A stretch of DNA of 64,000 nt from Flavobacterium sp. WC2421. GTDB taxonomy: Bacteria; Bacteroidota; Bacteroidia; Flavobacteriales; Flavobacteriaceae. The notes beneath the pieces are model-generated. The model did no database searches and was not told the DNA's origin. It worked only from the letters and a program-made list of their open reading frames with translations. This document shows positions 1 through 64,000 of the stretch, piece by piece; position 1 is the first letter of the stretch; every line of letters starts with the position of its first letter. The DNA lies in contig NZ_CP162004.1 of the NCBI RefSeq assembly GCF_040822115.1, positions 248,001 to 312,000 on the forward strand, written 5' to 3'. A program made the translations under genes and the position numbers.

Positions 1-32
1 CAAAAGTTAAAGTACTTTTAAAAATAACAAAA

Positions 33-66
33 CCCACAAGAACCAATAGTGTTCTTGTGGGTTTTT
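33..66 (-). terminator. Rho-independent terminator of the oxidoreductase gene
   Basis: An 11-bp perfect stem (33-43 with 51-61) has a 7-nt loop and T-rich tracts on both sides. It lies just after the stop codon of the minus-strand oxidoreductase gene and could work in both directions. Confidence 0.85.
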
Positions 67-69
67 ATT

Positions 70-1191
70 TTAAATCAAAGAAACTTTTTTGCCTGTTTCG
101 GCAGCTTCGTAAATAGCTTCTATAATTCGGACATCCTTTATTCCTTCTTCTCCAGTAATATGACTAGGTAATTTTTTATTTTCTAAAATCAATTTTCCTA
201 TTTCATCAAGTTGCGTTTGCTGTTGATTTATTTCAGGGAAATTCAATTCTCCATTACTAGTTCTTCCTTTAAATGGTCCGTAACTTATAGCAGGACTTAA
301 TTCAAAAAAACCATCATCAGCCGATGCAAATAACCTATCAACTCCACAATTATTAGTACTAGCGGAGTTACTAACTGCTCCACTTGGAAAATTCATTTGC
401 CATGTAATCGATTCTTCAACCTCGGCATATTTAATTTTATTAGTAATGGGGCCAAATTGCGCCGTTACCGAAATAGGTTCTTCACCCAGTATATAGCGAC
501 TCGCTTGAATGCAATAAATTCCTAAATTAACCAACGGCCCACCTCCCGACAATGCCTTTTTTTGATGCCAATCAATCGTATCGCCTGTATTATAACCTAA
601 AGAAGTTTCTATTAAACGCACTTGACCAAAAACCTTTTCTTGACCCAATCGTTTCATCTCTAAATTATACGGTTCGTAATGCAAACGATAACCAACGGCT
701 AATTGAACACCCGCTTTCTCGCAAGCGTCAATCATTTCTTGACAATCACTAGCCGTAACTGCCATAGGTTTCTCTACAATAACATGTTTTCCTGCCTTTG
801 CAGCCCTAATCACATATTCCTTGTGCATCGCATTAGGCAAAACCACATAGACCAAATCAATGTCTTTGTTGTGAATGATGCTATCAAAATTTTGATAATT
901 GTATTTATTTTTCTCTGGAATATTGTATTTCTTTCCCCAATCTACAGCTTTTGAAGGTGTTCCTGTTACAATTCCCGCTAAACGACAATATTTAGAAACT
1001 TGTAATCCCTCGGCTAAATATCCTGCATAACGACCCAATCCGATAAGAGCAATATTCAGTTTTTTTTCGTCATGAATGGCACTATTATTTTCAGCCAAGC
1101 TCATAAATGAAGGCAATGATGCCATTACTGTTGTTGCCCCAACTCCAATACCAAAATTATGTACAAAAGTGCGTCTAGATATTTTTTTCAT
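70..1191 (-). CDS. Tat-exported Gfo/Idh/MocA family oxidoreductase
   Basis: NAD(P)-dependent oxidoreductase of the Gfo/Idh/MocA family, 373 aa, probably acting on a sugar or a related polyol outside the cytoplasm; the substrate cannot be read from the sequence. The N-terminus carries a twin-arginine signal (SRRTFVHNFGIG, residues 5-16) followed by a hydrophobic stretch, as is common for periplasmic members in Bacteroidetes. The Rossmann motif (ALIGLGRYAGYLAEGL) is near residue 48. The family motif EKPMAV is near residue 140, with its lysine in the usual catalytic position. The C-terminal half is the expected alpha/beta dimerisation domain. It is transcribed alone, bounded by terminators on both sides. 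The family is clear; the substrate is unknown. Confidence 0.9.
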   Translation of the reverse strand: MKKISRRTFVHNFGIGVGATTVMASLPSFMSLAENNSAIHDEKKLNIALIGLGRYAGYLAEGLQVSKYCRLAGIVTGTPSKAVDWGKKYNIPEKNKYNYQNFDSIIHNKDIDLVYVVLPNAMHKEYVIRAAKAGKHVIVEKPMAVTASDCQEMIDACEKAGVQLAVGYRLHYEPYNLEMKRLGQEKVFGQVRLIETSLGYNTGDTIDWHQKKALSGGGPLVNLGIYCIQASRYILGEEPISVTAQFGPITNKIKYAEVEESITWQMNFPSGAVSNSASTNNCGVDRLFASADDGFFELSPAISYGPFKGRTSNGELNFPEINQQQTQLDEIGKLILENKKLPSHITGEEGIKDVRIIEAIYEAAETGKKVSLI

Positions 1192-1261
1192 TGTTCTCCG
1201 GTTTTAATTATCAGCTAAATAATAAGACAGTTGAAACTTTCGAATGTTACAAAATTTGGAT

Positions 1262-1301
1262 AAAAAAAGAAACCCTACAAAAACACAAAGTCTTTGTAGG
1301 G
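1262..1301 (-). terminator. Terminator of rsmG
   Basis: A 9-bp stem (1273-1281 with 1293-1301) is followed, on the minus strand, by a run of T. It sits about 50 nt after the rsmG stop codon. Confidence 0.8.
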
Positions 1302-1349
1302 GTAGTTATTTCTGAATTTAATATTCGAATATAATGTTAATTCATTGTA

Positions 1350-1979
1350 TTAAACCACAAACTTCAATGGTAAATGCACCACCTTCTTGGTTTCAAAGAA
1401 TTCATCTTCAAAAAAGTCGGCTAAATTATATTCTGTTGCCTTAGGAAAATCCTTCAACTCTTCGGTTAAATCTCCTCCTTTAAGGTATAAGATTCCGTTT
1501 TTCAAAGCGTGTTTCTGTTGCTTTTTTATTTTGGTTTTCACCCAAGAAACAAAATCTGGCATATTCGTAACGGCACGACTTACGATAAAATCAAAGTCTC
1601 CCTTCACATTTTCAGCACGTAATTGTTCTGCTTTTACATTTTTTAATTCTAATGCATCAACAACTCCTTGAACTACTTTTATTTTCTTGGCAATTATATC
1701 TATCAAAAAGAAACGCGTTTCAGGAAAAAGAATCGCCAAAGGAATTCCAGGAAATCCTCCACCAGTGCCCACATCGAGAACAAAAGTTCCTGGTTCAAAT
1801 TTCATAACTTTTGCAATTCCAAGTGAATGCAAAATATGCTTAGTATATAAAGCGTCTATATCTTTTCTAGAAATAACATTTATTTTTTCATTCCAATCGT
1901 GATATAAAAAATCCAATTTTGCGAATTGTTCTTTTTGAATCTCAGTTAAATAAGGAAAATACTTAATAATCTCATCCAT
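1350..1979 (-). CDS. rsmG: 16S rRNA (guanine-527 N7) methyltransferase RsmG
   Basis: Cytoplasmic SAM-dependent methyltransferase that makes m7G527 in 16S rRNA; loss of the enzyme gives low-level streptomycin resistance in other bacteria. At 209 aa it has the usual family length. The SAM-binding motif I (VLDVGTGGGFPGIPLAI) lies at about residues 67-83 and is diagnostic for RsmG. The N-terminal helix-rich segment with NVISRKD before the Rossmann fold is also typical. The gene is divergent from the desaturase gene and shares a short intergenic region with it; a -7-like element TACTTTTG lies on the minus strand at 2003-1996. Confidence 0.96.
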   Translation of the reverse strand: MDEIIKYFPYLTEIQKEQFAKLDFLYHDWNEKINVISRKDIDALYTKHILHSLGIAKVMKFEPGTFVLDVGTGGGFPGIPLAILFPETRFFLIDIIAKKIKVVQGVVDALELKNVKAEQLRAENVKGDFDFIVSRAVTNMPDFVSWVKTKIKKQQKHALKNGILYLKGGDLTEELKDFPKATEYNLADFFEDEFFETKKVVHLPLKFVV

Positions 1980-1995
1980 CGTTCTAATTTTTTAA

Positions 1996-2003
1996 CAAAA
2001 GTA
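1996..2003 (-). promoter_or_regulatory. Probable -7 element for rsmG
   Basis: Read on the minus strand this is TACTTTTG, matching the Bacteroidetes -7 consensus TAnnTTTG, about 17 nt before the rsmG start. No convincing -33 TTG lies at the normal distance. Confidence 0.45.
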
Positions 2004-2034
2004 CTATTTTTAACTCTGAAATATTTAACTCAAT

Positions 2035-2068
2035 TTTGCAGAGTTGAAAATTTTAATAATTATCTTTG
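2035..2068 (+). promoter_or_regulatory. Promoter of the desaturase gene
   Basis: TTTG at 2035-2038 and TATCTTTG at 2061-2068 are separated by 22 nt, within the range of Bacteroidetes -33/-7 promoters. The start codon follows 19 nt downstream of the -7 element. Confidence 0.7.
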
Positions 2069-2087
2069 GAACTTATTACAATTACTT

Positions 2088-3182
2088 ATGAATAATACTG
2101 CACCTACATTTGCAAAACAAGATAAACTGAAGTTCTTCAGAACACTTAACTCGCGGGTGAACAATTACTTCAAGGAAAACAACATCCAAAAAACAGGAAA
2201 CTGGAGGCTTTATTTAAAAACGATTATTCTTATTACCGTTTTTCTAGCTCCTTACTTCTTGATTTTAACATTGGACATGCCTTTCTGGGCACATCTTCTA
2301 TTGACCATTGTTATGGGAATAGGAATGGCTGGAGTAGGAATGAATGTAATGCATGATGGAAATCATGGTTCATATTCTAACAAAGGTTGGGTTAATAAAT
2401 TTATGGGAGGAACCATTTATGTTTTGGCCGGAAATGTTCACAACTGGCAAGTACAGCATAATGTGTTACACCATACATATACTAACATCCCAGGTCATGA
2501 TGAAGATCTAGATGCAGGAAGAATCATTCGTTTTACAAAAGACGCAAAGTGGCATAATTTCCACCGTTTCCAACAATATTATTCCGTGTTTTTATACGGC
2601 TTACTTACTTTTAATTGGGCTTTAACAACTGATTTCAAGCAAATGAGAAGTTACCTAAAAAGAAAACTATCTTATGGAGAAGCCAAGAGTCCAAAAATAC
2701 TTTGGACCACATTAATTATCACTAAAATCATCTACGTTTCTATCTGGATTGTACTACCAATCGTTATTGGTATCACTTGGTGGAAAGTATTAATAGGATT
2801 TTTTGTAATGCATTATACGGCTGGATTAATACTAAGTGTAGTATTCCAATTAGCACATGTTGTAGAAGAAACGACTAATCCATCACCAAATGAATTAGGC
2901 GAAATGGATAACACTTGGGCCATTCACCAATTATTCACCACTACTAATTTTGCTCCAAGAAACGCAATTGTAAACTGGTACACTGGAGGATTAAACCACC
3001 AAATTGAACACCATATTTTTCCTAACATCAGTCATGTACATTACGGAAAAATTGCCAAAATTGTAAAAGAAACAGCATTAGAATGTAACTTGCCTTATTA
3101 CGAATACAAGACAATGCGTGCTGCGGTTATTGCACACTTTAAACATTTGAAAGAGTTAGGCATGAAACCCGAAATGATATAA
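2088..3182 (+). CDS. Membrane fatty-acid (acyl-lipid/acyl-CoA) desaturase
   Basis: Di-iron integral-membrane desaturase that introduces a double bond into acyl chains, probably tuning membrane fluidity. All three histidine boxes are present: HDGNH at residues 89-93, HNVLHH at 124-129 and HQIEHH near 304-309. The HQIEHH box with a leading Q resembles the delta-5/delta-6 linoleoyl-CoA desaturase branch, but there is no N-terminal cytochrome b5 domain, so electrons must come from a separate carrier. Several hydrophobic helices flank the boxes (about 45-90 and 205-260). Length 364 aa is normal. It has its own promoter and no operon partner. Regiospecificity cannot be inferred from sequence. Confidence 0.92.
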   Translation: MNNTAPTFAKQDKLKFFRTLNSRVNNYFKENNIQKTGNWRLYLKTIILITVFLAPYFLILTLDMPFWAHLLLTIVMGIGMAGVGMNVMHDGNHGSYSNKGWVNKFMGGTIYVLAGNVHNWQVQHNVLHHTYTNIPGHDEDLDAGRIIRFTKDAKWHNFHRFQQYYSVFLYGLLTFNWALTTDFKQMRSYLKRKLSYGEAKSPKILWTTLIITKIIYVSIWIVLPIVIGITWWKVLIGFFVMHYTAGLILSVVFQLAHVVEETTNPSPNELGEMDNTWAIHQLFTTTNFAPRNAIVNWYTGGLNHQIEHHIFPNISHVHYGKIAKIVKETALECNLPYYEYKTMRAAVIAHFKHLKELGMKPEMI

Positions 3183-3266
3183 AATACATCTCTACATCAA
3201 AAATAAAACTATAAACAAATAATTAACCTCCCTTTTTTAACAAACAGGGAATTCAACACTACTTTA

Positions 3267-4454
3267 ATGAATCCACTTTCAGACAGAATTAACAATCTAG
3301 CGACTTCACAAACATTAGCAATGGCTGCTTTAGCTAGAGAATTAAAAGCACAAGGAAAAGACATCATCAGTTTAAGTTTAGGGGAACCTGACTTCAATAC
3401 ACCTGACTTCATTAAAGAAGCAGCAAAACAAGCTATTGACGATAATTATAGCACTTATTCTCCAGTTGAAGGATACGGTGATTTGAAAGAAGCAATTTGC
3501 CGAAAATTCAAAAGAGACAACAATTTAGAGTACAAACCATCTCAAATTGTAGTTTCAACAGGAGCAAAACAATCTTTGTACAACATTGCACAAGTAATGT
3601 TAAACGATGGTGACGAAGTTATTTTACCTGCACCGTACTGGGTTTCATATTTCGAAATCGTAAAATTATCTGGAGGAGTTCCTGTAGAAGTTCCTACTTC
3701 TATCGAAACTGATTTCAAAATCACTCCAGCGCAACTAGAAGCAGCAATCACACCAAAAACAAAAATGATGTGGTTCTCAACTCCTTGTAATCCATCAGGA
3801 TCTGTTTACAACCGTGAGGAGTTAACAGCTCTTGCTGCAGTATTAGAAAAACACCCTAACGTATATGTTGTTGCTGATGAAATTTATGAGCACATCAATT
3901 TCTCAGGAACTTTTTGTAGTATTGGTTCTATCCCAGGAATGTTTGACAAAACGATAACTGTAAACGGAGTTGCCAAAGCTTTTGCTATGACAGGATACCG
4001 TATTGGTTACATTGGAGCACCTGAATTTATCGCTAAAGCGTGTACCAAAATTCAAGGTCAAGTAACTTCAGGAGCTAACAGTATTGCACAACGTGCTACA
4101 ATTACGGCAGTCGATGCTGATCCATCGGTTTTGAAACACATGGTTGACGCTTTTCATTCTCGTAGAGATTTAGTAGTTGGTTTATTGAAAGAAATTCCAG
4201 GAGTAAAAATCAACGTTCCAGAAGGAGCATTTTACGTATTTCCTGACGTTTCTTCTTTCTTCGGAAAAACATTAAAAGGTACTGAAATCAAAAATGCAAT
4301 GGATTTATCTATGTACCTATTAGCCGAAGCTAATGTAGCTACGGTAACAGGTGATGCTTTTGGAAACCCTGACTGTATCCGTTTCTCTTACGCAACTAGC
4401 GACGAGATATTGAAAGAAGCATTAAAAAGAATCAAAGATGCATTAGCACTATAA
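3267..4454 (+). CDS. aspC: Aspartate-type class I pyridoxal-phosphate aminotransferase
   Basis: Fold-type I aminotransferase of the aspartate aminotransferase Ib subgroup, 395 aa, exchanging the amino group between aspartate (or a related amino acid) and 2-oxoglutarate. Visible active-site residues are the cofactor lysine K237 in NGVAKAFAMTGYR, N175 in CNPSG, D204 in VADEIYEH and R245 in YRIGY. The N-terminal SLGEPDF motif is typical. It is monocistronic with a clear terminator. The aminotransferase call is firm; whether aspartate is the only amino donor is inferred from family resemblance. Confidence 0.92.
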   Translation: MNPLSDRINNLATSQTLAMAALARELKAQGKDIISLSLGEPDFNTPDFIKEAAKQAIDDNYSTYSPVEGYGDLKEAICRKFKRDNNLEYKPSQIVVSTGAKQSLYNIAQVMLNDGDEVILPAPYWVSYFEIVKLSGGVPVEVPTSIETDFKITPAQLEAAITPKTKMMWFSTPCNPSGSVYNREELTALAAVLEKHPNVYVVADEIYEHINFSGTFCSIGSIPGMFDKTITVNGVAKAFAMTGYRIGYIGAPEFIAKACTKIQGQVTSGANSIAQRATITAVDADPSVLKHMVDAFHSRRDLVVGLLKEIPGVKINVPEGAFYVFPDVSSFFGKTLKGTEIKNAMDLSMYLLAEANVATVTGDAFGNPDCIRFSYATSDEILKEALKRIKDALAL

Positions 4455-4496
4455 TAAAACATCTAAAAGTCTACAAACCGACTTTTATACATCTAA

Positions 4497-4530
4497 ATAC
4501 CTCAGGAAATTTTCTTGAGGTATTTTTTTT
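4497..4530 (+). terminator. Terminator of the aminotransferase gene
   Basis: ATACCTCA (4497-4504) pairs with TGAGGTAT (4516-4523) and a run of T follows to 4530. It lies directly before the structured repeat at 4531. Confidence 0.8.
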
Positions 4531-4643
4531 GGGCGTGACCCAAAAAGGGTCGTGCTATTCGCTGTATTCCCGATTAACAAAAACTACGGCTAAAAAGCCT
4601 TGTTTTTCTAAATCGGGAGATGCCGCTACTATCCCTCACGCGG
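4531..4643 (+). repeat. Structured dispersed repeat, family A, copy 1
   Basis: The ends GCGTG (4533-4537) and CACGC (4637-4641) are complementary. Inside are a small hairpin GACCC (4537-4541)/GGGTC (4547-4551) and a long hairpin from CCCGATT (4569-4575) to AATCGGG (4611-4617) with further pairing inside. Together these predict a multi-branched fold. A second copy with the same ends and a different inner stem lies at 42162-42270. It has no coding potential. Confidence 0.7.
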
Positions 4644-4743
4644 ATTGTGACTATAATAAGTATTATTAAGAAAATAATTTATGAATTGGAGGTAATAAAA
4701 ATTGATTTATTTACTTTTACTATCTCAATAAGACAACAAAAAC

Positions 4744-5904
4744 ATGAAAATACTATTGCTAGGTTCAGGTGAATTAGGAAAAGAATTTGTAATCGCAGCG
4801 CAACGCATCGGGCAAACCGTAATTGCCGTTGACAGTTATGAAAACGCACCCGCCATGCAAGTAGCTCATGGATTTGAAGTTATCAATATGCTTGATGGAG
4901 TCGAACTCGATCGTATTGTAGCCAAACACCAACCTGATTTTATTGTTCCCGAAATTGAAGCCATTCGTACCGAACGTTTTTATGATTATGAGAAGCAAGG
5001 AATTACAGTAGTTCCATCGGCAAAAGCGGCTAACTTTACCATGAATCGCAAAGCCATTCGCGATCTCGCTGCTAAAGAATTGGGATTAAAAACAGCCAAT
5101 TACCGTTATGCCACAACTGCCGAAGAACTGCAAAAAGGAGTCGAAGCTGTCGGAATGCCTTGTGTGGTAAAACCCTTAATGTCTTCCTCTGGAAAAGGGC
5201 AATCCACTATAAAAACCGAAGCCGACATTGAGCAAGCGTGGAATTACGCCGTTGAAGGATCACGTGGTGACGTGGTTGAAGTAATTGTCGAGGCGTTTGT
5301 AAAATTCAATTCGGAGATTACTTTATTAACCGTTACCCAAAATAACAATCCTACATTGTTTTGTGCGCCTATAGGTCACCGACAAGAACGGGGCGATTAC
5401 CAGGAAAGCTGGCAACCTGCTAGAATATCGGATGCAGCCTTGTATGAAGCACAAGACATGGCCGAAAAAGTAACCGAAGCACTTGGTGGTGCTGGACTTT
5501 TTGGTGTAGAGTTTTTCTTGGCCGATGATGGGGTCTATTTCTCTGAACTCTCCCCTCGCCCACATGATACTGGAATGGTAACACTCGCAGGAACACAAAA
5601 TTTCAATGAATTCGAATTGCATTTACGAGCCATCTTAAGTTTACCGATTTCTGGAATTACACTTGAAAAAGCAGGAGCCAGTGCGGTAATTTTAGCTTCG
5701 GAAAACAGTACAAATCCAACATTTATTGGACTAGAACAAATAGCCGCTTTACCAAAAACTGATTTTAGAATCTTTGGCAAACCCACATCACGTCCGTACA
5801 GAAGAATGGGAGTGGCATTAACAAATGACACCTTAGAAACCCCTATTGAAGAAATTGTAGAACGTGCCAAAGAAGCAGCCGCATTAATAGAAGTTCATTA
5901 TTAA
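4744..5904 (+). CDS. purT: Formate-dependent phosphoribosylglycinamide formyltransferase (PurT)
   Basis: ATP-grasp enzyme that formylates GAR to FGAR with formate and ATP in purine biosynthesis, the folate-independent alternative to PurN. At 386 aa it has the standard length. The N-terminal [19 protein letters not shown] (residues 4-22) is the PurT pre-ATP-grasp signature. The ATP-grasp core follows with [14 protein letters not shown] near residue 140, and the metal-binding [19 protein letters not shown] segment is near 265-280. The stop codon lies one base before the stop of the convergent AraC gene, with no terminator between them. Confidence 0.95.
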
Positions 5905-5905
5905 A

Positions 5906-6769
5906 TTATTGCTTTGATAGTCGAAATCCCTTTGGAGTCATCGAAGTATTTTTCTTAAACAAACGCACAAAATAAGAGTAATCATCGTAACCTAATTTGG
6001 TAGCGATTTCGTTTATGGTTAAGTTTTTATTCATCAACATGCGTTTTGCTTCCAGAATTATTCTGTCTGTTATAACCTGAGTCGTTGTCTTTTTTAGGAT
6101 TTCATTACAAATTCTATTGAGATGCTTTAAGCTAATATTCAGTGCATCTGCATAAAAAGAGGCTGCTTTTTCATCAATAAATTTTTTTTCTACTAATTGC
6201 CCAAATTGCTTGATTTTACTATTGTAGGCATGTACTTCAGGTACTACGGTCTCATTGTATTTTCGAGCCAATTCAATATGAATACAATCCAATAAATTCA
6301 AGATTTTGTCTTGTTTAAAAATTTTATATTCTAAACTTTCCGCAAGCATCATTTTAAACAACGGCTGTAGTGCTATTGATTCTTGATCTGTTAATAAAAT
6401 TTCTGATTTGGTGTTCACCGAAAAGTAAAAAGGAAAACTGTCTACGTCTTTTTGTCCAAAATAGAGATTGTACATTTCTTTTGAATAAAAAACAACAAAA
6501 CCATCTACGTCTTCTGATAAATTCCAGTGATGCATTTGCCCTGGTTGCAAAACAAAAATACTTCCAGGTTGCACTTTAAACTTATCAAAATCCACCTCGT
6601 GACTGCCTGAACCAGCTGTAAAAAAGACTAATAAATAAAAATCATGCCGATGCGGTTTTTCTACAAAACTATGAGTCACTAAATGATTCTTAAACGTATT
6701 GATATAAAAATCACTGTTGACTGAATTGCAATTGAACTGTTGTATGTTGTAAATAGGGTATTTTTTCAT
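5906..6769 (-). CDS. AraC family transcriptional regulator
   Basis: Predicted DNA-binding regulator of 287 aa. The N-terminal half is a cupin-like sensor domain with KPHRHDFYLLVFF and the PGSIFVLQPGQMHHW motif; the C-terminal about 95 residues form the two helix-turn-helix AraC domain, including LTINEIATKLGYDDYSYF and the terminal MTPKGFR consensus. I chose the ATG at 6769 because the longer frame would start with TTG at 6778. It is divergent from the DUF983 gene and convergent with purT. The ligand and target genes are not evident. Confidence 0.88.
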   Translation of the reverse strand: MKKYPIYNIQQFNCNSVNSDFYINTFKNHLVTHSFVEKPHRHDFYLLVFFTAGSGSHEVDFDKFKVQPGSIFVLQPGQMHHWNLSEDVDGFVVFYSKEMYNLYFGQKDVDSFPFYFSVNTKSEILLTDQESIALQPLFKMMLAESLEYKIFKQDKILNLLDCIHIELARKYNETVVPEVHAYNSKIKQFGQLVEKKFIDEKAASFYADALNISLKHLNRICNEILKKTTTQVITDRIILEAKRMLMNKNLTINEIATKLGYDDYSYFVRLFKKNTSMTPKGFRLSKQ

Positions 6770-6838
6770 ACTGTACAAAATGTCTTTATTGTGCTATAAC
6801 TAGCGAATATATAAAATAGCTAGAAGAGAATGATGGAA

Positions 6839-6846
6839 TACCTTTG
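6839..6846 (+). promoter_or_regulatory. Probable -7 element for the DUF983 gene
   Basis: TACCTTTG matches TAnnTTTG and lies 13 nt before the start codon, implying a very short leader. Confidence 0.5.
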
Positions 6847-6859
6847 AAAAAAAAATAAA

Positions 6860-7222
6860 ATGGCAAATTCACTTGTTCACATCCTAAATAATGAATGTCC
6901 TCACTGTAATAAAGGTAAGGTTTTCAATGAAAAAAGCATCTTTTTTAACATTGGGTTTCCAAAGATGAATCAAAGTTGCTCTCACTGCCACTATAAATTC
7001 GAGAAAGAACCCGGTTACTTTTTTGGCGCCATGTATGTCAATTATGGACTAACTGTTGCACAATCAATTGCGACCTACGTTATAGCCCAATTTTTCTTTG
7101 TAGAAACATTCGACTTACGTATTATTGCTATCATCGCCTTTGTAATCATAGCAATGGCTTCTTTTAATATCCGTTTTTCTAGATTATTATGGATTTATAT
7201 GTTTAAAAATTATTCGTTATAA
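6860..7222 (+). CDS. DUF983 family membrane protein
   Basis: Small protein of 120 aa with the DUF983 layout. An N-terminal zinc-ribbon-like pair of motifs, CPHCNKGKVF (about residues 14-23) and CSHCHYKFEKEPGYFFGAMY (about 40-59), precedes two hydrophobic helices (about 60-85 and 90-108). The cysteine pairs suggest metal binding on the cytoplasmic side of the membrane. The molecular function of the family is not known to me. It lies 56 nt before a Crp/Fnr regulator gene and may be co-transcribed with it. Confidence 0.85.
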   Translation: MANSLVHILNNECPHCNKGKVFNEKSIFFNIGFPKMNQSCSHCHYKFEKEPGYFFGAMYVNYGLTVAQSIATYVIAQFFFVETFDLRIIAIIAFVIIAMASFNIRFSRLLWIYMFKNYSL

Positions 7223-7278
7223 AACAAGCAAACGAATTTTATTAAAAACTATTATCTTAGCATCTGAAACCTTATAAG

Positions 7279-7854
7279 ATGCCTTTAATACTTCAAAATA
7301 TTGCAAAACACATCCTACTCACACCTGAGGAGCAACAACTATTTTTATCCAAAATTGAAGTACATCATTTTAAGGCAAAAACTATTTTATTGAACTCAGG
7401 AGAAATTTGTACCCATTCCTATTTTGTAAATTCTGGACTGCTGAGAAGCTTTAATATTAATGATAATATAGTAGAGCATGTACTTAATTTTGCCTGTGAA
7501 GGCTATTGGATTGGAGATATGTATAGTTTAATATCACAAAAGCCAGGAAATCTTTTTATTGAAGTACTAGAAGATGCTGAAATTGTTTTTCTTTCTAAAG
7601 AAAATCAAGAACTATTATACAGCAAAATACCAAAACTAGAGCGCTTTTTTAGAATCCTAACCGAAAATTCATTGGTAGCCAATCAAGAGCGTTTAATGGA
7701 CAACTTAAGCCTATCTGCTGAAGAGCGCTTTGAGAAATTTTGCAAAAGATACCCAACACTTATTCAAAAAGTTCCTCAAAAACAAATTGCATCCTACATA
7801 GGTGTTACTCCTGAATTTTTTAGCAAAATGAAATCTCGACTACTTAGAAAGTAG
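7279..7854 (+). CDS. Crp/Fnr family transcriptional regulator
   Basis: Regulator of 191 aa with an N-terminal cyclic-nucleotide-binding-like beta-roll (about residues 10-120) and a shortened C-terminal winged helix (IASYIGVTPEFFSKMKSRL, about 170-188). It lacks an Fnr-type cysteine cluster, so it is not an iron-sulphur oxygen sensor. This short type is very common in Flavobacteria, usually beside the operon it controls. The pirin/OsmC/flavin reductase operon starts 110 nt downstream and is the likely target by position. A second paralogue of similar length lies at 45161. Confidence 0.88.
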   Translation: MPLILQNIAKHILLTPEEQQLFLSKIEVHHFKAKTILLNSGEICTHSYFVNSGLLRSFNINDNIVEHVLNFACEGYWIGDMYSLISQKPGNLFIEVLEDAEIVFLSKENQELLYSKIPKLERFFRILTENSLVANQERLMDNLSLSAEERFEKFCKRYPTLIQKVPQKQIASYIGVTPEFFSKMKSRLLRK

Positions 7855-7928
7855 TTATTTACGGAACCCTTTTTATCCTGCACTCCTTTTCTTAATCTAG
7901 GTTAAGTGCTTTCCCCCTTCACTATTTG

Positions 7929-7936
7929 TAAATTTG
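7929..7936 (+). promoter_or_regulatory. Probable -7 element of the pirin operon
   Basis: TAAATTTG matches TAnnTTTG and lies 29 nt before the pirin start codon. No good -33 element is seen, which would fit activation by a regulator. Confidence 0.5.
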
Positions 7937-7965
7937 TAGTATAAAAATCACTAAATTTATACAAG

Positions 7966-8682
7966 ATGAAAAATACAGTTTTACATAAAGCCAATACAAG
8001 AGGACATGCTGATCACGGATGGTTGAAAGCTAATTTTAGTTTTAGTTTTGGAAGTTGGTACAATCCTGAAAGAGTACAATTTGGCGCACTTCGCGTTTTA
8101 AACGATGATATTATAGGAGAAGGAATGGGTTTTGGAACGCATCCACACGATAATATGGAAATCATCACTATTCCGCTAGAAGGTGATTTAGCACACAAAG
8201 ACAGCATGGGAAATGCCGCTACAATCAAAAATGGAGATGTGCAAGTAATGAGTGCTGGAACCGGAATCCAACACAGTGAATTCAATCCTAATGCCGATTT
8301 AAAAACAAAGTCATTACAAATTTGGGTTTTTCCAAACAAACGCAATGTCACTCCTCGTTACCAACAAATCTCTTTAAATAAAGAAGATCGTAATAATAAA
8401 TTACAACAAATCCTATCACCAAATCCAGAAGACGATGGCGTATGGATTCATCAAGATGCTTGGTTTCATTTGGGTAAATTTGACAAAGACAGTGTTGTTA
8501 CTTATGATCTAAAAAAAGATGGAAATGGCGTTTATGCCTTTATCCTTTCTGGTAAGTTGACCATTAACGGACAAGAATTAGAAACTCGTGATGGTTTTGG
8601 AATTTGGGATGTCAATTCATTAGAAATAAAAATGACAACTGAGGCTGAAATTTTATTAATGGAAGTTCCAATGAAATATTAA
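7966..8682 (+). CDS. Pirin family protein (bicupin)
   Basis: Cytoplasmic iron-binding bicupin of 238 aa. The pirin N-terminal cupin has the metal-binding residues in the expected motifs: HPHDNMEIITIPLEG (near residues 58-72) and GTGIQHSEFN (near 100-109). The region RGHADHGWL near the start is also conserved. Some pirins have quercetin 2,3-dioxygenase activity, but the natural role is mostly unknown; here the gene heads a redox-like operon. Spacing to the next gene is 23 nt, and all four following genes are separated by 1-2 nt. Confidence 0.92.
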   Translation: MKNTVLHKANTRGHADHGWLKANFSFSFGSWYNPERVQFGALRVLNDDIIGEGMGFGTHPHDNMEIITIPLEGDLAHKDSMGNAATIKNGDVQVMSAGTGIQHSEFNPNADLKTKSLQIWVFPNKRNVTPRYQQISLNKEDRNNKLQQILSPNPEDDGVWIHQDAWFHLGKFDKDSVVTYDLKKDGNGVYAFILSGKLTINGQELETRDGFGIWDVNSLEIKMTTEAEILLMEVPMKY

Positions 8683-8705
8683 CTTTATAAAGTAAAAAAG
8701 AAACG

Positions 8706-8990
8706 ATGACACAGGATATAAAACTAGAAGTAAACGATAAAAAAGGTTTTTTCTACATAGAAAATGAAGGGAAGCTTCAAGCTAAAATGACATTTATTTT
8801 TGCAGGTGAGCACCAAATTATTATTGATCATACTGAAGTCAACTCGAACCAAAACGGAAAGGGATTCGGAAAACAAATGGTCGAAAGTGCTGTTGCTTAT
8901 GCACGCGAAAGAGGAATTAAAATTCTCCCTTTATGCCCATTTGCCAAAAATGTTTTTGATAAAAATACGACTTTAAACGACGTATTATAA
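8706..8990 (+). CDS. Small GNAT-fold N-acetyltransferase (YjdJ-like)
   Basis: A 94-aa protein of the short GNAT group that includes E. coli YjdJ. It has the HTEVNSNQNGKGFGKQMVE motif (about residues 40-58) that binds acetyl-CoA and the CPFAKNVFDKN C-terminal motif typical of this group. The substrate is unknown. It lies one base before the OsmC gene and two genes before a YjdI-like Fe-S protein; yjdI and yjdJ are also neighbours in E. coli, which supports the assignment. Confidence 0.85.
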   Translation: MTQDIKLEVNDKKGFFYIENEGKLQAKMTFIFAGEHQIIIDHTEVNSNQNGKGFGKQMVESAVAYARERGIKILPLCPFAKNVFDKNTTLNDVL

Positions 8991-8991
8991 C

Positions 8992-9399
8992 ATGGAAAAT
9001 GTATTAGAGAATAACATTACTGGACATATTGGAACTCAAAAGTATTTCTGTACTATCACATGGCGAAACGGCAAACTTATAATGGATGAGCCCGATAGTA
9101 TTGAAGGAAAAGATCTTGGTCCAGATCCTTACTCTACACTCCTAGCATCACTAGCAGGCTGTACGTTATCTACTTTACGAATGTATATTGACCGCAAAGG
9201 TTGGGATATTCCAGAAATAAATGTTTCTTTAAACTTTTACCAAGAAAACGATCCCGAGCTGACTACAACAATTTCACGCTCCATTAGTTTTTCAAAGGAT
9301 ATTGAAGAAGACATTAAGAAAAGGCTTTTAATAATTGCTGAAAAATGTCCCGTTTCTAAAATATTAAAAAACAATATTATAATCAATACAACACTATAA
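8992..9399 (+). CDS. OsmC family protein
   Basis: 135-aa member of the OsmC/Ohr fold. Two family cysteines can be seen, in SLAGCTLSTLRMYI (about residue 60) and AEKCPVSKIL (about residue 122), the pair that reduces organic hydroperoxides in characterised members. The order within the operon (pirin, GNAT, OsmC, Fe-S, flavin reductase) suggests a role in reactive electrophile or peroxide metabolism; this is inference from context. Confidence 0.88.
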   Translation: MENVLENNITGHIGTQKYFCTITWRNGKLIMDEPDSIEGKDLGPDPYSTLLASLAGCTLSTLRMYIDRKGWDIPEINVSLNFYQENDPELTTTISRSISFSKDIEEDIKKRLLIIAEKCPVSKILKNNIIINTTL

Positions 9400-9401
9400 T
9401 T

Positions 9402-9626
9402 ATGGATCCAAAAGACATTAAAAAAGAATATACCAATGGTGAAGTTACCGTGGTATGGCAATCTGGGAAATGCATTCATTCTGGAAACTGTGTTAGAAAT
9501 AATCCAGATGTATTTCAACCCAAAGAGAAACCTTGGATAAAAATTGAAGGCTCTTCGACTGAAAAAATAATTGAAACCGTAAATAAATGCCCTTCGGGTG
9601 CTTTGACTTATTACAAAAACAAATAA
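9402..9626 (+). CDS. YjdI-like (4Fe-4S) mono-cluster protein
   Basis: A 74-aa protein of the divergent ferredoxin-like family. It shows SGKCIHSGNCVRNNPDVF (about residues 22-39) and the closing NKCPSGALTYY motif (about 60-70). Three cysteines are visible in this spacing, fewer than a classical 2[4Fe-4S] ferredoxin, fitting a single-cluster protein. It would pass electrons, possibly from the flavin reductase encoded next in the operon. Confidence 0.82.
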   Translation: MDPKDIKKEYTNGEVTVVWQSGKCIHSGNCVRNNPDVFQPKEKPWIKIEGSSTEKIIETVNKCPSGALTYYKNK

Positions 9627-9627
9627 A

Positions 9628-10155
9628 ATGAAAAAAATTATCGCTTTTGGTGCTTCATCAAGTACTACCTCTATAAACAAACAATTGGCAGTTTATGCTG
9701 CCGAGCAATTTAAAAATGCAACTGTTGAAGTTTTGGATTTGAATGATTATGAAATGCCCATTTTTTCTATGGACAAAGAAACAGCAAATGGGATTCCAGA
9801 ATTAGCCAAGGATTTTTTTGCTAAACTAGGGAGCGCTGATTTGCTAGTCATTTCATTTGCAGAACACAATGGTGCATACTCTACTGCTTTTAAAAATATT
9901 TTTGATTGGACATCAAGAATCCATTCTAAAACATTCCAAGAAAAACAAACGCTTATCATGGCAACTTCACCAGGACCAAGAGGTGGAGCTTCTGTTTTAG
10001 AAATAGCAAAAAATCGTTTCCCTTTTCAAGGCGCAGTGGTAAAAGGAAGTTTTTCTTTACCTAGTTTCCATGAAAATTTTGACGAAAAAGAAGGAATTAC
10101 AAACACCGATTTAAACAATGAATTGTTACAAATTGTACAATCAATTACGCTGTAG
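9628..10155 (+). CDS. NADPH-dependent FMN reductase family protein
   Basis: Flavodoxin-like protein of 175 aa that uses NAD(P)H to reduce FMN or a bound quinone/azo substrate. The phosphate-binding loop FGASSSTTSINKQLA (about residues 7-21) and the SFAEHNGAYSTAFKNIFDW segment (about 76-94) are characteristic. It is the last gene of the operon; a terminator follows at 10201. Confidence 0.9.
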   Translation: MKKIIAFGASSSTTSINKQLAVYAAEQFKNATVEVLDLNDYEMPIFSMDKETANGIPELAKDFFAKLGSADLLVISFAEHNGAYSTAFKNIFDWTSRIHSKTFQEKQTLIMATSPGPRGGASVLEIAKNRFPFQGAVVKGSFSLPSFHENFDEKEGITNTDLNNELLQIVQSITL

Positions 10156-10200
10156 TTTTATTTAAAATTCCTATTTCAAAAAAAATGCAATTCTATTGCA

Positions 10201-10229
10201 AAAGCGTTGTGTCGAGCAGCGCTTTTTTT
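10201..10229 (+). terminator. Terminator of the pirin operon
   Basis: AAAGCGTTG (10201-10209) pairs with CAGCGCTTT (10217-10225, one G-T pair) and the T run continues to 10229. Confidence 0.8.
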
Positions 10230-10257
10230 ATGTGTTGAAATTAAAGTTCGCTATATT

Positions 10258-10345
10258 TAGCCCTGATGGCAGCGAAAATCCTCGCAGAGATTGTAGCGAA
10301 CAGCAGGAGAAGTGTACCAAAGAACAACTATTGTTGGTGCTCCTA
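10258..10345 (+). repeat. Structured dispersed repeat, family B, copy 1
   Basis: Begins TAGCCCTGATGGCAGCG and ends with AGCGAACAGCAGGAG and GCTCCT. The two halves form an imperfect hairpin whose tip is a short AATC/GATT stem; a second hairpin joins GGAG to CTCC at the 3' end. Copy 2 lies at 40397-40540 with the same ends but a much longer tip stem. An apparent 62-codon frame over this region is not a gene. Confidence 0.65.
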
Positions 10346-10363
10346 AAAAAAATACTATTTTTG
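10334..10363 (+). promoter_or_regulatory. Promoter of fabD
   Basis: TTG at 10334-10336, a 19-nt spacer and TATTTTTG at 10356-10363 fit the Bacteroidetes consensus exactly. The -33 element lies inside the 3' end of the family B repeat. Confidence 0.7.
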
Positions 10364-10391
10364 CAGTCGGTTTTGTTGTTGTAATTTAAAG

Positions 10392-10412
10392 AACTTAAAC
10401 CTTAAACTTTAA
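10392..10412 (+). repeat. Three 7-nt leader repeats before fabD
   Basis: AACTTAA, ACCTTAA and ACTTTAA follow each other with a strict 7-nt period and end 9 nt before the fabD start codon. Similar units precede clpX, clpP and the DUF2797 gene in the same orientation. Confidence 0.6.
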
Positions 10413-10421
10413 ATAAAAAAT

Positions 10422-11297
10422 ATGAAAGCATACGTATTTCCAGGTCAAGGAGCGCAATTCACAGGAATGGGAAAAGACTTATATGAAAACTCTCCATTAG
10501 CCAAAGAATTATTTGAGAAAGCAAATGAAATTTTAGGTTTCCGCATTACAGACATCATGTTTGAAGGAACTGCTGAAGAATTGAAAGAAACTAAAGTGAC
10601 ACAACCAGCTGTTTTCTTGCATTCGGTTATTTTAGCAAAAACATTAGGAGCTGATTTCAAACCTGAAATGGTAGCGGGACATTCATTAGGTGAATTTTCA
10701 GCATTAGTAGCTAACGGTGCTTTATCATTTGAAGACGGATTAAAATTAGTTTCTCAAAGAGCCTTGGCAATGCAAAAAGCATGCGAAATCAAACCTTCAA
10801 CAATGGCAGCAGTTTTAGGACTTGCAGACAATATTGTTGAAGAAGTTTGTGCCTCAATTGACGGAGTTGTTGTGGCTGCAAACTACAACTGCCCTGGACA
10901 ACTAGTAATTTCTGGAGAAACAACTGCAGTTGAAAAAGCTTGTGAAGCAATGAAAGCAGCAGGTGCAAAACGCGCATTATTATTACCTGTAGGTGGTGCT
11001 TTTCACTCCCCAATGATGGAACCAGCAAGAGAAGAACTAGCAGCGGCTATTGAAGCAACTACGTTCTCTACTCCTATTTGTCCAGTGTATCAAAATGTTA
11101 CTGCAACTGCAGTTTCTGACGCCAATGAAATCAAGAAAAACTTAATCATACAATTGACTGCTCCTGTGAAATGGACGCAATCAGTACAACAAATGATAAA
11201 AGATGGAGCTACTTTATTTACTGAAGTGGGTCCCGGAAAAGTATTAGCAGGTTTGATTGGGAAAATCGACAAAGAAGCGGTTACAGCAAATGCTTAA
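10422..11297 (+). CDS. fabD: Malonyl-CoA:ACP transacylase FabD
   Basis: Transfers the malonyl group from CoA to acyl carrier protein, the entry step of fatty-acid elongation. At 291 aa it has the standard length. The nucleophile elbow GHSLGE contains S88, the partner histidine is H195 in GGAFHSPMMEP, and the N-terminal FPGQGAQ and QPAVF motifs are present. It is transcribed alone from its own consensus promoter, with a 7-nt repeat leader before the start and a terminator after it. Confidence 0.96.
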   Translation: MKAYVFPGQGAQFTGMGKDLYENSPLAKELFEKANEILGFRITDIMFEGTAEELKETKVTQPAVFLHSVILAKTLGADFKPEMVAGHSLGEFSALVANGALSFEDGLKLVSQRALAMQKACEIKPSTMAAVLGLADNIVEEVCASIDGVVVAANYNCPGQLVISGETTAVEKACEAMKAAGAKRALLLPVGGAFHSPMMEPAREELAAAIEATTFSTPICPVYQNVTATAVSDANEIKKNLIIQLTAPVKWTQSVQQMIKDGATLFTEVGPGKVLAGLIGKIDKEAVTANA

Positions 11298-11341
11298 TTA
11301 ATATTCAACTCCTATTTTAATTTAAAACAGGCTTCAATATC

Positions 11342-11376
11342 ATCCTCATAAATTAATTTTTGTGAGGATTTTTTTT
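11342..11376 (+). terminator. Terminator of fabD
   Basis: ATCCTCA (11342-11348) pairs with TGAGGAT (11363-11369), with extra A/T pairs inside, followed by a run of T to 11376. Confidence 0.8.
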
Positions 11377-11469
11377 GTGATAATTTCTAAAAAAACTTTT
11401 TTGAGTAAAAAGTTGTATATTTAACACTCTTGTTCTTCTAAAACAATTAATTATCAAAACATTAAAAAA

Positions 11470-11721
11470 ATGAAAAAAGTACTTTTAAGTTTAGCCCTTG
11501 TCTTGGCATTAATGACCTCTTGTAAAGAAAAAACACAAGATAAAATGGGAGAAGCCACAGAAGCTGTTGGCGACGAAATGGATGAAGCAATGGATACAGC
11601 TGCGGTCAAAATTGATGCTGCGGTTGACTCCACTAAAGTAAAAGTTGGAGAAACTCTTGAAAAAGGAGCTGCAAAAATGGATGAAGCTGGTGAAAAAATG
11701 AAAGAAGCAGTTTCAAAATAA
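11470..11721 (+). CDS. Small acidic/alanine-rich lipoprotein
   Basis: An 83-aa protein with a lipoprotein signal peptide (lipobox LMTSC, cysteine at residue 18). The mature part is rich in A, E, D and K and predicted to be helical, with loosely repeated EA(M/V)(G/D) and KVGE/KMDEA units. It has its own terminator. It resembles in design the lipoprotein at 17083 (both start MKKV-LSLA and carry VDSxAV-like units). I know of no assigned function; an abundant outer-membrane or periplasmic spacer lipoprotein is possible. Confidence 0.8.
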   Translation: MKKVLLSLALVLALMTSCKEKTQDKMGEATEAVGDEMDEAMDTAAVKIDAAVDSTKVKVGETLEKGAAKMDEAGEKMKEAVSK

Positions 11722-11730
11722 TGGAATTAA

Positions 11731-11756
11731 AGGCTGTCAATTGACAGCCTTTTTTA
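11731..11756 (+). terminator. Terminator of the small lipoprotein gene
   Basis: Perfect 20-nt palindrome at 11731-11750 followed by a T run. Confidence 0.85.
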
Positions 11757-11775
11757 TTTTAATATGGGTATCAAC

Positions 11776-12978
11776 CTATTTTAAATCCAATGACCTCGCT
11801 TGAATAGCCGTATCTGTAAAGTCTGAAAACACCCCATCCAAACCTAGCCTATAAAAAGCTTGATATTCTAAATGGGGGTTGTTATTGTAATCACTTAACA
11901 AACGATGGCTTTCATTTCTAAAAGTATAGGCATGCACTTGCAATCCTCTTTTATGTGCTTCATTAATTAAGCTTGTAGGCGGTAATGCCATTTTATCGGC
12001 TTCATTAATTTTACCATCGGCATTTTTATCATCTGCAATACCATCCTTATTTACGTCAGTTGCAGTATAAGGAATAATAAAAGGTTTCCAAGGACCAATT
12101 CCAGTGGCGTAGGTTTTTACAAAATCCAATCCTTTGGGCGTGATGAAAAATCCAAAATCTCTAGTATCCCCTTTTAAATACCAATCATAAGGCATTCCAT
12201 CAGAAATCAATTCTCCTTTAGGTACTGAAAAAATTAAGTCCCCGTTTAGAGCAACATCTGTGCAACTTAACAACTGAATGGTTTTTACAGTTGATTTGGA
12301 TCTAATGTATTGTAAGTTAGAAACTTCAAAAGATTGAACAAATACTGGAGCCTCACTATTATTCCAGCCAGCTACTTCTAATGCCGTTAATAATTTATCG
12401 GTAATAGGTAAGTTTAGCGCTTCATGAAATGAAGGGTGTTTTGTTTCTGGATAAATCCCAATGGTCCTTCCTAACTCTTTTGATTTTTGTTTTGCCAAAG
12501 CAATAACTTCTTCAAATGTAGGAATTAAATACAAGTTATTGAATTCTTGTGGCCTTTCGGCAAAAGCCTGTTTCGCACGCAATTTTTTTATCTCTGCCAA
12601 GGTAAAGTCAGACACAAACCAATCCGTTATTTGTTTTCCATCAATGTTTTTGGTTGTTTTTTTAGAAGCAAACTCGGGCATTTCTGAAACATTTGTTGTT
12701 CCTGACAACATGGGTTCATGGCGAACAACAAGGAAGCCGTCTTTGGTTACAACCAAATCGGGTTCAATAAAATCAGCCCCCATTTTTATTGCATTGGTAT
12801 ACCCTTCTATAGTATGCTCTGGCAAATACCCAGGCGTGCCACGGTGCCCAATAACAATTGTTTTTTCACCAGACAAAGTAAACTGTTTTTGAATTGGCAT
12901 ATTATTTTTTTTTAAATCATAACTTTTACATGATACTATAAAAATTAAACTCAAAAACAGGATACTTTTCTTTATCAT
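11776..12978 (-). CDS. glpQ: Glycerophosphodiester phosphodiesterase lipoprotein
   Basis: Hydrolyses glycerophosphodiesters to glycerol-3-phosphate and an alcohol outside the cytoplasm. I start it at the ATG at 12978 (400 aa): this gives a clean lipoprotein signal with lipobox FIVSC, and it begins 4 nt after the galE stop codon; a longer frame would overlap galE. Diagnostic motifs are IGHRGTPGYLPEHT (near residue 42) and the metal-binding FIEPDLVVTKDG. The length and an EF-hand-like DVNKDGIADDKNADGKINE segment match the periplasmic GlpQ type that binds calcium. Co-transcribed with galE. Confidence 0.93.
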   Translation of the reverse strand: MIKKSILFLSLIFIVSCKSYDLKKNNMPIQKQFTLSGEKTIVIGHRGTPGYLPEHTIEGYTNAIKMGADFIEPDLVVTKDGFLVVRHEPMLSGTTNVSEMPEFASKKTTKNIDGKQITDWFVSDFTLAEIKKLRAKQAFAERPQEFNNLYLIPTFEEVIALAKQKSKELGRTIGIYPETKHPSFHEALNLPITDKLLTALEVAGWNNSEAPVFVQSFEVSNLQYIRSKSTVKTIQLLSCTDVALNGDLIFSVPKGELISDGMPYDWYLKGDTRDFGFFITPKGLDFVKTYATGIGPWKPFIIPYTATDVNKDGIADDKNADGKINEADKMALPPTSLINEAHKRGLQVHAYTFRNESHRLLSDYNNNPHLEYQAFYRLGLDGVFSDFTDTAIQARSLDLK

Positions 12979-12982
12979 ACTT

Positions 12983-13996
12983 CTATTTTCTAACTTTCTG
13001 TTCCCAAGCCCATGCACTAGCCATTGCTTCGTCAAGTGTTGACTCTGCTTTCCAACCTAATACATTATTTGCTTTATCCGTATTGGCAAATGCTTCGATC
13101 ACATCACCCTCACGACGCGGAACAAGTTTATAAGGCAATTTTTTACCACTCCCTTTTTCAAATGAATAAATAACTTCAAGAACGGAGCTTCCTGTACCTG
13201 TTCCTAAGTTAAAAACTTCCACTTTTTCTAAATTCTTTTTATTTAACAAGCGTTGTAATGCAATAACATGGGCTTTCGCCAAATCTACAACATGTATATA
13301 ATCGCGAATACAGGTTCCATCAGGAGTAGGATAATCATGACCAAAAACAGATAATTCAGTTCTGATACCCATTCCTGTTTGGGTGATAAAAGGGACCAAA
13401 TTTTGAGGAACTCCAAGAGGCAACTCACCAATTTCCCCAGAAGGATGTGCACCTATCGGGTTAAAATAACGCAATAAAATAGCATTTATATTAGTAACCT
13501 TAGCTGTATCTATAATGATTTCTTCTCCTATTTGCTTAGTATTTCCGTAAGGTGACATTGCTGTTTGAACAGGAGCATCCTCCGTAATTGGCATTTTTTC
13601 GGCTTGACCATAAACAGTACAAGAAGAACTAAAAATAAAACTTGCCTCCTCTTTTTTCTCTAATTCCTGCAAAATATAGATTAGCGTACTTAGGTTATTT
13701 TCATAATACAACAATGGATTTCCAACACTTTCTCCAACTGCTTTTGAAGCTGCAAAGTGAATTACTCCTGTTATATCGTGGTGTCTATTAAAAAACGCTT
13801 GTACCTTAGTTTTATCTCTTAAATCTAACTTTTCGAATGCTGGGATTTTTCCAGTTATATTTGAAATTCCATCCAATACACTTAGTGATGTATTTGACAA
13901 ATCATCTACAATTAGTACATCAAAACCTTGATTTTGTAATTCTACAACAGTATGTGAACCTATAAAACCCAAACCTCCTGTTACAAGTATTTTCAT
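12983..13996 (-). CDS. galE: UDP-glucose 4-epimerase GalE
   Basis: Interconverts UDP-glucose and UDP-galactose, supplying galactose units for surface polysaccharides. Extended short-chain dehydrogenase of 337 aa. The NAD-binding GGLGFIGSH is at residues 7-15, and the catalytic Y150-x3-K154 pair is in SPYGNTKQ, preceded by the SSSC serine segment (123-126). The C-terminal RREGDV motif is typical. It lies directly upstream of the GlpQ gene, and a terminator of the DegT gene separates it from that gene. Confidence 0.95.
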   Translation of the reverse strand: MKILVTGGLGFIGSHTVVELQNQGFDVLIVDDLSNTSLSVLDGISNITGKIPAFEKLDLRDKTKVQAFFNRHHDITGVIHFAASKAVGESVGNPLLYYENNLSTLIYILQELEKKEEASFIFSSSCTVYGQAEKMPITEDAPVQTAMSPYGNTKQIGEEIIIDTAKVTNINAILLRYFNPIGAHPSGEIGELPLGVPQNLVPFITQTGMGIRTELSVFGHDYPTPDGTCIRDYIHVVDLAKAHVIALQRLLNKKNLEKVEVFNLGTGTGSSVLEVIYSFEKGSGKKLPYKLVPRREGDVIEAFANTDKANNVLGWKAESTLDEAMASAWAWEQKVRK

Positions 13997-14036
13997 AATT
14001 TATTTTTAATTAAAATGAGAGTTCTCATTTCATTTT

Positions 14037-14063
14037 ATAAAAAAGACGCGATAAATCGCGTCT
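14037..14063 (-). terminator. Terminator of the DegT aminotransferase gene
   Basis: AGACGCGAT (14044-14052) pairs with ATCGCGTCT (14055-14063); on the minus strand a T run follows. The stem is symmetric with a 2-nt loop. Confidence 0.75.
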
Positions 14064-14072
14064 CCATTTTGC

Positions 14073-15203
14073 TTATTTTAAAAACTCTAAAACACTGTCC
14101 GTAATGAATTTTATTTGTTCATCATCAAGCTCTGTATGCATCGGTAACGAAATAACTTCTTTTACCAGTTGGTTTGTCACAGGAAAATCTTCTTCTTTGT
14201 AACGAACATCCATATACGCTTTTTGAGAGTGTAACGGAATTGGATAATAAATAGCACAAGGAATTCCTTTATCTAATAAATGCTGCATTAATCCATCTCT
14301 ATCCGCATCTATAATGCGCAAGGTATATTGATGAAAAACATGACAATCACAAATGTCACAAATGTTTGGCGCAATAATGTTTTTATGTCCTTCAAATGCA
14401 AGTGAATACTTTCTAGCTGCATCTTGTCTTGCTTTATTATATTCATCTAACAAAGGTAATTTAGCATTTAAAACAGCAGCTTGAATACTATCTAAACGGG
14501 AATTCACTCCTACTACATCATGGTGATAGCGCTCGTACATTCCGTGATTTACAATTCCACGCAATGTATGTGCTAAAGCATCATCATTAGTAAAAATAGC
14601 GCCACCATCACCATAGCACCCTAAATTTTTAGATGGAAAAAATGAAGTAGCTCCAACATGACCAATAGTACCTGCTTTCTTTTTAGTACCATCCGAGAAT
14701 TTACAGTTGGCACCAATCGCTTGTGCATTATCCTCTATAACATATAAATTATATTCCTTGGCAACTGCCATAATCGCTTCCATATTGGCCGCTCGTCCAA
14801 ATAAATGAACTGGTACAATTGCTTTTGTTTTTGGAGTAATGGCACGTTTTATTTCTTCAATAGAAATATTCATATTATGTAGATCCACATCTACTAAAAC
14901 TGGTGTCAATTGCAACAAAGCAATTACCTCTACCGTTGCAGCAAACGTAAAATCAGCAGTAATAACTTCATCTCCTGGCTTCAAACCCAATCCCATCATG
15001 GCGATTTGCAAAGCATCCGTCCCGTTTGCACATGGAATTACATGCTTAACATCTAGATAATCCTCTAATGTTTTTTGAAATTGGTGCACTTGAGGACCGT
15101 TGATATAGGTATTTGTGTTTAAAACTTCTTGGATAGACTCATTTACAACAGCCGAAATTTTATCATATTGACTTTTTAGGTCAACCATTTGAATTTTTTT
15201 CAT
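14073..15203 (-). CDS. DegT/DnrJ/EryC1 sugar-nucleotide aminotransferase
   Basis: PLP-dependent aminotransferase of 376 aa that typically adds an amino group to a keto-sugar nucleotide for surface polysaccharide or LPS. The internal aldimine lysine is K192 in SFFPSKNLGCYGDGGA; D158 in VIEDNAQA stacks with the cofactor. GTDALQIAM (61-69) and HQYTLR near residue 290 are also typical. Being next to galE and waaA suggests envelope glycan synthesis. The precise sugar is unknown. Confidence 0.9.
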   Translation of the reverse strand: MKKIQMVDLKSQYDKISAVVNESIQEVLNTNTYINGPQVHQFQKTLEDYLDVKHVIPCANGTDALQIAMMGLGLKPGDEVITADFTFAATVEVIALLQLTPVLVDVDLHNMNISIEEIKRAITPKTKAIVPVHLFGRAANMEAIMAVAKEYNLYVIEDNAQAIGANCKFSDGTKKKAGTIGHVGATSFFPSKNLGCYGDGGAIFTNDDALAHTLRGIVNHGMYERYHHDVVGVNSRLDSIQAAVLNAKLPLLDEYNKARQDAARKYSLAFEGHKNIIAPNICDICDCHVFHQYTLRIIDADRDGLMQHLLDKGIPCAIYYPIPLHSQKAYMDVRYKEEDFPVTNQLVKEVISLPMHTELDDEQIKFITDSVLEFLK

Positions 15204-15417
15204 TTATATTTTATTAAAACCAATTCATCTAAAAATTAAAAAAAGCACAAAACACAAAAATTACTGTTTTGGGGTTAATTCTTAGCCTTATAACATTAAA
15301 TTAAACTGATTAATTTGAACTTTATCAAAACTCTTAATTGCAAAAATATGAATTTAAGCACTAAGATTTAAATGATAAACAAAAGAAACTGTATTTTAGC
15401 AAAATAAAATTTCTGGT

Positions 15418-16647
15418 ATGCTTTTTCTTTATAACATCGTGATACAAATTACGGGTCCACTGTTAAAATTTATCTCTCTTTTTAACCCAAAAATCAAACT
15501 TTTTGTCAATGGACGAGAAAACGTTTTTCAAATTCTAGAAGAACAAATCAAACCCCAAGACAAATCATTTTGGTTTCATGCGGCTTCATTAGGAGAATAC
15601 GAGCAAGGAATTCCCATAATTGAAAGAATAAAAAACGAGTATCCTTTACATAAAATTGTAGTTACCTTTTTTTCACCTTCGGGATACGAAGTTCGCAAAA
15701 ACAATACCATTGCCGATGTAACCGTCTATCTCCCTTTGGACACCAAGAAAAACGCGAAAAGATTCCTAGAAATTGTTAATCCAGAAAAAGCTTTTTTTAT
15801 TAAATATGAATATTGGCTGAACTATTTGAGTGAATTAAAAAAACAAAACACACCCACGTATTTAATTTCAGGTATTTTCAGAGAAAACCAAATGTTTTTT
15901 AAATGGTATGGCGGTTTTTACAGAAAAGCGTTAGACAGTTTTACCTATTTTTTTGTTCAAAATGAGAAGTCCAAACTATTATTACAGCAATTAGGAAAAA
16001 CTAATGTTGTTATTTCAGGAGACACCCGTTTTGACAGAGTGGCTGCTATTCTAGAAAAAGACAATACGCTACAATTTATATCCGATTTTAAAAACGATAC
16101 CTTGACTATCGTTGTAGGCAGTTCATGGCCAAAAGACGAAACTCTTTTACTTGACTTTATAAATAACAACACCTTAAATGTAAAGTTCATTATTGCACCT
16201 CATAACATCAAAAAAGAACAAATAGAAGAATTAAAAAATAAGATTTCAAAAAAAGTGGTTCTATTCACTGAAATGGAAGGCAAAAATCTTTCAGATTATG
16301 ATGTCTTTATAATAGACACAATCGGCATTCTAACAAAAATCTATAGCTATGCTGACATCGCTTATGTAGGTGGAGGATTTGGAAAATCTGGAGTTCACAA
16401 TCTATTAGAACCAGCCACTTTTGGAGTTCCAATAGTGATTGGCCCTAATTACTCCCGTTTTGCTGAAGCAATTGCTTTAGTAAACATTGGTGGTTGCGTA
16501 TCTGTTTCTAAAACAAGTGAACTTAATAGTATCTTCAAAAACCTTGTTCTTGATGAAGCTTTCAGAAGCGAACAAGGACATATTTGTAGCACTTTTGTAT
16601 TAATGAATAAAGGAGCAACAAATAGCATCATGAATAACATCTCCTAA
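15418..16647 (+). CDS. waaA: 3-deoxy-D-manno-octulosonic acid transferase
   Basis: Inner-membrane-associated glycosyltransferase that adds Kdo to lipid A precursor. 409 aa, close to the family length. It has the N-terminal hydrophobic anchor (residues 1-25), the WFHAASLGEYEQG motif with the catalytic glutamate (about residues 51-63), and the C-terminal YVGGGFGKSGVHNLLEP nucleotide-binding motif (about 317-333). It stands alone; no terminator is visible after it. Confidence 0.94.
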   Translation: MLFLYNIVIQITGPLLKFISLFNPKIKLFVNGRENVFQILEEQIKPQDKSFWFHAASLGEYEQGIPIIERIKNEYPLHKIVVTFFSPSGYEVRKNNTIADVTVYLPLDTKKNAKRFLEIVNPEKAFFIKYEYWLNYLSELKKQNTPTYLISGIFRENQMFFKWYGGFYRKALDSFTYFFVQNEKSKLLLQQLGKTNVVISGDTRFDRVAAILEKDNTLQFISDFKNDTLTIVVGSSWPKDETLLLDFINNNTLNVKFIIAPHNIKKEQIEELKNKISKKVVLFTEMEGKNLSDYDVFIIDTIGILTKIYSYADIAYVGGGFGKSGVHNLLEPATFGVPIVIGPNYSRFAEAIALVNIGGCVSVSKTSELNSIFKNLVLDEAFRSEQGHICSTFVLMNKGATNSIMNNIS

Positions 16648-17082
16648 AAAAGCATGTAAAAGTGATAAAAAACGCTTTGATTATATCGCAATAAATAAGG
16701 CTATTTTTTTAATTTTTACAAAAAATAAACATCCATTAAATTTTTTAGATAATTGCCTTAGCCATTTACTTCTAATTCAGTATCCGTAAATCTTAAAACA
16801 GTACCGCTAAAGAAATAATCACAGGTCTTAATCAAGTTGATCTACAAAATCATAAACACCTCATATATAGAATACTATGACTTAATTTCTATTTACAAGA
16901 TACAATAAAATCGTTTAAATCTAGTCCGAAACAACTCCATTTTTTGCTACTTCTAATTTTACAATATTTAGTAAAAAATTAAATTGCATATTATTTTAAA
17001 AAAAAATTGAAAAAATAATTTACATATCAAAAATTTTATATCTTTGCGTCGAATTAATAATTAACCTTTATATTAAATTAAG
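16648..17082 (+). other. Gene-free stretch between waaA and the VDSAA lipoprotein
   Basis: Very AT-rich 435-nt stretch. I find no plausible small gene, no strong hairpin and no member of the repeat families seen elsewhere. The last 45 nt hold the promoter of the next gene. Confidence 0.6.
17039..17046 (+). promoter_or_regulatory. -7 element of the VDSAA lipoprotein gene
   Basis: TATCTTTG is a full match to the consensus TAnnTTTG, 36 nt before the start codon. A -33 TTG at the usual distance is not evident. Confidence 0.6.
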
Positions 17083-17307
17083 ATGAAAAAAGTATTTTTA
17101 AGTTTAGCTGCTGTTGCTGTTTTGACTGTTGTATCATGTAAAAAAGCTGACGCTTCTGCTGAAGACGCTTCTGCTGTAGTTGATTCTGCTGCTGTTGTTG
17201 TTGATTCTGCTGCTGCTGTAGTTGATTCTGCTGCTGTTGTTGTTGATTCTGCTGCTGCTGTTGCTACTGAAGCTGCTGCTACTGCTACTGAAGCTGCAAA
17301 AAAATAA
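17083..17307 (+). CDS. Small lipoprotein with VVDSAA heptapeptide repeats
   Basis: A 74-aa lipoprotein (lipobox VVSC, cysteine at residue 19). The mature part contains four head-to-tail heptapeptides VVDSAA(V/A) at residues 32-59, encoded by 21-nt units at 17176-17259, then TEAAATATEAA. Almost all residues are A, V, D, S, T or E; valine and alanine codons are mostly GTT/GTA and GCT, consistent with high expression and repeat expansion. It has its own promoter and terminator. It resembles in design the lipoprotein at 11470. Function unknown. Confidence 0.75.
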   Translation: MKKVFLSLAAVAVLTVVSCKKADASAEDASAVVDSAAVVVDSAAAVVDSAAVVVDSAAAVATEAAATATEAAKK

Positions 17308-17331
17308 TTAGAATTTAATTCTAAAAATTTT

Positions 17332-17366
17332 AAAGCCATCCGCTTAGCGAGATGGCTTTTTTATTT
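17332..17366 (+). terminator. Terminator of the VDSAA lipoprotein gene
   Basis: AAAGCCATC (17332-17340) pairs with GATGGCTTT (17351-17359) and a T run follows. The loop contains a further short CGCT/AGCG pairing. Confidence 0.85.
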
Positions 17367-17389
17367 TATATCACTTATTTACAGTCATA

Positions 17390-17429
17390 AAAAAGGAGCT
17401 CTTGATTAATTAATCAAGAGCTCCTTTTT
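17390..17429 (-). terminator. Perfect 40-nt palindromic terminator
   Basis: A 20-bp perfect palindrome with no extra loop (17390-17409 with 17410-17429), A-rich at one end and T-rich at the other. It lies between convergent genes, 20 nt after the YegP-like stop codon, and can work on both strands. Confidence 0.8.
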
Positions 17430-17448
17430 ACTTTACCATAAAATTTCC

Positions 17449-17796
17449 CTAATCTTCAAATATAAAATCATTATTGGAGAAATCTAATATTTCTGCTTTT
17501 GAACCATATTTGACTATTTCATCAATTCCTTTTTGAACCATCAACTCTGTGGTATATTTTCTGCTAGTTGCCTTGACAACACCATCAACTACAACCCTGA
17601 AAAAGAACTTCCCTTTAGTAGTTTTAAACTTCACGTAAGAACAAGTTTCAAAAACCGACCGGATATGCTCCGCGTCAGCCTCACAATCCATTCTTAATTC
17701 ATATGCATTGCTAGTGAAAATTGTTTTTCCTTTTCTAGAAGTAAACTCAAATTTATAATCTCCGCTAAACCTTTTACTAATAACAAAAGAACCCAT
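17449..17796 (-). CDS. YegP-like DUF1508 protein
   Basis: A 115-aa protein made of two copies of the DUF1508/YegP fold: residues about 1-55 (FEFTSRKGKTIFTSNAYEL) and 56-105 (FFFRVVVDGVVKATSRKY). The repeat pattern of a beta hairpin with a KG-like turn and a following helix is clear although the sequence is divergent. The molecular function is unknown in this family. Transcribed alone on the minus strand. Confidence 0.75.
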   Translation of the reverse strand: MGSFVISKRFSGDYKFEFTSRKGKTIFTSNAYELRMDCEADAEHIRSVFETCSYVKFKTTKGKFFFRVVVDGVVKATSRKYTTELMVQKGIDEIVKYGSKAEILDFSNNDFIFED

Positions 17797-17833
17797 ATTT
17801 TATTTAAGTGATATTTATGAATTTTCTATATAG

Positions 17834-17866
17834 ACAAAAAAAAGCCTCTTCAAAAGAAGAGGCTTT
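17834..17866 (-). terminator. Terminator of the tRNA-Gly/tRNA-Leu unit
   Basis: AAAGCCTCTTC (17841-17851) pairs with GAAGAGGCTTT (17856-17866) with an AAAA loop; a minus-strand T run follows. It begins 2 nt after the tRNA-Leu 3' end. Confidence 0.88.
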
Positions 17867-17868
17867 AG

Positions 17869-17954
17869 TACTCAGAGCGGGACTTGAACCCGCACGAACA
17901 TTGCTGTTCACTGGATTTTAAGTCCAGCGTGTCTACCAATTTCACCATCCGAGC
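17869..17954 (-). tRNA. tRNA-Leu (anticodon UAA)
   Basis: An 86-nt tRNA on the minus strand with a long variable arm as expected for leucine. The acceptor arm GCTCGGA (plus 17954-17948) pairs with TCTGAGT, the anticodon loop contains TAA between the arms GCTGGAC and ATCCAGT, and the T arm GGGTTCAAGTCCC is perfect. Discriminator base A; the CCA end is not encoded. Confidence 0.95.
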
Positions 17955-17968
17955 ATTATGTGGTGTCG

Positions 17969-18041
17969 AGCGAAAAACGGGGCTCGAACCCGCGACCTCG
18001 ACCTTGGCAAGGTCGCGCTCTACCAACTGAGCTATTTTCGC
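17969..18041 (-). tRNA. tRNA-Gly (anticodon GCC)
   Basis: A 73-nt tRNA with acceptor GCGAAAA/TTTTCGC, D arm AGCTCAGTTGGTAGAGC, anticodon stem CGACC/GGTCG around TTGCCAA (anticodon GCC), and T arm GCGGGTTCGAGCCCCG. Discriminator U; CCA not encoded. It lies 14 nt upstream of tRNA-Leu, probably in the same transcript. Confidence 0.95.
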
Positions 18042-18190
18042 ATTTTCAATCGTTAAAAAGAACCGCGATACTTGTTCTGTATTGCGGATGCAAATTTAAG
18101 ACATTTATTGAATTACGCAAGCCTTTTTCACAAAAAAAATCAAGATAAAAGTTAAACTTCTGATAACCTAAACTTTAAAAATAAAAAAAA

Positions 18191-20797
18191 TTACTTTCTT
18201 GTCAGCATTCTTTTTATTTCGTTTAATTTCATTAAAGCCTCCACCGGCGTTACTGTATTTATATCTAAATTTAATATCTCTTCCTTAATTTCTTCTAACA
18301 ACGGATCATCTAAATTAAAGAAACTCATTTGCATTTCATCCTTGTCTGACTTAATTCCATTTAATGCTTCACTGGAATGATTCCTTTCTAATTTCTTCAA
18401 GAGTTTTTGTGCTTTCAAAATTACAATCTGAGGCATCCCTGCCATTTTTGCTACATGAATTCCAAAACTATGAGCACTTCCTCCTTTGACTAATTTTCTA
18501 ATAAAAAGAACAGTGTCTTTTAATTCCTTAACTGAAACATTATAATTCTGAATCCTAGGCAATGATTCACTCATTTCATTCAGCTCATGATAATGTGTCG
18601 CAAATAAAGTCTTGGGTTTAGACGGATGTTCATGTAAATATTCTGCGATGGCCCAAGCAATTGAAATCCCGTCATAAGTACTCGTTCCTCTACCAATTTC
18701 ATCCAAGAGCACCAAACTTCGATCTGAAATATTATTCAAGATGGATGCCGTTTCATTCATCTCCACCATAAAAGTAGATTCCCCCATCGAAATATTATCC
18801 GAAGCCCCTACTCTTGTAAATATCTTATCAACTATTCCCATCCTAACACTATCAGCTGGAACAAAACTTCCCATTTGCCCTAACAATACAATCAAAGCAG
18901 TTTGACGTAAAATAGCCGATTTACCAGACATATTAGGTCCAGTAATCATTATCAATTGTTGTGTTTCTCTATCTAGATAAACATCATTAGCAATATAAGG
19001 TGTCCCTACTGGCAATTGCTTCTCAATAACAGGATGCCTTCCGTTTTTAATCTCTAATTCAAAAGTTTCGTCAAGAATTGGACAAACATACTTGTTTTCA
19101 ATTGCTAATTGCGTAAAAGAACACAAACAATCCAACTGAGCTACTAAATTAGCATTCAACTGAACAGGCTTGATATAAGTGGTAATCCAAGCTACGAGTT
19201 GCTCGAATAATTCCGATTCTATTTTATGAATCTTTTCTTCGGCTCCAAGTATTTTAGTTTCGTATATTTTTAACTCCTCCGTAATATAACGTTCCGCATT
19301 AACTAAGGTTTGTTTCCGAATCCATTCCGGCGGGACTTTATCTTTATGGGTATTTCTAACTTCGATATAATACCCAAAAACATTATTAAATGAAATTTTT
19401 AAAGACGAAATCCCTGTTCGTTCTGACTCTCTAGCTTCAATTCCTTCTAGAAATTCTTTACCCGAAATGGATATCGCACGTAAATCATCTAATTCTTCAT
19501 TAACACCTTTAGCAATAGCATTTCCTTTGGCTATAGCCACTGGCGCATCCTGATTTAAAGTAGTTTTGATTTTTTCACGTAACAATTCGCAACTATGCAA
19601 ACTGTCACCAATAATCTTAACTGCTTCCTGCGGGCTTTCTAAAGCCAATTTTTTTATTGGAATAATGGCATCCAGCGACTCTTTAAGGTATACTACTTCC
19701 CGAGGCGATACTTTTCCTGCTGCAATTTTGGAAATTAAACGCTCCAAATCGGAAATTTGCTTAATTTGATATTGCATTTTCTGCAAAACCTCTTGATTCT
19801 CTTTCAAATAAGAAACTACTTGATGTCGGTTTTTTATTTTATTTCCATCTTTTAATGGCAATGCCAACCATCTTTTTAACAAACGACCGCCCATTGGCGA
19901 AAGCGTCTTATCTATAACATCCAAAAGCGTAACCGCATTGGGGTTATAACTATGATATAATTCTAAGTTACGAATGGTAAAACGATCCATCCAAACATAA
20001 GCATCTTCCGCTATTCGTTGAATCGAAGTAATATGCTGCACTCTATTGTGTTGTGTTTCAGATAAATAATATAAAATAGCCCCTGAAGCTATAATCCCTT
20101 CTTTTAAATCTTCAATTCCAAATCCTTTAAGGGAAATAGTTTGAAAATGTTTCGTTAAAGTTTCTAAAGCATAATCTTCTTTATAAATCCAATCTTCCAG
20201 ATAAAAATTATGAAAATCTTCCCCAAAAGTATCTCGAAATTCATTCTTATAATTTTTGGGAATTAAAACCTCCGAAGGATTGAAATTTTGTAATAACTTA
20301 TCAATATACTCCGCATTTCCTTGTGCAGTTAAGAATTCACCTGTAGAAACATCCAAAAAAGAAATACCAATCGATTTATTTGCAAAATAAATTGACGCTA
20401 AAAAATTATTCGTTTTAGAATGTAATACTTCATCATTCATGGAAACTCCTGGCGTAACTAATTCTGTCACCCCACGTTTCACAATAGACTTAGTCATTTT
20501 AGGATCTTCTAATTGATCACAAATTGCTACACGAAGACCAGCCTTAACTAATTTTGGCAAATAGGTGTTAATAGAATGATGTGGAAAACCAGCTAGTGCT
20601 GTTTCAGTTGCCGATCCTGCACCACGTTTCGTTAATGTAATACCAAGGATTTTTGAAGCTCTAACAGCATCATCTCCAAATGTTTCATAAAAATCACCTA
20701 CACGAAACAACAAACAAGCATCTGGATATTTCCTTTTTATGTCGTTATATTGTTTCATTAAGGGCGTTTCCTTAACTACTTTATCTTTAGCTGCCAA
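18191..20797 (-). CDS. mutS: DNA mismatch repair protein MutS
   Basis: Recognises mismatches and small loops and recruits MutL. 868 aa, full length. The mismatch-reading motif F36-Y37-E38 (VGDFYETFG) is intact and has the same numbering as E. coli MutS when the start is the TTG at 20797; the first ATG (20758, residue 14) would remove residues preceding the mismatch-recognition segment. The Walker A GPNMSGKSAI lies near residue 622, Walker B LLDEIGRGTSTYDG near 690, and the ATPase H in FATHYHEL near 730. Located immediately upstream of the tRNA pair on the same strand. Confidence 0.96.
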   Translation of the reverse strand: MAAKDKVVKETPLMKQYNDIKRKYPDACLLFRVGDFYETFGDDAVRASKILGITLTKRGAGSATETALAGFPHHSINTYLPKLVKAGLRVAICDQLEDPKMTKSIVKRGVTELVTPGVSMNDEVLHSKTNNFLASIYFANKSIGISFLDVSTGEFLTAQGNAEYIDKLLQNFNPSEVLIPKNYKNEFRDTFGEDFHNFYLEDWIYKEDYALETLTKHFQTISLKGFGIEDLKEGIIASGAILYYLSETQHNRVQHITSIQRIAEDAYVWMDRFTIRNLELYHSYNPNAVTLLDVIDKTLSPMGGRLLKRWLALPLKDGNKIKNRHQVVSYLKENQEVLQKMQYQIKQISDLERLISKIAAGKVSPREVVYLKESLDAIIPIKKLALESPQEAVKIIGDSLHSCELLREKIKTTLNQDAPVAIAKGNAIAKGVNEELDDLRAISISGKEFLEGIEARESERTGISSLKISFNNVFGYYIEVRNTHKDKVPPEWIRKQTLVNAERYITEELKIYETKILGAEEKIHKIESELFEQLVAWITTYIKPVQLNANLVAQLDCLCSFTQLAIENKYVCPILDETFELEIKNGRHPVIEKQLPVGTPYIANDVYLDRETQQLIMITGPNMSGKSAILRQTALIVLLGQMGSFVPADSVRMGIVDKIFTRVGASDNISMGESTFMVEMNETASILNNISDRSLVLLDEIGRGTSTYDGISIAWAIAEYLHEHPSKPKTLFATHYHELNEMSESLPRIQNYNVSVKELKDTVLFIRKLVKGGSAHSFGIHVAKMAGMPQIVILKAQKLLKKLERNHSSEALNGIKSDKDEMQMSFFNLDDPLLEEIKEEILNLDINTVTPVEALMKLNEIKRMLTRK

Positions 20798-20925
20798 ATT
20801 ATATGTGTTTTGATATATGAGAAAAATATCAGCGAATTTAAATATTTAAATACGAATAACTAAACACTTGAAAAAAAATTAAATACTTTTAAGGAAATTT
20901 TAAGTCATTGGCATGATTTTTTCTT

Positions 20926-20933
20926 TAGATTTG
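20926..20933 (+). promoter_or_regulatory. -7 element of the DUF1573 gene
   Basis: TAGATTTG matches the consensus; a TTG at 20908-20910 lies upstream but with a short spacer of 15 nt. Confidence 0.5.
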
Positions 20934-20958
20934 TTAAATCAATTTTAAACTTAAAAAA

Positions 20959-21402
20959 ATGAAAAAAATAATTTTACTAGCTATGCTGACTGTTTTAGGA
21001 GTAACTTCTTCTCAAGCACAAGAAACTACAAAAAAAATAAAAGCTACTGCAGCTAAAGTTGCAAAGGTAGATGGCGCAGGAATGGTGTTTGTTTCTGAAA
21101 CTATTGATTACGGAACAATTGCTCATAATGCAGATGGAAAACGTGAGTTTGTATTTACTAATAATGGTAACAAACCATTAATTATTACAAATACTCAAGG
21201 TTCATGTGGATGTACAGTACCTTCTACTCCAAAAGAACCAATTGCTCCAGGAGCAAAAGGGGTTATTGGTGTAAAATATGCTACAGACAGAGTTGGTGCT
21301 TTTACAAAAACGGTAACAGTAACTTCAAATGCTACAGGACAAGCTACAAAAATCCTTACTATAAAAGGTGTAGTATTAGCAGATGATGCTTCAAAAAGCT
21401 AA
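20959..21402 (+). CDS. Secreted DUF1573 protein
   Basis: A 147-aa exported protein with a signal peptide (MKKIILLAMLTVLGVTSSQAQ) and one DUF1573 domain (about residues 45-140), an Ig-like/ASH-like beta fold. FDYGTIAHNADGKREFVFTNNG-type and GSCGCTVPSTPKEPIAPGAKG-type segments are the family hallmarks, here at about 52-75 and 84-105. Common and usually well expressed in Flavobacteria; function unknown. It has its own promoter and terminator. Confidence 0.88.
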   Translation: MKKIILLAMLTVLGVTSSQAQETTKKIKATAAKVAKVDGAGMVFVSETIDYGTIAHNADGKREFVFTNNGNKPLIITNTQGSCGCTVPSTPKEPIAPGAKGVIGVKYATDRVGAFTKTVTVTSNATGQATKILTIKGVVLADDASKS

Positions 21403-21419
21403 ATTTTAAAAACATTAAA

Positions 21420-21453
21420 AAAAAGCTTCCCTTAACAGTGGAAGCTTTTTTTA
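21420..21453 (+). terminator. Terminator of the DUF1573 gene
   Basis: AAAAAGCTTCC (21420-21430) pairs with GGAAGCTTTTT (21440-21450); the T run continues past the stem. Confidence 0.85.
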
Positions 21454-21472
21454 TTAGATCAAATCTTAAAAA

Positions 21473-22012
21473 ATGAGAAAGCTAGAAAATAGTGAGTTGG
21501 AACGAAAATCAATTGAAGCTTTTAAAAAATCTGACAAAACTCCATTGATTTTAGTTTTGGATGACGTTCGCAGTTTACACAATATAGGTTCCGTATTTAG
21601 AACAGCTGACGCTTTTTTAATAGAAAAAATATATTTGTGTGGCATAACTGCTACACCTCCAAATAAAGAAATCCACAAAACAGCGTTAGGCGCAACCGAC
21701 ACGGTAACTTGGGAACATAATGATAATGTATTAGATGTAATTCAAAATTTAAAAAATCAAAAAGTGACAACTCTTGCCATTGAGCAAGTAGAAAGCGCCA
21801 TTTTTCTTCAAGATTTCAAAGTGGAAAAAGGCGAAAAATATGCTTTAGTTTTCGGGAACGAGGTACATGGTGTCTCACAAGAAGCTGTTGCAATTTGTGA
21901 TGGTTGCATTGAAATTCCTCAATTAGGAACAAAGCATTCCTTAAATATTTCTGTTAGTGCTGGAATTGTTGTTTGGGATTTATTTCAAAAAATGAATTGG
22001 CCTGCTAATTAA
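21473..22012 (+). CDS. TrmH-like (SpoU) RNA methyltransferase
   Basis: A 179-aa SPOUT-class methyltransferase that 2'-O-methylates tRNA or rRNA. It carries the three family motifs: ILVLDDVRSLHNIGSVFRTA (about residues 26-45, motif 1), LVFGNEVHGVS (about 122-132, motif 2) and IPQLGTKHSLNISVSAGI (about 145-162, motif 3). Short length without an N-terminal extension fits the TrmL/TrmH-like group; the exact target nucleotide is not clear. Confidence 0.88.
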   Translation: MRKLENSELERKSIEAFKKSDKTPLILVLDDVRSLHNIGSVFRTADAFLIEKIYLCGITATPPNKEIHKTALGATDTVTWEHNDNVLDVIQNLKNQKVTTLAIEQVESAIFLQDFKVEKGEKYALVFGNEVHGVSQEAVAICDGCIEIPQLGTKHSLNISVSAGIVVWDLFQKMNWPAN

Positions 22013-22077
22013 GAAAATAAATAATTGGTGCATTATCCTATAGTTTAATTGATTTATTATTATTTTGTCACTTATTT

Positions 22078-24939
22078 ATGAAAAAACTATTCTTCCTTCT
22101 TGTTTTGCTTGCAAATATTACTGCACAAGCCCAATACACATCAATTCCTGATGCGAATTTTGAGCAAGCTTTAATAAATTTAGGCATTGATAATGGAACA
22201 ATTGACGGAAGAGTTCTTACAACAAATATTAGTGGAGTTACTAGCATAAATCTTCAATTTGCAAACATATTTGATCTGACTGGAATAGAGGATTTTACTA
22301 GTTTGACATATTTAGCAACCAGTATAGGAAATCAATTTAACAATTTAGATATTTCAAAAAATATTAATTTACAAGTTTTGATTTGCGATCAAAACAATTT
22401 AAAAACTCTTGATGTTTCAAAGAATATTAATTTAACATTTTTAAGTTGCGAACAGAATCAATTAACAAATTTGGACGTTTCTAAAAATACAAAACTTGCG
22501 CGGTTATATTGCAAGAACAACAAACTCATTACACTGAACTTAAAGAATGGAAATGATTTAGCCCTAGACTCAACTCTAAACCCCGATTTATCTTGTATCT
22601 TAGTTGATAATGTAGCATATTACAATGCCAGTTACACTGTTTTTAAAGATTTAACTTCTCGTTTTTCAGCAACTTGTCAAACAAATATTGCTCCTATAAT
22701 TACAGCGAGCGGAAATCAAATTTATTGCCCGCAAACCTCATTAAAAATTGTCACCGATGTTACAATCACAGATCCTGACGATTTCAGCACAGATGCTATT
22801 TATATCCAAATATCATCTGGATATGTCAACGGACAAGACCAATTGTCATTAGCAAATCCTTTGTCACATCCAACAATTAGTGCCATTTGGAATTTAAATG
22901 AAGGCAAACTAAAATTATCAAGCCCTATTAGCGGAACACCCGTAACATATGCAGATTTTATTGCAGCCATTAAAGATGTTGAATTCTCAAATTCCACAAC
23001 CTCCCCTTCTGGAACTAGAGATTTCTCAATTAGTATTGGTCAAGCCAATTATCTCCCTAGAAATGGTCATTATTACGAATTTGTTCCTTTTTTAGGAATA
23101 AGTTGGACTAATGCAAAACTAGCTGCTGAAGGAAGTAATTACTATGGTTTACAAGGCTATCTAGCAACTATCACGTCAGCAGATGAAGCAAAAATATCTG
23201 GAGAACAAGCAGCAGGTGCTGGTTGGATTGGTGGAAGCGATGCAGAAACAGAAGGTGTTTGGAAATGGGTAACAGGCCCTGCCGTAGATCGTGTTGTATT
23301 TTGGAATGGCGCATCTAACGGCTCCACTCCTAACTTTGCATTTTGGAACACAAACGAACCCAATAACACCAACAACAATGAACATTACGCACACATTACA
23401 GCTCCCGGAGTAGGAATTAAAGGCTCCTGGAATGACCTAAGAGAATCCGGAGACCCAAGTGGGAACTACCAACCTAAGGGCTATATTGTGGAATATGGAG
23501 GCATGCCAGGAGACCCAATTCTTCAAATTTCTGCAAGTGCTAGTATAACAATTTCTAAAATAACAGGAACAATCCCTGCAACGAATTGTGGCCCTGGTAC
23601 TTTGACGCTTCATGCAACAGCTTCAGTTGGAACTATCGATTGGTACGATTCTCCAACTTCAACCACTACATTACAAACAGGTAATAATTTTGACACCCCT
23701 TTATTAAATGCAACTACCACCTATTATGTGGATGCAGGATGCATTTCAACTAGAACTCCTGTTATTGCAACTATCAAAACAATACCAACAATTACATCAA
23801 CGACTCCATCAATAGTTTGTGAATCTGGACCTGCAACTTTAGGAGCAGTAGCTTCGGCAGGAACAATCAATTGGTATGCCACATCCACTGGCGGAACTTC
23901 CTTGCGCACTGGGAGCTCATTTACAACTCCAAATATTAACGCAACAACAACTTATTATGTCGATGCGATTTCAGACGGATGCATAAGTCCTACAAGAACT
24001 GCTGTTACTGCAACAGTCAACGCTGCTCCTACAGTAATTGTTACAACCGCAGCATCACGATGTGACTCCGGAACTGTAATACTAGAAGCATTTGCATCGG
24101 TAGGCAATATTAATTGGTACAAAGAGTCGATTGGTGGTTCTATATTATTTACAGGAAATTCATTTTTGACTCCTAATATAGATACTACAACTACCTATTA
24201 CGCTGAAGCGTTTTCTGATGGATGTCCAAGCTCCCGAATCCCAGTTACAGCAATTGTATATCCTATTTCTACTATGAACCAAGACGTTGTCTTGTGTCGA
24301 GGTGAAACGAAAATACTAGACGCATCCATTCCAAATATGACTTATTTATGGTCGCCAGGAGGAGAAACCACACAGACAATTGAAATTTCAACTATTGGTG
24401 ACTACAGCGTATCCATAAGTTCCCCAACTGTTATTTCTTGTGAATCGAAAAAGAACATTAGCGTAATAGAGCATCCAGAACCTATTATTAGTTCGATTGA
24501 GGTTAATGAAAATTCAGTTACCATAGAGCTTGCAAATCCAGAAAGCTATTTCGAATATTCAATTAATGGCTTAGATTTTCAAGTTTCAAATCAATTTTAT
24601 TTTATTTCCAGTGGTCAACATACCGCTTTTGTTAGAGAAAACAATGATTGCAACTTAGTGGCACAAGATTTTACCATTTTTACAATTCAAAAATATTTCA
24701 CACCAAATAATGACGGTTTTAATGATGTATGGAAAATAAAAGAAATGAGCGATTATCCCAATTCAAGTGCTCAGATTTTTGATCGATATGGAAAATTAAT
24801 AATAGATTTAACCTCAGTTAAATATAGCTGGGATGGCAGTTACAACACCAATCTTTTACCTGCAGATGACTATTGGTATGTATTAAAACTAGACGACACA
24901 CAACCCGAAATTAGAGGTCATTTTTCGTTAAAAAGATAA
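22078..24939 (+). CDS. Large secreted type IX substrate: LRR, C-type lectin-like, Ig-like and gliding-associated C-terminal domain
   Basis: A 953-aa exported protein. Signal peptide 1-18; leucine-rich repeats about 20-195 with LDVSKN(I/T)NL-type units; a cadherin-like segment from about 210 (GNQIYCPQTSL); a C-type lectin-like domain about 331-480 (HYYEFVP, WIGGSDAETEGVWKW, WNDL); three Ig-like domains of the kind found in Cytophaga surface proteins, each with a GTI(D/N)WY-like motif, near 502, 580 and 660; and a gliding-motility-associated C-terminal domain (FTPNNDGFNDVW, about 870-953) that is the type B sorting signal for type IX secretion. It is probably exposed on the cell surface and may bind glycans or polymers. 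The next gene is a paralogue lacking the LRR part. Confidence 0.9.
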   Translation: MKKLFFLLVLLANITAQAQYTSIPDANFEQALINLGIDNGTIDGRVLTTNISGVTSINLQFANIFDLTGIEDFTSLTYLATSIGNQFNNLDISKNINLQVLICDQNNLKTLDVSKNINLTFLSCEQNQLTNLDVSKNTKLARLYCKNNKLITLNLKNGNDLALDSTLNPDLSCILVDNVAYYNASYTVFKDLTSRFSATCQTNIAPIITASGNQIYCPQTSLKIVTDVTITDPDDFSTDAIYIQISSGYVNGQDQLSLANPLSHPTISAIWNLNEGKLKLSSPISGTPVTYADFIAAIKDVEFSNSTTSPSGTRDFSISIGQANYLPRNGHYYEFVPFLGISWTNAKLAAEGSNYYGLQGYLATITSADEAKISGEQAAGAGWIGGSDAETEGVWKWVTGPAVDRVVFWNGASNGSTPNFAFWNTNEPNNTNNNEHYAHITAPGVGIKGSWNDLRESGDPSGNYQPKGYIVEYGGMPGDPILQISASASITISKITGTIPATNCGPGTLTLHATASVGTIDWYDSPTSTTTLQTGNNFDTPLLNATTTYYVDAGCISTRTPVIATIKTIPTITSTTPSIVCESGPATLGAVASAGTINWYATSTGGTSLRTGSSFTTPNINATTTYYVDAISDGCISPTRTAVTATVNAAPTVIVTTAASRCDSGTVILEAFASVGNINWYKESIGGSILFTGNSFLTPNIDTTTTYYAEAFSDGCPSSRIPVTAIVYPISTMNQDVVLCRGETKILDASIPNMTYLWSPGGETTQTIEISTIGDYSVSISSPTVISCESKKNISVIEHPEPIISSIEVNENSVTIELANPESYFEYSINGLDFQVSNQFYFISSGQHTAFVRENNDCNLVAQDFTIFTIQKYFTPNNDGFNDVWKIKEMSDYPNSSAQIFDRYGKLIIDLTSVKYSWDGSYNTNLLPADDYWYVLKLDDTQPEIRGHFSLKR

Positions 24940-25021
24940 ATTATTATTTTTTAAACACCTTTAAACAAACACAATAGAGCTACTCATTTACTTTTACAAA
25001 AAAATAGAATACTTTTATAAA

Positions 25022-27322
25022 ATGAAAAGCAGTCTTTTTTTTAAGTGTAGTATTCTATTGTTGTTTTTGACTTCAAAAATGACGTATGCTAATCATGCAT
25101 TTTATGATTTAAAAAAAGACACACTTTCATCTAAAGAAGGAAAATTAAATTATACCATTTCAAAAAAACAATTACCTCAAATTATAAATGTGGGATTACC
25201 CATTTTAAAAGCAACTGGAAATCAAATATACTGTCCGCAGACCAGCTTAAATATTGTAACGGACTTTACTATAAATGATTCCGAAAAGACAAGCACAGAA
25301 GCTATTTATATCCAAATTTCAATTGGCTACAACGATACACAAGATTTATTATCACTTACGGGATCACATCCTTCTATTATAGCAAACTGGGATATAAATA
25401 CTGGAAGACTTACCCTTACAAGTTCAAATCCAGGTTCACTTGTCTCCTATACTGAATTCATTAATGCGATAAAAGATGTTGTATATACAAATTCCTCCTT
25501 GAAGCCAACTGGAAACCGATCCTTTTCGATAAGTGTCGATAAAGTTAGTTTTTTACCCTCAAACAACCATTTTTATGAATTTGTTCCAGGTTCTGGTCCT
25601 GCACCAAAATTTGGATTGGATTGGGGAGTTGCAAATGACTTAGCAAATGCCAAAAAATACTATGGATTACAAGGCTATTTAGCAACTATTTTATCTGCCG
25701 AAGAAAATCAATTAGCAGCAACACAACAATCAGGAACAGGATGGATAGGAGGGTCCGACATAGTTGAAGAAGGCATTTGGAGATGGATGAGTGGTCCCGA
25801 AAAAGGCATACAATTTTTTTACAATCTTGAAAGCACAATGACACCTGGAGTTTACAGATCAAACCCTCGCGGCATCGGATCAACACTCAATTATGTGAAT
25901 TGGAATAGAAGTAGTCGCAATTGGTATGCTGGGATTCCTTATTACGAACCAGACAATCTATACAATATCGATAACGAAGACGAAGATTATGCAATTATTG
26001 TTGAAAATGATGGTCTTGGCACCAAGGGATCATGGAATGATATAAATTACTATGGAGAATCATACAAAGGATCCCAACAAGCCAATGGATATATTGTTGA
26101 ATACGGAGGGATGCCAGGTGACCCAGAGATTCACATCGCTACAAGTACTTCTCTTATTATACCCCAAATCACTGAAACCTCAACTGATTCAAGATGTGGC
26201 ACTGGTACGTTAACATTGGGGGCAACCTCCAATTTAGGGACTATTAATTGGTATGAAACCGAAAATGGCGGAACAGCAATTGCTACAGGAACTAGTTTCA
26301 CCACACCCGAAATTACAAAAACCACAACCTATTATGTCGAAACAAAATATCCCTTATGTACAAAATCAGCAACTAGAACCCCTATTATCGCTACTATATT
26401 AAACATTCCAGTTATAACTACTCCGAATTCCAAATTCTCTTTATGTGGTGAAGGTGACATCACCCTCACTGCATCAGTAAGTGAAGGTACTATTTATTGG
26501 TACAGTGAACCAACAGGAAGTTCGTTGATTGGGATTGGAAATAGTTTGACTCGGTTTTTAAGTACAAATACCACATTTTATATTGAAGCCGTAAATAAAA
26601 ACTGTACCACTGGAGCAAGGCTGCCAGTAGAAGTAGTGGTTTATGACTTGCCAAAATTTCAAGATCAAAACATAGTAAAATGCAAAGATGAAAAAATAAC
26701 AATTGCTGGCTCTCTATACGGAGTTAAATATTTATGGTCGACAAATGAAACTACACCTACTATTGAGATAAATACACCTGGCACTTATACTGTAGCTGTT
26801 ACAAGACCAGCACCAGAAAGCTGTATTCTGACCGAAACAATTACCGTTATAGAAAATCCTGCGCCAAAAATAAAAGAGGTGCTTATTGAGGAAAACACTA
26901 TTTCGATTCAACTTGAAACTCCTGCTGACTATTTTGAATTTTCGATTGACGGAATTAATTTTCAAAGATCCAATGTTTTTCCTAAATACACTAGCGGATT
27001 GCAAACAGCAACAGTTAGAGATACAAAAAATTGTAGTTTTGATAGTCAAACATTCATTACTATTATTATGCCTAAATTTTTCACACCTAATAATGACACT
27101 TTTAATGATTTTTGGGAAGTTAAAGGTTTAGAAAATTACCCCGAAGCCACCGTAACCTTATTTGATCGCTACGGAAAACTAATTACCATTTTAAATCCGT
27201 CAAACACAACATGGGACGGCACTTTTAATGGAGCTGATTTGCCTGCATCCGATTATTGGTATGTATTAAAACTAGATTCTGAAAGCCCCGAAATCAGAGG
27301 TCATTTTTCGTTAAAAAGATAA
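25022..27322 (+). CDS. Secreted type IX substrate, tandem paralogue without LRR
   Basis: A 766-aa protein with the same order of parts as its upstream neighbour from the cadherin-like segment onward: signal peptide about 1-24, GNQIYCPQTSL at about 65, C-type lectin-like domain about 183-370 (FYEFVPGSG, WIGGSDIVEEGIWRW, GSWNDI), two Ig-like domains near 388 and 470, a PKD-like stretch, and the gliding-associated C-terminal domain (FFTPNNDTFNDFW, about 685-766). The last residues PEIRGHFSLKR are identical in both. Its stop codon is one base before the stop of the convergent FolK-kinase gene. Adhesion or surface polymer binding is a plausible role. Confidence 0.9.
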   Translation: MKSSLFFKCSILLLFLTSKMTYANHAFYDLKKDTLSSKEGKLNYTISKKQLPQIINVGLPILKATGNQIYCPQTSLNIVTDFTINDSEKTSTEAIYIQISIGYNDTQDLLSLTGSHPSIIANWDINTGRLTLTSSNPGSLVSYTEFINAIKDVVYTNSSLKPTGNRSFSISVDKVSFLPSNNHFYEFVPGSGPAPKFGLDWGVANDLANAKKYYGLQGYLATILSAEENQLAATQQSGTGWIGGSDIVEEGIWRWMSGPEKGIQFFYNLESTMTPGVYRSNPRGIGSTLNYVNWNRSSRNWYAGIPYYEPDNLYNIDNEDEDYAIIVENDGLGTKGSWNDINYYGESYKGSQQANGYIVEYGGMPGDPEIHIATSTSLIIPQITETSTDSRCGTGTLTLGATSNLGTINWYETENGGTAIATGTSFTTPEITKTTTYYVETKYPLCTKSATRTPIIATILNIPVITTPNSKFSLCGEGDITLTASVSEGTIYWYSEPTGSSLIGIGNSLTRFLSTNTTFYIEAVNKNCTTGARLPVEVVVYDLPKFQDQNIVKCKDEKITIAGSLYGVKYLWSTNETTPTIEINTPGTYTVAVTRPAPESCILTETITVIENPAPKIKEVLIEENTISIQLETPADYFEFSIDGINFQRSNVFPKYTSGLQTATVRDTKNCSFDSQTFITIIMPKFFTPNNDTFNDFWEVKGLENYPEATVTLFDRYGKLITILNPSNTTWDGTFNGADLPASDYWYVLKLDSESPEIRGHFSLKR

Positions 27323-27323
27323 A

Positions 27324-28460
27324 TTACGAAGCAATTTTCTTTCTAATTTCGTCTAAAATATAAAGGTAATCTTCTTGATTTTTTACAAAATCCTTGTCCG
27401 AAACATCAATAATCAAAACATTCAAATCCGTTTGTGATTTAATGTAATCCAGATAACCGCTATTAATTTTGTCCAAATAATCAGCGGGGATTTTCTGCTC
27501 GTAACTTCTTCCTCTTTTCTTTATGTTTTGCAAAAGACGTTCTGAATTTTGATACAAATAAATATAAAGGTCAGGCTTGGGCATTTCTCTATAAATAATA
27601 TCAAACAAATTGCGATACAAGCGATACTCATCTTCTGCAAGGGTAATTTTCGCAAAAATTAAAGATTTAAAAATATGATAATCAGCCACTAGAAAGTCTT
27701 TAAAAAGATCAAACTGGGCTAAATCATCAGATAATTGCTGGTATCTATCCGCAAGAAATGACATTTCGAGAGGAAAGGCATATCTGTTTTGGTCTTTATA
27801 AAATTTGGGTAAAAATGGATTATCAGCAAAACGTTCTAGAACAGTTTTGGCATTAAAATCTTCGGCTATTTTTGTTGCCAAAGTCGTTTTACCCGCTCCA
27901 ATGTTACCTTCGAAAGCTACATAATTAAATTGTTCGAAAGAAATATTTTGCAATGGACTTTCTAAATTATGAACCACAACGCAATTACTGTCATCCAGAC
28001 AATCTTGTAATAATACTGAAATCGATTTTTTCAAAATAGGATGTTCCCAATTCAAATCTAAATCCTGAATGGGCAACAATACAAATTTTCTTTTTTGCAT
28101 TAAAGGATGCGGAATTTGAAGCTTTTCAGAATCAATAATAATATCATCAAAAGCTATCAAATCAACATCAATAATTCGAGATTGATATCCTTTTTCATCA
28201 GTACGAATCCGACCTAGTTTTTTTTCGATTTTTAATGCTAGATTAAGCACTTTATTGGCCGAATTAAAAGTATGTAATACCAATGCACAATTATAAAAAG
28301 CATCACTTTCAAAACCCCATGATGGTGTTTCATATACTTTAGAAACTTTAATAATGGTACCTATTTCTTGGTGAATTAATTCCAGACACTTTTTAATGTT
28401 TTCAAGGCGATTGCCTTGATTACTACCTAGAGATAAAACGACCTGATGTTGTGATTTCAT
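27324..28460 (-). CDS. folK: FolK - deoxynucleoside kinase fusion protein
   Basis: A 378-aa two-domain protein. Residues about 1-160 are 6-hydroxymethyl-7,8-dihydropterin pyrophosphokinase (folate synthesis): SLGSNQGNRLENI, NCALVLHT and SRIIDVDLIAFDD are visible. Residues about 185-378 are a deoxynucleoside kinase (dNTP salvage): P-loop GNIGAGKTTLA, ERFADNPFL, LADRYQQL and the lid RGRSYEQ. I start it at the ATG at 28460; three codons upstream there is only a GTG (28469). The fusion occurs in several Flavobacteria; both activities feed nucleotide and folate pools. Confidence 0.93.
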   Translation of the reverse strand: MKSQHQVVLSLGSNQGNRLENIKKCLELIHQEIGTIIKVSKVYETPSWGFESDAFYNCALVLHTFNSANKVLNLALKIEKKLGRIRTDEKGYQSRIIDVDLIAFDDIIIDSEKLQIPHPLMQKRKFVLLPIQDLDLNWEHPILKKSISVLLQDCLDDSNCVVVHNLESPLQNISFEQFNYVAFEGNIGAGKTTLATKIAEDFNAKTVLERFADNPFLPKFYKDQNRYAFPLEMSFLADRYQQLSDDLAQFDLFKDFLVADYHIFKSLIFAKITLAEDEYRLYRNLFDIIYREMPKPDLYIYLYQNSERLLQNIKKRGRSYEQKIPADYLDKINSGYLDYIKSQTDLNVLIIDVSDKDFVKNQEDYLYILDEIRKKIAS

Positions 28461-28499
28461 ATTAAGCACAAATTAACTAAAACAATTTTAGAATAGAAC

Positions 28500-28507
28500 T
28501 ATATTTG
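28500..28507 (+). promoter_or_regulatory. Probable -7 element of sppA
   Basis: TATATTTG matches TAnnTTTG, 90 nt upstream of the sppA start codon; a -33 element is not evident. Confidence 0.45.
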
Positions 28508-28597
28508 CACAAAGTGTTAGTAACTAAATTTAGAGGTTATACATATCTTATCTGTAACATTTAGATGCTTTTTGCGACATATTAAAAAAATAAGATT

Positions 28598-30358
28598 ATG
28601 AAGTTTTTAGGAAATGTATTAGCAACTATTGTTGGTTTGTTTGTCTTTTTTATGTTGTTTTTCTTCGGGATAGTGCTTGTTGCAGCTGTTTTTGGAGGAG
28701 AATCGGAAGCGGTAGCAATAAAAAGCAACTCGGTAATTGAATTAAACTTAGAAGATATAAAATATGATTATGCCGGAAAATATGAAGATCCTTGGATCAA
28801 CATTTTTTCAGACAAAAAAAGCATTGGTTTATCTGATGTTATTAATGCGATTGAAGTCGCTAAAAATGATAGCGACATAAAAGGGATTTCTATTTTAAAT
28901 AACGAATCTTCACTGGGAATGGCTCAGAGTAAAGAATTAAGAGATGAGTTAGAAAGCTTTAAAAAATCAGGGAAATTTGTTATGGCTTATGCCAATTCCT
29001 ATACGCAAAAAGAATATTACTTAAACTCCGTTGCTAATACGATTTACTTAAATCCAGTAGGCGACATGGATTTCAAAGGATTATCGGCAGAACTGATGTT
29101 TTTCAAAGATTTTCAAGAAAAAACAGGGGTAAAAATGGAAGTAATACGCCATGGAAAATACAAAAGTGCAGTAGAACCTTTCCTTGAAAACAAAATGAGT
29201 GATGCCAATAGAGAGCAAACCACTGCTTTATTAAATTCAATTTGGGGTTCTGTAGTTTCTGAAATTGCTTCCAGCCGAAAAGTCTCCGTAGAAAAATTAA
29301 ATGAAATTGCTAATGGTCTTCTTGCTAGAACTCCAGAAATGGCTAAAGCGCAAAAATTAATAGATGTGATTGCTTACGAAGATGTGTATCATGATGCGAT
29401 TAGAAAAGCATTAAAAGTGGACAAAGACGAAGATTACAACAAAGTGAACGTTTTTGACTATGCTAAAAAAATAAAAACAACTTCCATTGTTACTGATACA
29501 CAAAATAAAATTGCCATCATATATGCTCAAGGCGAAATTCAAAGTGGAGAAGGTGATGTGAATACTATTGGTGAAGGATCTATGCGTCGTTCTCTACAAG
29601 AAGCCCGAAAAAATAAAGATGTAAAAGCAATAGTACTTCGTATTGATAGTCCAGGTGGAAATGCTTTGACTTCAGATTTGATTTGGAGAGAAGTCGAATT
29701 GACTAAAAAAGTAAAACCAGTGGTTGTTTCTATGGGAAATTATGCTGCTTCAGGTGGGTATTATATTGCATGTAATGCGAACACTATTTTTGCCGAAAAC
29801 AACACTATTACAGGATCTATAGGTGTTTTTGGAATATTACCTAATTTCAGTCAACTGACGAAAAAAATAGGTATTAATGTGGAACAAGTACGAACTCATG
29901 AAAATGCGTCCCGTTATAGTCCATTTGTCCCATTAGACGAAAAATTTAAAGCGGTTACTCTTGAAGGTGTAGAACATATCTACAATACATTTGTTACTCA
30001 TGTAGCCGAAGGACGTAAAATGACTTTCGAACAAGTAGACGCTATTGCGCAAGGAAGAGTTTGGGCTGGATCAGAAGCCTTAAAAATTGGACTTGTAGAT
30101 AAAATTGGTAGTTTGAATGATGCTATCAAAGAAGCAGCGAAGTTAAGTAAAACACAAAAATATGGTACTCAAAACTATCCTGAGTACAAGAAAGATTTTA
30201 ATGATCTATTATCTAGTCTACCGTTTGCACAATCAAAAGTAAACTTCATAAAAGAGGAAATAGGCGAAGAAAATTATATGCTAATGGAACAAGTAAAAAG
30301 ATTTCAAGAACAAAAAGGAGTGCAAGCCATGATGCCATTTGAAATTAATATAAAATAA
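28598..30358 (+). CDS. sppA: Signal peptide peptidase SppA (67K type)
   Basis: Inner-membrane serine protease that degrades signal peptides after their release. 586 aa, the long form with two tandem S49 domains. An N-terminal membrane anchor spans about 5-35. The catalytic lysine lies in RHGKYKSAVEPF (about residue 188) and the serine in GNYAASGGYY (about 383), in separate domains as in E. coli SppA. LRIDSPGGNA is also conserved. The reading frame ends in a short AAT trinucleotide run that continues past the stop. Confidence 0.93.
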   Translation: MKFLGNVLATIVGLFVFFMLFFFGIVLVAAVFGGESEAVAIKSNSVIELNLEDIKYDYAGKYEDPWINIFSDKKSIGLSDVINAIEVAKNDSDIKGISILNNESSLGMAQSKELRDELESFKKSGKFVMAYANSYTQKEYYLNSVANTIYLNPVGDMDFKGLSAELMFFKDFQEKTGVKMEVIRHGKYKSAVEPFLENKMSDANREQTTALLNSIWGSVVSEIASSRKVSVEKLNEIANGLLARTPEMAKAQKLIDVIAYEDVYHDAIRKALKVDKDEDYNKVNVFDYAKKIKTTSIVTDTQNKIAIIYAQGEIQSGEGDVNTIGEGSMRRSLQEARKNKDVKAIVLRIDSPGGNALTSDLIWREVELTKKVKPVVVSMGNYAASGGYYIACNANTIFAENNTITGSIGVFGILPNFSQLTKKIGINVEQVRTHENASRYSPFVPLDEKFKAVTLEGVEHIYNTFVTHVAEGRKMTFEQVDAIAQGRVWAGSEALKIGLVDKIGSLNDAIKEAAKLSKTQKYGTQNYPEYKKDFNDLLSSLPFAQSKVNFIKEEIGEENYMLMEQVKRFQEQKGVQAMMPFEINIK

Positions 30359-30374
30359 TAATAATAATAATAAT
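30354..30374 (+). repeat. Short AAT trinucleotide run at the sppA stop codon
   Basis: About seven AAT units span the stop codon. Probably simple-sequence drift; the run is in the 3' untranslated region. Confidence 0.6.
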
Positions 30375-30388
30375 ATACATTTATCTTA

Positions 30389-30423
30389 ATCCGTCTCGTT
30401 TAGTTACCAGACGGATTTTTTTT
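30389..30423 (+). terminator. Terminator of sppA
   Basis: AATCCGTCT (30389-30397) pairs with AGACGGATT (30409-30417), followed by eight T. Confidence 0.88.
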
Positions 30424-30513
30424 ATATTTATAGGACTTAAAACCAAACTACTGCTAACAAAAAAGATATAACTTATTATGAAAATATTATAAATTATCTT
30501 AGCCCTAATACGC

Positions 30514-30521
30514 TATTTTTG
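30514..30521 (+). promoter_or_regulatory. Probable -7 element of the AsmA-like gene
   Basis: TATTTTTG fits TAnnTTTG, 55 nt upstream of the start codon. Confidence 0.45.
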
Positions 30522-30576
30522 TAAATAAATTACGGCAACATTTTTGTACTACAAATAAAAATAAACAGCAAACCTT

Positions 30577-33198
30577 ATGTTAAAGAAAATATTAAAAATC
30601 GTTGGAATCATAATGCTTTTAATAGTGGCATCTCTTTTTGCTATTCCTTATTTCTTTAAGGATCAAATAAAGGCTAAAATTACTGATGCTATAAATGAAA
30701 AAGTAGATGCCAAAGTTTCCTTTGCGGATGCTGATTTGAGTTTGTTTAAAAACTTCCCGAATGCAAATGTTACATTAAATAAGCTGGTTATTATCAACAA
30801 AGCTCCGTTTGAAGGAGATACTTTAATCTCATTGGGAGAGTTGAATTTAAAAATGTCAATCAAAGAGCTTTTTAAAGGCAAGAATGAAGCAATGGAAATT
30901 CAAGGAATTACATCCAAAAATGGTTTGATAAATATTCTATTTAATAAAGATGGAATAGGCAACTACGATATTGCTATAAAAGACAATTCTAAAACTGATT
31001 CGAAAAGTAGTCCCTTAGCTTTAAATATTCAAAATTATAAAATTGAAAATTTCAAGTTCAAATACTTTGATGAATCGTCCAAAATTAAAATGGTTATCGA
31101 TAGTTTAAACCATGAAGGAACAGGTGATTTTGCAGCTCAAAAATTAGACTTAGTAACAAAGTCTACAGCCAAGGTATCTCTTGATATGGATAAAGTCAAT
31201 TACATGAATAAAGTTCCTTTGACATTGGACGCTGTTCTAGGAATTGATCTAGATAAAAGCAAATATACTTTTAAGGAAAATAAAGCTTTAATCAATCAAT
31301 TACCATTAGAGTTTGATGGATTTATTCAACTTGTAGATGCTGGACAGGAATATGATTTAAAATTCAAAACCCCAACTTCATCATTCAAAAATTTCTTAGG
31401 AATAATACCTGCTGCTTATGCTGCCAGTTTAGACAATGTAAAAACAACTGGTGATTTTACCGTGACTGGTTTTGCCAAAGGATTATATTCAGACACAACT
31501 GTACCTAAATTCAATGTTGAAATCGCATCAAATAATGCTTCCTTTAAATATCCAGACTTACCAAAATCAGTACAAAATATTGTAATTGACACTAAAATTA
31601 TCAATGAAACAGGGGTTTTAAACGATACTTACATCAATTTAGACAAGCTATCTTTCAAAATAGATCAAGATGTTTTTAATGCTAAAGCTAATATTAAAAA
31701 CGTAACACAAAATGCAATTGTGGATGCCGTACTAAAAGGGACAATCAATTTGTCCAATTTATCGCAAGCCTATCCAATTAAATTAGATAAACCATTATCA
31801 GGAATTCTAAAAGCGGATGTGACGACAAAATTTGACATGCAATCTGTTGAAAAAAGCGAATATCAAAACATCAATAATGCTGGTACAATGAGTTTGTCTG
31901 GTTTTAAATATGTAGATGAAAACGGCAAATCAATGAATATCAGTAATGCATTAGTGCAATTCAATCCTAGTCAAGTAAATTTAAAACAATTTAATGCAAC
32001 AACTGGAAAAAGTGATTTAGCTATAACGGGAGTTTTAGAAAATTTCTATGGTTTTATATTTAAAAACCAAGAATTGAAAGGGAATTTTAATTTGAATTCA
32101 AATCAATTGGCCGTAAGTGATTTTATGACACCCGAAACAAATTCAGGAGCTGAAGCTAAAAAAGCAGAAGCGATGAAAATCCCAGCTTTCTTGAACTGTT
32201 CGCTTACTGCAAAAGCAAATACCGTTTTATATGATAATTTAACATTGAAAGAGGTGTCTGGAAAATTGATCGTAAAAGACGAAAAAATGACCATGGAAAA
32301 TGTTAAAACGTCAATTTTTGGTGGAACAATTGGGTTGAATGGTGCCGTTTCCACAAAAGGAAAAACACCAACTTTTGAAATGAACTTAGGTTTAAATCAA
32401 GTGGATATTGCACAATCTTTTACCCAACTGGACATGTTAAAAAAGATTGCGCCAATAGCTGGTATCATTAATGGAAAATTAAACTCCACCATTAAATTAA
32501 ATGGAAATCTTACAGATTCTATGAGCCCTGATTTAAAAACATTGACTGGAGATTTATTAGGACAATTGTTATCAACTACGTTAAATTCAACCAACTCTAC
32601 TTTGCTAACAGCATTGGGATCTAATTTGAAATTCATTGATGTTAGTAAAATTAATTTGAATGATTTAAAAGCAGCCATTACTTTTGAAAATGGAAAAGTG
32701 AATGTAAAACCATTTGACATCAAATACAAAGACATTAAAGCAACTATAGGCGGAACGCATGGATTTGATCAAAGCATGAATTATAATTTAAAATTTGATG
32801 TTCCCGCTAAATACTTAGGAACTGAAGCCAATGCACTTATAGCTAGATTATCTCCTGCAGATGCTGCAAAAATGGAAAGCATCCCTATTAATGCTGTTTT
32901 AACTGGGAATTTCACTTCTCCAAAAATTACAACTGACATTAAAACAGCGGTTACTAATTTGACAAATCAATTAGTTCAACAACAAAAAGAGCGACTAGTA
33001 AAACAAGGAACTTCTGCTTTGACTGATTTAATCAATAAAAATAAAAAACCTGGTGATACTACAAAAACAGTTATCCCAGTTACCAAAGAAGAAATTAAAA
33101 CAAAAGCTACTGAACAAGTAAAAACGAAAGCTACCGATTTACTGAATGGTTTTTTTAATAAAAAGAAAAAAGTGGTCGATACAACCAAAGTAAATTAA
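30577..33198 (+). CDS. AsmA family membrane protein
   Basis: An 873-aa protein anchored by one N-terminal transmembrane helix (about residues 5-28, IVGIIMLLIVASLFAIPYFF). The rest is a large, mostly beta periplasmic region of the AsmA/DUF748 kind, with the AsmA N-terminal domain (about 1-160) and the C-terminal AsmA-like region about 560-800. Proteins of this family are thought to transport phospholipids between the membranes in Gram-negative bacteria. The final 60 residues are K/T rich. Monocistronic, ending in a very strong terminator. Confidence 0.88.
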   Translation: MLKKILKIVGIIMLLIVASLFAIPYFFKDQIKAKITDAINEKVDAKVSFADADLSLFKNFPNANVTLNKLVIINKAPFEGDTLISLGELNLKMSIKELFKGKNEAMEIQGITSKNGLINILFNKDGIGNYDIAIKDNSKTDSKSSPLALNIQNYKIENFKFKYFDESSKIKMVIDSLNHEGTGDFAAQKLDLVTKSTAKVSLDMDKVNYMNKVPLTLDAVLGIDLDKSKYTFKENKALINQLPLEFDGFIQLVDAGQEYDLKFKTPTSSFKNFLGIIPAAYAASLDNVKTTGDFTVTGFAKGLYSDTTVPKFNVEIASNNASFKYPDLPKSVQNIVIDTKIINETGVLNDTYINLDKLSFKIDQDVFNAKANIKNVTQNAIVDAVLKGTINLSNLSQAYPIKLDKPLSGILKADVTTKFDMQSVEKSEYQNINNAGTMSLSGFKYVDENGKSMNISNALVQFNPSQVNLKQFNATTGKSDLAITGVLENFYGFIFKNQELKGNFNLNSNQLAVSDFMTPETNSGAEAKKAEAMKIPAFLNCSLTAKANTVLYDNLTLKEVSGKLIVKDEKMTMENVKTSIFGGTIGLNGAVSTKGKTPTFEMNLGLNQVDIAQSFTQLDMLKKIAPIAGIINGKLNSTIKLNGNLTDSMSPDLKTLTGDLLGQLLSTTLNSTNSTLLTALGSNLKFIDVSKINLNDLKAAITFENGKVNVKPFDIKYKDIKATIGGTHGFDQSMNYNLKFDVPAKYLGTEANALIARLSPADAAKMESIPINAVLTGNFTSPKITTDIKTAVTNLTNQLVQQQKERLVKQGTSALTDLINKNKKPGDTTKTVIPVTKEEIKTKATEQVKTKATDLLNGFFNKKKKVVDTTKVN

Positions 33199-33221
33199 TT
33201 AAAAACCTTATTTGAACAGTA

Positions 33222-33263
33222 ATGAAAAAGGGGAATCTCAGCATTGAGATTCCCCTTTTTCAT
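33222..33263 (+). terminator. Strong bidirectional terminator
   Basis: A 19-bp perfect stem (33222-33240 with 33245-33263) with a GCAT loop lies between the convergent AsmA-like and DUF2797 genes; A-rich and T-rich flanks make it usable in both directions. Confidence 0.9.
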
Positions 33264-33282
33264 TTCATTATACGATTTAATT

Positions 33283-34077
33283 TTAAACTAAAATCTTTAC
33301 CACATATCCTTCAGAACTACGGATATTAAAAACAGTTCCATCTTCAAATAAAAGATACTGCCCTTTAATCCCTGTTAATTTCCCCTGAAAACTAGGCGTT
33401 TTGTCCAGACTTAAACTTTTCACTTTTGTGGGATATTCCAACACTGGATAATGCATTTCATACAAGTCATTTTTATTCAAAAAGAAATACTCATGAACCT
33501 CTTTTGGAATCAAATTTTCTAGTTTTAAACGTTCGGCAATTAAGTCTACATGTTCCACATTATTGGTAAGCATTTTACGCCAGTTGGTTTTATCAGCATA
33601 ATAATTTTTCAGCGCTACCTCCGTAATTCCAGCTAAATAGCGATTAGGTACCTCAACAATTGAAATAGCTTCATTTGCTCCTTGGTCGATCCATCTTGTA
33701 GGTACTTGAGTTTTTCTTGTCACTCCTACTTTTACTTCACTAGACAAAGCCAAATAGACTATGTGGGGTTGCAACTGTACTTTCTCTTCATAGGCCAAAT
33801 CCCTATCTTCAATTCCTAAATGTGCTGTACTTAATTCGGGTTTCATAATCCAATCCCCAACCGAAGCACTGGAATAAAAACAATCATAACAACATCCTTG
33901 TCTAAATATTTTTTTCTTCTTTCCACAATTCAAACATTGATACCCTACAAAGTCAATTTCAATTTTTTTATCTAATAATTGATTGACATTTAAAAAACCG
34001 TCCTCGAAAACTAAATAATATTGAATTGGATTTCCAAATTCAGTTTGCATTTTAGTAAGTACACCTTCGTATTGCAT
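33283..34077 (-). CDS. DUF2797 family protein
   Basis: A 264-aa protein of a family common in Bacteroidetes. It has a four-cysteine zinc-binding-like cluster, CLNCGKKKKIF...CCYDCF (about residues 47-66), followed by a region (about 95-190) with VYLALSSEVKVGVTRKTQVP and RWIDQGAN, which resembles a GIY-YIG-like core, although I cannot prove nuclease activity. Its start codon is preceded directly by four 7-nt leader repeats. Function unknown. Confidence 0.82.
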   Translation of the reverse strand: MQYEGVLTKMQTEFGNPIQYYLVFEDGFLNVNQLLDKKIEIDFVGYQCLNCGKKKKIFRQGCCYDCFYSSASVGDWIMKPELSTAHLGIEDRDLAYEEKVQLQPHIVYLALSSEVKVGVTRKTQVPTRWIDQGANEAISIVEVPNRYLAGITEVALKNYYADKTNWRKMLTNNVEHVDLIAERLKLENLIPKEVHEYFFLNKNDLYEMHYPVLEYPTKVKSLSLDKTPSFQGKLTGIKGQYLLFEDGTVFNIRSSEGYVVKILV

Positions 34078-34080
34078 TAA

Positions 34081-34108
34081 GTTTAAAGTTTAAAGTTTGA
34101 TGTTTGGC
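34081..34108 (-). repeat. Four 7-nt leader repeats before the DUF2797 gene
   Basis: GTTTAAA, GTTTAAA, GTTTGAT and GTTTGGC (plus strand) follow with an exact 7-nt period and end 3 nt from the minus-strand start codon. They also overlap the -33 element of the divergent GH3 gene. Confidence 0.65.
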
Positions 34109-34125
34109 AAATTTTGTTATTTTTG
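34096..34125 (+). promoter_or_regulatory. Promoter of the GH3-like gene
   Basis: TTTG at 34096-34099, an 18-nt spacer and TATTTTTG at 34118-34125; the start codon follows 48 nt downstream. Confidence 0.65.
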
Positions 34126-34173
34126 GTAAAGTTATCATTCATAATGCTAATTTCATAACGCCAATTTTAAAAA

Positions 34174-35700
34174 ATGCCATTAACTATAATCAATTCGTTT
34201 GCATCTTGGGTTTTAAAACAACGAATCCATCAGATAGAACTTTTCCTGAAATACCCAAATGAGGTTCAGGAGGAATTGCTTATGAATTTAATCCATTCTT
34301 CAAAGAACACCGTTCTAGGTAAAGATTATGATTTTGCATCAATAAACTCGTACGCTACTTTTAGCGAAAGAGTTCCGGTCACTTGTTACGAAGACATCAA
34401 CCCCTTAATTGAACGAACCCGAAATGGAGAACAAAATTTATTTTGGGAAACGCCCATTAAATGGTTTGCAAAATCAAGCGGAACAACCAATGCAAAAAGC
34501 AAGTTCATTCCAGTAAGTAATGAGGCATTAGAAGATTGTCATTACAAAGGAAGTAAGGATTTATTATGCCTGTATTTAAACAACAATGAGAATTCAGAAT
34601 TATTTTTAGGCAAAAGCCTTCGCCTTGGCGGGAGCTCTCAGATCTATGAAAACAACAGTAGTTTTTTTGGAGATTTATCTGCTATTTTGATTGAAAATAT
34701 GCCTATTTGGGCAGAATTTAGTAGTACGCCTAGCAGCAAAATTTCGCTTATGAGTGAATGGGAAACTAAAATCGCAGCAATTATAAATGAAACTAAGAAA
34801 GAAAATGTAACCAGTTTTGCTGGTGTTCCATCCTGGATGTTGGTCTTAATGAATAAAATGCTAGAGGAAACAGGCAAAGGAAATCTATTTGAAATCTGGC
34901 CTAATCTTGAAGTGTATTTTCATGGAGGTGTTAATTTTGATCCATACCGCGAACAATACCAAAAAATTCTACCTAAAAAAGATTTTAAATATTACGAAAT
35001 ATACAATGCTTCCGAAGGCTTTTTTGCCATTCAAGATTTGAACAATTCTAGTGATTTGTTACTGATGTTGGATTATGGAATTTTTTATGAATTTATTCCA
35101 ATGGACACCTTTGGGACTCCCAATCAAAAAACCATTCGATTGGCAGATGTTGAATTGTTTAAAAATTACGCCATTGTTATTACTACTAATTCTGGCTTGT
35201 GGCGTTACTTAATAGGTGATACGGTACGTTTCACATCTTTAAATCCGTACCGAATTCGAGTGACTGGCCGAACCAAACATCATATTAATGTTTTTGGTGA
35301 AGAATTGATGGTCGAGAATACGGATCAGGCCATTGCTAAAGCCTGTTGCATTACCCATTCTGAAATAGTTGATTATACTGTTGCTCCCATATTCATGGTT
35401 GATAAAGAAAAAGGAGCTCACGAATGGATGATAGAATTTAAGAGAAAACCTACTGATATGGTTCTTTTTCAGAAAGTATTGGATGAAACTTTACAGTCTT
35501 TAAATTCAGATTACGAAGCTAAAAGACACAATAACATGACGTTAAACCCGTTAGTAATTAATGTAGCTCGCGAAAATTTATTTTACGATTGGTTGAAAGA
35601 CAGGCATAAATTGGGAGGGCAACATAAAATTCCTCGCTTGTCCAATCAGCGTGATTATTTAGAAGATTTAAAACAAATGCAGATTAAAGTGATCTACTAA
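34174..35700 (+). CDS. GH3 family acyl-adenylating protein
   Basis: A 508-aa protein of the GH3 family, which in plants adenylates acyl acids such as auxin or jasmonate and joins them to amino acids. Adenylation motifs can be seen: KSSGTTNAKSKFIPVS (about residues 103-118, the ATP loop), YNASEGFF (about 277-284) and the C-terminal RTKHHINVFGEELM (about 366-379). Bacterial members have unknown substrates. A small lipoprotein gene starts 2 nt after the stop codon, suggesting one transcript. Confidence 0.88.
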   Translation: MPLTIINSFASWVLKQRIHQIELFLKYPNEVQEELLMNLIHSSKNTVLGKDYDFASINSYATFSERVPVTCYEDINPLIERTRNGEQNLFWETPIKWFAKSSGTTNAKSKFIPVSNEALEDCHYKGSKDLLCLYLNNNENSELFLGKSLRLGGSSQIYENNSSFFGDLSAILIENMPIWAEFSSTPSSKISLMSEWETKIAAIINETKKENVTSFAGVPSWMLVLMNKMLEETGKGNLFEIWPNLEVYFHGGVNFDPYREQYQKILPKKDFKYYEIYNASEGFFAIQDLNNSSDLLLMLDYGIFYEFIPMDTFGTPNQKTIRLADVELFKNYAIVITTNSGLWRYLIGDTVRFTSLNPYRIRVTGRTKHHINVFGEELMVENTDQAIAKACCITHSEIVDYTVAPIFMVDKEKGAHEWMIEFKRKPTDMVLFQKVLDETLQSLNSDYEAKRHNNMTLNPLVINVARENLFYDWLKDRHKLGGQHKIPRLSNQRDYLEDLKQMQIKVIY

Positions 35701-35702
35701 AA

Positions 35703-35858
35703 ATGAAAAAAGTCTTACTTTTATTAGTTAGTATTACCCTACTTGCCTCCTGCGGACCACACCGCATGCGATGTGGAGCCAGAGGAATATGCAAAGCTCC
35801 TCATCATCTAAAATCTATGGAAATTAAGAAGCATACCCTTGTTTTTAATGAGAATTAA
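35703..35858 (+). CDS. Small lipoprotein (51 aa)
   Basis: A 51-aa reading frame with a clear lipoprotein signal: MKKVLLLLVSITLLASC, cysteine at residue 17. The mature part is short, basic, and has two more cysteines (MRCGARGIC). It begins 2 nt after the GH3 gene and overlaps the 3' end of the convergent VOC gene by 4 nt. The signal sequence makes chance unlikely. Function unknown. Confidence 0.7.
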   Translation: MKKVLLLLVSITLLASCGPHRMRCGARGICKAPHHLKSMEIKKHTLVFNEN

Positions 35859-36292
35859 TTTTCATTTTCATCAAAATTCACCATCCAGTGAATTCCAAAT
35901 TTATCCACAAACATTCCGAAATAAGCCCCCCAAAACGTTTTATTCATTGGCATAAAAGGATTCCCTCCCGCAGACAGTCCGTCAAACAATTTATCCGCTT
36001 CTTCTTTACTTTCAGCATTGATAGAAAGAGAAACATTTCCTCCAAAAACAACGGAGCCACTGGCTGAATTACTATCACTACCCATTAATACAGATCCTTT
36101 ACCAATGGGCAAGGTAACATGCATTATTTTATTGGCATCTTCTTCAGATAGTGCTGGAGTAGTAGTATCGGAGGCTGGCATGTCTTTAAATTTTCCGACA
36201 TAAGGAAATTCACCCCCAAATACTGATTGGTAAAATAAAAATGCTTCTTCGCAATTGCCATTAAAAATTAAATAAGGATTGATTGTTGCCAT
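35855..36292 (-). CDS. VOC family protein (PhnB/glyoxalase-like)
   Basis: A 145-aa protein of the vicinal-oxygen-chelate superfamily, PhnB-like branch (3-demethylubiquinone-9 methyltransferase-like domain). MATINPYLIFNGNCEEAFLF at the start, with its E in NCEEAF, and the C-terminal WGAYFGMFVDKFGIHWMVN are family hallmarks. These small proteins often act in antibiotic or aldehyde detoxification, but most have unknown roles. It lies downstream of a second VOC gene on the same strand (29-nt gap). Confidence 0.85.
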   Translation of the reverse strand: MATINPYLIFNGNCEEAFLFYQSVFGGEFPYVGKFKDMPASDTTTPALSEEDANKIMHVTLPIGKGSVLMGSDSNSASGSVVFGGNVSLSINAESKEEADKLFDGLSAGGNPFMPMNKTFWGAYFGMFVDKFGIHWMVNFDENEN

Positions 36293-36321
36293 AATTCTAT
36301 TTTTTTAAATTATTAAATTAT

Positions 36322-36732
36322 CTACTTTTGAAGTTTTCCAAAATCCATATATAAAACATTCCAACGATGTCCATCTAAATCCGCGAAACCAAAGCCATAC
36401 ATCCATCCTTCATTTTCAGCAGGTTTAGAAAAAACAACACCTCCAGCATCAGTTACTTTTTTTGCCAATTCATTTACTTCTTTCTTACTTTCTGCATCTA
36501 ACGAAATTAATATTTCCGAACTAGATTTAGTATTGGTAATCTTATTTTGTGAAAATTTACCAAAAACAGATTCCTCAAAAAGCATGACCACAAAATTTTT
36601 ATCTCCTACTATCATACAAACCGAATGCGCTGTTTCATTTTTCTCATTAAAAGAAAAGCCTATTTTCTCAAAGAATACTTTTGATTTCTTAACATCCTTA
36701 ACAGGTAAATTAAGCCAGATTTGTTTTGTCAT
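36322..36732 (-). CDS. VOC/glyoxalase family protein
   Basis: A 136-aa protein of the vicinal-oxygen-chelate superfamily. LPVKDVKKSKVFFEKIGFSF (about residues 8-27) and the terminal GFADLDGHRWNVLYMD (about 115-130) are typical. The pair of VOC genes is probably an operon with the upstream gene first. The substrate is unknown. Confidence 0.85.
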   Translation of the reverse strand: MTKQIWLNLPVKDVKKSKVFFEKIGFSFNEKNETAHSVCMIVGDKNFVVMLFEESVFGKFSQNKITNTKSSSEILISLDAESKKEVNELAKKVTDAGGVVFSKPAENEGWMYGFGFADLDGHRWNVLYMDFGKLQK

Positions 36733-36863
36733 TTTGCTAACTATTAAATTATTTTAAGCATCACTTTTCAATTGAGGTTTCTACTGCTTTATGTAAAAAA
36801 AACGAACATTAAAATTACAACTTATTTAAAACCAAATCCTTTTTTAATGAAAATATTAACAAT

Positions 36864-36894
36864 AAAAAAGCCTTAACTCAATTTGAGTTAAGGC
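36864..36894 (-). terminator. Terminator of serB
   Basis: GCCTTAACTCA (36870-36880) pairs with TGAGTTAAGGC (36884-36894); a minus-strand T run follows. The serB stop codon is about 25 nt away. Confidence 0.88.
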
Positions 36895-36918
36895 CATAAA
36901 TATTTTTATAATAATATA

Positions 36919-38151
36919 TTACTCCATCATATCAATATGTCTATCATGATACCCCAAAAGATATAAAACACCATCCAATCCCAAACTAGAGATTGAAGTA
37001 GAAGCACTTTCTTTTACTGTAGGTTTAGCATGAAAAGCAATTCCTAAACCTGCCAAGTTTAACATTGGCAAATCATTGGCTCCATCACCTACTGCAATGG
37101 TTTGGTTGATATGTATTCCTTCTTTATCGGCAATGGCTTGTAGGTATTCGGCTTTTTTAGCTCCATCAACAATTTCCCCTATATATTTTCCTGTTAGTTT
37201 TCCATCAATAATCTCTAATTCATTGGCATGAACGTAATCGATCCCCAATTCCTTTTGCAAATATTTACCAAAATAGGTAAATCCACCAGATAATATAGCC
37301 GTTTTGTATCCATAATACTTCAGGGCTTTCATCAAGCGATGTGCTCCTTGCGTTATTGGTAAATTAACAGCTACTTTTTGTAAAACCTCTTCACTTAAAC
37401 CTTCAAGCAAAGCCATACGTTTCTTGAAGCTTTCGCTAAAATCAATTTCGCCGTTCATCGCTGATTCAGTGATGGCTCTCACCTGCTCCCCTACTCCTGC
37501 AAGATCCGCTAATTCGTCAATTACTTCCGTTTGAATTAAAGTAGAATCCATATCGAAACAAACCAATCGTCTGTTTCTTCTATACATATTGTCCTCTTGA
37601 AAAGAGATATCGACATCTAAAGTTCTGGAAATTTCCATAAAACTAGCTGTCATCAACGTTTTATCTACAATATTACCCGTTACGGATAATTGTACACAAG
37701 AACGAGGAAATTCCTCCTTTTCTACAACAGAAGTTCTACCCGTTAATCTTTTGATAGCATCAATATTTAAATTTTGATCCGACATGATTTTAGTAACCGC
37801 CGCTAATTGAACAGCTGTCAATGTTTCTCCCAAAATATTGATGATGTAACGTTGCTTGCGTTGCGCTTTTACCCAAATTTCGTAATCTGGGATTGTGATT
37901 GGAATAAACTTCACTTTGATTCCCAGCTCATAGGCTTTAAACAATAAATCCTTTAAAACAGGTGCTGAAGAAGAACCCGATTGTATTTCGAATAAAATTC
38001 CTAGAGAAAGTGTATCATGAATATCAGCTTGACCAATATCTAAAACAATAGCATCATAAGTTGCTAATATAGAAGTTAAACCAGCTGTTACACCAGGCTT
38101 ATCCTGACCAGAAACTTTTAATAAAATAATCTCTTTATCTTCTGTTATCAT
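36919..38151 (-). CDS. serB: Phosphoserine phosphatase SerB
   Basis: Dephosphorylates phosphoserine to serine, the last step of serine synthesis. 410 aa. The N-terminal part holds ACT domains (about residues 1-180; LLKVSGQDKPGVTAGLTSIL), the likely amino-acid-sensing region. The HAD phosphatase core begins with VCFDMDSTLIQTE (about 196-208; nucleophile in DMDST) and contains ILSGGFTYFGKYL and GDGANDLPML. This long ACT-HAD form is common in Bacteroidetes and Actinobacteria. Monocistronic with a clear terminator. Confidence 0.93.
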   Translation of the reverse strand: MITEDKEIILLKVSGQDKPGVTAGLTSILATYDAIVLDIGQADIHDTLSLGILFEIQSGSSSAPVLKDLLFKAYELGIKVKFIPITIPDYEIWVKAQRKQRYIINILGETLTAVQLAAVTKIMSDQNLNIDAIKRLTGRTSVVEKEEFPRSCVQLSVTGNIVDKTLMTASFMEISRTLDVDISFQEDNMYRRNRRLVCFDMDSTLIQTEVIDELADLAGVGEQVRAITESAMNGEIDFSESFKKRMALLEGLSEEVLQKVAVNLPITQGAHRLMKALKYYGYKTAILSGGFTYFGKYLQKELGIDYVHANELEIIDGKLTGKYIGEIVDGAKKAEYLQAIADKEGIHINQTIAVGDGANDLPMLNLAGLGIAFHAKPTVKESASTSISSLGLDGVLYLLGYHDRHIDMME

Positions 38152-38255
38152 TTTGTTTAATATTGATTTACGCGAACAAAAATCGGCAATCTATTGTAGA
38201 TATAAAAGAATAATGTTTGTTTTTTTTTACAATAACAAATAGTGTAAAGTACCCA

Positions 38256-38288
38256 TAAAAAAACCTGTTCAAATCAATGAACAGGTTT
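38256..38288 (-). terminator. Terminator of clpX
   Basis: AAACCTGTTCA (38261-38271) pairs with TGAACAGGTTT (38278-38288); a minus-strand T run follows, about 25 nt after the clpX stop. Confidence 0.88.
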
Positions 38289-38312
38289 ATATTTTTGAGA
38301 AAAACGCAATCT

Positions 38313-39545
38313 TTATGAAGCAATTTCCAAACGCTTCAATAAATTTCTATTCAACGTTTCTTTAGCGTAATCTACATCAATTTCTAATATTTTGTCATCA
38401 GAACTTGGTAGTTCATACATGGCATCCGTCAATATCGCTTCACATAGAGAACGCAATCCACGAGCCCCTAATTTGTATTCTAATGCTTTATCAACAATAA
38501 AATCCAATGCTTCATCAGTAATGCTGAAATCTACTTCATCCATCAAAAATAATTTTTGATATTGTTTGATTAAAGCATTCTTAGGTTGAGTCAAAATCGC
38601 TCTTAACGTTTCTCTGTCTAATGGATCCATGTGCGTTAACACTGGCAAACGACCAATAATCTCAGGAATTAATCCAAAATCTTTGATGTCTTTTGGAATA
38701 ATGTATTGCAACAAATTGTCTTTATCAATGTTATCCACATTTTTAGAAGTAGAATAACCAACCGCTTGACGGTTCAATCGTTTCGAAATAATTCTTTCGA
38801 TTCCATCAAAAGCACCACCAGCAATAAACAAAATATTTTGTGTGTTTACCTCAACAAATTTTTGGTCTGGGTGTTTACGTCCTCCTTTTGGCGGCACATT
38901 AACAACCGTTCCTTCTAGTAATTTCAACAACGCTTGTTGCACACCTTCACCCGAAACATCACGTGTAATAGATGGATTATCACTCTTACGAGCAATTTTG
39001 TCTATTTCGTCAATAAATACAATTCCGCGTTCTGCTTTAGCTACATCATAATCCGCAGCTTGTAGTAAACGAGTCAAAATACTTTCGACATCTTCACCCA
39101 CATAACCAGCTTCAGTAAGCACCGTAGCATCTACAATAGCCAAAGGAACGTCTAACATTTTAGCAATGGTTTTTGCCACTAATGTTTTTCCAGTTCCAGT
39201 TTGTCCTACCATGATGATATTACTTTTTTCAATCTCTACTTCGTCATCTAATTGCTGCTGCATTAAACGTTTGTAGTGATTGTAAACAGCAACCGACATT
39301 ACTTTTTTAGTTTGGTCTTGCCCAATAACGTATTGGTCTAAGAACGCTCTAATCTCTTTTGGTTTCTTTAAAATAAGATCCCCAGTTAGTTTAGAACTGC
39401 CAGATGATTTTATTTCTTCCAGTACAATTCCATGCGCTTGTTCGATACATTTATCACAGATATGCGCATCTATTCCAGCAATTAATAGTTGAGTTTCCGG
39501 TTTTTTCCTTCCACAAAATGAGCATTCTAATTTTTCTTTTGCCAT
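38313..39545 (-). CDS. clpX: ATP-dependent Clp protease ATP-binding subunit ClpX
   Basis: AAA+ unfoldase that feeds substrates to ClpP. 410 aa. The N-terminal zinc domain is intact (CSFCGRKKP and CDKCIEQA, about residues 8-38). Walker A GQTGTGKT is near residue 112, Walker B FIDEIDKI near 180, with GYVGEDVE and the C-terminal [10 protein letters not shown] motif. Three 7-nt repeats lie just before its start codon. It is last in the conserved tig-clpP-clpX order. Confidence 0.97.
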
Positions 39546-39553
39546 CTTTTTTT

Positions 39554-39574
39554 GTTTAAAGTTTAAAGTTTAAA
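39554..39574 (-). repeat. Three 7-nt leader repeats before clpX
   Basis: Three exact GTTTAAA units (plus strand) end 8 nt from the clpX start codon. On the coding strand the unit reads TTTAAAC, as before the other genes with this leader. Confidence 0.65.
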
Positions 39575-39617
39575 GTTACCACAGCAACCTTAAACCTTAA
39601 ACTTGTAACTATTTTTT

Positions 39618-40292
39618 TTAACTCCTTCTTAAAACTTCATCAATCATTCCGTATTCTTTTGCTTCATCAGCAATCATCCAATAATCACGTTCACTATCGT
39701 TGTGTACTTTTTCGAATGTTTGTCCTGAATGGTGCGAAATGATTTTATACAATTCGTCTTTCAGTTTCAACATTTCACGTAAGTTGATTTCCATATCAGT
39801 AGCCACACCTTGTGCTCCTCCTGATGGTTGGTGAATCATTACTCTTGAATGTGGCAATGCCGAACGTTTTCCTGCTGCTCCTGCACATAATAAAACCGCT
39901 CCCATAGAAGCTGCCATTCCTGTACAAATAGTCGCTACATCTGGCTTGATGTATTGCATCGTGTCATAGATTCCTAAACCAGCATAAACACTTCCTCCTG
40001 GAGAGTTTAAGTAAATTTGGATATCTTTAGAAGCATCAGCGCTTTCTAAGAATAATAATTGTGCTTGAACGATATTTGCAATTTGGTCATCAATTCCTGT
40101 ACCTAGAAAAATAATTCTGTCCATCATCAATCTTGAGAAAACGTCTAATTGAGAGATGTTCAACTGGCGCTCCTCGATGATGTATGGAGTCATATTTGTA
40201 GGATTCATTGCTGCTACGATTTTATCGTAATACATTGCATTTACTCCTTGATGCTTTGTAGCAAATTTTTTAAATTCTTTACCGTAGTTCAT
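39618..40292 (-). CDS. clpP: ATP-dependent Clp protease proteolytic subunit ClpP
   Basis: Serine protease of 224 aa that assembles into a two-ring chamber. I start it at the ATG at 40292 (MNYGKEFKKFATKHQG); the longer frame would need a TTG and has no family support. The catalytic serine is in GMAASMGAVL, the histidine in HSRVMIHQPSGGAQG, with the acidic partner further on. Its leader has 7-nt repeats. Transcribed between tig and clpX. Confidence 0.96.
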   Translation of the reverse strand: MNYGKEFKKFATKHQGVNAMYYDKIVAAMNPTNMTPYIIEERQLNISQLDVFSRLMMDRIIFLGTGIDDQIANIVQAQLLFLESADASKDIQIYLNSPGGSVYAGLGIYDTMQYIKPDVATICTGMAASMGAVLLCAGAAGKRSALPHSRVMIHQPSGGAQGVATDMEINLREMLKLKDELYKIISHHSGQTFEKVHNDSERDYWMIADEAKEYGMIDEVLRRS

Positions 40293-40300
40293 TTTTATAA

Positions 40301-40335
40301 GTTTAAAAGTTTGAAAGTCTAAAGTCTGAAAGTTA
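40301..40335 (-). repeat. 7-nt-period leader before clpP
   Basis: Degenerate units of the GTTTAAA/AGTCTAA kind repeat about every 7 nt, ending 8 nt from the clpP start codon. Confidence 0.55.
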
Positions 40336-40396
40336 CATAATCCGTAAGTCAAAGTTCATACCCTAAATACAAATAATGTCAATTTGTCTCCTTTTC

Positions 40397-40540
40397 TAGC
40401 CCAGATCGCAGTGTAAAGCTTTTTGAAAACTGTTTTTTAGTTTTTTCATTCTTGTAAAGCGACTGAAAGAAGCTCTTACAAGAAGAATAAAAACTGAAAC
40501 AGTTGAAAAAACTTGAAACGAAGAGCTGGATTAGCTTCTG
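40397..40540 (+). repeat. Structured dispersed repeat, family B, copy 2
   Basis: Begins TAGCCCAGATCGCAGTG and ends GAGCTGGATTAGCTTCT, matching the ends of copy 1 at 10258. The inner stem is much longer: the arms around 40417-40432 and 40500-40515 (AAAGCTTTTTGAAAACTG against CAGTTGAAAAAACTTG) are complementary. A 62-codon open frame on the minus strand over it is not a gene. Confidence 0.65.
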
Positions 40541-40555
40541 AAATTGATTCAAATA

Positions 40556-40590
40556 AAAGAGCGTCAAAGAAAAAAATTCATTTGACGCTC
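40556..40590 (-). terminator. Terminator of tig
   Basis: GAGCGTCAAA (40559-40568) pairs with TTTGACGCTC (40581-40590), with a minus-strand T-rich tract. It lies about 90 nt after the tig stop codon and before the repeat at 40397. Confidence 0.75.
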
Positions 40591-40640
40591 AAATATAACT
40601 ATTTTTTATTATTTAGTCTTTGTAATAAAATCATAATTTT

Positions 40641-40676
40641 TGACATTTGACTTTATGACTTTTGACTTTAAGGACT
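40641..40676. repeat. 7-nt-period GACTTT tract after tig
   Basis: Units of the form TGACTTT/TGACATT recur with a 7-nt period directly after the tig stop codon. Confidence 0.5.
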
Positions 40677-40681
40677 AAAAT

Positions 40682-42007
40682 TTATTCTCCGTAAGACGCA
40701 GCGATAAATTCGTCGTAAGTAACTTCTTTAGTAGTTGGTTGTGCTTTTTCTTTGAACAATTCCAACAATTTTTCAGCAACCACTTGGTCAGAAAGTCTTT
40801 TTACTTCGTCTTGGTTAGACAAAACTCTTGCAACAATTCCTTGAACTTCTTCGTCCGTAGGATTTGTTTGTCCGAATTGTGCCATTTGCTGACGGATGTT
40901 TTTTGTAGTAAATGTTTTCAAATCTTCAAAAGTGATTTTGATGTCTGATTGAGCCATTGCTCTACCTTCGATCAATTGAAAACGCAATCCTTTTTCAGAA
41001 CGTGCATATTCAACTTCAGCTTCCTCAGGAGATAATTTTTTCTCTCCAACAGTTTGCAACCATTTTTTCAAGAATTCTGAAGGCAAATCAAATTTTGTGT
41101 TTTCGATTAAGAACTCAGTAACATCTCCTAATAATTTTTGGTCCGCTTGAGTTGCAAATTGCGCCTCAGCATCTTCTTTGATTTTTGCTTTCAACTCATC
41201 TAATGAAGCTACAGTTCCAGCACCAAACAATTTGTCAAACAATTCTTGATTCAATTCAGCTAGTTCCGCTGCGTTGATTGCTTCAATAGTGAAGTTTACA
41301 TCAGCATCTAAACCGTGAACATCATCATGACTTACTTTCATTACGTCCATCAATTGGTGGTCGTCTTCAAATAAACCTTTAGTATTTACAGTAACCACGT
41401 CACCTACTTTTTTACCAATGAATAAATCAAAAGTCGCTTTGTCTTTAAAAAGATCAGCAGCAATAGTAGTTGCGTTATTAATTCCTTTTTCTTCGTTAGA
41501 GAATGTTCCAGTAACATCCGAGTCAGCTGCAACAACCTCTTGAGGAATTGCAGTACCAAATTGTTTTTGGATACGAGCTACTTGACCATCGATTAATTTA
41601 TCGTCAGCAGTAACTACATATTTCACGATATCGTTTTTAGCCTCTAAATCCAATTCGAAGTTAGGAACCAAACCAATTTCATATTCAAAAACCAATTCTT
41701 CAGCAGCCCAATCAAAGTTTTCGTTTACTTTAGGAAGTGGAGTCCCAAGAAGGTTTAATCTTTCTGATTGTACAAAACGCTCTAAAGCCAAGTCAACCAC
41801 TTTTTTAACTTCTTCTTCTTTTATCGCTTTACCGTATTGTTTTTCAACAAGATCTTTAGGCACAGCTCCTTTTCTAAATCCTTTAACTGTTGCCAAAGGC
41901 ATTTTTTCGTTTATTCTTTTTGCTACTTGACCTTTGTAATCCATCTGAACAACTGTCATTACAATCGTTTCGTTTACAGCGTCTATTGCTACTCTTTTGA
42001 TATCCAT
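40682..42007 (-). CDS. tig: Trigger factor (ribosome-bound chaperone and prolyl isomerase)
   Basis: A 441-aa ribosome-associated chaperone that shields nascent chains. The N-terminal ribosome-binding domain with the signature GFRKGAVPKDLVEKQYG (about residues 44-60) is clear. The PPIase domain region (about 155-235) looks degenerate, as is usual in Bacteroidetes trigger factors, with a large insertion relative to the FKBP core, so isomerase activity is uncertain. The C-terminal helical arm follows. First gene of the tig-clpP-clpX group. Confidence 0.93.
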   Translation of the reverse strand: MDIKRVAIDAVNETIVMTVVQMDYKGQVAKRINEKMPLATVKGFRKGAVPKDLVEKQYGKAIKEEEVKKVVDLALERFVQSERLNLLGTPLPKVNENFDWAAEELVFEYEIGLVPNFELDLEAKNDIVKYVVTADDKLIDGQVARIQKQFGTAIPQEVVAADSDVTGTFSNEEKGINNATTIAADLFKDKATFDLFIGKKVGDVVTVNTKGLFEDDHQLMDVMKVSHDDVHGLDADVNFTIEAINAAELAELNQELFDKLFGAGTVASLDELKAKIKEDAEAQFATQADQKLLGDVTEFLIENTKFDLPSEFLKKWLQTVGEKKLSPEEAEVEYARSEKGLRFQLIEGRAMAQSDIKITFEDLKTFTTKNIRQQMAQFGQTNPTDEEVQGIVARVLSNQDEVKRLSDQVVAEKLLELFKEKAQPTTKEVTYDEFIAASYGE

Positions 42008-42041
42008 CTTCTTCTTTAATTTACATGATAAAATTCGCCTG

Positions 42042-42072
42042 CAAAATTATAAAATTTTTGCTCGCCAACCAA
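42042..42072 (-). promoter_or_regulatory. Promoter of tig
   Basis: On the minus strand TTG (42072-42070), a 20-nt spacer and TAATTTTG (42049-42042) fit the Bacteroidetes promoter consensus. Confidence 0.6.
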
Positions 42073-42161
42073 GTTTTTTTACCACCGATACTGAAGCGTC
42101 AATACAGAATGAAATTTCTATGCGTTTTAGACTGCAATAACGAAGATTTTCCTAAGCATTT

Positions 42162-42270
42162 GGGCGTGACCCTTCCTAAAAAGTACGGGTCAGGCTGTTC
42201 GTTCCCGCTTTTATAGTTTTATCCCGAAGGGTAAAACTATAAAGAGCTCCACTGCCATCCTTCACGCAGT
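42162..42270 (+). repeat. Structured dispersed repeat, family A, copy 2
   Basis: Same ends as copy 1 at 4531: GCGTG (42164-42168)/CACGC (42263-42267), and hairpin GACCC (42168-42172)/GGGTC (42187-42191). The inner variable stem has a quite different sequence but is again self-complementary: CTTTTATAGTTTTA (42208-42221) against TAAAACTATAAAG (42232-42244), closed by a CCC-GAA-GGG cap. Confidence 0.72.
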
Positions 42271-42276
42271 TCCTAG

Positions 42277-42310
42277 TCGAAAGTTAGAAAGTCGAAAGGC
42301 TTAAAGTCAA
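42277..42310 (+). repeat. 7-nt-period tract upstream of the TIR gene
   Basis: AAAGTC-like units recur about every 7 nt directly after the family A repeat. Together with that repeat it fills most of the gene-free stretch 42008-42437 between tig and the TIR gene. Confidence 0.5.
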
Positions 42311-42383
42311 ACCGAAGTTTCAAATCAAGACGATTCGAAAGAAAACAATTACATTCCATAAATAGAAAGCGGAAAAAGTTGCA

Positions 42384-42391
42384 TATATTTG
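42384..42391 (+). promoter_or_regulatory. -7 element of the TIR gene
   Basis: TATATTTG matches the consensus. Transcription starting a few bases later would leave no leader for the ATG at 42399, which favours the ATG at 42438 as the start. Confidence 0.5.
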
Positions 42392-42437
42392 ATGATATAT
42401 GCAAGTTGAGAGCAATCTTAAAATATCGAAGAGAAAC

Positions 42438-43214
42438 ATGAGTAAAATATTTTTAAGTCACACAAGCATTGATAAACCATTTGTTAGAAAATTATCAGCA
42501 GATTTGAGACGATATGGCCATACAGTTTGGATTGACGAAGCAGAAATTAATATTGGAGATTCACTAATTGGGAAAATTCGTGAAGGATTAGATTCTGTTG
42601 ATTATGTTGCTGTTGTTTTATCAAATGCATCTATTAATAGTCAATGGGTTCAAAAGGAAATAGAAATCGCTTCTAATCGAGAAATTGACGAAAAGAAAAT
42701 AATTGTTTTGCCATTATTAATTGAAAACGTAGAACTTCCTGGATTTTTGAAAGGTAAATTTTATGGTGATTTTTCTAGCGATGCTGAATATTCAGAAAAG
42801 CTAAATTTGTTATTAAGAAGTTTGGGAGACAGTAAAACAGTTATAGAAGAAAAGCCAGCCGAATTATTAAAACTAATAACTGAACTCGAAGAAGCTAGAG
42901 CAATTGCTGAAAAGCATAAAAAAGAATTTGAAAAAATTCAAAATTATACTTTATCCTCAAAAAGTGAAAAACTTCAAAATAAAATAGTAGAAGAAAATAG
43001 CACTAATCCAGAATATGCTCCAATAAACAATGCCTATGCATTTGAATTAGGAGAAGTTGCAATAACAATTGGTTATTTACTTTGGGTAATTGAGAAAATT
43101 AAAAGACAAGGTTCTCATGCAGTCGAGTGGCTACTTGAAATTGATGATAAATGGGATATGGCTATTAGAATGCTTGAAGCTTATTCTGACATGGTGAATA
43201 GTGCCGAAATATGA
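42438..43214 (+). CDS. Stand-alone TIR-domain protein
   Basis: 258 aa with an N-terminal TIR domain (residues 1 to about 125): KIFLSHTSIDKPFVRKLSADL (split over 3-23), the WIDE segment (31-34), and S68-Q-W70-V-Q-K-E74, where E74 is in the position of the catalytic glutamate of NAD-cleaving TIR proteins. It is followed by a likely coiled coil (about 135-170) and a C-terminal helical region (about 195-258) that I do not recognise. The ATG at 42399 would add 13 residues, but the promoter is too close. Bacterial TIR proteins often act in phage defence or signalling; no partner gene (SIR2, STING, cyclase) is adjacent. A long attC-like dyad follows directly. Confidence 0.82.
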   Translation: MSKIFLSHTSIDKPFVRKLSADLRRYGHTVWIDEAEINIGDSLIGKIREGLDSVDYVAVVLSNASINSQWVQKEIEIASNREIDEKKIIVLPLLIENVELPGFLKGKFYGDFSSDAEYSEKLNLLLRSLGDSKTVIEEKPAELLKLITELEEARAIAEKHKKEFEKIQNYTLSSKSEKLQNKIVEENSTNPEYAPINNAYAFELGEVAITIGYLLWVIEKIKRQGSHAVEWLLEIDDKWDMAIRMLEAYSDMVNSAEI

Positions 43215-43220
43215 AAGACT

Positions 43221-43346
43221 GCTCACAACCGCCGTTTTGATATAGCTGGAATTTAGTGGAATTATCGTTTCGTATCAAGTTTTCGTTAAGCCGAAAATCG
43301 AGCGGTTACGAACATCCAGCCATCTCAAAGGCAAAACGTTGTACGC
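43221..43346 (+). repeat. Long nested dyad (attC-like) after the TIR gene
   Basis: About 126 nt. The two halves pair in five nested blocks: GC..ACAAC (43221-43229) with GTTGT..GC (43338-43346); CGTTTTG (43233-43239) with CAAAACG (43332-43338); GCTGG (43245-43249) with CCAGC (43316-43320); TTCGTA with TACGAA; TTTTCG (43280-43285) with CGAAAA (43292-43297). This layout resembles integron attC sites, although the outer boxes do not exactly match the attC consensus. Confidence 0.5.
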
Positions 43347-43400
43347 AATCTTGAAAAATCTAATGCAAACAAAAAATATAAAACCTTTAAAAAGTATAAA

Positions 43401-43874
43401 ATGAAAAAATCAATTTTAGCCCTATTTATTTTAGCCTCATCATCGGGATTTTCCCAAAATTCCGAATATAAAGTTTCCTCATATCTTTCAGAGGGCACAA
43501 AAGCACCAAATACTCATTACATAGGAGAAGCTTGGTTGAATGCAATTATTCACGATGATACTGAATTGGGTTATAATATCACAAAAGCAACATTTAAAGC
43601 CAACTCAACCTTGGATTGGCATAAACATGGTTCTGCACAAGTCTTAATAATTGTAGATGGAGAAGCATATTATCAAGAAAGAGGAAAAGAACCCATGAGT
43701 CTGAAAAAAGGTGATGTGATTAAATGTGAAAAAGATATAGAACACTGGCATTCCTCAACCAAGGTTAGTGATGTGACTTATTTAGCTTTATATGCTGGTG
43801 GACAACCGACAACTTGGACTGAGGTACTAACACAAGAATATTACGATGAGGTAGCCGAAAAACTAAAAAACTAA
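43401..43874 (+). CDS. Secreted cupin-domain protein
   Basis: A 157-aa protein with a signal peptide (MKKSILALFILASSSGFSQ) and one cupin domain (about residues 60-135). The metal-binding residues appear in LDWHKHGSAQVLIIVDGEAYYQE (split motif HKH at about 73-75) and the later IEHWHSS (about 113-119). Secreted cupins of this kind often accompany carboxymuconolactone decarboxylase genes; here such a gene is 2 kb away (45804). The substrate is unknown. Confidence 0.85.
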   Translation: MKKSILALFILASSSGFSQNSEYKVSSYLSEGTKAPNTHYIGEAWLNAIIHDDTELGYNITKATFKANSTLDWHKHGSAQVLIIVDGEAYYQERGKEPMSLKKGDVIKCEKDIEHWHSSTKVSDVTYLALYAGGQPTTWTEVLTQEYYDEVAEKLKN

Positions 43875-43903
43875 TTGATAATGCTCAAAACTTTTCCCCC
43901 TTG

Positions 43904-43930
43904 CTGGCGCGAGCGTTTCGCTCGTGAATA
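43904..43930 (+). repeat. GC-rich palindromic repeat, copy 1
   Basis: GGCGCGAGCGTTTCGCTCGTG, itself a hairpin (CGAGCG/CGCTCG). Near-identical copies lie at 44016 (inverted) and 44993. It is far richer in G and C than its surroundings. Confidence 0.65.
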
Positions 43931-44015
43931 CCAAGTATAAAAAGAGCAACAGGAAATTTAGTTAATTAATAATTATCTACTTTTAAAATAATTAGTAATT
44001 GATTTTGATTGCGGG

Positions 44016-44035
44016 CACGAGCGAGACGCTCGCGC
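44016..44035 (-). repeat. GC-rich palindromic repeat, copy 2 (inverted)
   Basis: Reverse complement of GCGCGAGCGTCTCGCTCGTG. It forms inverted pairs with the copies at 43904 and 44993; the latter pair flanks lgt. Confidence 0.65.
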
Positions 44036-44145
44036 GAGCAAAGGGAAAATAGGGCTTAATTTAATCCCAAACCCGCTGTAGCAGCATAACTTTAGTCGCG
44101 AGTTTACCTAAAAATAGCAGAAAATAAAAATCAATAAAAAAGAAT

Positions 44146-44973
44146 ATGATTGCATTGTACATAAATTGGGATTTTGACTCCGAAATAATAAACATTTATG
44201 GTTTTCCATTAAAATATTACGGACTTTTATTTGCTTGTGGATTACTTTTATCTATGTACATTCTGAAAGGAATTTTCAGAAGAGAAAACTTAAAAGATAG
44301 TGCACACGAAGCATTGTTTATTTACGGAATAGTTGGAATTTTTGTTGGAGCAAGATTAGGACATTGTTTATTTTATGATTTTGAGTATTATTCTAAAAAT
44401 CTATTAGAAATTATTTTACCAATTAAGAAAACTCTAAATGGAGAATACAAATTTATCGGCTTTGCAGGTTTAGCTAGTCACGGAGGAACAGTTGGGTTAA
44501 TTATTTCACTTTATTTATATTCAAAAAAATATGAAATGAAATATCTTAAAACACTTGACTTAATAGCAATCGTCGCTCCACTTGGAGCAACATTTATAAG
44601 ACTTGCAAATTTAATGAACTCTGAAATGATTGGCAATCCGACTTCAATGCCTTGGGCATTTATTTTTAAACGTGTTGATAATATACCAAGACATCCAGCA
44701 CAACTTTATGAAGCGATTTCGTATTTCTTAATTTTCATTACAGTCTTCACTATTTATAAAACTAATAACATAAAGTTAGGAAATGGATTTTTGTTTGGTT
44801 TAACAATAACTTTAATATTCATAATGAGGATTTTAATAGAATTTATTAAAATAAATCAAGTAGATTTTGAAAAAGGAATGAGTTTAAATATGGGACAAAT
44901 ATTGAGTATTCCCTTTGTTTTATTGGGATTATACTTTGTGGCTTTAAATATACTTAAAAACGAACCTAAGTAA
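44146..44973 (+). CDS. lgt: Prolipoprotein diacylglyceryl transferase Lgt
   Basis: A 275-aa inner-membrane enzyme that transfers diacylglycerol from phosphatidylglycerol to the lipobox cysteine of prolipoproteins. Seven hydrophobic helices are visible. Signature segments are GARLGHCLFYD (about 67-77), GLASHGGTVG (about 107-116) with the essential histidine, RLANLMNSEMIG (about 142-153) and HPAQLYEA (about 185-192). The gene is bracketed by inverted GC-rich repeats and sits in an accessory stretch, so it may be an additional copy rather than the only lgt of the genome. Confidence 0.93.
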   Translation: MIALYINWDFDSEIINIYGFPLKYYGLLFACGLLLSMYILKGIFRRENLKDSAHEALFIYGIVGIFVGARLGHCLFYDFEYYSKNLLEIILPIKKTLNGEYKFIGFAGLASHGGTVGLIISLYLYSKKYEMKYLKTLDLIAIVAPLGATFIRLANLMNSEMIGNPTSMPWAFIFKRVDNIPRHPAQLYEAISYFLIFITVFTIYKTNNIKLGNGFLFGLTITLIFIMRILIEFIKINQVDFEKGMSLNMGQILSIPFVLLGLYFVALNILKNEPK

Positions 44974-44992
44974 AAAACCAGCCCCAGTCTAC

Positions 44993-45016
44993 TGGCGCGA
45001 GCGTCTCGCTCGTGAA
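44993..45016 (+). repeat. GC-rich palindromic repeat, copy 3
   Basis: TGGCGCGAGCGTCTCGCTCG continuing TGAACA; same orientation as copy 1, 20 nt after lgt. Confidence 0.65.
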
Positions 45017-45160
45017 CATAATAAACAATCTGACCGCTACATTATTACAAGCTATATTTTTTGGTTAAATTTACTAGCTCTTAAAAAAGAGAATACATTA
45101 GAATGTAGAACTGAGCTCTTCTACAACTAGAAAATTGAATTAAAAAACAAAACCCTAAAA

Positions 45161-45736
45161 ATGGCACCTATTTTTAAAACCCATTTAGAGAAATTCATCG
45201 AAATTGACGAAACTGAATTTTCATCAATTATGGCTTTTTTTGAAATTCAAAAATTCAAAAAAAAAGAAAACCTACTTGTAGAAGGAGCTATTTGCAAATC
45301 GCATTATTTTGTACTTACGGGCTGTTTGAGAAAATTTTTCATCAACAACAAAGGCATTGAACAAACCACTGAATTTGCTATAGAAAACTGGTGGATGACG
45401 GATAACATTGCTTACGAACATAGATTGGCCTCTGAATTCTACATTCAAGCTGTAGAACGTACTGAAATTCTAACCATCAGTAGGGACGCTCAGGAAAAAC
45501 TACTATTGGAATTCCCAAAAATGGAACGTTATTTTAGGTTCATCTACCAACGGGCTTATGCTGCTTCACAAATGCGAATCAAATATTTATACGATTTTAC
45601 AAAAGAAGAATTCTATTACCAGCTTTGCAAAAAACAACCTGAATTTGTACAACGAATTCCACAATATTTAATCGCTTCATTTTTAGGTTTCACTCCAGAA
45701 TATTTAAGTGAAATACGAAATAAAAACCGTTCTTAA
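45161..45736 (+). CDS. Crp/Fnr family transcriptional regulator
   Basis: 191 aa, with a cyclic-nucleotide-binding-like N-terminal domain (about residues 20-125) and a short C-terminal winged helix (IASFLGFTPEYLSEIRNKN, about 171-189). It contains no iron-sulphur cysteine cluster. Same type and length as the regulator at 7279. It lies 67 nt upstream of an AhpD-like gene, the probable target. Confidence 0.88.
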   Translation: MAPIFKTHLEKFIEIDETEFSSIMAFFEIQKFKKKENLLVEGAICKSHYFVLTGCLRKFFINNKGIEQTTEFAIENWWMTDNIAYEHRLASEFYIQAVERTEILTISRDAQEKLLLEFPKMERYFRFIYQRAYAASQMRIKYLYDFTKEEFYYQLCKKQPEFVQRIPQYLIASFLGFTPEYLSEIRNKNRS

Positions 45737-45803
45737 ACCAGTTTAAGTTTTTACCGTTTCCTATTTCCGAATTTTGTTCTATCAAATAAAACAAAATAAA
45801 AAA

Positions 45804-46244
45804 ATGGAAAAAAGAATCAACATCAACGACATCGAACCACAAGCGTTCAAAGCTATGTTTGCCTTAGAAAACTATTTAGGGAACACAGAATTATCTAAAA
45901 TAAACAAAGAGCTAATTAAAATTAGAACTTCACAAATTAATGGTTGCGCCTTTTGTATCGACATGCACACAAAAGATGCGCTAAAATACGGCGAAACTAC
46001 CCAACGCATTTTTCTTTTAAATGCTTGGCGTGAAACCGATTTATTTACTGCCGAAGAAAAAGTAATTTTAGCCATGACCGAAGAAATTACCTTGATTCAC
46101 AACCATGGTTTGTCAAATGAAACGTATGAAAAAGCAACTGCTTTATTCGACAAAAACCAAATTGCTCAAATCATTATGGCAATTGCAACTATTAATACTT
46201 GGAATAGAATTGCCGTAAGTACGCAATTAGAACCTGGAAAATAA
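45804..46244 (+). CDS. Carboxymuconolactone decarboxylase (AhpD-like) protein
   Basis: 146 aa with the AhpD-type redox motif CAFCIDMHTKDA (cysteines about residues 47 and 50 and the following histidine), as in alkylhydroperoxidase-like proteins that use a CxxC pair. I start at the ATG at 45804; the longer frame begins with TTG. The gene follows a Crp/Fnr regulator, a common pairing in Flavobacteria, and ends in a good terminator. Peroxidase activity is inferred from the motif. Confidence 0.9.
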   Translation: MEKRININDIEPQAFKAMFALENYLGNTELSKINKELIKIRTSQINGCAFCIDMHTKDALKYGETTQRIFLLNAWRETDLFTAEEKVILAMTEEITLIHNHGLSNETYEKATALFDKNQIAQIIMAIATINTWNRIAVSTQLEPGK

Positions 46245-46843
46245 ACCATCAATTTCGACATTTTAAAATCTTCATTTCAAACACGCCACAGGGAAATAAA
46301 TACTTCTATTTTATACTGTGGCGCGTTTTTTAATTCAAAAATCGCGCTCCAGAACACAAAAAAAAAGAGACTGTCTTTCGGGGGGAAAGTCAGCTTCTCT
46401 CTATTTAAAATAAAAAAACAACTTATATTTTCACAAAGATTTTTGTGTACTATTTTCTAACTATAGTATGGTTTTGTATAATTGAAATCCAAAAACTGGT
46501 AAAATTACCTTCTATATTTTTTTTATGTGCAGGACTCGCTAACCCTACTTTTAAAACAGCAGAAGGCATATCAAAATTAATATGACGCTCGAAAAAAAAA
46601 ACTATCGACGATATGCCTTTTGCTGTATTTAAATTGTAGTAAATCTTGCTTTAATTTGAAAAATCGATACCGCAAAAAAAGAATTCATCTTACTAGATGC
46701 AAAGCTCTTAACTCATTTTTAGACCAACAAAGACAACCCAAGTAGACACGCGGACAATCGCTGAAATTCCAAATTAAAAATGTGCCCGAGTAATAGAAAT
46801 TAAATTATATTGCAGTTCTAAATATAAAATAGTTTCAAAAAGT
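46245..46843 (+). other. Gene-free 600-nt stretch
   Basis: Contains a terminator (46283-46331), a hairpin around 46367-46402 made of an AGAGACTG half and a GAAAGTCAG half, and a 16-bp inverted repeat (46557-46572 with 46610-46625). I see no credible gene; it could be a remnant of a lost element. Confidence 0.5.
46283..46331 (+). terminator. Terminator of the AhpD-like gene
   Basis: ACGCCACAG (46283-46291) pairs with CTGTGGCG(C)GT (46316-46326), followed by a T run to 46331; the loop is long (about 24 nt). Confidence 0.75.
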
Positions 46844-47254
46844 ATGAAAACGTCTAAATCAAATCGTAAATTTCTAATTGCAGTTCTTAGCTCCCTTGTA
46901 TTTATACTGTTATTTAGCAATTCAATTATGGCACAAGAAAAAACTCAAATGGTTCGGTTTGCAAAATTAAAAATTGACCCTTCACAATTAGAAAAGTACA
47001 ACACTGCACTACAAGAACAAATGAATACTGCCATTAAATTAGAACCAGGCGTATTAAGTTATACTGCAGTAGCAGAAAAAAGTGACCCATCAAAAATTAC
47101 AATTCTTGAAATATATGCAAATACAGCAGCCTACCAATCACATATAGAAACTTTGCATTTTAAAAAATACAAGGAAACGGTAAAAAACATGGTTCAATCT
47201 CTAGAACTTATTGACCTTTCTTTAATTGGCTCCGCTAAAAAAGAGGGGATGTAA
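46844..47254 (+). CDS. Secreted antibiotic-biosynthesis-monooxygenase-like protein
   Basis: 136 aa with a signal peptide (about residues 1-31, ending SNSIMAQ) and one ABM (dimeric alpha/beta barrel) domain: VRFAKLKIDPSQLEKYNTAL, EPGVLSYTAVAEK, ILEIYANTAAYQSHIETLHF. Members are cofactor-free quinol monooxygenases or haem-degrading enzymes; the substrate is unknown. Export to the periplasm is unusual but found in several Bacteroidetes. Confidence 0.82.
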   Translation: MKTSKSNRKFLIAVLSSLVFILLFSNSIMAQEKTQMVRFAKLKIDPSQLEKYNTALQEQMNTAIKLEPGVLSYTAVAEKSDPSKITILEIYANTAAYQSHIETLHFKKYKETVKNMVQSLELIDLSLIGSAKKEGM

Positions 47255-47294
47255 GTTTAGTGTAAGATAAAAATTTAACTAGCTGCAACTTTTG

Positions 47295-47302
47295 TACTTT
47301 TG
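47295..47302 (+). promoter_or_regulatory. Probable -7 element of the orphan gene at 47326
   Basis: TACTTTTG matches TAnnTTTG, 23 nt before the TTG start codon. Confidence 0.4.
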
Positions 47303-47325
47303 AATTATAATTTAAACCCACACAA

Positions 47326-47694
47326 TTGACAAAACATTTAAAATACCTTCTTTCCCTTTTTCTGGCTTTTGGCTTGATGGTGAATGATGGCGTTTTAGAA
47401 TCTCGATCTAATTCGGCTAGCTATTATCAATTTTCAAATGCAATTGTAAGTAGTGAATGGAAAAATAGCCGTTCTACATTATACGTTTTCAATCTAGTAA
47501 ACGCTGTAAAAACAGCGATTTCAATTCCTTTTAAATATCTTCAGTTTGCAACAAGCTACAGTCTTACCATTCCTGTTCTATTTAAATTAAGAACACAACT
47601 GTTTCAAAAAGTAAGTTCATTTATCGAACAACAACTCTTTTTAAACAAGAAAATTACTTCAACCAACTCTTATACCATTTTATACATAGCCTAG
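47326..47694 (+). CDS. Hypothetical protein, TTG start
   Basis: A 122-aa frame starting with TTG; an internal ATG exists at residue 18 (47377). The N-terminus (KHLKYLLSLFLAFGLMVN) looks like a signal or anchor sequence and a second hydrophobic segment lies near 60-85. I do not recognise the family. A plausible -7 element precedes the TTG start. Moderate confidence that it is a gene; no functional call. Confidence 0.55.
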   Translation: MTKHLKYLLSLFLAFGLMVNDGVLESRSNSASYYQFSNAIVSSEWKNSRSTLYVFNLVNAVKTAISIPFKYLQFATSYSLTIPVLFKLRTQLFQKVSSFIEQQLFLNKKITSTNSYTILYIA

Positions 47695-47770
47695 AAAAGT
47701 CTTTCTACGCATTTATGCTATTCCACGCATAACAATGATACCTAATGTCTCATCATTTATCATTTACACC

Positions 47771-47953
47771 ATGTATAAAAACAAAAACCAATCTCGTTTG
47801 GAGCCATCCAAGCGCCCTATTCTTTGGGCTAAAAGAAAAATCATGCTATTCCTAACCGCATTTATGATAGGAATGTCAAACGGAATGAATGTAGGCGACA
47901 ACATGACGCACAACAAACAAAATCAAACCGAACAACACCATAAAAAAGATTGA
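47771..47953 (+). CDS. Hypothetical small membrane protein with histidine-rich tail
   Basis: 60 aa from the ATG at 47771 (72 aa if the ATG at 47735 is used). A basic N-terminus (RLEPSKRPILWAKRKI) is followed by one short hydrophobic segment (MLFLTAFMIGMSNGM, about residues 25-39) and a polar tail with NKQNQTEQHHKKD. I do not recognise it. It follows the TTG-start orphan by 76 nt and may share its transcript. Confidence 0.5.
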   Translation: MYKNKNQSRLEPSKRPILWAKRKIMLFLTAFMIGMSNGMNVGDNMTHNKQNQTEQHHKKD

Positions 47954-48052
47954 TTTCATTACTTTTAGCATTCTAATTTAAAATTCATCTTGTCATTTTC
48001 TTCATAACAATAATGCAATCGTGCCATGTATAATGGCTCAATTGGATATAAA

Positions 48053-48078
48053 AAATGCCATGAGTACATCATGGCTTT
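48053..48078 (-). terminator. Terminator between convergent genes
   Basis: GCCATGA (48057-48063) pairs with TCATGGC (48069-48075), with A- and T-rich flanks usable on both strands. Confidence 0.65.
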
Positions 48079-48105
48079 TGAATTTTATGAATATCGTACG
48101 TCCTT

Positions 48106-48936
48106 TTAAACAGCTCCTTTTTTAGACACCTCTATAATAGAGCCAACATGGACACTTCCCTCCTGTTGTGCAATTAAATTTTGACCAAAAATCACATTAT
48201 TCCCTACTCTTTTATATTTAGACAAGGTCAATAAAGGCTCTTTCCCTGCTACAATTCCTTTTTCGGGATCTACAGTAACCATCACACATCTTCCGCACGG
48301 TTTCACTCCATAAAAAGGAAAATTTCCTATGGTGAATTCACTCCAATTTTCTTCTTCGTATTCTTGTCCTCCAGTGAACACAAAATTGGGTCGGAATCGT
48401 TTCATGGGCACTGCTTCTTTCAAACGGGAATTCAGATCATCTAAAGACGACTGCCCAATAATTAAAAAAGGAAATCCATCCGAAAACGAATTGATATCAT
48501 TCCCTGAAATGGCATATTTAGGCTCTACTTTTCGGTGACTTTCTTCGGGCATATACACCAATCGAACGGAGTATTTTAAAATTTCAGAAAACCAATGCGA
48601 TAATTCTTTATCGACTTCATACGCATCAATTGCATCTTCCCAAAGAACTGTTTTTATATTCTCCTTCTTTTCTTCCACAGGCGAAGGATTCAGTGGTACT
48701 TTTATTTTATTGGTTGGGTTTTCTTTGTGAGAAATAATTAAAAACTCGCCCTCAATTTCAGTTTGGAAAAGGGCTAATTCAGGAGTGGTTCTTTGCGATA
48801 GAAAAACACCATCTTCATCTACCAACATCCAGCGGCGATCGTGTTCAAGTCCACGATGTGTAACATTAGATTCTTGAAGGAGAATTCCTCCTAATGATTT
48901 TACAGGATAAATCCAGATTTCAGAAAGTTGAAGCAT
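48106..48936 (-). CDS. MOSC domain protein (molybdenum-cofactor sulfurase C-terminal-like)
   Basis: 276 aa from the ATG at 48936; the longer frame starts with TTG and its extra 18 residues are not family-like. MOSC N-terminal beta-barrel domain about 1-125 (LSEIWIYPVKSLGGI, GLEHDRRWMLVDEDG) and MOSC domain about 130-276 with KRFRPNFVFTGG and the conserved cysteine in VKPCGRCVMVTVDPEKG (about 217-233). Related proteins bind molybdopterin or reduce N-hydroxylated compounds (YcbX/mARC group). Confidence 0.9.
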   Translation of the reverse strand: MLQLSEIWIYPVKSLGGILLQESNVTHRGLEHDRRWMLVDEDGVFLSQRTTPELALFQTEIEGEFLIISHKENPTNKIKVPLNPSPVEEKKENIKTVLWEDAIDAYEVDKELSHWFSEILKYSVRLVYMPEESHRKVEPKYAISGNDINSFSDGFPFLIIGQSSLDDLNSRLKEAVPMKRFRPNFVFTGGQEYEEENWSEFTIGNFPFYGVKPCGRCVMVTVDPEKGIVAGKEPLLTLSKYKRVGNNVIFGQNLIAQQEGSVHVGSIIEVSKKGAV

Positions 48937-48985
48937 AACTACTTTATTTTTATCAAATCTACAAAAAAGTACAGCCAACACAAAC

Positions 48986-49022
48986 AACAAAAAAAGCCTC
49001 GAAAGGGTTAGTTTTCGAGGCT
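48986..49022 (-). terminator. Terminator of tRNA-Glu
   Basis: AAGCCTCGAAA (48994-49004) pairs with TTTCGAGGCTT (49012-49022); on the minus strand a T run follows. Confidence 0.8.
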
Positions 49023-49120
49023 TACTTTTTGTTTCTAGGAGGGAAATTGAATTAATTTACACATTCAAAAAGTAAATTCCATTTTCAAAAAATACTGAAA
49101 TTCTTATATGTAAAATATTG

Positions 49121-49192
49121 TAGCCCGTAGCGGAATCGAACCGCTCTTACATGGATGAAAACCATGCGTCCTAACCGATAGACGAACGGGCC
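49121..49192 (-). tRNA. tRNA-Glu (anticodon UUC)
   Basis: 72-nt tRNA, acceptor GGCCCGT/ACGGGCT, D arm GTCTATCGGTTAGGAC, anticodon stem CATGG/CCATG around TTTTCAT (anticodon TTC), T arm AGCGGTTCGATTCCGCT. Discriminator A; CCA not encoded. It stands alone, with a terminator about 100 nt downstream. Confidence 0.95.
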
Positions 49193-49545
49193 TTGCATTC
49201 GTATTTCGGGTGCAAAAGTAGTACTATTTTTGAGATGCACCAAGCCAAATTCCAAAACGGGCTAGTGAATACTCCTTTTTTTTTATTTACAAATTATAAT
49301 TAATTCAGAATTAGCACTTACCGTAAAAAAGAATTACAAAGTTTTTTTTAAAATGTAAATTCTTACTTTTCAAGTAAAGACACAACTTCATTAGTTCGCT
49401 CTATTTTAAAAACAGCTGCTACGTGTCGAAATTTAAAATCGACAATTGCCTTTTCGTTATATAAAAAATGCCCCCAAATAGTATCTGACTATTTGAGGGC
49501 ATTTATGTAAACAGACTAATCTGTTATATTTGTATTTAAAACTGA
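49193..49545 (-). other. Gene-poor stretch with a possible C-terminal gene remnant
   Basis: 353 nt. On the minus strand from about 49464 to 49363 there is a start-less open frame ending in a TAA (reading LYNEKAIVDFKFRHVAAVF then KIERTNEVVSLLEK) that looks protein-like. It could be the tail of a lost gene or chance. The rest shows no gene. Confidence 0.3.
49463..49504 (-). terminator. Terminator of the baeRF-like gene
   Basis: A 17-bp stem with one bulge (49466-49482 with 49488-49504), AAATGCCC..CAAATAGT against ACTATTTG..GGGCATTT, with a minus-strand T run. Confidence 0.85.
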
Positions 49546-49923
49546 TTAGTTGAATTGAGCAGCCATATATTCAATTAAACTGTCGTCACTCATCTTAATA
49601 GAAGTACTTTCTTTAGCCTCCACATTTTTATACTGTGGCGTCTCATTCAAATAATTAATAAATTGTTCTTGTGAAATTCCAGTTCCAGTCACATGCAGTT
49701 CATCAACATTTTGCATATGTGCAGTGATGTTCTTGAATAATTTATGCAGCATATCTCTTTCTGCATTGTTTGATGCGTTTTCGCTTGTATGTACAAATTG
49801 ATCTTCAACATTTTCGTGACCTAAAACAACGAACTTACCTGAATCTACATTTTCTCTCCCTACAATAGTTGCCTGATGTGAATCCATCCAAACTCCAAAT
49901 TGTTTTTTATTTTTTCCTGACAT
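49546..49923 (-). CDS. Probable baeRF-like (bacterial eRF1-related) protein
   Basis: 125 aa. The pattern KQFGVWMDSHQATIVG at the start (about residues 7-22), followed by a helix (NAERDMLHKLFKNITAHM, about 52-69), a beta strand ELHVTGTGISQEQFINYL (about 76-93) and a closing SDDSLIEYMAAQF, matches the short stress-related proteins placed in the bacterial archaeo-eRF1 (baeRF) clan, sometimes annotated as translational machinery protein. There is no GGQ motif, so it is not a release factor. Role unknown; these genes are often stress-induced. Confidence 0.6.
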   Translation of the reverse strand: MSGKNKKQFGVWMDSHQATIVGRENVDSGKFVVLGHENVEDQFVHTSENASNNAERDMLHKLFKNITAHMQNVDELHVTGTGISQEQFINYLNETPQYKNVEAKESTSIKMSDDSLIEYMAAQFN

Positions 49924-50089
49924 AATTATATATTTATTATATTAATACTTGTGTTAAATTGTAAAAATTGTGCGCTAAACAGATGCACTACTTTTCTTAT
50001 TTTGCAATAGTAGCCTCATGAATCAAACCATCACTAATTCAATGAGTAGCTATTTATAAGTAAAATTTAGGGGCATTATTCCAAATTAT

Positions 50090-50263
50090 TTAAACTTCTT
50101 TGAAAGTGGTTCCTACAGCTAAAACAATGAAACCAAAAAGCAATAGCGTGTAATTATGTTCTGCTAAAAACGGAACAGCTGCAAAATGCCCGATTATTCC
50201 AAGGATACCAAAAATCAATCCTATAATCCATGTAATTTTCTTTGGTGCTGAAGGGTTTTTCAT
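50090..50263 (-). CDS. Small two-helix membrane protein (57 aa)
   Basis: 57 codons with an ATG start: KNPSAPKKITWIIGLIFGI, ending AVGTTFKEV. Two hydrophobic helices (about residues 11-30 and 38-52) are separated by a short loop with FLAEHNY. The composition and even hydrophobic spacing argue for a real gene. It stands between the baeRF-like gene and the multicopper oxidase on the same strand. No family recognised. Confidence 0.65.
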   Translation of the reverse strand: MKNPSAPKKITWIIGLIFGILGIIGHFAAVPFLAEHNYTLLLFGFIVLAVGTTFKEV

Positions 50264-50415
50264 ATAAATAATTTTAAATAATGGTCCGAAATCAATGTGT
50301 TCCAGTTAAACAAAAATAACCCTATCCCTTTTCAGAAGTGTCATACAATTCGTTATAATGATTATATAATTCACATGTTTTGTGAATGTACTACACACAA
50401 CAACCTTATTTTAAG

Positions 50416-50454
50416 CTTATTAAAAAGCCAGCTTAGATAGTAAGCTGGCTTTTT
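50416..50454 (-). terminator. Terminator of the multicopper oxidase gene
   Basis: AAAAAGCCAGCTTA (50422-50435) pairs with TAAGCTGGCTTTTT (50441-50454). It lies 80 nt after the oxidase stop codon and ends the copper locus transcript. Confidence 0.85.
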
Positions 50455-50534
50455 TAAGTAATGAATACTAGTTGTCGGTATTTAGCAATACAATATCCGC
50501 CTATACTTTTTTTAAAAATTACTTCTCAATAGAT

Positions 50535-52796
50535 TTAATAATTCACATTCACTCCAAAACCTACACCCATATCACTATCGTAATGGGTCGTTATTCCAAT
50601 ATTTTTACCTACAATATATTTTAATCCCGCCATGTATTCTTTATCGGTATTTACCATAAGCGCCATTCGTAATCTTTTAGAAACTGGAATGTCTTCTCGC
50701 ATTAATTGCAAACGAACATTACCATCATGAAAAACCTCAGCTTGTGCAATAACTAAAAGTGGCAAGGTATAATTAACCCCTAAACTGACTACCGAACGAT
50801 TGTCTTTAGTATTCTTTTGACCAAAAACATTTTTTTCTACTTCGTTCATTCCAAACTTTCTATAACGCCAGTCAAAACCTATGAACGGCATTAACCATTG
50901 ATTTTTCCCGATGTATCTACCAATATGTGTTTCGGTTTCATAACCGTGTTCGTCCATGTACCCCAAACGCCATTCAGTACCAAAACTCCATCTTGCATTT
51001 TGCGCCATCGCTTTACCATCATTTCCATTGGTAGCAAAATCATTTTCAGCCATAAGATGAAGTCCGTTGCTTTCAGATTGTAATTTTTTATAAGCCCAAT
51101 CTTTATTGGGTAAAAGTGGGTTTGGTGCCGAATTTTCATAACTAAAAACTCTATTCATTCCTGCCATCATATGATACAAAATATGGCAATGAAAAAACCA
51201 ATCTCCATCCGCATTCGCATTAAACTCAATCGTATCTGTTTCCATTGGCATAATATCCAGTACGTTTTTCAATGGCGCATACGCTCCTTGTCCATTCAAT
51301 ACTCTAAAATCATGACCATGTAAATGCATCGGATGACGCATCATGGAATTATTATGCATTACTATTCGAACGTTTTCTCCTTTTTTGATTAGAATTTTAT
51401 CCGATTCCGATAACACTTTATTATCCATACTCCACAAATACCTATTCATGTTTCCTGTTAATTCAAAATGCAATTCTCGTACAGGAGCCTCTTTTGGAAG
51501 TGTAGTTATATTTGGAGCTTTTAACATCGCGTAATTTAGGGTCACAATATCTCCAGGGCTTGAATTCATATTATGCATTGAATGATCCATTTTTAAATCT
51601 TTCATATCCATTTTCATGTTCATTTTTGAATCATCCATTTTCATGTTTGGACTTCCGGAAATCTCTGGATACATCACTGTGTTCATATCCATTTTTTGAA
51701 GACTCATGTCCATACCCATATCGTCCATAGTTCCATCCATATTCATCATACCATTCATCATCTTCATTCCTTCAAAATAATTCAATTTTGGTAATGGAGA
51801 TATTAATTGTTTGATACCGTTGCCTATATACAATGAAGCTGATTTGGTTCTGTCTTCGGGTGTTGCTAAAAATTCATACGCTGTATTATCCGCAGGAATG
51901 GTAACTACAACATCATACGTTTCCGATACTCCAATAATTAATCGGTCTACTTCAACGGGTGCTACATCATTCCCATCATTGGCAACGACCGTGATTTTCC
52001 CTCCGGCATAAGTCAACCAGAAATAAGAGGAAGCACCCGCATTTGAAATTCGTATACGTACTTTGTCTCCCCCTTTAGATTTACTTAAAACTTTTGCCAT
52101 AGCTTCATTAGATCCATTAATCAAGAATTTATCGTAATACACATCACTTACATCCATGGCCAACATCCGTTTCCATTCGTTATTGAATTTGGTTTTAAAA
52201 TGTCCGCTTCGAATGGCTTCGGCATAACTTTGAGTCGTTCCTTTTTTAATGGCAAACCAGTCTGAAGCATTATGTAGCAATCGATGTACATTTTTAGGGT
52301 TGTAATCCGTCCATTCGCTCAAAACAACAGGAAGCGTAGGCAAATCATCAATTCCTTTTCTGAAAGTAGGATCGCTTGTTTTTTTCTTCAAAATTAAAGC
52401 CCCATACATACCTATTTGCTCTTGTAAACCACTATGGCTATGATACCAATGGGTTCCATTTTGTACAATTGGAAATGTATATTTATGAGTAGTGTGAGGC
52501 GCTATCGGCATTTGAGTAAGAAATGGCACTCCGTCCTCTTTATTAGGTAAATACAAACCGTGCCAATGCAAGGAAGTTCCTTCTTCAAGTTCATTATGCA
52601 CATAAATTTCAGCAATATCACCCTCTGTAAAAGTTAGGGTTGGCATCGGAATTTGTCCGTTGACCGCTATCGCTTTTTTATCTTTTCCTGAAAAATTGAC
52701 AATAGTATCTCTTACGTACAAATCGTAACGCACCACTTTTTGAGCGTTTGAAATAAATGCAATTAGTACTACTAATACCGTTAATTTAAATTTCAT
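50535..52796 (-). CDS. copA: Copper-resistance multicopper oxidase fused to a CopB-like outer-membrane domain
   Basis: 753 aa, exported (signal about 1-18). The multicopper oxidase part (about 20-560) has the copper ligands HWHG and HSH near residues 78-125, HPMHLHGH near 487 and HCHILYHMMAGM near 534-547. A methionine-rich segment with many MxxM and MDM units lies about 342-417, typical of CopA/PcoA proteins that bind and oxidise Cu(I). The last about 170 residues (580-753) resemble the CopB barrel: FGTEWRLGYMDEHGYETE, MPFIGFDWRYRKFG, LQLMRED and a final aromatic NVNY. Thus copA and copB functions look fused. The gene name refers to the periplasmic oxidase of the cop/pco system. Confidence 0.85.
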   Translation of the reverse strand: MKFKLTVLVVLIAFISNAQKVVRYDLYVRDTIVNFSGKDKKAIAVNGQIPMPTLTFTEGDIAEIYVHNELEEGTSLHWHGLYLPNKEDGVPFLTQMPIAPHTTHKYTFPIVQNGTHWYHSHSGLQEQIGMYGALILKKKTSDPTFRKGIDDLPTLPVVLSEWTDYNPKNVHRLLHNASDWFAIKKGTTQSYAEAIRSGHFKTKFNNEWKRMLAMDVSDVYYDKFLINGSNEAMAKVLSKSKGGDKVRIRISNAGASSYFWLTYAGGKITVVANDGNDVAPVEVDRLIIGVSETYDVVVTIPADNTAYEFLATPEDRTKSASLYIGNGIKQLISPLPKLNYFEGMKMMNGMMNMDGTMDDMGMDMSLQKMDMNTVMYPEISGSPNMKMDDSKMNMKMDMKDLKMDHSMHNMNSSPGDIVTLNYAMLKAPNITTLPKEAPVRELHFELTGNMNRYLWSMDNKVLSESDKILIKKGENVRIVMHNNSMMRHPMHLHGHDFRVLNGQGAYAPLKNVLDIMPMETDTIEFNANADGDWFFHCHILYHMMAGMNRVFSYENSAPNPLLPNKDWAYKKLQSESNGLHLMAENDFATNGNDGKAMAQNARWSFGTEWRLGYMDEHGYETETHIGRYIGKNQWLMPFIGFDWRYRKFGMNEVEKNVFGQKNTKDNRSVVSLGVNYTLPLLVIAQAEVFHDGNVRLQLMREDIPVSKRLRMALMVNTDKEYMAGLKYIVGKNIGITTHYDSDMGVGFGVNVNY

Positions 52797-52819
52797 TTTT
52801 TTACTTTCTTTATAATAAA

Positions 52820-52957
52820 TTATTTCCTTTTTCTATACCTGTGAGCTACCGCTAATAATACTAGAGCAAAAATCAATATGGACACCCACCAAAAAACATG
52901 CATTCCCATAAACATATAGGATCCCATGTGCATTCCTTCATTACCATGATCATTCAT
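52820..52957 (-). CDS. Small membrane protein in the copper locus (45 aa)
   Basis: 45 aa with an ATG start. The first 20 residues are rich in M, H and G (NDHGNEGMHMGSYMFMGMH), followed by one transmembrane helix (VFWWVSILIFALVLLAVA, about 21-38) and a basic tail (HRYRKRK). The Met/His content and its place between the CopA ATPase and the multicopper oxidase suggest a copper-related role; that is inference. Confidence 0.7.
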   Translation of the reverse strand: MNDHGNEGMHMGSYMFMGMHVFWWVSILIFALVLLAVAHRYRKRK

Positions 52958-53008
52958 AACTTTTTAGGTTTAGGTTTATACTTTATTAATAATTTAATTT
53001 TTATTCTA

Positions 53009-55552
53009 TTACAATTTCAAACTACGCAATCGCAATGCATTTGCAATTACCGAAACAGAACTAAAACTCATCGCCAAAGCGGCAATCATAGGAGATAATA
53101 AAATCCCAAAAAAAGGATACAATACTCCTGCTGCAATTGGTATTCCCAATGCATTGTAAAAGAAGGCAAAGAATAAGTTTTGATTGATATTTTTCATCAC
53201 AGCATGACTCAGTTCCTTCGCTTTTACTATGCCTTGTAAATCCCCTTTTACCAAAGTAATTTTGGCACTTTCAATCGCCACATCTGTCCCTGTTCCCATT
53301 GCAATTCCAATATCAGCTTGCGCCAAAGCAGGAGCGTCATTAATTCCATCACCAGCCATCGCTACAATTTTACCTTCGGCTTGCAAGCGTTTAATTTCGT
53401 TGAGTTTATCTTCTGGCAAACAACCCGCAATAAATGAAGTTAATTGCAATTCATCGGCCACAGCCTTAGCCGTATTCTCATTATCACCTGTAAGCATAAT
53501 CACAGCAACACCTTGACGCATCAATTCTTTTACAGCGGCCACACTTGTCGCTTTTATAGCATCTGTGATCGTCACATAACCCAAAACTACTTGGTCTACG
53601 GCGATATATGAAACTGTTTTTCCCAGTTTTTGTTCTGCAATTATTTTGTTTTCAATATCTTCCGAAACTGAAGCACTCACTTGTTCCATTAGTTTTTTAT
53701 TTCCTAATGCTACTTTTTTATTTGAAACCGTTCCTATTACTCCTTTTCCGGAAACAGCTTCAAAATCTTTAACTTCGATTAACGAAACTGCTTTCGTTTT
53801 CGCAAAATTGACTACGGCTTGCGCCAAAGGGTGTTCACTGTATTGATTGAGTGAAGCTATATTTTGCAACAAATCATCCTCTTGATTATTAGATGAAAAA
53901 ACTTTTTCTACTGATGGTTTTCCCTCGGTAATGGTTCCCGTTTTATCTGTAATTAAAACATTTACTTTATTCATATTTTCTAGTGCTTCGGCATTTTTTA
54001 TCAAAACTCCTGATTGCGCTCCTTTACCTACTCCCACCATTACTGACATAGGAGTTGCTAATCCTAATGCACAAGGACAAGCAATAATTAAAACGGCAAC
54101 CGCATTAATAAAACCGTAGATTAATGCGTTTTGTTCTGGACCAAACTTTGCCCAAACAAAGAAAGTAATCACTGAAACGGCGACAACGATAGGCACAAAA
54201 TACTTCGAAATTCTATCGGCTAATTTTTGAATGGGTGCTCTAGATCGACTGGCATTATTGACCATTTGTACAATTTGCGAAAGCAAGGTTTCTGAACCAA
54301 TTTTTTCAGCAACCATTACAAATGATTTATTCCCATTAATAGTTCCTGCAACAACGGCATCATCAACTTTTTTATCTACAGGAATAGGTTCTCCCGAAAT
54401 CATTGACTCATCAATTGTACTTTCGCCAGCAGTTATTTTACCATCAACTGGAATTTTATCTCCGGGTTTTACACGCAATAAATCTCCTTTTTTAATATCA
54501 TGTATCGATATTACTTTATCTCCTCCTTCAGCTACCAAAGTAGCTTCTGTAGGCGCTAATTTTAATAATTCTTTTATCGCACCACTCGTTTGACTGTGCG
54601 CTCTAGCTTCTAATAATTGTCCTAATAAAACTAATGTTAGGATTACCGTTGTGGCCTCAAAATACAAATGAACACTTCCGCTTTCGGATTTGAATTCCGC
54701 TGGAAAAACATCTGGAAAAAAAAGAGCAAAAATACTAAACAAGAAAGCGACTCCAGAACCAATTCCGATAAGGGTAAACATATTGAGATTCCATGTAACG
54801 ACTGATTTCCAAGCGCGAATAAAAAACATCCAAGTCGCATAAAAAACAACTGGTATAGACAAAACTAGCTGCACCCAATTCCAGCTTTTCATATCCATGA
54901 TTTGCATCAAAGGATTGTTTGGTATCATATCTGACATGGCTATTATGAAAATGGGCACGGTAAAAAGAAGTGCAATTTTCATTTTTTGCACCAAGTCATT
55001 GTAGGTTTTATTTTCCTCACTAGCTGTGGGTTCCATTGGAACCAAATCCATACCACAAATCGGGCAAGAACCTGGTCCGTCCTGCACGATTTGTGGATGC
55101 ATCGGACAAGTATATTGTGTTTTTACAGCAGTTAAATCTGGCGCTTTTACTAAATCCATCCCACATACAGGGCAGTCTCCCGCTTTATCATATACTTTAT
55201 CGCCTTCACAATGCATGGGGCAATAATATTTACCTGGTGTATTGGGAATCGCATTGTCTTCCTTTTTATGATGTTGATGCGCGTCATTACTACAACACGC
55301 TTTAGCTTTAGTCTCTTCAACTGTTTTATCCATCGCCATTTTAGGATGGCTCATTTCTATAGTGTACTTCCCAACTCCTGACAATGCTTCTTGCAAAACG
55401 GGTGTTGGAATGTGTTTTTCCATTGTAATTACAGCTTCTTGTGGATCAAGAGAAACCACCGCTTCAACTCCTTCAACTCCATTGAGTGTTTTCTCCACTT
55501 TGGTTCGGCAACCATCGCAAGACATTCCAGTAATTGTGTATGTATGTTTCAT
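53009..55552 (-). CDS. copA: Copper-exporting P1B-type ATPase CopA
   Basis: 847-aa inner-membrane pump that exports Cu(I) to the periplasm. N-terminal heavy-metal-associated domain with C12-D-G-C15 (residues 1-70). Then two CPMH..CPxCGM modules: CPMHC...CPVCGMDL (about 115-140) and CPMHPQ...CPICGMDLVPM (about 145-172). Then the P-type core: TGES-type actuator ISGEPIPV (about 390), the ion motif IACPCALGLATP (CPC, about 492), DKTGT (about 535) and GDGINDAPALAQ (about 735). Its ends and its position between AraC regulator and oxidase fit a copper-efflux operon. Confidence 0.95.
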   Translation of the reverse strand: MKHTYTITGMSCDGCRTKVEKTLNGVEGVEAVVSLDPQEAVITMEKHIPTPVLQEALSGVGKYTIEMSHPKMAMDKTVEETKAKACCSNDAHQHHKKEDNAIPNTPGKYYCPMHCEGDKVYDKAGDCPVCGMDLVKAPDLTAVKTQYTCPMHPQIVQDGPGSCPICGMDLVPMEPTASEENKTYNDLVQKMKIALLFTVPIFIIAMSDMIPNNPLMQIMDMKSWNWVQLVLSIPVVFYATWMFFIRAWKSVVTWNLNMFTLIGIGSGVAFLFSIFALFFPDVFPAEFKSESGSVHLYFEATTVILTLVLLGQLLEARAHSQTSGAIKELLKLAPTEATLVAEGGDKVISIHDIKKGDLLRVKPGDKIPVDGKITAGESTIDESMISGEPIPVDKKVDDAVVAGTINGNKSFVMVAEKIGSETLLSQIVQMVNNASRSRAPIQKLADRISKYFVPIVVAVSVITFFVWAKFGPEQNALIYGFINAVAVLIIACPCALGLATPMSVMVGVGKGAQSGVLIKNAEALENMNKVNVLITDKTGTITEGKPSVEKVFSSNNQEDDLLQNIASLNQYSEHPLAQAVVNFAKTKAVSLIEVKDFEAVSGKGVIGTVSNKKVALGNKKLMEQVSASVSEDIENKIIAEQKLGKTVSYIAVDQVVLGYVTITDAIKATSVAAVKELMRQGVAVIMLTGDNENTAKAVADELQLTSFIAGCLPEDKLNEIKRLQAEGKIVAMAGDGINDAPALAQADIGIAMGTGTDVAIESAKITLVKGDLQGIVKAKELSHAVMKNINQNLFFAFFYNALGIPIAAGVLYPFFGILLSPMIAALAMSFSSVSVIANALRLRSLKL

Positions 55553-55638
55553 TTTTTTCGCTATTTAAAATTATAGTACAAATATCCGAATGAAACCCAT
55601 TTTTATTATTACACAATTGTGGAAGTGATTTGTATAAT

Positions 55639-56199
55639 TTACAAAGAGTCTATTTGTTTTCGGGTATTCTCTTTCATTTTTTTAAAATAGGTAGGTGTAA
55701 ATCCAGTCACTTTTTTAAATTGGTTGCTCAAATGGGCTACATTACTATAATTGAGTGCTATGGCAATTTCACTTAAAGTAAGTTCATCATAAACCAACAA
55801 TTCCTTCGCCTTTTCGATTTTCTGGGCAATAAAATAATGTTCAATTGTTGTGCCTTCATTATCCGAAAACAACTTACTCAAAGCACTATAATCCTGATTT
55901 AAACATTCAGATAAATAAGTCGATAAATTGACTTTCAACTGATCTTTTTTATAATGTACTAGTTCAACGATCAAGTTTTTAATTTGTTCAATTGTCTGGC
56001 TTATTTTATCTTCCAGTAATTCAAAACCTAGTTTTTCCAGGTTAGTACTGAGTTCCTGAATTTCAATATCCGTTAATTCTCGAGACAAATTCACTTCACC
56101 TAATTTAATGGAACTTACAGGAAGCTTCATTCTTTCTAACTCCAATTTTACAGCCATTTCGCAACGGCCACAAACCATATTTTTAATAGTAAGCTTCAT
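55639..56199 (-). CDS. AraC family regulator with an N-terminal metal-binding-like domain
   Basis: 186 aa. Residues 1-62 look like a heavy-metal-associated fold with KNMVC10-G-R-C13 in the place of the CxxC copper-binding loop, an unusual partner for an AraC protein. The C-terminal about 95 residues are the AraC helix-turn-helix (LTLSEIAIALNYSNVAHLSNQF and FTPTYFKKM). It lies within the copper efflux locus and is a good candidate for its copper-responsive regulator. Confidence 0.85.
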   Translation of the reverse strand: MKLTIKNMVCGRCEMAVKLELERMKLPVSSIKLGEVNLSRELTDIEIQELSTNLEKLGFELLEDKISQTIEQIKNLIVELVHYKKDQLKVNLSTYLSECLNQDYSALSKLFSDNEGTTIEHYFIAQKIEKAKELLVYDELTLSEIAIALNYSNVAHLSNQFKKVTGFTPTYFKKMKENTRKQIDSL

Positions 56200-56314
56200 T
56201 TATAAAGTGTTTGTTAGAACATGCTATCAAAGTTCAACCTTTTTGAATTAAAACGAGGCTTTTTTGACAGAATATTAATATTTAAAACCTTGAAATATAG
56301 ATAATTAATTTAAT

Positions 56315-57529
56315 TTACATTTTCATTCCTGCCATAGGATCATTTCCTTTTCGAAATTTATATTCGCTATTGATAGCATACGCTCCAGTAATTACTACTT
56401 TTTTATTAGGATCTATGTCCGATTTGATTTCAATCATCCCATTTGATTCCACACCTGTTTCAACCATTACATTTTCAAAAACACCATGGCTTTTTTCGAC
56501 CCAAATAAAAGTGGCATTTTCATCCCTGATTACGGCATCAATAGGAATAAACATTCCATTTAAATTGGATTGTATTAATTGTGCATTGGCCTGCATTCCT
56601 GGTTTTAAAAGCATATTAGGATTGGGTACTTCCATTCTAATTAACAGCAATCTAGAATCCGGATTAATTTCTGGATTGATAAAAGAAATGGCTGCTTTTA
56701 TAGTCTTTGTGGGATAATCCATAAAAGAAATTGTAGCTGTTTGACCCAATCGCAAACTTTTGGCATAATTTACATTGACTTGCGTTTCTAACCAAAGACT
56801 ACTTAAATCGGCCAATTTAATAATAGCCGCCCCTTCCATCACATAACTACCTTCGGTCGCAACAATTTCAGAAATGGTACCACTATAGGTACTATAAAAA
56901 GTAGTATATGGCGAAACTTCATTCGTCTTTTTAATGGATTCAATCTGCGCATTGGAAAGTCCATAAAATACTAGTTTTTGTCTGGCTGCATCCAGCATAT
57001 TCTTTGCATTTTTACCAAAATCTCCTGGCATAGCCAGTTGCCTGTAAGCGGTTACATAATCTTGCTTGGCTATGGCAATAGGTTCACTATAAAGTTGGTA
57101 AACCGCCTGGTTTTTTTGAATATAATCCCCTTCAGTTTTAAAATATAATTTTTCGATTCGGCCCATTGCTCTAGCAGAAACACTTCTTATTTTCTCTTGA
57201 TTTATCGTCAAAACGCCAGTGTAACCTGCTTGCAAACTGCTTTGTGACTCTGAAATAATAGCAGTAGTAATATTGCCTAACTTCATTTGCTGGTCACTTA
57301 ATGAAATTTCATTTGAAGCTCCATTGTCTTTTTGTATTGGAGTCAAATCCATATGACATATGGGGCATTTTCCAGGTTTGTCTTCTTTTATTTGAGGATC
57401 CATCGAACACGTATAATAAATACTTTCTTTGTATTGATGCTTCTCGTGTTCCTCTTTATTTTTAGTATTGCAGGCCACAACCAAGGTGAATGCCAGCAAT
57501 AGAAAACCGATTTTTTTGAGCTGTTTCAT
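56315..57529 (-). CDS. cusB: RND efflux membrane-fusion protein (CusB-like), second copy
   Basis: 404-aa periplasmic adaptor joining the RND pump to the outer-membrane channel. Lipoprotein signal (VVACNTK). A CPxC..HM-type module (CSMDPQ...CPICHMDL, about residues 38-61) precedes the hairpin/lipoyl part and the beta-barrel domain (about 240-340). The C-terminal MAGMKM is Met-rich. Last gene before the AraC regulator; its upstream neighbour is another adaptor, 2 nt away. Confidence 0.92.
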   Translation of the reverse strand: MKQLKKIGFLLLAFTLVVACNTKNKEEHEKHQYKESIYYTCSMDPQIKEDKPGKCPICHMDLTPIQKDNGASNEISLSDQQMKLGNITTAIISESQSSLQAGYTGVLTINQEKIRSVSARAMGRIEKLYFKTEGDYIQKNQAVYQLYSEPIAIAKQDYVTAYRQLAMPGDFGKNAKNMLDAARQKLVFYGLSNAQIESIKKTNEVSPYTTFYSTYSGTISEIVATEGSYVMEGAAIIKLADLSSLWLETQVNVNYAKSLRLGQTATISFMDYPTKTIKAAISFINPEINPDSRLLLIRMEVPNPNMLLKPGMQANAQLIQSNLNGMFIPIDAVIRDENATFIWVEKSHGVFENVMVETGVESNGMIEIKSDIDPNKKVVITGAYAINSEYKFRKGNDPMAGMKM

Positions 57530-57531
57530 TA

Positions 57532-58779
57532 TTATTTTGTTTTTATAAAGCTTCCGCTATCTATCAAATATTGGGCATTATCAGCAAGGATATCCGAAAC
57601 TGAAATACCATCTACTATTTGTACAAAGCCATTTATTTCGATACCCGTTTTTATTTCGGCAGTTTGAAAACCATTTCCCTTTTTGATAAAAACTATTTTT
57701 TTGTTACCTAAACTAACCAAAGATTGTTTTTGAAGCCAAATCCCTTCTACTGCATTCGTTGCTACTTTCCCTTGCAATCTCAAACCAATAGGGAATTGCA
57801 GTTTTTCATTATTGAGATACACGCGAATGCGATTGGTCTTATCTGTTGGATCAAGTTGTGTTTCAATAAAATTTACTTTTGCATTGACAATCGCATCTGC
57901 GTCCAATTCTGATGAAATTTGAATCGACTGATTGACTTTTATTAGACTATTATAGCCTTGGATAACATTAAAAACACCCCAAACTTTATTCGTGTTTACT
58001 AATTTAAAAACCACAGTGTTTTTTGTAATATAATCCCCTTCCTTCAAATTTAAAGCCGTCGTTGTTGCCGTTGTATTTTGCATAGTGCCAATACTAGTAG
58101 AAACCATACCATCCGTTCCATCCACAATTCCAGTCACTGGACTGTAAATTGAGATTACTGGATTTATTCTTTTGGCTGTAGCCAAAGCATTAATCTGATT
58201 GGTACTCATCCCATAAAGCGCTAATTTTTGCTTTAATGCTTTTAGTATGGCTGTATTCTCAGAATCATTTGAAACTAAATAAATAAAATTTTGCTGTTCC
58301 GTTACTAATTCTGGACTGTACAAATCGAATAGTTTTTGCCCTTTTGTAACTTTTTGAAATTTATAATGAACATACATTTTTTCAATTCTTCCATTAATTC
58401 GTGCGGCTATATTCACAGCTGAATTGGGATCATACGCCACCAGTCCAGGTAAATTTATGGAGCTATTGAGAACAGTATCTTTGGCGGTAGTTGTTTTAAA
58501 ATCTCCCACCACAAAACCATCTGTCGGTTTTAATAAATGTTCAATTGAATGACTTTCAACAGGCTGACTTTCAGAGACTTTTTTTACTAAATTCATTCCG
58601 CAAATAGGGCAATTACCCGGTTCATTTCGTATAATTTCGGGATGCATCGAGCAAGTATAAATTTCTTCCTTCTGCTTATGCGTCGCTGAATTATTGGCTT
58701 TTTCGACAAAATAATATACGGCAAAACCCACCATTACAACGGCAATAGTCCATAAACTATATTTTAAATATTTGTTCAT
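57532..58779 (-). CDS. cusB: RND efflux membrane-fusion protein (CusB-like), first copy
   Basis: 415-aa adaptor with an N-terminal membrane anchor (YSLWTIAVVMVGFAVYYFV), the metal-binding module (CSMHPE...CPICGMNL, about residues 43-66) and the adaptor core (AARINGRIEKMYVHYKFQKV, GDYITKNTVVFKLV). Why two adaptors are encoded in tandem is unclear: they may form hetero-oligomers or serve different metals. The gaps to both neighbours are 2 nt, indicating tight co-translation. Confidence 0.92.
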   Translation of the reverse strand: MNKYLKYSLWTIAVVMVGFAVYYFVEKANNSATHKQKEEIYTCSMHPEIIRNEPGNCPICGMNLVKKVSESQPVESHSIEHLLKPTDGFVVGDFKTTTAKDTVLNSSINLPGLVAYDPNSAVNIAARINGRIEKMYVHYKFQKVTKGQKLFDLYSPELVTEQQNFIYLVSNDSENTAILKALKQKLALYGMSTNQINALATAKRINPVISIYSPVTGIVDGTDGMVSTSIGTMQNTTATTTALNLKEGDYITKNTVVFKLVNTNKVWGVFNVIQGYNSLIKVNQSIQISSELDADAIVNAKVNFIETQLDPTDKTNRIRVYLNNEKLQFPIGLRLQGKVATNAVEGIWLQKQSLVSLGNKKIVFIKKGNGFQTAEIKTGIEINGFVQIVDGISVSDILADNAQYLIDSGSFIKTK

Positions 58780-58781
58780 AA

Positions 58782-60035
58782 TTATTTTGTTTCCAGTTGT
58801 TTTTCAATTTCTACTTGAGTATTCAAAATAGCTTGTAATTTATCTAACTTATCCATTTGAGCCATGTTCAATGCTTCCCAAGCATCTAGCACCACAAATA
58901 ATTCACCCGTATTATTTTGCCAAGCCAAAACTGCCGTATCATAATTCCTTTTCAAAGCTGGAATGATGCTTTTATCGGCGATCTCATATTGTTTTTTTAA
59001 GTTTGTCAATTCGGTTTGCATGCCTGAAATCATACCTGTTGCTTCGTTCAAAATCATTTGCTTTTGCCATTCCAAGCTCTCATTTTTTATTTGAATACTA
59101 TTGATTGTGGCCTTGTTCATTTTAGTAGACCATGGCATCGGAATAGTGACCATTGCCATCAAATTAAACTGTTGTGGGTTCTTCCCAAAAGCAAACATAT
59201 GATCATATTTTACTCCAAACTCGGGTAATAACTTTGATTTTTCGGTGGCAATTTTCAACTGATTTAATTCCATTGTTTTCTCAATTGCCTTCACATCGCT
59301 TCGGTTTTGAGAAAGTGCCGTGGTATCTGTTTGTAATAAATCAAACTCTTTTAAAGTATAATTGGGATCAATTTCAAACAACAGTTTTTTATCTCTTGCC
59401 ATCAACGTATTCAACATAATTCTTTTTTGAGAAATTTCATTTTGCAACATAACCACCATACTTTGCAATTCGTTGTATTTTGATTTGGCTTTGTAGTACG
59501 TTGACAATTTATCCATGTTGTACTGGTAGCGAATTTCCATGCTTTTTATCATGTACTCCATAAGCAACAAATTGTCATTGGCTATTTTTATTTTTTTATC
59601 CAATACGATCCATTGGTAATAATTAGTTTTTGCTAAAGCTTCCAACTGATTGGCAGTATAATTTTTATTTTCGGCTTCCACAGATGACATAGCACTCATG
59701 TAATTAAAATCGGCTTTTTGTCTGGATGCATTGGGGATCATTTGCGTAAAGCCTACCATATATGCGCCCATTCCTGGATTCATTTCATCTGCTTTCCACA
59801 TTTTGACATTATAAGGTGTCATAAACAAACCGGTATTTATTTGCGGTGCCATCCAGCTTTTGGCTCCTTTAGCAGCAGCATCCATACTTTGAATATCGGC
59901 ATCATACATTTTTAGCTGTGGATTATTGGTCTTGATGGTCCCCAAAACTTCATCTAATGAAAGTGATTGCGCATTTACATTTGCAAATCCGAACATCAGA
60001 CCACTTATAATGATATACTTTTTAATGTTTCGCAT
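58782..60035 (-). CDS. cusC: TolC family outer-membrane efflux protein
   Basis: 417-aa outer-membrane factor with a signal peptide (residues about 1-22, ending ANVNAQ) and two OEP repeats: SLSLDEVLGTIKTNNPQLKMYDADIQ (split over 25-50) and a later half with LKRNYDTAVLAWQNNTGELFVVLDAW (split over 365-392). It overlaps the pump gene by 14 nt, so translation is coupled. It completes a CusCBA-type three-part pump. Confidence 0.9.
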   Translation of the reverse strand: MRNIKKYIIISGLMFGFANVNAQSLSLDEVLGTIKTNNPQLKMYDADIQSMDAAAKGAKSWMAPQINTGLFMTPYNVKMWKADEMNPGMGAYMVGFTQMIPNASRQKADFNYMSAMSSVEAENKNYTANQLEALAKTNYYQWIVLDKKIKIANDNLLLMEYMIKSMEIRYQYNMDKLSTYYKAKSKYNELQSMVVMLQNEISQKRIMLNTLMARDKKLLFEIDPNYTLKEFDLLQTDTTALSQNRSDVKAIEKTMELNQLKIATEKSKLLPEFGVKYDHMFAFGKNPQQFNLMAMVTIPMPWSTKMNKATINSIQIKNESLEWQKQMILNEATGMISGMQTELTNLKKQYEIADKSIIPALKRNYDTAVLAWQNNTGELFVVLDAWEALNMAQMDKLDKLQAILNTQVEIEKQLETK

Positions 60036-61959
60036 TGATGATTTCTATTTTACCTTTTGTTCTTAATTCACGAAGTTTTGTCATTTCAAAAACAACTGGC
60101 GTTACTAATAATACATAAATAGTGGAAGTAATTGTCCCTCCAATAAGTGGAACTGTAATTGGAATCATTACATCCGCTCCAGTTCCTGTTGACCATAGAA
60201 TGGGGATTAATCCAAACAAAGCCACAGAAACCGTCATTAATTTAGGGCGCAACCTTTTGGCCGAACCATAAATAATATAATCTCGCAAAATATCTTCTGT
60301 AATGGTTTCACTACTATTCCCATGTTTTTCGACCATTTTAATCATGGCTTCATTTAAATAAATGGTAATCAACATGGCTGTTTCAATGGCTAAACCAAAT
60401 AAAGCAATAAACCCGACAGCCACAGCCACAGATAAGTTAATCCCATAAAAATAAACCATAAAAATTCCACCAATCAAAGCAAAAGGAACTGTAATCATGG
60501 TCACGAATGCTTCTTTCATGGAGCCATAAGTAAAAAATAAAATCAAAAATATTATTACTACAACAAGAGGCATAATCAAGCTTAATGTTTTGTTGGCCCG
60601 AATTTGGTTTTCCCACTGTCCACTCCATTCCACGTAATATCCTTTTGGCATTTTGGTCATCATAGCATTCAGTTTGTCCTGCGCTTCTTTTACAGTGCTC
60701 CCTAAATCCCGATCTCTAACATTAAATAAAACGCTTCCACGGAGCATGGCGTTCTCACTATTAATCATGGGCGGTCCATCGCTGATTTTAATATCAGCAA
60801 CAGTTTCTAATGGTATTGGTCCGTATTCCATTGTTTGCACCTGTAATTTTTTCAAGGCTTCTAGGCTATTTCTGTATTCTTGTGCATAGCGTGCATTGAC
60901 AGAAAAACGTTGTCGTCCTTCAATTGTAGTCGTTAATGTCATTCCACCAATCGCTGCTTCTACCACACTATTTACATCATCAACACTAAGACCATAACGA
61001 CCTATAACTTCTCGTTTAGCAACAATATCAATGTATTTCCCTCCTGTAATAGGTTCCGCAAACAAGTCTTTTACTCCTGCTGTGCCTTCTAAGGATTTTT
61101 TTATTTTTTGTGCCAATGCATCTATCGTGTCCAGATTTTCACCGTAAATTTTAATTCCTACATCGGTTCTAATTCCTGTAGATAGCATATTGATCCGGTT
61201 GATAATGGGCTGAGTAAATCCATTAGTCACACCTGGAATTTGGAGCTTATTGTTGATTTCAGTTATAATATCACTTTTAGTTTTCCCTTCTCTCCATTCA
61301 TTATGAGGTTTTAGTAAAACGATGGTTTCAATCATACTTATCGGACTATTGTCCGTTGCTGTATTAGCTCTTCCTGCTTTTCCCAAAACATGGGTTACTT
61401 CTGGAATTGATTTTATCAATTTATCCTGAACCTGCAAAATTCGCTTAATCTCTGCATTCGAAACATCAGGTAAAGTTACTGGCATAAATAAGATTGAACC
61501 TTCATCCAATGGTGGCATAAATTCAGACCCCAATCGAGTAAACATCAATCCCCCAATTAATAAAGCGACGATGTTTACTGCCAATACTGATTTTCTCCAT
61601 TTCAAACAAAAAGTTAAAATAGGCGTATATATACTTTCCAATTTTCTATTAATTGGGTTTTTATTCTCGGGACGCAATTTTCCTTTTAACAAATAGCTGA
61701 TTAAAACCGGCGTCAATGTGATAGCTAAAAAAGCATCCACAATTAGAATAAATGATTTCGTCCACGCTAACGGGCTAAACAATTTCCCTTCCATTCCTGT
61801 TAATAGAAAAACGGGTAAAAAAGAAGCAATCACGATTAATGTAGAATAAAAAACACCCGGTCCTACTAATTTTGAGGAGTCTTCAATCAGTTTCATTTTT
61901 TCTTCAGAAGACACTGGATCATGTTCTTTTTTGAATATATTTTTAAATATTTTTTTCAT
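60022..61959 (-). CDS. cusA: CusA-type RND pump, C-terminal part (separated by an in-frame stop)
   Basis: 645 aa: transmembrane helices TM5-12 plus the second periplasmic loop of a CusA/CzcA-family pump. LTGMEGKLFSPLAWTKSF near the start and GSEFMPPLDEGSILFMPV and WSGQWENQ further on are typical. It is in the same frame as the N-terminal part, separated by the stop TAA at 61969-61971 and three codons; homologues carry both in one polypeptide. It starts with a basic segment (MKKIFKNIFKKEHD) that would lie in the cytoplasmic TM4-TM5 loop. Whether it folds as a separate chain or needs read-through is not known. Confidence 0.8.
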   Translation of the reverse strand: MKKIFKNIFKKEHDPVSSEEKMKLIEDSSKLVGPGVFYSTLIVIASFLPVFLLTGMEGKLFSPLAWTKSFILIVDAFLAITLTPVLISYLLKGKLRPENKNPINRKLESIYTPILTFCLKWRKSVLAVNIVALLIGGLMFTRLGSEFMPPLDEGSILFMPVTLPDVSNAEIKRILQVQDKLIKSIPEVTHVLGKAGRANTATDNSPISMIETIVLLKPHNEWREGKTKSDIITEINNKLQIPGVTNGFTQPIINRINMLSTGIRTDVGIKIYGENLDTIDALAQKIKKSLEGTAGVKDLFAEPITGGKYIDIVAKREVIGRYGLSVDDVNSVVEAAIGGMTLTTTIEGRQRFSVNARYAQEYRNSLEALKKLQVQTMEYGPIPLETVADIKISDGPPMINSENAMLRGSVLFNVRDRDLGSTVKEAQDKLNAMMTKMPKGYYVEWSGQWENQIRANKTLSLIMPLVVVIIFLILFFTYGSMKEAFVTMITVPFALIGGIFMVYFYGINLSVAVAVGFIALFGLAIETAMLITIYLNEAMIKMVEKHGNSSETITEDILRDYIIYGSAKRLRPKLMTVSVALFGLIPILWSTGTGADVMIPITVPLIGGTITSTIYVLLVTPVVFEMTKLRELRTKGKIEIINAKH

Positions 61960-61974
61960 TGCTGTTGGTTAATG
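61957..61974 (-). other. cusA: In-frame stop codon interrupting cusA
   Basis: Reading the minus strand: CAT TAA CCA ACA GCA ATG. The TAA at 61971-61969 and the downstream ATG at 61959 are in the same frame. A single substitution is enough to split the gene, and no bases are gained or lost. The downstream ATG has no strong ribosome-binding site, though such sites are often weak in Bacteroidetes. Confidence 0.85.
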
Positions 61975-63249
61975 TTTATTGTCCAGTTCTTCCTGTCTCT
62001 CAGAGATACTTCGATAGGCATTCTCCACCATTACAATCCCATCATCAACCACAACACCAATTGCTAAGGCAATACCTGTAAGCGACATAATATTGGATGA
62101 AATCCCAAAGGCTTGAAGAAAGATAAATCCTATCGCTACGGATATAGGCAATTGTATCAGAATTATAAGCGCGCTTCTCCAATGAAAAAGAAATAATAAA
62201 ACAATAATCGACACTGCAATCATTTCTTCTATCAAAGTTCCTTTAACAGACTCGATTGCTTTTTCTATCAATTCACTTCGGTCATACGACGTCTTGAAAG
62301 TCACCCCTTCTGGCAAGCCTTTTTCGACTTGGTTCATTTTGGCTTTTACTGCTTGAATTACTTTATCGGCATTTTCGCCGTAACGCATCACTACAATTCC
62401 GCCTACCACTTCCCCTTCACCATTAGCATCAAAAATTCCCAAACGCAAATCGCCACCCATCTGTACCGATCCAATATCACTGACTTTTACAGGAACCGAA
62501 TTGTAGTTTTTAATGGCAATTTCCTCCACATCCTTTATGTTTTTGATATATCCCAATCCTCTTACTACATACGATCGGTCACTCATTTCAAATTTCCTGC
62601 CACCCACATCATTGTTGCTGCTTTTGACCGCTTTCATCACTTCCATCATACTAACATTGTAGTATTGCATTTTGAGTGGATCTAAAACCAATTGGTATTG
62701 TTTTTCGAACCCACCAAAAGAAGCGACTTCCGCCACTCCGGGAACCGTTTGCAAGGCAAACTTCACATACCAATCTTGCAAAGCGCGCTGTTCACCTAAA
62801 TCCATTCCATTAGTTTCTAAGTGATACCAAAAAACATGACCAACCCCTGTTCCATCAGGTCCTAGTGTGGGAACTACACTTTCGGGCAATAGCCGTTGCG
62901 CATAATTCAGTCGCTCCAATACACGGGTTCTAGCCCAATAAGGATCTACATCATCTTCAAAAATGATATACACAAAACTCATCCCAAACATGGAGGAAGC
63001 ACGGATATTCTTGATTTTTGGAATCCCTTGTAAATTAGAAACCAAGGGATACGTTACTTGATCTTCTATAACTTGTGGGCTTCGACCCATCCATTCCGTA
63101 AAAACAATCACTTGATTCTCGGATAAATCCGGAATTGCATCAATAGGATTTTGTTGCACACTATAAATCCCCCAACCAAACAAACAGGCAGAAACCAGTA
63201 AGACAGCTAATCGGTTTTTTAATGAAAAAGAAATTAATTTTTCGACCAT
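61969..63249 (-). CDS. cusA: CusA-type RND pump, N-terminal part (ends at an in-frame stop)
   Basis: 426 aa covering TM1, the first periplasmic loop and TM2-TM4 of the pump: QVTYPLVSNLQGIPKIKNIR, GVAEVASFGGFEKQY, IAIGVVVDDGIVMVENAYRS (TM4, with the proton-relay aspartates). It ends DNKH-stop where homologues go on into TM5. With the downstream frame, the total is about 1075 codons, close to CusA length. The gene is the second complete one in the operon, 6 nt after the haem-binding gene. Confidence 0.82.
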   Translation of the reverse strand: MVEKLISFSLKNRLAVLLVSACLFGWGIYSVQQNPIDAIPDLSENQVIVFTEWMGRSPQVIEDQVTYPLVSNLQGIPKIKNIRASSMFGMSFVYIIFEDDVDPYWARTRVLERLNYAQRLLPESVVPTLGPDGTGVGHVFWYHLETNGMDLGEQRALQDWYVKFALQTVPGVAEVASFGGFEKQYQLVLDPLKMQYYNVSMMEVMKAVKSSNNDVGGRKFEMSDRSYVVRGLGYIKNIKDVEEIAIKNYNSVPVKVSDIGSVQMGGDLRLGIFDANGEGEVVGGIVVMRYGENADKVIQAVKAKMNQVEKGLPEGVTFKTSYDRSELIEKAIESVKGTLIEEMIAVSIIVLLFLFHWRSALIILIQLPISVAIGFIFLQAFGISSNIMSLTGIALAIGVVVDDGIVMVENAYRSISERQEELDNKH

Positions 63250-63255
63250 AACAAC

Positions 63256-63726
63256 TTATTTTTTTTGAGAAAGACTATCTTTCACTTTATCGATCCATTG
63301 AACTACTTCTTCTTTTTGAACTGAAGTAAGGATTGCGTTTCTATGAATTAGTGTGTAAGACGTCAAAGGCATTTCACCCTTCTTTATTTGTTTACTAATT
63401 TCATTTAATTTGTTTCCTTGTTTTCTAAGAGAATAATTCCCCCACTCACTAAAATTCAAATTTTCCTTGCCTTCTTTTATATGACTATCCATCAACATTC
63501 TTGCAGGCTGAATATTTGAATACCAAGGGTAATTTGTAGTATTACTGTGGCAGTCATAACAAGAAGTTTTCAAAATAGTTTCCACTTTTGTTGGAACTGC
63601 ATAAGCATTCATAAAATCCAAAGCTGGAACCGGTACATAATCAATCGTACGAACAGGTTGATACAATTGCATCAACAAAAAAACAATAAATGCAATTGCG
63701 GCTATTTTTTTGAAAACTTTCTTCAT
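63256..63726 (-). CDS. Haem-binding domain protein (periplasmic cytochrome-like)
   Basis: 156 aa from the ATG at 63726; the longer frame uses a GTG. N-terminal membrane anchor (about residues 7-22) and a haem-binding domain with one CYDCHSNTTNYPWYSNIQP motif (about 52-70; CxxCH covalently binds haem). Family members are found beside heavy-metal pumps and DUF3347 proteins in Bacteroidetes. It begins 2 nt from the stop of the DUF3347 gene. Confidence 0.88.
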   Translation of the reverse strand: MKKVFKKIAAIAFIVFLLMQLYQPVRTIDYVPVPALDFMNAYAVPTKVETILKTSCYDCHSNTTNYPWYSNIQPARMLMDSHIKEGKENLNFSEWGNYSLRKQGNKLNEISKQIKKGEMPLTSYTLIHRNAILTSVQKEEVVQWIDKVKDSLSQKK

Positions 63727-63727
63727 T

Positions 63728-64000
63728 TTACCATTCTTTAGTAATTCCACCGCAGGTTAGCATTTCGGATCCATAATAGGGATTCTTAATATCCTTAACC
63801 TCACTAATCCAATAGCCACTTTTCCCTTGATCATACATTGGGCAATAATCTTTATATATTTTTTTATCTGTTCCAAAGATTTTAATCAAATCATTTACAT
63901 CCTTGCTTAACATGGCAAAATGCTCTCTTTGGTGGTCAATTTTACCTGCATTATCACCAATATGTTCGGCATGTTCTTTGGCATCATCAGTGATATCTGC
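63728..64000 (-). CDS. DUF3347 protein, C-terminal part (cut by the window end)
   Basis: Partial: about 90 codons lie in the window, the N-terminus is beyond 64000. YKDYCPMYDQGKSGYWIS and NPYYGSEMLTCGG are the family hallmarks; the cysteine/methionine pattern suggests copper binding. It precedes the haem-binding gene by 1 nt and appears to belong to the same copper locus. Confidence 0.85.
   Translation of the reverse strand, partial: ADITDDAKEHAEHIGDNAGKIDHQREHFAMLSKDVNDLIKIFGTDKKIYKDYCPMYDQGKSGYWISEVKDIKNPYYGSEMLTCGGITKEW

Follow-up and report, generated by a model that had tools for sequence, protein, structure and literature searches.

Two genuine genes in Flavobacterium sp. WC2421 very probably encode, jointly, one CusA-type Cu(I)/Ag(I) pump of the RND type that consists of two chains, with four transmembrane helices (TM) in one chain and eight in the other. 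Comparison of relatives has shown this two-gene arrangement to be widespread and old, and on that comparison the question of whether the locus represents a mutation, a two-chain pump or a read-through site can be regarded as settled in favour of two chains. The feature looks healthy, i.e. a conserved two-chain CusA-type pump whose assembly and transport are predicted. If this is correct, many Bacteroidota naturally build a large AcrB/CusA-superfamily pump from two unequal chains, and this would provide a ready-made system for RND permease folding and pairing and for the role of the TM4-TM5 link in proton coupling.

The locus and its two reading frames

The metal-efflux cluster is found on the minus strand of positions 53009-63249 of the window (the whole stretch of 64,000 nucleotides that was analysed) and extends from CusA-N to a CopA-type ATPase (Table 1). 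The two CusA frames had been predicted to be in register, with only TAA and three codons separating them, and their coordinates are exact. Between the TAA of CusA-N and the ATG of CusA-C lies CCA ACA GCA, with the same frame throughout; the sequence of this spacer differs among the closest relatives. A family search of the whole genome displays the CusA locus as one ACR_tran match with a single internal TAA. The neighbouring genes were correctly described as intact, the TolC-like, the two CusB-like, the AraC-type and the CopA-like genes all being whole frames, and genes for a CusB-type adaptor and an outer membrane channel are present beside the split CusA, as in an operon.

Table 1. Coordinates of the split CusA genes and of the metal-efflux genes that accompany them in the window
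Feature	Position	Strand	Description
CusA-N	61969..63249	(-)	426 aa; TM1, first periplasmic region, TM2-TM4; stop TAA at 61971-61969
CusA-C	60022..61959	(-)	645 aa; TM5-TM12 and second periplasmic region; ATG at 61959-61957
Spacer between CusA-N stop and CusA-C start	61960..61968	(-)	nine bases
Basic N-terminal extension of CusA-C, codons 1-16	61912..61959	(-)	MKKIFKNIFKKEHDPV
TolC-like outer membrane factor (CusC role)	58782..60035	(-)	family/domain profiles
CusB-like periplasmic adaptor with heavy-metal-binding domain	57532..58779	(-)	family/domain profiles
Second CusB-like periplasmic adaptor with heavy-metal-binding domain	56315..57529	(-)	family/domain profiles
AraC-type regulator, CxxC-containing N-terminus	55639..56199	(-)	Pfam for helix-turn-helix
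CopA-type copper P-type ATPase, HMA and HMBD domains	53009..55552	(-)	

Two further characteristics of the cluster were observed. The CusA-C and TolC-like genes overlap by 14 bases (60022-60035), which is likely a second point of translational coupling, in addition to the one proposed below for the CusA junction. In the regulator, a CxxC-containing start, TIKNMVCGRCEM, precedes the AraC-type helix-turn-helix, and only the helix-turn-helix is matched by Pfam.

The two halves together match the RND permease fold and family profile along its whole length. CusA-N covers positions 1-429 and CusA-C positions 426-1043 of TIGR00914 (1051 positions), and coverage of ACR_tran (PF00873) is 2-418 and 416-1019, respectively. 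As each half is only part of the pump, each remains below the whole-protein cut-off of TIGR00914 (701.45 bits), with 478.1 bits for CusA-N and 609.9 bits for CusA-C. In place of the single polypeptide of ~1040 residues of the CusA/HME-RND family there are two frames, of 426 and 645 aa.

The N half aligns to residues 8-431 and the C half to residues 438-1050 of the E. coli CusA chain in 3t51, and this places the break in the cytoplasmic loop between TM4 and TM5, as originally predicted. Single-chain structure models are weak, with a mean pLDDT of 69.5 for CusA-N and 64.4 for CusA-C. CusA is the top Foldseek target for both models; the TM-scores in the CusA rows are low (0.54-0.61) and the rmsd is high (at least 10), and the break point was therefore set by sequence alignment and not by the models. 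The helices in the two weak models agree with a break after TM4.

Distribution and evolutionary history of the split

Searches with the N half detected 33 places at E ≤ 1e-130 in 150 genomes of the genus, of which 31 are separate frames of 428-458 aa; the other two are a place broken by two stops (G083) and one of 53% identity that is fused (G106). In the class, 56 of 395 genomes sampled have a match and 64 places pass, with 59 separate (421-499 aa), four fused (G864, G621, G545 and G551) and one cut by a contig end (G675). The assignment to separate or fused in these genus and class counts was by frame length.

The C half matches 117 of the 150 genus genomes at E ≤ 1e-100, mostly as distant paralogues. 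Among the matches listed, genus places of at least 62% identity have frames of 640-669 aa, with the exception of one cut by contig ends (G062), and paralogues of ~33-38% identity have frames of ~1000-1490 aa. The fused frame in G106, with 47% identity to the C half, is 1092 aa long. Across the phylum, a match is present in 122 of 395 sampled genomes. In the best 29 places the C half has a frame of its own, of 643-728 aa, with 53-100% identity and scores down to 751 bits; from 719 bits down (≤53%) the frames are at least 913 aa except for two, one of 720 aa and one of 622 aa with a TGA.

In 76 of 80 loci that were collected, a separate N half precedes the C half on the same strand. The remaining four consist of one fused locus (L053), one with the N half downstream (L056) and two whose upstream end is cut off (L041 and L085). 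Two adjacent genes, each termed 'efflux RND transporter permease subunit', are also found on finished plasmids of Runella slithyformis, Haliscomenobacter hydrossis and Hymenobacter DG01; non-Bacteroidota plasmid records, among the 40 listed of 3233 records, have at most one permease gene name. Split CusA pumps may be miscounted in annotation, or called broken, since the halves are named separately in these three plasmid records and neither half in the window reaches the cut-off of the CusA model. Four of the 64 class places and L053 are fused, and a split is thus no requirement.

A comparison with related strains had been proposed together with the original prediction, and relatives in the genus and class mostly carry the two-gene arrangement with separate starts. 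This supports a working two-chain pump, which was one of the three readings offered at the time. Another was a recent nonsense mutation, and a sequencing error in a cusA gene that is really whole belongs to the same reading; consistent with it, the single TAA is the sole break in the ACR_tran match. The reading is refuted, however, as relatives across Bacteroidota share the same two genes, with the identical arrangement in many other species, and as both halves are conserved as protein. The N-terminal segment added to the C chain, described below, also evolves as protein. The probability that remains for a fresh mutation or error is negligible.

Three individual loci are of interest in themselves. 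In L036 (from G083), which is of the Flavobacterium type, the N half is interrupted and the C half is intact; this represents a pseudogene or an assembly error. In L166, on a plasmid of Hymenobacter sp. HDW8, the N half is annotated as whole and the C half is in pieces, and this is probably a decaying copy. A split pump of the Bacteroidota type is found in a metagenome-assembled genome named Williamsia (Actinomycetota; L103), and its tree position suggests that the contig is misbinned.

For the phylogenetic trees 139 rows were kept, of which 46 entered the first tree after thinning; the second tree comprises these and four fused rows (50 rows), and L005 and L006 were the outgroup. Omitted from the trees and from the junction counts were L001-L004, L007, L009 and L147-L162, as well as three rows with an incomplete half, namely L036 (N half broken), L139 (N half truncated within its locus) and L166 (fragmented C half), and, for having no N half, L030, L038, L041, L056, L085, L126 and L129.

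The first tree (46 rows) unites the split rows in one clade with support of 100, inside which fused L053 is nested. The 50-row tree, from which the junction columns were removed, needs a minimum of five state changes (four to five on bootstrap trees), three of which are forced by its starred branches alone. The core split clade has support of 100/100 and contains fused L053, fused L203 and the fused pair L202/L205. The base of the tree, with fused L204 and the long-branched split L140, is unsettled, and L203 and split L050 are joined with weak support (82/46). Monophyly of the split rows as a constraint is rejected whether or not L140 is included (p-AU ~1e-7), as is a constraint that unites the four late fused rows (p-AU 4e-5); these p-AU values are indicative only, since the groupings were chosen with the tree already in view. 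The re-fused loops are 25 residues long in L053 and 27 in L202, L203 and L205, close to the never-split pumps, of which seven of the nine measured have a loop of 25 residues. The favoured reading of the trees is a single ancient fission (or perhaps two, at the base) followed by at least two re-fusions.

The junction and the start of the C chain

The third reading offered was stop-codon read-through, whereby the in-frame TAA would sometimes be decoded as sense and a full-length pump would be formed besides the halves. In keeping with this, the frames agree and three codons lie between stop and start not only in the window but also in L010, L011 and L012. Junctions were compared in 110 distinct rows, 15 of 125 rows having been removed as duplicates; the C start was assigned by rule (the ATG nearest the aligned start, or another start codon where there is no ATG) and is not an observed one. 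The two frames are in register in 19 of the 110 junctions, the window included, and out of register in 91, so that the shared frame in the window is nothing special and the register across relatives that marks a read-through gene is missing. Junction geometry varies: there are 23 four-base ATGA overlaps, 15 other overlaps, 63 junctions with 0-20 bases, seven with 21-200 and two that are longer.

Stop codons of the N half are TAA in 74 junctions, TGA in 31 and TAG in five. TAA is the least leaky stop codon, and it is the stop in 17 of the 19 in-register junctions, which also argues against read-through. In two loci other frames intervene between the halves: a frame of up to 243 aa in L093, methyltransferase-like as named by eye, and three frames of 140, 96 and 81 aa in L088 (2467-3455). 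Gene order is reversed in G339, G355 and G540 (L169, L170 and L171), where the C half precedes the N half on the same strand; these rows form one clade in both trees, and their C half is followed by a TolC-like and then an adaptor-like frame (named by eye). The predicted RNA fold near the stop in the window is no better than that of shuffled sequences (z 0.09). With junctions mostly out of frame, intervening frames and swapped order, read-through is not a general mechanism, and the suggestion of a read-through site in the window is unsupported and highly improbable. Promoter-like sites at positions 61600-64000 number five, against 7.7 expected by chance, and thus provide no evidence there for a promoter of the C gene's own.

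The third of the frames that intervene in L088 (81 aa) displays a CPMHPE motif, a heavy-metal-binding motif, and is a likely lipoprotein, as judged by eye.

For the two-chain pump, a pathway can be proposed in which the gene was split long ago within the cytoplasmic TM4-TM5 loop, giving rise to an N chain (TM1-TM4) and a C chain (TM5-TM12). Ribosomes might restart at the ATG nine bases after the TAA by translational coupling. CusA-N and CusA-C would be inserted separately and would pair in the membrane, after which three N-C pairs would assemble into a conventional trimer together with the TolC-like channel and the CusB-like adaptors.

Codon comparisons show strong purifying selection on CusA-N and CusA-C alike: dN/dS is 0.017-0.038 in 15 of 16 comparisons of the two chains with eight relatives, the remaining one being not computable, and these values are rough because synonymous sites are near saturation. 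From the end of TM4 to the VG.GVF-like motif there are 25-30 residues in fused pumps versus a median of 46 in split pairs (two sides summed; 110 distinct rows, of which one, L169, was missed). The additional length in split pairs is mostly a basic segment at the C-chain start, which is absent from the fused pumps compared. The C-chain start has a median net charge of +3 and is positive in 98 of 110 rows, and 14 rows have almost no extension.

Among Flavobacterium-type rows (24 distinct sequences), codons 2-16 of CusA-C have a pN of 0.159 and a pS of 0.654, a ratio of 0.24, compared with 0.17 at codons 17-37 and 0.05 at codons 38-100; the 31 rows were picked for equal ATG-to-VGPGVF spacing, so that the equal ATG position is a selection effect and only the pN/pS contrast counts. 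Judged from the ratio over codons 2-16, the extension is translated, under weaker constraint than in the body of the chain, and by the same measure the C gene is shown to be translated from its own start. The new basic start probably keeps the N-terminus of TM5 inside, an orientation that is based on the positive-inside rule.

Functional residues and related pumps

Residues are numbered after E. coli K-12 CusA and are those named in excerpts of two papers (PMC8092243, PMC11213822). CusA-N carries the equivalents of R83, M391, D405 and M410, and CusA-C carries the three-methionine site M573, M623 and M672 together with K482, E939 and K984. Invariant in 128 of 128 split rows are R83, M391, D405, K482, E567, M573, D617, M623, E625, R669, M672 and T987; the 128 rows retain E939 in 127 cases and K984 in 125. 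The periplasmic Cu/Ag site described for CusA in the excerpt of PMC8092243, M573, M623 and M672 with E625, is complete in every split row (128/128). From the periplasmic site and the operon, copper can be inferred as a substrate.

The proton relay residues D405, E939 and K984 are all present in the window. D405 is on the N chain, and K482, E939 and K984 are on the C chain; therefore the proton relay needs both chains. This bears on a further reading, namely that the chains act apart, or with other partners, and do not form one pump protomer. Such a reading would fit the freedom of gene order and spacing to vary, and the presence of three split pairs in single genomes (G293 and G398). It is improbable, however: in the loci examined the halves lie close together, the conserved relay requires residues from both chains, and the re-fusions restore an ordinary single chain.

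The transmembrane methionine pairs are only partially conserved in the window. M391-M1009 is kept, and M403-M486 and M410-M501 are not, with V at M403, L at M486 and I at M501; M271 and M755 of E. coli CusA are also missing. Split rows keep M403 in 0 of 128, M486 in 26 of 128 and M501 in one of 128, and M501 is methionine in eight of nine fused rows, a contrast that represents one lineage's history, with rows that are not independent, and is no proof of cause. S1027, proposed as proton receiver in E. coli CusA, is V in the window. Every one of the 128 split rows has V or I at this position, and eight of nine fused rows have V. The loss of M403, M486 and M501 in most split rows and of S1027 in all speaks against a complete mechanism of the E. 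coli type.

TM4 bears the proton residue D405 and adjoins the cytosolic entrance of the methionine channel. It is conceivable, although rather doubtful, that the cut after TM4 altered the pump, with metal taken from the periplasm only, with TM4 motion or the N:C ratio set independently, and with a loop repeatedly opened and closed in evolution as a switch. Uptake from the periplasm only is proposed because the split clade lacks M501, the partner of M410 at the entrance.

With respect to known systems, the two-chain pump can be compared with E. coli CusA (3k07, 3ne5 and the cryo-EM structures of PMC8092243), with identities of 46-47% for the N half and 36-39% for the C half in the Foldseek CusA rows. 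The three-methionine site, E625, D405, E939, K984, K482 and similar operon partners are shared; unlike E. coli CusA, which is one chain of 1047 aa, the pump described here has two chains and a longer loop. A CusA-like protein from the same phylum, G2EDV3 of Bizionia argentinensis, is reported to have the three methionines, in the excerpt of PMC11213822. It is apparently a single chain, as one protein is credited there with residues R83 to K678 (PMC11213822), and neither 'split' nor 'truncated' occurs in the text of that paper. Among the matches listed in a search of open-access titles and abstract openings, with subscription papers outside its scope, there is no split CusA or split RND pump.

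SecD/SecF display an RND-type fold that occurs as two chains or one, according to the excerpt of PMC8277102. SecD/SecF divide 6 + 6, whereas split CusA divides 4 + 8, inside the first repeat, with the break after TM4 by alignment to CusA; the functions are unrelated. MdtB/MdtC and other heteromeric RND pumps have more than one kind of permease chain per trimer, and chains of the MdtB/MdtC type are each full-length. Split CusA would likewise have more than one kind of chain per trimer, but each of its chains is part only. The excerpt of PMC8277102 names MdtB/MdtC as a duplicated pair.

The same genome also has two CzcA-type RND metal pumps, L005 and L006, with 33-36% identity to the halves in the window. 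These represent the opposite case, in that ACR_tran and OEP are fused in one frame, of 1440 aa in L005 (271-4590, minus strand) and 1452 aa in L006 (1465-5820).
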